Positions 1 through 25,087 of a stretch of DNA of 25,087 bases are shown piece after piece. Numbering within the stretch: position 1 is the first letter of the stretch; each line of letters begins with the position of its first letter. Both the position numbers and the translations under genes were made by a program. Below the pieces are notes generated by a model. That model had not been told where the DNA came from. It ran no database searches and saw only the letters and a program-made list of their open reading frames with translations. The DNA comes from a virus. The stretch is taken from positions 1 through 25,087 of the IMG/VR virus record IMGVR_UViG_3300048997_000233; one strand, 5' to 3'.

Positions 1-1732
1 TGCAGTTGCGGCTGCGCAGACAGCGATCGGCGACCGACAACAGGCAGTTCGCATCGGGCGGCAGATAGATGCGCACGATGTCGGCTTTCTTGTTAGCCAC
101 GTGATCGATGAAGCCGGGATCCTGATGGGAAAACCCGTTATGGTCCTGGCGCCAGACATGCGAGGTCAACAGGTAGTTCAACGATGCGATCGGCTTGCGC
201 CAGGGAATGTTGCGAGTGACCTTGAGCCACTTCGCGTGCTGATTGACCATTGAGTCGATGATGTGGATGAAGGCTTCGTAGCACGAAAACAGGCCGTGGC
301 GTCCGGTCAAGAGGTAGCCTTCGAGCCAACCCTCGCACAAATGCTCGCTCAGCACCTCCATGACGCGGCCCTCGGCGCTGAGGTTGATGTCGACCTCCTC
401 GATTTCTGCCATCCACGCCTTGCCGGTGACCTCGTACATATCGTCGAGCCTGTTGGACTCGGTCTCGTCGGGGCCGAACAGCCGGAAATTGCGGCTCGCG
501 AGGTTGAGTTTCATGACGTCGCGCAGAAACCTGCCGAGGACGCGCGTGGATTCAGCCTGGACGCTGCCGGGAGCCTCGACCGCCACGGCATAATCATCGA
601 AGTGGGGCATCGATAGCGGCTGCAGCAATTCCCCGCCATTGGCGTGCGGGTTGAACCCCATGCGGCGATGCCCGGTCGGCGCGAGCAGGGCGAACTCGTC
701 GCGAAACCGGCCGTCCTCGTCGAACAGCTCCTGCGGGCGATAGCTCCTCATCCATTTTTCGAGCTGCGTCAGATGTTCGGGGTTCTTGAAATCGGCGATC
801 GGGACCTGGTGCGCGCGCCAAGTCCCCTCGACCGGCTTGCCGTCGATAAATTTGGGTCCGGTCCAGCCTTTGGGCGTGCAGAATACGATCATCGGCCAGC
901 GCGGACGCTCCAGGCTTCCGGTGTCGCGCCGCGACCGCGCCCCGCTCTGGATCAGCCGAATCCGCGCTAGTACCGCATCGAGCGTGGCCGCGAGCGATTG
1001 ATGCACCAGCGCCGGGTCGTCGCCCTCGACGACAAGCGGATCGTAGCCATAGCCGCGCATGAGGTTGGTCAGTTCCTCGCGGCTGATGCGCGCGAGCACC
1101 GTCGGATTGGCGATCTTGAAGCCGTTCAGATGCAGGATCGGCAGCACCGCGCCGTCTCGGGCCGGATTCAGGAACTTGTTGGCGTGCCAGCTGGCGGCCA
1201 ATGCACCGGTTTCCGCCTCGCCGTCGCCGACGACGCAGGCGACGATCAGATCGGGATTATCGAAGGCGGCGCCATAGGCGTGCGCCAGCGAATAACCCAA
1301 TTCGCCGCCTTCGTGGATCGAGCCGGGGGTCTCCGGCGCCACATGGCTGGGAATTCCATACGGCCAGGAGAACTGGCGAAACAGCCGCTGCAGCCCGTTG
1401 CGGCTCTGCTCGATCGCCGGATAGCGCTCGGTGTACGAGCCTTCCAGATAGGTGTGCGCCACCAGGCCCGGCCCGCCATGGCCGGGACCAATGACATAGA
1501 TCATGTTCAGATCGTGCTGCGTAATCAGCCGGTTGAGGTGGACATAGAGAAAGTTCAATCCGGGTGTCGTGCCCCAATGCCCGAGCAGACGCGGCTTCAG
1601 GTGTTCGAGCCGCAATGGGGTTTCGAGCAGAGGATTGTCCTGCAGATAGATCTGCCCGACCGACAGATAATTCGCCGCGCGCCAATAGGCGTCCATTTTG
1701 CGCAGCAGATCGGGTGACAGCGGATCGGGCAT
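1..1732 (-). CDS. xfp: Phosphoketolase, N-terminal 577 codons (3' end outside window)
   Basis: This thiamine-diphosphate enzyme cleaves xylulose-5-phosphate (and often fructose-6-phosphate) with inorganic phosphate to acetyl-phosphate plus glyceraldehyde-3-phosphate or erythrose-4-phosphate, in the cytosol. The translation begins [20 protein letters not shown], has [17 protein letters not shown] near residues 82-98 and the diphosphate/Mg motif GDGEAETG at 169-176, and ends at the window edge after about 577 of the usual ~800 residues. I chose the ATG at 1732 because GGAG lies 6 bases upstream. ATGs at 1762 and 1756 are in frame but lack a clear ribosome site. It is host chromosomal DNA outside the prophage, transcribed away from the tRNA. 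Whether acetate kinase or phosphotransacetylase follows cannot be seen. The family assignment is secure from the motifs; substrate preference between the two sugar phosphates is not decidable from sequence. Confidence 0.95.
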
Positions 1733-2011
1733 CAGGGTCTCCAAGCTTGCCGGCATAGCCATGCAACGCAGCCTGCTCGCCCCAGTTCATCCGCAGACCA
1801 CGCGCGAGCGCTTGGCTCATTCGACGATCAGGAGGCGGTTGAGCTGGATCGCTGTCACCCACACCGTGCGGGGAGGATGCCGCAACGAGGATCGACCCGT
1901 CGTTCGGCCTGCTATAACCTCGCTGGTGGCGGATCATGGCGTTCGGCAGCAACTGCGCAAGTCAGCCGTCGCCCGCAATGGCGATGACAGGAAATCCTCG
2001 TAATTTGTATT
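1733..2011. other. Intergenic region between divergent xfp and tRNA-Ser
   Basis: This 279-bp stretch should hold the promoters for the leftward phosphoketolase gene and the rightward tRNA. I see no convincing gene in it. A TATAAC at 1913-1918 resembles a -10 box on the plus strand, but there is no matching -35 at the right distance, so I do not call a promoter. Confidence 0.5.
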
Positions 2012-2101
2012 GGATGGGTGGCCGAGCGGTTGAAGGCACCGGTCTTGAAAACCGGCAGGGGTGCAAGCTCCTCGTGGGTTCGAATCCCACCCCATCCGCC
2101 A
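2012..2101 (+). tRNA. tRNA-Ser (anticodon UGA)
   Basis: A complete cloverleaf can be drawn. The acceptor stem GGATGGG pairs with CCCATCC (2091-2097), followed by discriminator G and an encoded CCA (2099-2101). The anticodon stem CCGGT/ACCGG closes the loop CTTGAAA, with anticodon TGA at 2046-2048. A long variable arm gives about 90 nt, typical of class II serine tRNAs. The T arm GTGGG-TTCGAAT-CCCAC is intact. It should read UCA codons. The integrase lies about 150 bp downstream, so the phage probably integrated into its 3' end and restored the sequence. Confidence 0.96.
2075..2101. other. Putative attL core in the 3' end of tRNA-Ser
   Basis: This is inferred from context. Tyrosine integrases of the P4 type commonly recombine at the T-arm and 3' end of tRNA genes. 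The tRNA is intact, an integrase reads away from it about 150 bp downstream, and phage genes fill the rest of the window. The matching repeat (attR) should be a copy of this tRNA end beyond 25087. No second copy was noticed inside the window, so the exact core limits are unknown. Confidence 0.45.
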
Positions 2102-2120
2102 GCCCCACTGTTTCATAGGG

Positions 2121-2221
2121 TCCCAGACAGTCCCATTAAGTGCCATTTCCCGCAGGTTCCCTTGGTATTTTCGCGGCCGATCGGGATTGACACGTCCCAT
2201 ACCGTCCCGCATTATCCCGCA
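2121..2221. repeat. Helically phased TCCC repeats upstream of integrase
   Basis: TCCC occurs at 2121, 2131, 2148, 2158, 2195, 2205 and 2215. It falls in runs with an exact 10-bp step (2121/2131, 2148/2158, 2195/2205/2215). Several copies extend to TCCCGCA or TCCCATA. Such phasing places the sites on one face of the helix. They are candidate arm-type sites for the integrase's N-terminal arm-binding domain, or operators for the ribbon-helix-helix protein encoded after the integrase. The last three overlap the integrase promoter. Confidence 0.55.
2187..2215 (+). promoter_or_regulatory. Sigma70-type promoter for integrase
   Basis: A perfect TTGACA -35 box (2187-2192) is followed after 17 bp by CATTAT (2210-2215, four of six consensus positions). 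Transcription would start near 2222, leaving a leader of about 33 nt before the integrase ATG at 2255. The three phased TCCC repeats at 2195, 2205 and 2215 lie inside the promoter, which suggests repression by whatever binds them. Confidence 0.6.
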
Positions 2222-2254
2222 ATCATTTGTTGGATTGTTTGAGGGACAGGGGAC

Positions 2255-3526
2255 ATGGCGCGGGTGATCGGGAAGCTGACGGCGATGCAGGTCTCGCGGC
2301 TGCCGGCGGGGATGCACGGCGACGGCGGCGGGCTCTATCTGCATGTCAACGGAGCCGGGGCGCGCTCGTGGATCTTTCGCTTCATGCTCGACGGGCGGGC
2401 GCGCCAGATGGGGCTCGGGCCGGTGCATACGGTCGGGCTCGCCGAGGCGCGGAAGCGCGCCGGCGACGCGCGGATGCGCCGGCTCGACGGCGTCGATCCG
2501 ATCGAGGCGCGCGCCGCCGGCCGCACCCTCGCCAAGATCGAGGCGGCCAAGACGATCACCTTCAAAGCCTGCGCCCACAATTATATCGATGCGCACCGCG
2601 CGGATTGGCGCAACCCCAAGCATGCCGCACAATGGGATGCGACCTTGACGAGCTATGTCTATCCGGTGTTCGGCGCGCTGCCGGTCGGTGCCGTCGACGT
2701 CGGCCTGGTGTTGAAGGCGATCGAGCCGATCTGGAACATCAAGACCGAGACCGCGACCCGGGTGCGCGGCCGGATCGAGAGCATCCTCGATTGGGCCACG
2801 GCGCGCGGCTACCGCGAGGGCGAGAACCCGGCACGCTGGCGCGGCCATCTTGATCACTTGCTGGCAGCGCCATCAAAGGCCAAGCGCGCGGTGCGGGAAA
2901 AATCCGGGCGTGACGAGCATCAAGCAGCGATGCCCTATGCCGAGCTCGGCACCTTCATGGCCGAACTGCGCCAGCGCAACGCGGGCTCGGCGCGGGCGAT
3001 TGAATTTGTCATCCTGACCGCGATGCGCACCGAGACGACGCTCGGCGCCCTCGCCGGCGAAATCGATTATCAAAAGCGGATTTGGACGATCCCGGCCGGC
3101 CGGCCGGGGCTGAAACGCGACGGCAATTTCGAGGTCCCGCTGAGCGAGCCGGCCCTTATCGTGCTCCACGCCATCGGTGTCGATCCGGTCAACCAGCCCA
3201 ACCGCTATATTTTCCCCGGCGCCAAGCCCGGCCGGCCGCTGACCAACATCCTCAAATACCTGAAGGACGACATGCAGCGGCCCGCGTACACGGTGCATGG
3301 GTTTCGCAGCACCTTCAACGACTGGGCGAGCGAGTGTACCGAGTTTGACGAGAAGGTGATCCAGATGGCGCTGGCCCACAAGATCCCCGACAAGGTCGAG
3401 GCGGCCTACCGGCGCGGCGGTCTCATAGAAAAGCGGCGCCAGCTGATGGACGCCTGGGCCCGGTTCTGCGCCGCGCCCGCCGGCAGCGGCGACGTGGTGC
3501 CGCTCCGGGGTCTAGGAGGCCGATGA
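2255..3526 (+). CDS. int: Tyrosine-family prophage integrase (P4-type)
   Basis: This is a 423-residue site-specific recombinase that integrates and excises the prophage. The N-terminal ~90 residues resemble the arm-DNA-binding domain of P4-type integrases (GLYLHVNGAGARSWIFRF, residues 26-43). A core-binding region spans about 100-205 and the catalytic domain about 220-400. Candidate catalytic residues are R258 (ILTAMRT), H348 and R351 (VHGFRSTF), H375 (LAHKIP) and the nucleophile Y385 (AAYRRG). The usual Glu of the RTGE motif is replaced, since here it reads RTETT. Purine-rich AGGGGAC lies just before the ATG. The gene reads away from tRNA-Ser and overlaps a small DNA-binding protein gene at its stop. 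It is the only plus-strand block of the prophage seen here. Confidence 0.95.
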   Translation: MARVIGKLTAMQVSRLPAGMHGDGGGLYLHVNGAGARSWIFRFMLDGRARQMGLGPVHTVGLAEARKRAGDARMRRLDGVDPIEARAAGRTLAKIEAAKTITFKACAHNYIDAHRADWRNPKHAAQWDATLTSYVYPVFGALPVGAVDVGLVLKAIEPIWNIKTETATRVRGRIESILDWATARGYREGENPARWRGHLDHLLAAPSKAKRAVREKSGRDEHQAAMPYAELGTFMAELRQRNAGSARAIEFVILTAMRTETTLGALAGEIDYQKRIWTIPAGRPGLKRDGNFEVPLSEPALIVLHAIGVDPVNQPNRYIFPGAKPGRPLTNILKYLKDDMQRPAYTVHGFRSTFNDWASECTEFDEKVIQMALAHKIPDKVEAAYRRGGLIEKRRQLMDAWARFCAAPAGSGDVVPLRGLGGR

Positions 3527-3810
3527 TGAGGGGACAATGGCCGCTGCGGCGGACGATGACTGTTCGCGTGAAAGATAGTCTCCGCAATGCGCTCGCCGAA
3601 GCGGCGCGACGCAATGGGCGATCAATAGCTGAAGAGACCGAGTTTCGTCTTGAAATCTCGCTTCTGCTTGAGAGGCCAGCGCCGTCGTCCCGCTCAGACG
3701 ATCAATCTGACGCCGTCACTGCGGCAGCGGGCGCTCCGGCACCAGGGCGGGCGGCGCCGGCGGTGCTTTCGAGCCGATCGCCGTGGTCGTCGCGGCGCGC
3801 AACGCGATGA
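3526..3810 (+). CDS. Small ribbon-helix-helix (Arc-like) DNA-binding protein
   Basis: The protein has about 94 residues. Its first half (about residues 8-50) reads like an Arc-type ribbon-helix-helix fold: a short strand RRTMTVRVKDSLRNALAEAA, then RRNGRSIAEETEFRLEIS, close to Arc's ...ENGRSVNSEIYQRV pattern. The rest is Pro/Ala/Ser-rich and probably disordered. AGGAGG precedes two consecutive ATGs (3523 and 3526); spacing favours the second. The start overlaps the integrase stop, so the two are co-translated. By position it may be an integrase regulator or excision-directionality factor acting on the phased repeats at 2121-2221; that is inference. Its last ~95 bp overlap the holin-like gene on the other strand tail to tail, so the exact C-terminus is less certain. 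Confidence 0.65.
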   Translation: MRGQWPLRRTMTVRVKDSLRNALAEAARRNGRSIAEETEFRLEISLLLERPAPSSRSDDQSDAVTAAAGAPAPGRAAPAVLSSRSPWSSRRATR

Positions 3811-3943
3811 TCATCGCGCCGAGCCCGATGGCGACGCCCGGGCTGATGCCGAGCTTGGTCCAGTCGATGCCGCCGAGATAGGTCAGCGCGACCGGCAGCA
3901 CCGCCGTCGCCAGCCCGAAGATCACCGTGCGATAGCCCTTCAT
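3716..3943 (-). CDS. Putative class II-like holin (small two-TM protein)
   Basis: The protein has 75 residues with two likely membrane segments, about 7-25 (VIFGLATAVLPVALTYLGG) and 34-52 (SPGVAIGLGAMIIALRAAT), and a Pro-rich charged tail. Size and topology fit a class II holin, which would make holes in the inner membrane so that the muramidase reaches peptidoglycan. The start is set by a strong AAGGAGG upstream and by an ATGA overlap with the stop of the muramidase gene. It is the last gene of the leftward phage operon. No sequence motif proves holin function; another small phage membrane protein is possible. Its 3' end overlaps the rightward ribbon-helix-helix gene by about 95 bp. Confidence 0.6.
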   Translation of the reverse strand: MKGYRTVIFGLATAVLPVALTYLGGIDWTKLGISPGVAIGLGAMIIALRAATTTAIGSKAPPAPPALVPERPLPQ

Positions 3944-4806
3944 CGTGCGCCTCCTTGGCCGGCGAGCCGGTCGAGCTCGGCGTCGTTGAGCTCCTCGGTC
4001 GTCGGTTCGCTGTCCTCGATGTTCGTCTGCTGGTCGCCCGGATCGCCGGCAGCGGGCGCGCTGGGCGCGGCAGGGATGGGGGAAGCGGGCGTCGGCGCCG
4101 TGTTGACACCCGCTGGCGTCGCTGCGTCCAGCGGCGTCGCAGCGCCGTCTACGCGGCACCAGGCGAGCGCATCCTCGATCGAGGGGAAGAACGCGACCGA
4201 GCGGTCGACCAGCCCGTTGATGCCGCGGATCCGGCCCCAGGCGCTGTATTGCCCGAAATACGGCAGCGGCGCGCCGATCCGGCCGGTCAGCCAGTAATTG
4301 CCGGGGTTCTTCTGCGGCGCCGGCGGCAACGCGTCCCAGCTGTTGACCCCGCTCACCGGATAGCGCGGGACCCAGCGCGGCCACGTGGCCATCACCGCGG
4401 TCGGCGCCGACGGGGTCGATCCGGGGATGCCCCAATAGCCGATCGGCTTCCGGTTGGCGACGATCGCGAGCTCTTCGCCGATGTCCTCGGCGGTCTGGGC
4501 GCTGGCGCTCTGGTTGGCCCTCCCCTCCCAGTCGAGCGCGAACGCCATCCCCTTGCCGAGCCCGGTCACCGAGCGGAAATGGCTGACCGCCAGCTTCGCG
4601 TCGACCGGCCGCAGGAACATGTAGGGGATGACGACCAGCCCGGCCTTGGCCGCGCCCTCGCTCTGCGGACCCCAGGTCGGATAATGGAGCCCGACCCCCT
4701 CCATCGCCTTGACGAAGGCGATGCGGATGCCGGCGCCGAACACGGCCGGCCAGTCAATTTCGCCGTTGTTGTCGGAAACGTCGATCGCGATGTCTAACGG
4801 TAGCAT
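3940..4806 (-). CDS. GH25-family muramidase endolysin
   Basis: The protein has 288 residues. The first ~205 match glycoside hydrolase family 25, which hydrolyses the MurNAc-GlcNAc bond of peptidoglycan. An N-terminal strand LDIAIDVSDNNGEIDW carries the first acidic residue (D9), FVKAMEG follows, and ALDWEG gives the catalytic D92-x-E94 pair. The last ~80 residues are Ala/Pro/Asp/Glu-rich and look disordered; no repeat-type wall-binding domain is evident. There is no signal peptide, so export would depend on a holin, consistent with the holin-like gene that overlaps it by ATGA. AGGGGAA precedes the ATG. The preceding gene stops 1 base upstream. Family assignment is good; activity has not been shown for this protein. 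Confidence 0.85.
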   Translation of the reverse strand: MLPLDIAIDVSDNNGEIDWPAVFGAGIRIAFVKAMEGVGLHYPTWGPQSEGAAKAGLVVIPYMFLRPVDAKLAVSHFRSVTGLGKGMAFALDWEGRANQSASAQTAEDIGEELAIVANRKPIGYWGIPGSTPSAPTAVMATWPRWVPRYPVSGVNSWDALPPAPQKNPGNYWLTGRIGAPLPYFGQYSAWGRIRGINGLVDRSVAFFPSIEDALAWCRVDGAATPLDAATPAGVNTAPTPASPIPAAPSAPAAGDPGDQQTNIEDSEPTTEELNDAELDRLAGQGGAR

Positions 4807-4807
4807 G

Positions 4808-5140
4808 TCATTTCCCCTCTCTGCTGCTGCTGGTGGTTGCGGTCTGGCGCGCGATCTCCTTGTCGCGGCCGACGATTTCGCCGACGGCGGTTGCCGCCTC
4901 GCGCGTCGTTTCGATCAGCTTGCCGACGATCGAGTTGGTCTGGACCTCGACGGTCTTGACGTCCTGGGCGACGCCGGCGATCGCCACGGTCGTCGCTTTG
5001 GCATGCTCGCCGGCGCTGACCGAATGGCGCTTGGCGAGGATCGTCTGGCGGATGTTGAACAGGACGCCGAAGGCGGTCACCGCGCCGAACGTCAGCGTGG
5101 CGAGCTCGACAGCGATCGCGAGGCTTTCAAGTGTGCTCAT
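4808..5140 (-). CDS. Membrane-anchored coiled-coil protein of the lysis cassette (holin or i-spanin candidate)
   Basis: The protein has 110 residues. One N-terminal transmembrane segment lies at about residues 7-29 (LAIAVELATLTFGAVTAFGV), followed by a polar, largely helical region to the end with heptad-like spacing (VAQDVKTVEVQTNSIVGKLI). An N-terminal anchor plus a helical rod resembles inner-membrane spanins and some single-span holins. It starts with an ATGA overlap at the tail spike stop and ends 1 base before the muramidase ATG, so it belongs to the lysis cassette by position. I recognise no family. The choice between holin, spanin subunit and other small phage membrane protein cannot be made from sequence. 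Confidence 0.6.
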   Translation of the reverse strand: MSTLESLAIAVELATLTFGAVTAFGVLFNIRQTILAKRHSVSAGEHAKATTVAIAGVAQDVKTVEVQTNSIVGKLIETTREAATAVGEIVGRDKEIARQTATTSSSREGK

Positions 5141-7245
5141 GATGAGGCGATGGCTCCCAAGGTTTTGAGGGCGGCGACCAGCTGGCCGATCGTGTAGGCG
5201 CGCGAGCCGACGCCGCCGGTAAACCCGGTGTCCTGGAAGGTCGGGTTGGTGGCGCCGACATTGGCCTGGGCCGAGCTGCCGCCGTTGCTCGGCTGGGCGA
5301 CCGGGACCGCGCCGAAGAGCCCGATGAGCGCGCCGGCGGCGGTGGCGAACTGGGCGGTCCCGGAGATCGTCAATCGCCGGGTCGCGCGGTCGACGAAGAA
5401 CACCTGGCCGAGCGTCGCCCCGGTATCGTCGAAGGCTTCGAGGATGAACTGGCTGCCGACATTGGCGCCGCTTTCGGCCGCGTTGTTGCGCCCGAGATGC
5501 CAGCGCGCGATCCCGACATGGCGCCAGATCGAGAACGCCGAATTGCCGTCGACGCTGTCGAGCTGGATGTCGCCGTCGCCGGCCGGCGGGTTGATCAAAA
5601 TCCCGCCGAACGGGCTGGTGCCGATGAACTTGTCCTCGATCAAGACGGTCGAGGCGAGGGCGCCGGTCAGGAGCGCGCCGGCGATCGAGAAATTGGGGCT
5701 CAGAAAGCGGTTCCAGTCGCTGGCGCTGTTGGCGACGATCGCCGAGGCGCCGGTCCACACATAGGTCCCGCCGAGAAACAGATTGTTGACCGCGCTCGCG
5801 GTGTCGAACTGGACGCAGACCCCGACCACCTCGAAATCGGGCGCGACAAAGACGTTGCCGTAATTGAACCCGGCGGTCATGTGGACCGCGATGTCGGCCT
5901 GGCCGAACGATCCCATGAACGTGTTGAAGGTCGCCTGGCGCATCCGCAGGCTGTCGCCATGGCCGTTGCAGTTGGCGACCAGGCTGACCGCGCGGCCGTT
6001 GAGGAAGTAGTTGAGTTCGACGGCGCAGGCGCTGCCCGAGGCGCTGTTGTTCTTGACGTTGAGGTCGAGCACCGCTTCGTTGATCGGGTCGGTAAAGTCC
6101 TCGCGGCCGAACTGCAAGACGATCCCGGCCAAATTGCCGACGACGCCGAACCCGCGCAGCGTCGGATAGAACAGGTCGATCGTGCCGCCGACGAACATCG
6201 CCGGCGAGGCCGCGACCGCGGTCAGGTCGAGGATCGTGCGCTGGGTCCCGTCGCCGTCGATCGTCAGGCCGGTCGTCGCGACGCTGTCAAGGTTCCAGCT
6301 GACCTGGCTGAGGAACTTGTAGCTGCCGGCCGGGATGTAGCCGGCGGCGCCGAGCGATTTCACTGCCGCGAACCAGGCGTTGAACGCGGCGTCGCTCGCC
6401 AGCACCCCGAGCCGGTCGGCGCCGAAATCGACGACCGACAGCCGCTCGCCGGTATCGAGGAGCCAGCGCCCGGGGCTGCCGCCGCCGATCGCATTCGGCT
6501 TGATGACGAGCCCGCCATCGTCGGCCCGGCTGTCGCCGGGGCTGTAGAAATAGGCAACCGGCGGCTTGTCGTTCTGGTTGAAGTAGCCGGTCAGCTCGAC
6601 AAAGACGTTGGTCCCGGGCGGGGTCAGCGCGCGCAGACCGGAGATCGAGGGGACCCAGTTCATCACCGCGAGCGAGGGGGTCCAGGTTCCGGCCAACAGG
6701 CTGATCAGCAGATCGAGGCTGCCGCCGACCGCCGGCCGGCCGGCCGCGTCGAAGCCGAGGATCAGGCCGGCGCGCGCCGCGACCTGCGGCAGGAACATCG
6801 AGACGTTGGCGGGCGGCGGCGGGTCGAACGGCGGCGCGGCGATCGCCCGAATCGCCCAGTCGCGGACAAACTGGATCATCATCGTCAGCCGGTCGAACTC
6901 GGTATTGATCGGGTTCGCCGCGAACTTGCCGCCGGTCGATAAGACGAGGCTCTGGGTTTCCGGCGGGTCGCGCCAGATCGTGACGATGCGCCCGGTCGCC
7001 TGAATGCTGTTGAAGACGACGCTGGCGCCGGCAAGATATTCGCCGGTCGCCGGGTCCTGGGTCCCGACGATCGTATAATCGTTGAGCCCGCTGCCATTCA
7101 GAAACGACGCAAACGCGGCCCCGAAAATGTCGCGCAGATCGACCGCGATGTCGGCCGGATCGACGAAGACATAGGGGAACGCAAACGACGCGGTGACGCC
7201 GTTCGTCGCATATTGCAGGCGCGGCAGCAGCGTCGGAACGGTCAT
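5137..7245 (-). CDS. Tail spike: T7 fibre-type N-terminus plus beta-helix
   Basis: The protein has 702 residues. Residues 1 to ~110 resemble the N-terminal attachment domain of T7 gp17-type fibres (NGVTASFAFPYVFVDPADIAV, DYTIVG, ASVVFN). A linker follows. Around 268-311 a pectate-lyase-3-like entry motif appears (VVDFGADRLG... AAGYIPAGSYKF), then a long glycine/asparagine-rich repetitive region typical of right-handed beta-helices, including GLTIDGDGTQRTILDL. It probably trimerises, binds a surface polysaccharide and may cleave it. I chose MTVPTLL at 7245 because it overlaps the preceding stop as ATGA, and because the homologous N-terminus begins there; an in-frame extension to 7410 lies inside the previous gene. 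The C-terminal ~100 residues may be a host-range or chaperone segment. Confidence 0.82.
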   Translation of the reverse strand: MTVPTLLPRLQYATNGVTASFAFPYVFVDPADIAVDLRDIFGAAFASFLNGSGLNDYTIVGTQDPATGEYLAGASVVFNSIQATGRIVTIWRDPPETQSLVLSTGGKFAANPINTEFDRLTMMIQFVRDWAIRAIAAPPFDPPPPANVSMFLPQVAARAGLILGFDAAGRPAVGGSLDLLISLLAGTWTPSLAVMNWVPSISGLRALTPPGTNVFVELTGYFNQNDKPPVAYFYSPGDSRADDGGLVIKPNAIGGGSPGRWLLDTGERLSVVDFGADRLGVLASDAAFNAWFAAVKSLGAAGYIPAGSYKFLSQVSWNLDSVATTGLTIDGDGTQRTILDLTAVAASPAMFVGGTIDLFYPTLRGFGVVGNLAGIVLQFGREDFTDPINEAVLDLNVKNNSASGSACAVELNYFLNGRAVSLVANCNGHGDSLRMRQATFNTFMGSFGQADIAVHMTAGFNYGNVFVAPDFEVVGVCVQFDTASAVNNLFLGGTYVWTGASAIVANSASDWNRFLSPNFSIAGALLTGALASTVLIEDKFIGTSPFGGILINPPAGDGDIQLDSVDGNSAFSIWRHVGIARWHLGRNNAAESGANVGSQFILEAFDDTGATLGQVFFVDRATRRLTISGTAQFATAAGALIGLFGAVPVAQPSNGGSSAQANVGATNPTFQDTGFTGGVGSRAYTIGQLVAALKTLGAIASS

Positions 7246-9824
7246 TGGGCCCAGCTCCACGGTCGTGACGGCGCCGACCGGGCGCGCGGTGCGTTGTGGC
7301 TTGCGACGGTAGCCGTCGGGGACAGCCAGAAATTCTGATGGTTCTGGTCCTTGACGCGCTTCTCGAAGCGCCTGAGAAAGCCGGGGTTCAAGGCTTCCTG
7401 CACCTGCCATAGAAACAGGTAGTCGAGCGCGATCCGGCTATAGAACAGGTTGATGAACGGCGTGTTGTTCAACAAATCCTGGAACGCCGCCGCCTTGAGA
7501 TCCTGGCCCTGCTTCAATCGGTTGAAGAGATCGAGCGCCGAGTTTACGCCCTGGCCGATGACCGGGCCGAGCAGCGTCTCGCTGAAGTTCTGGCCAAAGC
7601 GGTTGTATTCGCCGAACAGATAATCGCCGAAGATGCCGGCGCCGCCGCCCTGGATCATCGCCGCCGCCCACGTCTTCGGCGAAAGCGGGTCGCGCGGCTG
7701 GCGCCCCTTCATCAGATCCTTGAGGCTCATCGCCATGTAGCCGAGCACGGTGCCGGCGAGCGCCATGTGCAGGATTCCGGCGATCGCGGCCGGTTTCGAC
7801 TGGCCGCCATAGATTTCGCGGCCGAGCGCCATGCGGACCAATGCCGCCGGCCAGGTCTTGAATTGCGCGACAAAGCGCAGCGCCTCGCCCTCCGGGGTGC
7901 CCGGTCTGGTGCCGCGCAGGATGTCGGCCTTGGTGGCGATGCCGGGCACGATGACGACGTGCTCGCTGCGATCGTTGAAATAGGCGTGGAGGCGCAGCGC
8001 CAGATCGTCGCGGAACCTATCGACGGCGCGCATGCCGTTGGCGTCGAGCAGCCGCGCGTCGACCTTGCCGGTGTCGAACAGATGGCCGATCGCCGCCGCC
8101 GGCGGGATGCGGGTCGCGGCATCGGGGGTCAGGAACTTGCGGCCGTCGATGTCGGCATGGTCCGCCGCCTGGCGCAGCAATTCCCAGTGCGGCCGCTCGA
8201 TGCCGAACATCGTCAAGATGCGCTGGGTCTCCGGCGGCAGCGCCGCGTGCTCGTGCTCGAGCAAAGCGCCGAGATGGCGCGACATGACGAACTCGGCGCC
8301 GGCGCGCTGCGCGTTCAGGACATAGGTGAGGCCGCTGTATTTGAAGAACGTGTTGGCGAGCTTCGAGAGGGTGCCGGGGATCGTGTCGTCGGGCTCGAAC
8401 CGCGCCAGGAGATCGCGCAGCATGCCCTCGTGCCCGGCCAGGAGCCGGTCCATGATCTCGCGGGTCTCGCCGCCGGCGGCGCCGCGGCCGCGCACAAAGC
8501 TTTGGAGATAGTCGCCGTAGCCCTTGAGGAGGCCGATGCCCTGGTAGCGCAGCTCGGCCGCCTTGGTCATGCCGACCGGCAGATGGGTGAACACGACGCC
8601 GCCCAGTTTCGCCATGCTCTCGACGACGCGCAGCGCCGACGAAACCCGCGCGCCGAGCCGGTTGACCGGGATGTTGGCGGTGCCGTCGAGAAAGTCGAAA
8701 CGGTTCTGCAGGTCCTTCTCGGCCTCGCGCAATTTGACGACCGCGCCGGGGTCGGCGTTGCGGTTCTCCTCGGCGAAATAGCGGAGGTCGCCGGCGAACT
8801 CGGCGCGCGGGTTGGTGCCGAAGCGGTGCATGATCGCGGTCGCCCGGGCGCTCCTGTCGAGCGTCGCCATCACCGAATTCAGCATGTTGCCGGTGCCGAA
8901 CTCATGGTGGTAGTCGAGCCACGCATCGGCGTCGCGGAAGTGCAGCACCCGCTCGTGGCTGAGGCGCTCGGCCAGGTTGCCGGGCCCGGAAAAGCCGGGG
9001 TCCTTGAAGCCCTGCATCCCTTCGTGCGTCAAATGCACGCCGGTGATGAGCGCGTGATAGACGTTGTCAAGAAATTGCTCGCGGTCCTCCGGCTTCTCGC
9101 CGACATAATCGAATGTCCGCTCGTCGAGCTTGTCGCGAATACTGTCTTTCCACGCGGCCAGGCCGGCCTGGCGGATCCGGTCGGGGTCATGCGATGTTCG
9201 GGTGATATAGCCGGCATAGTCGCCGATCCATGCGCCCGCCTTGTTGAGGTTGGTTTTGGCGAGGCTCTGATACTTGTTGATGATTTGCGCGATCTTCAGC
9301 GCTTCCGGGGATCCCGACGCGCCGGGGCGGCCGTCGGCGCCTTTCGACAGCTCGAACAATTCGCGGGTCCAGCCCCGCTCCAGCTCGCGGCCGCGAGCGC
9401 CGGCCAACAGCCCGGCATGCTCCAATTCGACGACGATCCCTTCGCGGTATTGCCGATTGAGCGCCTTCCATTCGGCCTCGGCCGAGAACCTGCCGCCGGT
9501 CGTCGGCGTCGCGGTGCCGTGGATCTCGGCGCGGATGCCGCCGGCGATGCCGTCCGGGTTCGCTTCGATGCGCTGGCGCCGTCCGGTGCGCGCCAGCATG
9601 TCGATCTGCGCGTTGCGCTTGGCGATCGCCGCGGTGATGCGCTCGCGGTCGGCGAGATCTCGCGCGGCGAGCCGGATCGTGTCGGCGGTCGGCGCGCCGA
9701 TCCCCGAGCGCCGCTTCGCCTCGCGGATGACCTGGTGCAGCATCCGCTCGATGTCGCGGTCGGCGAGCTTGACCTGGTCGCCGGCGGCGGCGCGGATCTC
9801 GTCGATGCAATCCTGCCAGCTCAT
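7242..9824 (-). CDS. Large internal virion / DNA ejection protein
   Basis: The protein has 860 residues. It is mostly helical and charged in the first half, with hydrophobic stretches late on (AGILHMALAGTVLGYMAMS before LKDLMKGRQPRDP, then GGGAGIFGDYLFGEYNRFG). That late block is one I associate with long ejection proteins of podoviruses, encoded between tail tubular protein B and the tail fibre. By analogy with T7 gp16 it would sit inside the capsid, leave first and help form a channel through the envelope. No transglycosylase or polymerase motif is visible. It overlaps the preceding small gene and the following tail spike gene by ATGA. The last ~25 residues are Arg/Ser/Pro-rich and look unlike the rest. 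Confidence 0.62.
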   Translation of the reverse strand: MSWQDCIDEIRAAAGDQVKLADRDIERMLHQVIREAKRRSGIGAPTADTIRLAARDLADRERITAAIAKRNAQIDMLARTGRRQRIEANPDGIAGGIRAEIHGTATPTTGGRFSAEAEWKALNRQYREGIVVELEHAGLLAGARGRELERGWTRELFELSKGADGRPGASGSPEALKIAQIINKYQSLAKTNLNKAGAWIGDYAGYITRTSHDPDRIRQAGLAAWKDSIRDKLDERTFDYVGEKPEDREQFLDNVYHALITGVHLTHEGMQGFKDPGFSGPGNLAERLSHERVLHFRDADAWLDYHHEFGTGNMLNSVMATLDRSARATAIMHRFGTNPRAEFAGDLRYFAEENRNADPGAVVKLREAEKDLQNRFDFLDGTANIPVNRLGARVSSALRVVESMAKLGGVVFTHLPVGMTKAAELRYQGIGLLKGYGDYLQSFVRGRGAAGGETREIMDRLLAGHEGMLRDLLARFEPDDTIPGTLSKLANTFFKYSGLTYVLNAQRAGAEFVMSRHLGALLEHEHAALPPETQRILTMFGIERPHWELLRQAADHADIDGRKFLTPDAATRIPPAAAIGHLFDTGKVDARLLDANGMRAVDRFRDDLALRLHAYFNDRSEHVVIVPGIATKADILRGTRPGTPEGEALRFVAQFKTWPAALVRMALGREIYGGQSKPAAIAGILHMALAGTVLGYMAMSLKDLMKGRQPRDPLSPKTWAAAMIQGGGAGIFGDYLFGEYNRFGQNFSETLLGPVIGQGVNSALDLFNRLKQGQDLKAAAFQDLLNNTPFINLFYSRIALDYLFLWQVQEALNPGFLRRFEKRVKDQNHQNFWLSPTATVASHNAPRARSAPSRPWSWAQ

Positions 9825-10219
9825 GTGCTAAAGCTCCGAGGCATGAGGCCCAGCCGGAGCAGCCGCCGATGGAAAAGGACGAGATCGACGATGTGGTCTG
9901 CGAAATTCTTTACCAGGACGGCCCAGACCGGCACATCGACGGCCATGAGGTAATTACCTCGTTCATCCTCGCTCTGCTCGCCGACGAGGCCGAGGCTTGG
10001 CGCGAGCGTTATGTCGCTTCGAAGCGGCAGGTGCGCTTTCTCTGATCGCGTCCTCATGCCAGGAGCCTCCGGTCGATCCAGGCCGCTGCCCTGCTTAGCC
10101 AACTGCTTTTTCAACCGCTCATTGAAATCCCGAGCAATCTCTGTCCACGGGCAGCGATCGAGCGGTAGCGTGCCGCAGCCAGCGAGCGAACACGTACGTG
10201 GGCAGGCTTTGTCGGTCAC
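9821..10219 (-). CDS. Hypothetical Cys-rich small protein between ejection genes
   Basis: The protein has 132 residues and I recognise no family. The first 25 residues hold four cysteines (C6, C10, C15, C23), a spacing that could bind metal, followed by a helical charged segment (WTEIARDFNERLKKQLAK) and a hydrophobic C-terminal third. The start is GTG, overlapped by the previous stop as GTGA with GGAAGG 5 bases upstream, and its own stop overlaps the next ATG as ATGA. Those two junctions are the best evidence that it is real. Codon use is visibly less GC-biased than in its neighbours, which suggests a later insertion. A different 58-residue ORF reads opposite to it at 9869-10045, so doubt remains. 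Confidence 0.6.
   Translation of the reverse strand: MTDKACPRTCSLAGCGTLPLDRCPWTEIARDFNERLKKQLAKQGSGLDRPEAPGMRTRSEKAHLPLRSDITLAPSLGLVGEQSEDERGNYLMAVDVPVWAVLVKNFADHIVDLVLFHRRLLRLGLMPRSFST
9869..10045 (+). CDS. Possible antisense small ORF (58 aa)
   Basis: A plus-strand ORF begins MEKDEIDDVVCEILYQDG and ends SKRQVRFL. It has GGAG about 9 bases before the ATG, an acidic N-terminus, an amphipathic-looking middle and a basic end. It reads more like a natural protein than most antisense frames here, although it lies entirely inside the minus-strand 132-residue gene. If real, it would be the only gene against the late operon's direction in this block. No family is recognised. It may be an accident of composition. 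Confidence 0.3.
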   Translation: MEKDEIDDVVCEILYQDGPDRHIDGHEVITSFILALLADEAEAWRERYVASKRQVRFL

Positions 10220-12021
10220 AGCCGCCTTCCGAGACAGGTGCCGCCATGCTCGATCGCGCGGGCGCGGCCCTCGGCGTCGGCAACCTGCCGATCGGCGGCG
10301 TCGAGCTCGGCCGGGCGGGCGGCGCCTTCCGGCTCGCCGCGGGCGAGCTCGCGCTCGAGCTCGGCGATATGCTCGTTGACCCGGTCGAGTGGCGGCCGCG
10401 CGTCCTCGGCGCTCAGCTCTCTTGGGAGCTCGGGCTCGGGTTGCGGTTCAACGCGTCGTCGATCCCCAAGGCCGCGTCCGCCTGGTCCAGCGCCTGTTTG
10501 ATCACCCCGCGCTGCTCGTCCGACAGGTTCGGGTTGGCCAAGGCCGCCTTCGCCCGCATCCGCCCGGCGTGCAGCTGTTTCCTGTCGATAGGCATGCTCG
10601 ATCTCCTCTGGCGTGCGCGGGCTGCCCTCGCCGAAATCCGGAACCCAGCCCTCGGCGGCGGCGCGCTGCATGATCTGGTCGCTGCTCGCGGCCAGCCGCT
10701 CGGCCTCGGCGCTCGCGTTCTCGCGGCCGAGCTTGTCGCTCAGCGCGGCATAGAATTGGTCCTGCGTCTTGCCCGATACGGGGATCTCGTGCTCGGCCGA
10801 GAGCCGGTCGATCTCGGCGTTGCGATCGAGCGCCGCCCGGTGCTGCGCCGCGAGAAACGCATCCTGTTCGGAATAGACCGGGGTGCCGCGCACATCGCGA
10901 TCGAGCGCGTCGAGCAATGCATTTGTGTCGGGCTGGCCGTTGCCGATGTCTTCCGGATGGTCCGGCAGGTATCCCGCCTCCCACGCGGCGTAGGTCGCCC
11001 GGTCGAGCGACATGCCGGTGCGGTTGTTGATCAGCCCGGGCCTGGTGCGGCTGCCGTCGAGCGTGGTGTTGATCTCGTCGCCTTCGTTCCGGACCCCGCC
11101 CTGTTGCCGCAGGAATTCGGCGAGGCGCAGCGGCTCCTGCGGCACCGCGTCGTAGGGCCGCGCGCGGCCGCCGGTTTCGGCGATATACCCCGAGCGGTCG
11201 AATATTTCCGCCGGCGCTTCGACCGGCCGCCCTTCGGCCATATCGGCGACGCTGCCGCGCAGCAGGTCCTCGCGCAGCTCGGGCCGGGCGCGGTCGATCG
11301 TCGTCGCCAGCCGCTCGGTTTCCGGCGCCGGCGCGCGGCCGAGCGCGGCATGCAGGCCGCCGCCGAACACCCCGCCCAAGGCGATATTCAACAGCGCATC
11401 GGTTGCCCCGAAATCCTCCTGGTCGTGTGCCGCGAGCCCCATCTGGATCGGGGTCAGCGCGGCCTGGCCGGCGGCGCCCTCGATCGCGCCGGTCGCGATC
11501 CGGCCGGCGACACCGCCCCTGGCGGCCCACAACGCGGCCCGCGCCTCGGGGACAACCGGGAGAAAGCTCGCCGCGATGTTGGTCGGGTCGGCCAGCCCGG
11601 GGAGCCCGCCGGCGAGCCCGGCGACAAACCGCGCGGCGCCGCCGGTCAACAGCCCGCTCTCGCGCCTTGCGACGAAATCCTCGCGTGCGATGTCCTCGCG
11701 TTTGCGCGCGAGTTGCTCTTGCGCGACCCCTTCGGGCACCGGCGCGGTCCACGCCAGCCGGCCCTTGATGCCATAGCTCGCATTGGCTTCGTCGGCCGAC
11801 AGGGTGCGGCCGAAAGTGCCCTCGGCGAGCGGCATCCCGCTCGACGGATCGATCCCCATTTCGGCCGTCGCGCGCCCCGCCTCGAAAATCGGGAACGCAT
11901 GCGCGAAGCCGCCCGCAGCCGCCGCGCCGAGCACCTCGCCGGTCGATGACGGGATCGCCTCGGTGCCCTGCGCCCCGACGCCGACGGCGCCGCTGACCGG
12001 GCTGTCGATGTACCCGGTCAT
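10216..12021 (-). CDS. Internal virion protein, possibly with two compensating frameshifts
   Basis: The protein has 601 residues as read. The N-terminal half is Ala/Gly-rich with hydrophobic helices (GLLTGGAARFVAGLAGGLPG, ALLNIALGGVFGGGLHAALG), as in podoviral ejection proteins; the C-terminal part is charged and helical. By position, between the transglycosylase-bearing protein and the large ejection protein, it is likely a core protein released with the DNA. Its ATG overlaps the previous stop as ATGA. Between about 10570 and 10440 this frame becomes Gly/Arg-rich with mixed third bases, while the +1 frame gives a clean helical sequence with high GC at third positions. The original frame looks good again from about 10435. 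The region may therefore be mis-framed in this copy. Confidence 0.68.
   Translation of the reverse strand: MTGYIDSPVSGAVGVGAQGTEAIPSSTGEVLGAAAAGGFAHAFPIFEAGRATAEMGIDPSSGMPLAEGTFGRTLSADEANASYGIKGRLAWTAPVPEGVAQEQLARKREDIAREDFVARRESGLLTGGAARFVAGLAGGLPGLADPTNIAASFLPVVPEARAALWAARGGVAGRIATGAIEGAAGQAALTPIQMGLAAHDQEDFGATDALLNIALGGVFGGGLHAALGRAPAPETERLATTIDRARPELREDLLRGSVADMAEGRPVEAPAEIFDRSGYIAETGGRARPYDAVPQEPLRLAEFLRQQGGVRNEGDEINTTLDGSRTRPGLINNRTGMSLDRATYAAWEAGYLPDHPEDIGNGQPDTNALLDALDRDVRGTPVYSEQDAFLAAQHRAALDRNAEIDRLSAEHEIPVSGKTQDQFYAALSDKLGRENASAEAERLAASSDQIMQRAAAEGWVPDFGEGSPRTPEEIEHAYRQETAARRADAGEGGLGQPEPVGRAARGDQTGAGPGGRGLGDRRRVEPQPEPELPRELSAEDARPPLDRVNEHIAELERELARGEPEGAARPAELDAADRQVADAEGRARAIEHGGTCLGRRL
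10413..10595 (-). other. Alternative-frame coding segment inside the ejection protein gene
   Basis: This frame reads MPIDRKQLHAGRMRAKAALA, then continues as a regular charged helix (LSDEQRGVIKQALDQADAAL) with strongly GC third positions, and stops at 10413. GAGGAG sits 7 bases before its ATG. Either it is a nested 60-codon gene, or it is the true reading frame of the surrounding ejection protein between two single-base frameshifts. I favour the second because the host frame is poor exactly here. Confidence 0.4.
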
Positions 12022-14669
12022 GGCGTCGCCCCGCCGGTCGCATCGGCGCCGGGTGCCAATGCGGGAACGGCGCCGAGCCGGTCGGCATCCTTGAACTTGA
12101 ACTCGATGCGGCTGCCGTCGGCGCGCCTGGCCGGCAATTCGCTGCCGTCGCGGAACTTGGCGGTGCGCACCAGCCCGCTATCGTCTTCGTTGACCCGCCA
12201 TTGGCCGCGCTGCACCGCCGAGAGGTAGACCGCCTGGCGCTGCGCCGGGGTCAGCTCGGGATTGCCGCCGATATCGGGAAGATCGCTCGCCTTGACCTCG
12301 CCGAGCGCCGCGGCGCCGGCGCGCTCGACGGCGCCGAGCGTGCCCTTCGGCGCCCGCACCGATCCGTCGAAATCGTATTTGCGGGCGACGATCCCGTCAT
12401 AGGCGTTGGCGAGCGCCGCATCGCCGGCGGCGCCGTTGAAGGCATAGTAGTAGGCGAGGTGCCGCACCCCTTCCTTGACCGCGTCGTAGAGCTTGGGGTC
12501 GCGCACCGTCGCGCGGAATTGGCTGAGGCGCTCGTCGAGCCCCTGGTCGATCAGCGACGCGGCGTCGTGTGGCGCGCTGTCCTTCAGCTTTGCGCTGCCG
12601 CCCTTGTCGGCGAGGAGGCCGAGCATGCGCTGGTAGTCGGCGCGCGCGGCTGCCTGCTCGGGCCGGTCCATCGCCGCCAAATTCTGCGCTTCGGCCGGCA
12701 ACCCGCCGCGCACCAGGTCGCCGAACACAAGCGGCCAATACCCGCCATAGTTCTGCGCCGCCTGGTCGAGCGCGGCGCCCATGTCGGTCTTGCCGGGATC
12801 GGTCGTGACGATTTGGTGCACGATCGCAGCGGCCTGCGGCTTGGTCAGCACCCGGCGGTCCTCCGGCTTGACCCCGAGCCGCTCCTGTTCGGTGAGGCTC
12901 GCGGCGATCGCCGCCTGGGTGCCGGGCCCGGGGTTTTGCGGGTCGATCCCCTGCTGCGCCGCAGCGACCGCCGGCGCCGCAGCGACATAAGCCGCCGGGT
13001 CTCCGGTCGCCGGATCGAGCTGCTTCCGGCGCTCGTCGAGCGCGGTGCCGAGCGCCTTGGCCTGGCGCTGCTTCCTGGCGAAATCCGTCGGATCGTTCAG
13101 CGCGCCCATCGTCTTGGCCTGGAGGTCGATCAGCTCCTGCGGGCTCGCCCACTGCACCCGGTTGACCGCGTTCCCGGCATCGCGCGCCTCGCCGGCCAGC
13201 TGCACCAGCTCGTCGGCCTTCTCTTTCGGCACGAATTGGCGCAGCCGCGGCTCGTCCGGCGCCCAGTCGCGGCCCGATGACAGCATCGCGATGCCGTCCT
13301 GCCATTCCTTGGTGACCTGCGCGCGGTCCTGCGCCGTCGCCTGCGACCATTCGTGATAGCGCCGTGCGACCGTCCCGCTCGCCTTGTCGCCCTCCTCCGG
13401 GGTCAGCTCCTTGCGGTCGACCTGCTGCTGCACGTCGGCCAGGCCGGCGTCGAGGTTGGGCGCGGCCGGGCCTACGGCGGTTGCGCCGCCGCCGCCGCCG
13501 GCGATCGCCGCCGCGAGCTTTGGGTTGTACGGCGCCCAATGGCCGTAACCCTTGTCGGCGTAGGCGGCCTTGAACACCGCATCCTGCGATGCCGGCGAGA
13601 AATCATGGATCCCAAGCGGCTCGGCATATTGCTGCCAGGTGCCGGGTTGGAACTGATAGGCCCCGGCAGCGTGCGATCGCTTGCCGCTCGCCGGGTCGAG
13701 TTTGCCCTCCCAGATCGGAAACCCGTTTGGATCGCGCGGCGCGCTCGATAAATCCGCGCCGCCGGTTCCGACATTGTAATTCCCGCCGTTACTCTCGTAC
13801 TTCTTGACCAGCCCGGCCGGGTCGAGCGTCGCATCCGGACCGGTACTCGGACCCCCGCCGCCGAGCATCTTCCCGGCGACTGCGTCGCCGGCGGCGCGCG
13901 CCCTGGCGTTGGACACCAGCGGCGCCACGCTTTCCAGCGTCCGCGCGTCGAGAAAACTGTCGTACTTGCCGGCCTTGAAATCGGCCGCGAGCCCGGCCGG
14001 GTCGCTGTCGGCGCGCGCCTTGATGTCGGCGCCGAACAGCGCGTTCTTGAACCCCTGTTCGGCCTTGGCGCGCTGCTCGGGGTTGAGGAGGCCGCGATCG
14101 GCGTCGGCGCCGATCTGGGTCATGCCCTGCGCGTAATTGTCGAAGGCGAGGCTGTGGTCGCGGTAGACGCCCTTGGTCAGATTGTCGAGCGCGACCCCGG
14201 TCTTGGCCTGCGCGTCCTCGACCGCCATCGTGTGCTCGAACACGCTGGCGCGGCTGGTGATCTGGTCTTGCAGGGTGGAAAAGCGCCGGTTGAGCCGGGC
14301 GCCGACCAGGCCCGACGGCGCATTGTCGATGCGCTGCTGCATGTCGCCCTTGACCTGGCCGAGCAAATTCTTGGTGAAGTCCTGGTAATTTCCGCTCTGC
14401 CGCGCGGTTTCCTTTCCGTTTTCCAGTAGATCGAAGCTCTTGGTCTGAACATCGGCGAGGTTGTCCAAATAATACTGCGTGTTGTGGAACTGTTGCAGAT
14501 CGCCGAGCGCCTTGCCGACCCCCTCGACCGCGCCGCCGAGATGCTCGAAGGCGGCGCCCTCGCGCTCGGTCGCGAGCCCCGGCGCGGCAAACGCCTGCGG
14601 GTTCGCGTAGGCGGTGTCGCGCTCGGCCGGGACCGGCGCGGCTGCGGTGTATTCGGGGATGACCGGCAT
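12018..14669 (-). CDS. Internal virion protein with lytic transglycosylase-like domain
   Basis: The protein has 883 residues. About 1-270 is helical, with heptad-like charged segments (KALGDLQQFHNTQYYLDNLA). Residues ~283-382 form a lysozyme-like domain: KKYESNGGNYNV with candidate catalytic Glu292, then HAAGAYQFQPGTWQQYAEPL and a SPASQDAVFKAAY helix, which is the order seen in phage transglycosylase domains. The remaining ~500 residues are helical, Ala/Gln/Asp-rich. It probably rides in the capsid and cuts peptidoglycan locally during DNA entry, as T7 gp16 does, but here the domain sits in a different core protein from the largest one. Its ATG overlaps the previous stop as TGATG, and its stop overlaps the next gene by ATGA. 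Confidence 0.8.
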   Translation of the reverse strand: MPVIPEYTAAAPVPAERDTAYANPQAFAAPGLATEREGAAFEHLGGAVEGVGKALGDLQQFHNTQYYLDNLADVQTKSFDLLENGKETARQSGNYQDFTKNLLGQVKGDMQQRIDNAPSGLVGARLNRRFSTLQDQITSRASVFEHTMAVEDAQAKTGVALDNLTKGVYRDHSLAFDNYAQGMTQIGADADRGLLNPEQRAKAEQGFKNALFGADIKARADSDPAGLAADFKAGKYDSFLDARTLESVAPLVSNARARAAGDAVAGKMLGGGGPSTGPDATLDPAGLVKKYESNGGNYNVGTGGADLSSAPRDPNGFPIWEGKLDPASGKRSHAAGAYQFQPGTWQQYAEPLGIHDFSPASQDAVFKAAYADKGYGHWAPYNPKLAAAIAGGGGGATAVGPAAPNLDAGLADVQQQVDRKELTPEEGDKASGTVARRYHEWSQATAQDRAQVTKEWQDGIAMLSSGRDWAPDEPRLRQFVPKEKADELVQLAGEARDAGNAVNRVQWASPQELIDLQAKTMGALNDPTDFARKQRQAKALGTALDERRKQLDPATGDPAAYVAAAPAVAAAQQGIDPQNPGPGTQAAIAASLTEQERLGVKPEDRRVLTKPQAAAIVHQIVTTDPGKTDMGAALDQAAQNYGGYWPLVFGDLVRGGLPAEAQNLAAMDRPEQAAARADYQRMLGLLADKGGSAKLKDSAPHDAASLIDQGLDERLSQFRATVRDPKLYDAVKEGVRHLAYYYAFNGAAGDAALANAYDGIVARKYDFDGSVRAPKGTLGAVERAGAAALGEVKASDLPDIGGNPELTPAQRQAVYLSAVQRGQWRVNEDDSGLVRTAKFRDGSELPARRADGSRIEFKFKDADRLGAVPALAPGADATGGATP

Positions 14670-15220
14670 CAGAGGATGCTCGTGATGATCTTGACCGCCG
14701 AGCCGATGCCGCTGAGCAGCGACGCGCCGCCGCCGATCAGCGAGGATGTCGAATTGGTGTCGGCCGCCTTCTTCGCGGCCGCGGCCGCCGTGGTGTCGAA
14801 CGCGGCCTGGTCGCTCGCGGTCTTGGCCGCCTCCTCGCCGGCGTAGAAGCGGTTCATCGCTTCGAACTTGATCTGGTTCTCGGTGTCGCCCATCACGTCC
14901 AAGGGGCTGCCGCTGTCGACATTGATCCCGCCGGCGGCGTACCCGGCGCGCTGGCGGCCGATCGTCCGGTTGGCGAGGTAGTCGCTTTCCTGCTGCGCCC
15001 GGCTCAGCGACAGCCTTGTGTTGGCCGCGGTGGTGCCGGCGACCCCGGCATTGGCGGTGTAGGCGGCGGCCTGCGCCGCGCCGGCCTGTTGCGCGCCGCC
15101 GGCGCCGATGATGCCGCCGATGCCGCCGAGCACCCCGCCGCCGAGCGCGCCGGCCGCACCGATCCCGCCGACGATGTCGCCGCTGCTGATCGACCCGAGC
15201 GGCCCCAGATCGAAATTCAT
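14669..15220 (-). CDS. Small internal virion protein (Ala/Gly-rich)
   Basis: The protein has 183 residues. It has a Gly/Ala-rich hydrophobic stretch at about 15-50 (IVGGIGAAGALGGGVLGGIG), then a helical Ala/Gln/Asn-rich region (TRLSLSRAQQESDYLANRTI) containing GYAAGGINVDSGSP. A GINVDSGSP-type motif is common in small internal proteins encoded between tail tubular protein B and the larger ejection proteins of podoviruses. The C-terminus is again hydrophobic (SLLSGIGSAVKIITSIL). I chose MNFDLGP at 15220 because it overlaps the preceding stop as ATGA; the longer frame to 15280 lies inside the previous gene. The family call is by pattern and position. Confidence 0.68.
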   Translation of the reverse strand: MNFDLGPLGSISSGDIVGGIGAAGALGGGVLGGIGGIIGAGGAQQAGAAQAAAYTANAGVAGTTAANTRLSLSRAQQESDYLANRTIGRQRAGYAAGGINVDSGSPLDVMGDTENQIKFEAMNRFYAGEEAAKTASDQAAFDTTAAAAAKKAADTNSTSSLIGGGASLLSGIGSAVKIITSIL

Positions 15221-17880
15221 TTCGGGGCCAGCTCGGTCGTGCCGCCCTTGACGACGACCGCCAAGAGGGTCATCGGCCACGGGTTCGGCTGGCGCACGAA
15301 CACCGTGCGGTGCGCCGATGAGCCGCCCGGCATGGCAACCCTCAGATCGTCGCTGAAGAGGCGCGGCGCCCAGTCGAACAGATCGTCGGTGTCGCGCGGA
15401 TCGATCGTGTCGAGGTGGTCGGCATCGGGGCCGTACTGGCCGCCGACGGTCTCGAACACCCGGAGGTACAGATGGTCGAGCCGGCCGGTCTTCATCTGGG
15501 TCGTGCCGTCGGGTGACAGGAGATCGAGGTCGAGCGTCATCAGCTCGCGGTTGGCGTAGTACCCGGCGGTGACGAGGCTCGCCGCCGGGTTGACCGTGAT
15601 CGTCCCGCCGCTGACGATCTGCGCGGGATAGAGCGCGCCGTCGCCGATCACCGCGACCGCGCGGCCGTTGAACGCGCTGAACCCGGTAAAGCTGGTCGCC
15701 ATTTTGGTATAGCTCCAGTTGCCCGACGGCGACGGCTGGGAGCTGTTCGGGCTATCCATGCACTCGGCGACGATGATCGTCGGGCTGGTGACCTGGGTCA
15801 GCCGGAACGTGCCGTTGTTGATGCGCAGCGCGGTGCCCGGGGTGAGATCGCCGGCGACCGCGAGGCTGCTGCTGAAATTGAACCCGACCGCGTCGCCGCG
15901 CTTCGGGATCACCGGCTGCAACGTGACCGGATCGAGGGCGAAAAGCGGCGTGCAGATCATCGCCGGGAAGGTCAAGGGCGATGAGATCGCGCTGTCCTGG
16001 AACACCGCCTGGTCGAGCGGCTGCGCCCGGAACGGCGGGGTCGAGACCTCGATTGTGCGGGTCAAGCCGCCGCCCGGGTCGTTGCGCAGAACGCTGAGCC
16101 ACACCTCGTCATAGGGCGTCGGATCGGCGCTGGTGGCGACCGCGAGGCTTTCGACAAACGGCGGCGCGCCCCAATACGTGCCGCCGAGCGTGTGCGGGTG
16201 CCAGGCGGCGACCTGGACGTTGCCGTTGGGGTCGTCGGCGAGATAGGTCAGCCCGACCAGGGCGCCGTTATTGGTGACCGCCCAGATGATCTGGTGCGGG
16301 CTCTGCGCGTAGTCGAGCTGCTTCAGCCCCTTCAGCATCAGGTGGCGGCCGAACGGCGCCGGCTCGGGGCCGATCATCCCGCCGGCGACCCAGCGATAGA
16401 TCCACTGGCGCAAGCGCTGGCCGCTGCCGTCGACGAAGAGGAGGGCCTTGCCGATCCGGAGCGGCATCACCGGCGCGCTGGTGTATTTGGTCTCGCGGTA
16501 GGCCTGGACGTTGGTCTGGGTCAGCGCCGCGCCGACCGATGACGGCGACACGATGAATTCGCCGTCGCCGGCGCCGATGCCGATCTCCGGGGTCTGGAAA
16601 TTGCCGGCCGGACTGGCCCAGCGGATCGGGTCGGCCTGGTCGTCGTCGAGGTCGAAGGCCAGCGCCGAGGTATCGAGCACCTGGCCGCTGGCGAGGCTCG
16701 GCGCCATGTTCAGATAGTTCGAGAGGCCGATCTGCGAGCCCCAGACGCGCTTCGGCGCGTTGACATTGCTGAACGCCAAGAGGCGCTGCTGGAATGTCGC
16801 GCCGCCCACTTGCGGATACCCCTCATAGGGGCACCAGGCGCCGAGCCGCCATGTGTTGAGGGCGGCGGTGGTGGCGAACACGCCCTGCAATGTGTTGCCG
16901 AGCGCGTCGAGCGTCATCAGCCCGAGCGACAGGGTCACCACGGTGGCGCTGGTCCACGCGGTGATCGTCCCCCACAGCCACACCGCGGTCTCGAATTGCG
17001 GCCAGGTCGGGTTGACGCTGATGCCGCTGCCGAGCCCCGAGGTCGAGCCTTGCAGCACCGGGTTGGCCGGCGCCACCAGATACTGCCCGGGATCGGTGAT
17101 GACCGCGTCCTTGACCGCGCCGCCGGCGGCGATCGCCGTCACCGTCAAGACCGCCGGGCGGATGAACACCCCGCCGGCCAGGGTGATCGTGTCGCCCGGG
17201 TTGTAGTTCGTCCCGAAGCTGATGACGGTGGCGCCGGTATAGCTGAGCCCGAGGGTCTGCTGCGAGATCCGCACCGGCCGCCCGACGTCGTCGGCGCGGA
17301 ACCCGGTGCCGCCGTTGATCCCGACGGTCGAGCTCGAGGTCAGGGTGACGCTGGTCGCACCGGCCGCGCTCGGGGTGACCGTCGTGCTGTTCGGCACCGC
17401 ATCGAGATAGGGGCCGTCGGCAAACACCGGCGCGGCCAAGCCAAAGCTTGTCGGGGCGACCCAATTGAGGGTCTGCGGCGGGTGCGCGCTGTGCCAGATG
17501 AAGAGCCGGCCGGGCTGTCGGGTGAAGCTGAGCCCGGCGATGTCGCCGGCGGCGTAGGGCGTCGCCACCTCGAGTGGACCGCCCGACAGCACCTGCGCCC
17601 GCTTCAAAAAAAAGCGGATATAGCCCGGCCCGAATTCGAGGATGAAGTTGAGCCCGGCGGCCGGGCTGAAGCGTTCGAGCCGCACCGGCAGCGACGGGCT
17701 GGCATTCTTCGCCGGCGCAACATAGCGGAACCCCGGCCGGCTGGTCGCCCCGCCCTGCGGCAGGATCAGCATGTTGCGGGCGCTCGCCAGCGCCTCCTTG
17801 TAGCCCGGCAAATCGGTGCGCGACGAATATTCCGGCGCCCACTCGCCGGCGGAAAAGCTCGATTGGATGAGGCTCGGCAT
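15217..17880 (-). CDS. Tail tubular protein B (T7 gp12-like)
   Basis: The protein has 887 residues, somewhat longer than T7 gp12 (about 790). The N-terminus carries the usual family pattern: SSFSAGEWAPEYSSRTDLPG, an RNMLILPQGGATSRPGFRYV segment, a basic RLERFSP and LNFILEFGPGYIRFFLKR. The rest is beta-rich with SPAGNFQTPEIGIGAGDGEF-type strands. Such proteins form the tubular tail/nozzle below the adaptor ring and guide DNA during ejection. It starts at TGATG after the mini zinc-finger gene and ends in an ATGA overlap with the small internal virion gene. A run of eight T in the coding strand (17606-17613) lies in the FFLKR region; it is unusual in such a GC-rich gene but in frame. Confidence 0.85.
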   Translation of the reverse strand: MPSLIQSSFSAGEWAPEYSSRTDLPGYKEALASARNMLILPQGGATSRPGFRYVAPAKNASPSLPVRLERFSPAAGLNFILEFGPGYIRFFLKRAQVLSGGPLEVATPYAAGDIAGLSFTRQPGRLFIWHSAHPPQTLNWVAPTSFGLAAPVFADGPYLDAVPNSTTVTPSAAGATSVTLTSSSTVGINGGTGFRADDVGRPVRISQQTLGLSYTGATVISFGTNYNPGDTITLAGGVFIRPAVLTVTAIAAGGAVKDAVITDPGQYLVAPANPVLQGSTSGLGSGISVNPTWPQFETAVWLWGTITAWTSATVVTLSLGLMTLDALGNTLQGVFATTAALNTWRLGAWCPYEGYPQVGGATFQQRLLAFSNVNAPKRVWGSQIGLSNYLNMAPSLASGQVLDTSALAFDLDDDQADPIRWASPAGNFQTPEIGIGAGDGEFIVSPSSVGAALTQTNVQAYRETKYTSAPVMPLRIGKALLFVDGSGQRLRQWIYRWVAGGMIGPEPAPFGRHLMLKGLKQLDYAQSPHQIIWAVTNNGALVGLTYLADDPNGNVQVAAWHPHTLGGTYWGAPPFVESLAVATSADPTPYDEVWLSVLRNDPGGGLTRTIEVSTPPFRAQPLDQAVFQDSAISSPLTFPAMICTPLFALDPVTLQPVIPKRGDAVGFNFSSSLAVAGDLTPGTALRINNGTFRLTQVTSPTIIVAECMDSPNSSQPSPSGNWSYTKMATSFTGFSAFNGRAVAVIGDGALYPAQIVSGGTITVNPAASLVTAGYYANRELMTLDLDLLSPDGTTQMKTGRLDHLYLRVFETVGGQYGPDADHLDTIDPRDTDDLFDWAPRLFSDDLRVAMPGGSSAHRTVFVRQPNPWPMTLLAVVVKGGTTELAPK

Positions 17881-18083
17881 CAGAGAAGCCGCGGCCCGAA
17901 CTGGGCCTCCTCAATCGCCCGCCTGGCTGCGGCGAGCGCTCGCGCCGCCTCAGCTCCCCTGGCGCCGCGCGTCGCGCGTTTCTGGGCGGCCGGCAACAGG
18001 CGCCAGTGGAACGGGCAGAAATACCCGAAGCGGATCTCGGCCTTGCAGCCGACCGCCTGGCACCGGATGTTATCGTCGCTCAT
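17880..18083 (-). CDS. Mini zinc-finger-like protein between tail tubular genes
   Basis: The protein has 67 residues. The N-terminal half has C8, C13, C23 and H26 (CQAVGCKAEIRFGYFCPFHW), a CX4C-X9-CX2H arrangement able to bind one zinc. The C-terminal half is an Arg/Ala-rich helix (RATRGARGAEAARALAAARR). The ATG at 18083 lies 2 bases after the stop of the adaptor gene and the stop overlaps the next ATG as TGATG, so it is tightly embedded in the operon. I recognise no named family. It might be a virion assembly factor or a small nucleic-acid-binding regulator; both are guesses. High-GC codon use matches its neighbours. Confidence 0.72.
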   Translation of the reverse strand: MSDDNIRCQAVGCKAEIRFGYFCPFHWRLLPAAQKRATRGARGAEAARALAAARRAIEEAQFGPRLL

Positions 18084-18085
18084 GG

Positions 18086-20362
18086 CTACCAGCGCGCGCG
18101 CAGCAACAGATCGGCGTCGAACTGGCGCGGGCTCGCCTGCTGCGCGCTGGTGGTGCGCGCGAGGCTGACATAGCGCTCGCATTCGACCGTCATCGCCTGT
18201 TTCAGGTTGAGGTCGCGCATCAGCGTCCACGCCAGATTGGCCGCGATGTCGAAGACGATCGCCTTGACCAGCAGCGGGTCCATCAGGGTCGGGTTGGTCA
18301 GGTCGAAGATGTAGGTCACGTCGAGCGGCGAGCCGGCGTCGGTCACGACGCAGCGCCCGAGGCCCGCGATGTTGATGATCTCCCAGCGCGTGCGGCCGTC
18401 TTCCGGCAGTTCGTAAAACCGGATGAAATCGGCCGGGAGCACATAGGCGTTGCCATAGGTGAACAACGGCGCCGTCGCCGACGCGGTCAGCTGCGCCTGG
18501 ACCTTGGCGCAGCGCCACGGCGCCGCCTCCAGCATCGCGCGGCGCGCCGGGTTGTAGAACTGCCGCGCGAGCCGCGCGCGCCGGTCGTTTTCCGGCGGGT
18601 CGGCGCTGGCCTTCGGGTCGTCGCCGAGCATCGCCAGCGCCATCGCGCTGATCCCGGCCGCGGTCGTCTCGTCGGCGAGGAGGTTGCGCGGGCTGACCTG
18701 CGACGCGCTGATCGCCGCCGCCATCGCCAGATGCGCGTCGCGCTCGCTCAACAGCGAGGTCTTGAGGTTGAGGTCGGCGCGCAGCGCCCAGGCGAGGTTG
18801 GCCGCGATGTCGGCGATGATCGCCTTGACCAGCAGCGGATCCATCTGGGTCGGATCGGCGAGGTCAAACACATAGGTGACGTGCACCGGGGTCGGCGCGT
18901 CGGTCATCAGGCAGCGCCCGACGGAGGGCACGTTGACCAGCTCCCAGCGCATGTCGTCGGCGTCCGGCAACTCGTAAAACCGGATGAAATCCGTGGGGAG
19001 CACATAGGCCGTCGAATAGGTGAACAACGGTGGCGTCCCCGACGCGGTCAGCGCGGCCTGGCGCCTTGCGCAGCGCCACGGCGCCGCTTCGAGCATCGCG
19101 CGCCGCGACGGGTCGTAGAACTGCCGCGCCAGCCGCGCGCGCCGGTTGTTCTCCGGCGGGTCGACATTGCCCTTCGGGTCCTCGCCGAGCATCGCCAGCG
19201 CCATCGCGCTGATCCCGGTCGAGCTCGTCGCGCCGGCAACGAGGTTGCGATAGCTCGCCTGCTCGGCGCTGATCGCGGCGGCCATCGTCAGATGCGCATC
19301 GCGCTCGGCGAGGATCGAGGTCTTCAGGTTGAGGTCGCGCATCAGCGCCCAGGCCAGGTTGGCCGCGATGTCGGCGATGATCGCCTTGACCAACAGCGGG
19401 TCCATCTGGGTCGGGTCGGTCAGGTCGAACACATAGGTCACATGGACCGGGCCCGGAGCGTCGGTCATCAGGCAGCGCCCGATGGAGGGCACGTTGACCA
19501 GCTCCCAGCGCATGTCGTCGGCGTCCGGCAATTCGTAGAACCGGATGAAATCCGCGGGCAGCACAAAGGACCCGGCATAGGTGAAGAGCGGCACCGTCAA
19601 GGACCCGGTCAAAATCACCTGGCGCTTGGCGCAGCGCCACGGCGCGGCCTCGAGCATCGCGCGGCGCGAGGTGTCGTAGAACTGCCGCGCCAGCCGGCCG
19701 CGCCGGTTGTTCTCCGGCGGGTCGACGTTGCCCTTGGGGTCCTCGCCGAGCATCGCCAGCGCCATCGCGCTGATCCCGGCCGCACTCGTCGCGCTGGCGA
19801 GGAGGTTGCGGAAGCTGGCCTGCTCGGCGCTCGACGCGGCGGCCTGCGCGAGATAGCCGTCGCGATCGGCCTGGCAGCTCTGTTTGAGGCTCATGTCGCG
19901 GACCAGCGGCCACGCCATGTTGGCGCCGAGCTCGGCGGCGATCGCCATCACCAGGAGCGGCGTCATCTCGGTGCAGTCGAGGAGATCGAACACATAGGTG
20001 ATGTCTAGGGGTGCGGTCGCATCGGTGACGACGCAGCGGCCGATGCCGGGCAGGTTCATCACCTCCCAGCGCTGGTCGTCGGCGACCGGCAGTTCGTAGA
20101 ACCGGATGAAATCGGCCGGCAGCACATAGCAATGGGCATAGGTGAAGGCGGGCGGCGCCGTCGTCTCGGCGAGCTGCGCCGTGCGCTTGGCGCAGCGCCA
20201 CGGCGAGGCTTCGAGCATCGCCCGCCGGCTGGTGTCGTAGAACTGGCCGCTGAGGCGCCCGCGCTTGTTGTTGTCGGGCGGATCGACATTCTCGATCGGG
20301 TCCTCGCTGAGCATCGCGAGGGCCATGTTCGAAATCGATGTCGGGCTGTCGCCGGCGGCCAT
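18086..20362 (-). CDS. Quadruple-repeat tail tubular protein A-like adaptor
   Basis: The protein has 758 residues, made of four consecutive copies of one adaptor domain starting at residues 9, 196, 383 and 570, each 187 residues apart. Every copy has the series (S/G)IS(N/A)MALAML, ENN/DNN-RR.RL..QFY, RRAMLEA.PWRCAK, a LPADFIRFYEL-type strand, GRC(V/L)(V/M)TDA, TY(V/I)FDL and a final long helix. This is the pattern of T7 gp11-like tail tubular proteins, which are normally one domain of about 190-200 residues and form the 12-subunit ring joining portal and tail. Copies 2 and 3 are most alike; copies 1 and 4 share variants such as VVTDA and PLD. No stops or shifts interrupt the frame. It lies between the capsid genes and tail tubular protein B, where an adaptor is expected. 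The family call is by motif, not by search. Confidence 0.85.
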   Translation of the reverse strand: MAAGDSPTSISNMALAMLSEDPIENVDPPDNNKRGRLSGQFYDTSRRAMLEASPWRCAKRTAQLAETTAPPAFTYAHCYVLPADFIRFYELPVADDQRWEVMNLPGIGRCVVTDATAPLDITYVFDLLDCTEMTPLLVMAIAAELGANMAWPLVRDMSLKQSCQADRDGYLAQAAASSAEQASFRNLLASATSAAGISAMALAMLGEDPKGNVDPPENNRRGRLARQFYDTSRRAMLEAAPWRCAKRQVILTGSLTVPLFTYAGSFVLPADFIRFYELPDADDMRWELVNVPSIGRCLMTDAPGPVHVTYVFDLTDPTQMDPLLVKAIIADIAANLAWALMRDLNLKTSILAERDAHLTMAAAISAEQASYRNLVAGATSSTGISAMALAMLGEDPKGNVDPPENNRRARLARQFYDPSRRAMLEAAPWRCARRQAALTASGTPPLFTYSTAYVLPTDFIRFYELPDADDMRWELVNVPSVGRCLMTDAPTPVHVTYVFDLADPTQMDPLLVKAIIADIAANLAWALRADLNLKTSLLSERDAHLAMAAAISASQVSPRNLLADETTAAGISAMALAMLGDDPKASADPPENDRRARLARQFYNPARRAMLEAAPWRCAKVQAQLTASATAPLFTYGNAYVLPADFIRFYELPEDGRTRWEIINIAGLGRCVVTDAGSPLDVTYIFDLTNPTLMDPLLVKAIVFDIAANLAWTLMRDLNLKQAMTVECERYVSLARTTSAQQASPRQFDADLLLRARW
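18089..20338 (-). repeat. Four tandem 561-bp coding repeats
   Basis: Units are 20338-19778, 19777-19217, 19216-18656 and 18655-18089. Landmark CATCGCGCTG (plus strand) recurs at 18641, 19202 and 19763, with the diverged copy CATGTTCGAA at 20324, so the period is exactly 561 bp each time. The phase is 187 codons and never breaks. Similarity is high between the inner units and lower at the outer ones, consistent with ancient unequal crossing-over followed by drift under selection. Confidence 0.95.
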
Positions 20363-20379
20363 GTTCCCGGTTCCTCGGC

Positions 20380-20988
20380 TCAGCCTTCCATCGTGTACGT
20401 GACGCGCACCCGCAGCGTGCCCGAGCCGGGCAGGGAAGCGGCGCCGACCGTCATGATGATGTCTTCGAAGTTGAACCCGCCCTGCGCCGGGGCCTGCGGC
20501 ATCGTCGCCGTCGTCGGCTTGCCGAGATAGTCGTACCCGGTGTTGATCTGCACCCCGCAGGTCGCCAGCGGCGGCCCGAACCTGGTGTTCGTGTTGAGCG
20601 CGGTCAGCGTCGCCGCGGCGCCGTAGATCGCGCTGTTGGCGTTATGCGCGTCGCCGAACGCCAGGGTGGCGGAGCCGAGCGAGGTGTCGGTGATGACATC
20701 GATCGAATCGATGACCGCGAACAGCGGCAGCCGGCACACCGCAAAGACGGTGCCCGAAGCCTGCGCCGCCATCGTGAACGTCGCCGATTTCCGCCGCACC
20801 CTGCCGCCGTCGAGATTGACCTGGTTCAGCACCTGGATGCCGCCGGCCATATTGCCCGACAGGTTGGTCATCAAGTCGCTGAACGCCGTCGCCGGAGTAT
20901 CGACAAACGCGATGTTGGGCGAGTGGTACAAACCCCATTCGTCGATGCGGGCGAGCCCGCCGAGCCTCTTGTACTGGAACGGATGCAT
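20380..20988 (-). CDS. Capsid-linked structural protein, unknown family
   Basis: The protein has 202 residues. It begins MHPFQYKRLGGLARIDEWGL and is mostly beta-type with alternating small and hydrophobic residues (VFAVCRLPLFAVIDSIDVIT, SATLAFGDAHNANSAIYGAA), ending in a strand RVRVTYTMEG. Proteins of this size and texture often follow the capsid gene in podovirus genomes. It may be a head decoration or head-completion protein. GGGGAG lies about 9 bases before the ATG, and three 7-bp repeats lie just before that. The adaptor gene follows after 17 bp. The structural role is inferred from position. Confidence 0.68.
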   Translation of the reverse strand: MHPFQYKRLGGLARIDEWGLYHSPNIAFVDTPATAFSDLMTNLSGNMAGGIQVLNQVNLDGGRVRRKSATFTMAAQASGTVFAVCRLPLFAVIDSIDVITDTSLGSATLAFGDAHNANSAIYGAAATLTALNTNTRFGPPLATCGVQINTGYDYLGKPTTATMPQAPAQGGFNFEDIIMTVGAASLPGSGTLRVRVTYTMEG

Positions 20989-21003
20989 CTGACTTACTCC
21001 CCT

Positions 21004-21024
21004 TGATCTCTAATCTCTGATCTC
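21004..21024. repeat. Three 7-bp tandem repeats before the structural gene
   Basis: On the minus strand the leader reads GAGATCA GAGATTA GAGATCA, followed by the purine-rich ribosome site of the 202-residue gene. It is an AT-richer patch in a GC-rich genome. It may keep the ribosome site unstructured; this is inference. Confidence 0.6.
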
Positions 21025-21026
21025 TG

Positions 21027-21050
21027 TTGTCTGCGTCTACACGCAGACAA
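21027..21050 (-). promoter_or_regulatory. Perfect 10-bp stem-loop over the capsid stop codon
   Basis: TTGTCTGCGT and ACGCAGACAA flank a 4-nt loop (GTAG on the coding strand). The loop contains the TAG stop of the capsid gene. No T tract follows on the coding strand, so it is not a standard intrinsic terminator. It could stabilise the capsid mRNA end or mark an RNase processing site. Confidence 0.65.
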
Positions 21051-21972
21051 TCTCGACGACTTTCACCTCTTCGAGGCGGGCCGCGCCGATCGCCATGTCG
21101 CTGTAGACGTAGAGCCCGAACCGTTTGTCGGCGCGCTCGGAGATGCGGCTTTCGATGCCGCGCGCGACCCCCATGCCGAGCCCGGATTTGCGCCACGCCA
21201 TGACCCTGGTCTGGCCCGACCCGTTGAGCTGCTGGCGCTCGGTATGGATGAAGTTGAAGTTGATGAAGCTGCCGCCCTGGATCTTGCCGCGGGTCAGCTC
21301 GCGGACCGCGTTGTAGTCGGCGTTGGTGAATTCGGTGGTGGCCAGGAGGTTGCCGAACTGCTTGGCGCCGCACCCGAGATAGATCTCTTCGTCTTCCTCG
21401 CCCTCGCCGGTCTGCAACGCGACCAGCGCCGAGATCAGCTTGGAGACGGTGAGGCCCGAATTGCCCGAGCCGTTGCCGTAGGTCCAATCGTTGACCGCGA
21501 CGACGGTGCCGGCCGGCTGCGCTGGCGTGCTTTCGGTGTTGCCGTTCGGCCAGGTCAGGGCGGTGGCGCCGGCATGCCCGGCATAGGCGACGCCGAACCC
21601 CGCGGCGATCGCCTCGTCGTCGAACCCGCGCTGCATCGCAAACGCGGCGTTTTGGGCATAGGTCGAGGCCGGGTCGATCAACAGCCGGGCGCGGTCGAGC
21701 CGGTCGACCAAATCGCCCCAATCGTAATCGTAGGGCGCGATCCGGCGGCGCAGATGCTGGGTGTTCATCATCGGGCTGTCGGAATGCCGGGCGATGACCT
21801 TGCGCGCGCCGGTCGGGGCGACCTGCTCCATGTAGGCCGCCTCGCCGGTGATGTTGTCCTCCATGAGGCAGGGCCGGAAACGCGAATACTTCTGCTGTGC
21901 GAGAAACCGCACATTGCTCGAAAAGGCGAGCACCATGGCGTCGGTGACGGTAAAAGACACTGGGTTCTCCAT
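21037..21972 (-). CDS. Major capsid protein
   Basis: The protein has 311 residues. It matches the pattern of a common podovirus/prophage capsid family: FTVTDAMVLAFSSNVRFLAQ at the start, then LMEDNITGEAAYMEQVAPTG, a RHSDSPMMNTQHLRRRIAPY segment and YDWGDLVDRLDRARLLIDP-like helix, YAQNAAFAMQRGFDDEAIAA, and the later GQTRVMAWRKSGLGMGVARG. An HK97-type fold is expected for this family but cannot be verified from sequence alone. The scaffold gene lies upstream. The gene is isolated by 292 bp from the scaffold and by 48 bp from the next gene, with stem-loops on both sides, unlike the tightly overlapped genes further on. No close ribosome site is obvious: GAGGA lies 15 bases before the ATG, in the loop of a predicted hairpin. 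Confidence 0.88.
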   Translation of the reverse strand: MENPVSFTVTDAMVLAFSSNVRFLAQQKYSRFRPCLMEDNITGEAAYMEQVAPTGARKVIARHSDSPMMNTQHLRRRIAPYDYDWGDLVDRLDRARLLIDPASTYAQNAAFAMQRGFDDEAIAAGFGVAYAGHAGATALTWPNGNTESTPAQPAGTVVAVNDWTYGNGSGNSGLTVSKLISALVALQTGEGEEDEEIYLGCGAKQFGNLLATTEFTNADYNAVRELTRGKIQGGSFINFNFIHTERQQLNGSGQTRVMAWRKSGLGMGVARGIESRISERADKRFGLYVYSDMAIGAARLEEVKVVEIVCV

Positions 21973-21980
21973 CGGGTCTG

Positions 21981-22005
21981 CCGCCGGTCCTCAACCGGTC
22001 GGCGG
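21981..22005 (-). promoter_or_regulatory. Leader hairpin before capsid ATG with GAGGA in the loop
   Basis: On the coding strand CCG-A-CCGG pairs with CCGG-CGG around a 7-nt loop TTGAGGA: seven pairs with one bulged A. GAGGA is the best Shine-Dalgarno-like sequence for the capsid gene but lies 15 nt from the ATG. Folding could display it or alter its effective distance. The fold is drawn by eye. Confidence 0.4.
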
Positions 22006-22145
22006 TTGCGGGTGTCGGCTGAGATCCCCGCTCCCGATGCTGCTGCATCCCCAGCGGACCCGTGCCTTGGGGTTTAACGTCCCCCCGATGACGTGGCCGG
22101 CCTCCGGACGCTTCTCAGCGATCCCCGGCTCGCCGGCCGGTTTGG

Positions 22146-22253
22146 TTCACAATGAGGCAGTGAGGCGGTGAGGTGGTCTACGGTTTCGCACCGGCCAGCC
22201 CAGCAGTGCGAAACGATCAACCCCTTCTCACCGCCTCACTGCCTCATTGTGAA
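22146..22253. repeat. 27-bp perfect inverted repeat with nested 9-bp inverted repeat
   Basis: The outer arms are 22146-22172 and 22227-22253, exact reverse complements. An inner pair GTTTCGCAC (22183-22191) and GTGCGAAAC (22206-22214) surrounds a 14-bp loop. The left arm itself is built from repeated TGAGGC/GTGAGG units. The element fills most of the gap between scaffold and capsid genes. It has no T tract, so it may be an RNA processing or mRNA-stabilising structure, or the remains of a small palindromic mobile element. Confidence 0.9.
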
Positions 22254-22264
22254 ACTCTTCCCCT

Positions 22265-23203
22265 TTATGCAGCGGCCGTCGCCGCCGCGAATTCGCTCAG
22301 CCGCATCAGCTTGGCGACTGCGTCGTCGTGGCCGATCGCCGCCTTGTCCATCAGCGTCTTCGCCATCGCCGGGTCGGCATACATGTCGTTGATCTGCTGC
22401 ATCGCCTCGGCCGGGGCGAGGGCGCCGTTGCCGGTGCCGCCGGCCGCCCTGCCGATTACCTTGTCCTCGACCATCTGGCCGCCGAGGTGCGCGAACACTT
22501 CGCTTAATGCCACGCGCGCCTCGGATGGCATTTTGCCGATTGCCTCGCGCAGTTGGCCGCCGAGGTTCAGCGTCTGGTCGAGATGTGCGACTGCGGCTTC
22601 GGAGTTCAGAAGCTTTTCGCCATAGGCCGCGCCCCACTTGGTCTTCAGGGTTGCGTCGGCGGCGCGCAAGCCGTCGGCCTCGCTGCCGACCATGCGGGTG
22701 AAGGCGTCGATGCGCTGCCCGTTCCACCACTGATAGAGCGCGTCGGCCTGTTTCTGGCCGAGCCCCAGCTCGTGCGCCTTGGCCGCGAAATTGGTCTTCA
22801 GTTCGGGGTTGAGGTTGAACCCGGCCGGCGGCGCCGCTGGATCGGCCAGCGCGTATTTGTCGGCGCTCTCGGGCCGGCCGAGCTTGTTGTAGATCGCGTC
22901 CCAACCGGGCTTGTCGTCGGGCCCGGCGAGGCGGATCAGCTGCTCCGGCGGGACCCCGATCAGCTTCGCCTGGTTGAACGCGCGGGTTGCGAGATTGGGG
23001 ACATCCTTGATGTCCTTGAAATAGGCCTCGGTCCGGATATCCTCCGGGATCTGCGCCAGAAACGCAGCGACGCCGGCGGCCGCATCCCCCCCAGGAGAGC
23101 CGCCGGCGCCGGTCCCGGCGGTCGCTGCCGCCGCCGCGGCCGTGCTGCCCGCAGCGGCGCCCGCACCGGAACCTGAAGCTGCTGCCGTACCCGCGTCGCT
23201 CAT
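22265..23203 (-). CDS. Capsid assembly scaffolding protein
   Basis: The protein has 312 residues. A low-complexity Ala/Gly/Ser N-terminus (about 1-45) precedes IPEDIRTEAYFKDIKDVPNL, then NQAKLIGVPPEQLIRLAG and IYNKLGRPESADKYALAD, a series I associate with phage scaffold proteins; the remainder is helical and charged (ADALYQWWNGQRIDAFTRMV). Scaffolds direct shell assembly and leave before DNA packaging. It is encoded just upstream of the capsid gene, as is usual. Its ATG directly follows the TAG of the secreted-protein gene, with AAGGG about 8 bases upstream. A large inverted repeat follows its stop. Confidence 0.78.
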   Translation of the reverse strand: MSDAGTAAASGSGAGAAAGSTAAAAAATAGTGAGGSPGGDAAAGVAAFLAQIPEDIRTEAYFKDIKDVPNLATRAFNQAKLIGVPPEQLIRLAGPDDKPGWDAIYNKLGRPESADKYALADPAAPPAGFNLNPELKTNFAAKAHELGLGQKQADALYQWWNGQRIDAFTRMVGSEADGLRAADATLKTKWGAAYGEKLLNSEAAVAHLDQTLNLGGQLREAIGKMPSEARVALSEVFAHLGGQMVEDKVIGRAAGGTGNGALAPAEAMQQINDMYADPAMAKTLMDKAAIGHDDAVAKLMRLSEFAAATAAA

Positions 23204-23539
23204 CTACTGGCCCTTCACTGTGACCGGCGTTGCTGCGCCGCTGGCGATGCAGGTCAGCGGGCCGATAAACTCGACATTGGCCGCCGACCAGGTGCGCGTC
23301 GTCCCCAGCGGCATGGTGTACGAACCGGCGGTGTTGATCGCCGGGGTGGTGCCGTCATCGGTGCAGGCGATCGTCGCCGTCGTGCTTTCGTTGTCGACCA
23401 CCATCAGCCGATAGGGGTGCGTGGTCTTCGCCGCGAGGCACACGATCGGGCTGGTGCCCACCGTGCACGGCGCGGCGAACGCCGGCGCCGATGCGGCGAT
23501 CAGGATGGCTGTCGCCAACCATTTCAGCGCGCGCCGCAT
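23204..23539 (-). CDS. Small secreted protein with four cysteines
   Basis: The protein has 111 residues. A classical signal peptide (MRRALKWLATAILIAASAPA, likely cut after AFA near residue 23) precedes a small beta-rich domain with C25, C34, C59 and C97, which could form two disulfides in the periplasm. AGGAGA lies 8 bases before the ATG. The TAG stop is followed at once by the scaffold ATG. I recognise no family. A periplasmic protein in a head gene block is odd. It might be a virion-surface protein, or an envelope protein altering the infected cell. Confidence 0.72.
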   Translation of the reverse strand: MRRALKWLATAILIAASAPAFAAPCTVGTSPIVCLAAKTTHPYRLMVVDNESTTATIACTDDGTTPAINTAGSYTMPLGTTRTWSAANVEFIGPLTCIASGAATPVTVKGQ

Positions 23540-23550
23540 CCCGGTTCTCC

Positions 23551-23907
23551 TCACAGCAGCGGCAGCACGATCGGCAGCACGATCCCGGCGATCCGCCCGG
23601 CCTCCTGGGCTGCCTGCAATGCTCCCGGCAGCCAGCTCGGCGACGATGAATTGGCGGTCGCCGGCACCCCGCCGGCCAGCACCTGGGCGCAGAACGCCGC
23701 CGGATAGCTCGCGGTCTGCGCGAGCGGCGCCGGCGCGCCGGGCGCGGTCGCCGTGGCCAGCGCCGACGCGTTCGCCTCGCATGTCGTCCTCAGCTGCGCG
23801 AGGTCGGCCGGCGACAGCGAAGCGGTCGGGTCGGTGCCCCCGCACGCCGCGAGCGCGCCGGCGAGAACCAGCCCGGCGGCCGCACCGATCGTCCTGGCGC
23901 GGGTCAT
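23551..23907 (-). CDS. Putative lipoprotein
   Basis: The protein has 118 residues. Basic start MTRARTIGAA, a hydrophobic core and the lipobox LAAC place the lipidated cysteine at residue 22 (GLVLAGALAACGG). The mature part is short and Ala/Pro-rich with two more cysteines, ending in a hydrophobic tail (AGRIAGIVLPIVLPLL). It should be anchored in the outer or inner membrane. Its ATG overlaps the stop of the coiled-coil gene as ATGA. Possible roles are an outer-membrane spanin displaced from the lysis cassette or a superinfection-exclusion lipoprotein; neither is shown by the sequence. Confidence 0.7.
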   Translation of the reverse strand: MTRARTIGAAAGLVLAGALAACGGTDPTASLSPADLAQLRTTCEANASALATATAPGAPAPLAQTASYPAAFCAQVLAGGVPATANSSSPSWLPGALQAAQEAGRIAGIVLPIVLPLL

Positions 23908-24266
23908 GCCGCCGGCGCCGCCGGCGCGGCCGGCGCGGCCGGCGCCAGGATCTCGGCGAGCTTGGCCTTGTTGGCTTCGGCCGCGGCAAAGGCGGCGTCG
24001 ATGCCGGCCTGCACCTCCGGCGGGATCGTCGTGTTGGCGAGCGCAGCGGCGAGGTCGGTGCGCAATTGCGTCATCGCGAGGTCGAGGTGCTCGAGGGCGG
24101 TCAGTTCGGCCTGTTCGTCGGCAACCACCTGGTCGATCGTCTGCATCGTCTTCGCTCCTTGGGTTACGAGTTGGTCGAGCTTGTCGTCGTGCCCGGCAAG
24201 CCGGCGCTCGATCCCGTCGAGCCGGGCCTTGATGTGGCGGAACGCATCGAGCGCTGCATAATCCAT
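23904..24266 (-). CDS. Small coiled-coil protein with possible internal start
   Basis: The protein has 120 residues and is almost entirely helical. Residues 10-35 (RHIKARLDGIERRLAGHDDK) and 45-75 (ADEQAELTALEHLDLAMTQL) have heptad-like spacing, and the end is a (PAA)n repeat. The first ATG (24266) lies 3 bases after the previous stop and has a weak ribosome site. An in-frame ATG at 24146 (residue 41) has AAGGAG 8 bases upstream and would give an 80-residue form. Third positions are GC-rich across both parts, so the longer form is probably also translated. No family name is recognised; similar small coiled-coil proteins occur in phage structural blocks. Confidence 0.62.
   Translation of the reverse strand: MDYAALDAFRHIKARLDGIERRLAGHDDKLDQLVTQGAKTMQTIDQVVADEQAELTALEHLDLAMTQLRTDLAAALANTTIPPEVQAGIDAAFAAAEANKAKLAEILAPAAPAAPAAPAA
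23908..23945. repeat. GCC-rich 9-bp tandem repeat encoding (Pro-Ala-Ala)n
   Basis: About four GGCGC(G/C)GCC units in tandem encode the Pro-Ala-Ala repeat at the C-terminus of the coiled-coil protein. Length variation here would change only the tail and could arise by slippage. Confidence 0.7.
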
Positions 24267-24269
24267 GCG

Positions 24270-25087
24270 TCACGGGATCTCGTCGGCGACGATGTCGACA
24301 TCGGCGATCGAGGCATTGCCGGCGGTCACCGCGGCGAGCCCGACATCGATCCACACCGCGGTCGAGAGGGTGAGGCCGGTCACCGTGTACTGGACGCAGA
24401 ACGGCGCCTTGCCGGCCGACGTCGAAGCGACGTACTTGACGAGGCTCCCGCGCGTCGTGCCGGTCAGCGCCGCGGCATTGGCCGGCGCGCCGCCGGTGCC
24501 GGTGCGCAATTGCACATTCGTGCCACTCGCGACGGTGCTGTTGGCGATGTCGCCGCACACCGAAAAATGCACCTTGCCGCTGGCCGTCGGGGTGATCGTG
24601 CCGGCGAGGCCCATCATCACCCCGGTCGTCGAGGTGGTCAGCGTCGGCGCCGCAACGCTCGACTGGGTGTGGGCATAGCTCGTCAGCATCGTGTTGGTGA
24701 CGGTGCCGCTGTCGCCCGAACCGATGACTGTGTAGGACGCCGCGCTCGGAAAGGTGATCGTGTTGGCGGTCGAGCCGAGCGCCAGCGTGTGCGCGACATT
24801 CTTCACATCGAAGGTCAGCGCCCGCCCGGCGGTCAGCGCAGTCGATGATGTCGCGCCCAGGGTGACATCGAAGGCGGCCGAGGTGTCGCGCAATGCGGCA
24901 TTGCCGATCTCGACAGTTGTCAGGGCGCCGCCGGATTGTTGGATCTGGAACGGCGTCGTGGAAGCGGTCGACGTCTGAATAAACGATTGTGTTGCGAGAG
25001 CGCCGACCAGCATGCTGCCGGTGCCGCTGCCGATCTGGAGGTAGCCGTTGGTTCCCGAGGTCGTAAACGTATCGATCGTACCGCTGG
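24270..25087 (-). CDS. Putative structural protein, 5' end outside window
   Basis: The frame is open to the right window edge, reading ...TFTTSGTNGYLQIGSGTGSM before the first internal ATG at 25013, so the true start lies beyond 25087. The visible ~271 residues are beta-rich and dominated by Thr, Ser, Ala, Gly and Val (FQIQQSGGALTTVEIGNAAL, FPSAASYTVIGSGDSG), with only two cysteines late on. This texture fits a phage fibre, decoration or minor virion protein. It is the first gene seen of the leftward operon; the coiled-coil gene follows after 3 bp. No named family was recognised. Confidence 0.65.
   Translation of the reverse strand, partial: SGTIDTFTTSGTNGYLQIGSGTGSMLVGALATQSFIQTSTASTTPFQIQQSGGALTTVEIGNAALRDTSAAFDVTLGATSSTALTAGRALTFDVKNVAHTLALGSTANTITFPSAASYTVIGSGDSGTVTNTMLTSYAHTQSSVAAPTLTTSTTGVMMGLAGTITPTASGKVHFSVCGDIANSTVASGTNVQLRTGTGGAPANAAALTGTTRGSLVKYVASTSAGKAPFCVQYTVTGLTLSTAVWIDVGLAAVTAGNASIADVDIVADEIP

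Follow-up and report, generated by a model that had tools for sequence, protein, structure and literature searches.

The window, which is the whole stretch of DNA analyzed here, is a 25,087-base IMG/VR virus record. Its left end (2-3526) contains a phosphoketolase-like host gene, tRNA-Ser(TGA) and a tyrosine integrase, and is the probable attachment-site end of a prophage. These elements place the window as the left part of a prophage. The minus strand encodes scaffold, capsid, decoration, adaptor, nozzle, internal virion proteins, spike and a GH25 endolysin. No portal or terminase gene is present in the window; both are presumably located past its right end. ORFs at 23204-25087, upstream of the scaffold gene, have no match among kin. 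The genes around the adaptor are as follows.

22265..23203, minus strand: probable scaffold, syntenic with kin; weak protease-family match (PHROG 458, E = 1e-4)
21037..21972, minus strand: major capsid protein (Phage_capsid_2), 66% identical to the closest kin
20380..20988, minus strand: capsid-decoration-type protein, 42-47% identical to the best kin; weak match to PHROG 486; position as in kin
18086..20362, minus strand: four-unit fused portal-tail adaptor gene, 758 aa, ATG start with GAGGA upstream
17880..18083, minus strand: small Cys/His-containing ORF of 67 aa between adaptor and nozzle
15217..17880, minus strand: nozzle (gp12-like), identified by its match to PHROG 376 and by synteny with kin

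The 67-aa ORF has weak matches to unknown PHROGs only. At its position, the adaptor and nozzle genes of kin abut or overlap.

The adaptor gene is one 758-aa frame consisting of four units with an exact period of 187 residues (561 bp), and its ATG is preceded by GAGGAACCGGGAAC. The coordinates, strand, length and period given by the sequence-only reading were all correct. When the chain was compared with itself, 404 of 571 residues (71%) were identical at an offset of 187, 240 of 384 at 374 and 104 of 197 at 561. All remaining offsets from 50 to 599 gave 20% identity or less. The four units are:

19802..20362, minus strand: unit 1, aa 1-187, with the canonical N-terminus (M1, N12, I25) and without the C-terminal tail
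19241..19801, minus strand: unit 2, aa 188-374, an inner unit, 85% identical to unit 3
18680..19240, minus strand: unit 3, aa 375-561, an inner unit
18089..18679, minus strand: unit 4, aa 562-758, the sole unit with the family's C-terminal D-x-(D/V)-L-L-R-x-R tail

Pairwise identity among the units is 55-85% at the amino acid level and 68-86% at the nucleotide level. Estimates of dN/dS between them, which the sequence-only reading had proposed to make, are 0.32-0.71. Exact stretches common to units are at most 48 nt long, and copy number is therefore unambiguous in short-read assembly. Together with the divergence of the units, this indicates that the copy number is real, as that reading had taken it to be. 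The frame is open across 851 codons. Separate translation of the units was considered and rejected, since no start codon is found where units begin. The nearest in-frame ATGs are located 36 nt inside the units and have no Shine-Dalgarno match, which also argues against it.

Sequence, fold and gene order identify the 758-aa protein as a podophage portal-tail adaptor. PHROG 394 (tail protein) matches four stretches of it (E = 6e-132), and each unit matches this family. Searched against the PDB, a profile built from the window units and single-copy kin matched the Carin-1 connector (8ck1_E, E = 2e-29) and LME-1 orf17 (9efk_T, E = 2e-9). This profile search did not reach T7 gp11, which was reached by fold comparison. 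The AF2 model of unit 4 (pLDDT 83.9, pTM 0.76) consists of a four-helix bundle and a small beta-domain (the fibre dock), as expected of the adaptor family. In Foldseek comparisons it gave a TM-score of 0.73 to 8ck1_E and about 0.6 to T7 gp11 structures (0.61 to 7box). The structural matches were adaptors, and matches to beta-sandwich tail-tube proteins were absent. The order capsid-decoration-adaptor-nozzle is the same in the window and in the kin compared (L007-L020). In these kin, whose capsid identity is as high as 66%, a single-unit adaptor occupies this place and shares at most 49% identity with a window unit. The T7 gp11-like assignment proposed earlier is therefore borne out. Described podophage adaptors (PHROG 394, T7 gp11/Pfam Tube, SU10_adaptor, the Carin-1 connector and LME-1 orf17) share sequence family, fold and gene order with the window protein, which would likewise be located under the portal. 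Unlike the window protein, they have one unit of about 190 aa per chain, which is the usual state of the family and not a strictly defining one. In the window, four units are fused in 758 aa, and the terminal motifs are split between the first and the last.

The core family invariants (the W57, P73, F75, L83, P84, D86, Y131 and D134 columns) are kept in all four window units. M1, N12 and I25 are invariant in 19 of 19 single-copy kin, and only unit 1 of the array keeps them. The C-terminal D...L..R tail, invariant or nearly so in kin, is found in unit 4 only. The earlier claim of a full motif series in each copy thus applies to the core and fails at both termini. The changes at N12 and I25 are common to units 2-4, so each may be one event in their common ancestor. 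In T7 gp11, the C-terminal residue R196 reaches the portal stem; some other phages have a flexible stretch in place of the C-terminal helix, which is hence not universal (PMC6702177). By analogy with R196, the tail of unit 4 may have the same role. The window chain carries this tail once rather than on every subunit. In the full-length AF2 model (pLDDT 80.4, pTM 0.39), in which the geometry between units is weakly determined, helix 4 and the next helix 1 are only 3-4 residues apart at each join. The joins within the array are alike, with S-x-R-N-L before the boundary and L/V-A after it.

A scan of contigs revealed a second fused array, and a relative of it was found in a different metagenome.

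L265:3483-6296 (IMGVR_UViG_3300015050_000735), plus strand: five-unit fused adaptor, 938 aa
L345:3950-5005 (IMGVR_UViG_3300045453_000011), plus strand: partial relative of L265; two units and the beginning of a third precede the contig end

L265 is one 938-aa frame with five PHROG 394 units of about 170 aa (E = 6e-173), and its gene order is the same as in the window. Its termini follow the window's rule: the canonical N-terminus is found in the first unit only and the C-terminal tail in the last only. The joins are also built in the same way, with helix 4 running into the next helix 1 and almost no linker. The two arrays do not have the same join sequences. Among the inner units of L265, unit 4 is the most degenerate one, and unit 5 contains an E1_FCCH domain inserted in the dock region. 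L345 is 72% identical to L265. Between the two, unit 1 is 74% identical to unit 1 and unit 2 is 72% identical to unit 2, whereas units 1 and 2 within L265 are only 46% identical. At these orthologous positions dN/dS is 0.135 and 0.104 (Nei-Gojobori; synonymous sites near saturation), and by this measure the units are under purifying selection. The position-wise orthology and low dN/dS indicate that the array is old, vertically inherited and position-specific. Two further phages, L346 (1523-3019) and L347 (2690-4411), have two adjacent unfused adaptor genes each. Gene 1 of one pairs with gene 1 of the other, and gene 2 with gene 2. The paralogues have thus been retained in both phages. The first adaptor gene in both has an additional N-terminal part of about 120 aa, and in L347 the second gene carries a dock-region insertion.

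Apart from these arrays, the kin are overwhelmingly single-copy, among them 179 isolate-phage records and more than 120 prophages. As a positive control, the profile used for the survey returned four matches on the window. It found the adaptor in 101 of 385 genomes of one class, 18 of 398 genomes of the phylum and 6 of 96 genomes from the order of a possible host relative, always as a single unit per place. Genomes with two matches had them on separate contigs or far apart. A single-adaptor query of isolate phages returned 179 records and 179 places. Viral contigs contributed 216 distinct sequences to the adaptor set, genomes 39 and phages 6, and the set formed 185 clusters at 90% identity with all sources together. 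These surveys agree with the earlier statement that the family is normally single-domain. Among all loci examined, only the window and L265/L345 have fused adaptors. In early scans of viral and genome contigs, neither the 758-aa protein nor the four-unit alignment found relatives, and no further fused arrays were found in plasmid records or in 297 genomes of another phylum. The search for other architectures that had been suggested earlier therefore returned mostly single units, with four in the window, five in L265 and the two adjacent genes of L346 and L347.

Several candidates for additional fusions were rejected. The long open frames in L034, L046, L064/L071 and L094/L095 were considered as two-unit adaptors, and their extra sequence contains no adaptor. 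In L094 and L095 (4919-6034 in both), the open frame continues upstream for about 185 codons that contain no adaptor domain, which is a frame overlap and no fusion. PHROG 9239, which includes Vibrio phage VP2 Q6RCF4, has a length of 741 aa, close to 4 x 185, and was considered as an already known family with four units. It resembles the window protein in having an adaptor domain inside a longer chain, but all single adaptors align to its positions 1-190 only. The remainder is non-adaptor, and this is a different fusion. Three BFVD models, A0A6J5LSM0 (512 aa), A0A516L4P3 (583 aa) and A0A516M5L4 (1,139 aa), align with the four-unit model across more than a single unit, with E values from 4e-25 to 3e-21 versus about 1e-9 for singles. 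Structural similarity suggests that they are candidate multi-unit adaptor proteins. We found no description of a tandem adaptor in the open-licence papers that our literature search covered, which is not proof that none exists. Tandem fusion of the adaptor is rare but recurrent, and the uniqueness that the sequence-only reading implied is contradicted by L265 and L345.

Phylogenetic analysis placed the window units in one clade (100/99), inside the clade of single-copy adaptors of the capsid kin (100/99), and the L265/L345 units in a separate clade (100/99). Both arrays' trees take the form (first,(last,(inner))). The tree indicates that the window array, whose four homologous units have one origin and have been maintained by selection, grew stepwise as (1,(4,(2,3))), with units 2 and 3 the newest duplicates. 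Forcing both arrays into one clade gave a tree 43.7 log-units worse, with p = 0.085 in the AU test. This favors separate origins without proving them, and the fused ring adaptor appears to have arisen more than once. Seven sites divide units 1 and 4 from units 2 and 3, and the other pairings are seen at two sites and one site. A purely functional difference between outer and inner units was rejected as the explanation, because the pattern is partly accounted for by units 2 and 3 being the newest duplicates. The outer units often retain ancestral residues. The earlier suggestion that outer and inner variants mark fixed positions is thus supported by the position-wise orthology in the five-unit lineage, and is in part a record of duplication history.

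How would four fused units be arranged? We propose that the chain is a covalent arc of neighboring ring subunits between portal and nozzle, a reading to which we give about even weight. Consecutive units would be lateral neighbors in the ring, and helix 4 of one would end almost where helix 1 of the next starts. Three chains would fill the twelve positions under the portal, and the free N-terminal face of unit 1 would meet unit 4 of the next chain. A canonical N-terminal face would then be needed on unit 1 only, and a portal-reaching C-terminal tail on unit 4 only. If so, three C-terminal tails reach the portal instead of twelve. The T7-type adaptor is an up-down four-helix bundle (PMC6702177), a geometry that would place both termini at one end. 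Such a position of the termini, combined with a 3-4-residue join, favors lateral neighbors over stacked rings. T7 gp11 stays a monomer without the portal (PMC6702177), and fusion may aid assembly of the ring. Terminal invariants are retained only at the outer ends of the chain in both arrays, which supports covalent arcs. Three chains per ring, one of the arrangements that the sequence-only reading had offered, is the most economical model, with 12-fold symmetry taken from the family. The unit numbers reached during stepwise growth (2, 3 and 4) each divide 12, which is consistent with three chains of four. However, the five units in L265 cannot tile a 12-position ring and contradict a simple rule of 12 divided by n. 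L265 has either surplus units, a ring other than a plain 12-mer, or a chain that is cleaved. For this reason we regard three chains of four as an evenly balanced proposition.

Cleavage of the chain at its three joins would release four subunits, and a mixture of these would build an ordinary ring of 12 subunits. This would work with any number of units, including five, and the likeness of the joins inside the window array and the weak protease-family match of the scaffold-like neighbor are in line with it. We consider it unlikely, because every unit would fall short of a complete canonical adaptor, with the N-terminal invariants missing from units 2-4 and the C-terminal tail from units 1-3. 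The join sequences also differ between the two arrays, and each join, with its 3-4-residue linker, coincides with or adjoins a predicted helix, leaving little space for a protease site. Adaptor cleavage is not known to be required in T7-like tails. Equally improbable is an arrangement in which some units enter the ring and the rest lie outside it or form an extra layer, for example as fibre- or spike-docking domains. L265 would need surplus units if its ring has 12 places, and its degenerate unit 4 and the insertion in the dock region of unit 5 agree with this. All four window units, however, keep the core family invariants, and the near-zero linkers in the model would give little freedom to swing out.

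Twelve chains could instead form a stack in which each unit makes its own 12-fold ring, giving a longer neck. Any number of units fits such a stack, and the C-terminal tail would be needed on the portal-proximal unit only. With the termini probably at one end, as the bundle geometry suggests (PMC6702177), a stacked neighbor would be a full ring height away, which 3-4 residues cannot span, and we regard this arrangement as highly improbable. We give scarcely any weight to the possibility that the array is an artefact of assembly or that the gene is decaying in a dead prophage. The array lies on a single contig fragment, and dN/dS between its units is only moderately below one. Against this, the units differ by 14-32% in DNA, exact repeats are short and the frame is open. 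In addition, the second fused lineage is present in two metagenomes with dN/dS of 0.10-0.14 at orthologous positions.

The covalent-arc reading has a counterpart in the T5 tail-tube protein pb6, in which a duplicated and fused subunit forms a trimeric, pseudo-hexameric ring (PMC5717097). The window protein likewise has tandem copies of a ring subunit in one chain, and fewer chains would give a pseudo-higher symmetry. pb6 differs in its beta-sandwich tube fold, its two units and its location in the tail tube, whereas the window protein is a portal adaptor. L265/L345, which came to light in the present analysis and are not a system described before, have tandem fused PHROG 394 units and the same type of join, termini rule and gene order. 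They differ from the window in having five units of about 170 aa and the E1_FCCH insertion in unit 5, and are apparently of separate origin.

The symmetry-matching collar from portal to nozzle is the adaptor, whose twelve subunits are regarded as equal. This equivalence would be lost in fused arrays whose units are specific to their positions. It is possible, although we put it forward only tentatively, that several podophage lineages independently swapped a free 12-subunit adaptor for covalent multi-unit arcs with position-specialized units, forming a ring of three- or lower-fold symmetry between the 12-fold portal and the 6-fold nozzle. If this is correct, a chain of five units means that the ring differs from a plain 12-mer or that it leaves units over. 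The fused arrays would be natural covalent constructs for examining contacts at each position, assembly of the ring on the portal and the handover from 12-fold symmetry to the 6-fold nozzle. The four-unit, five-unit and two-gene forms make the evolutionary route and the divide-12 idea directly testable.
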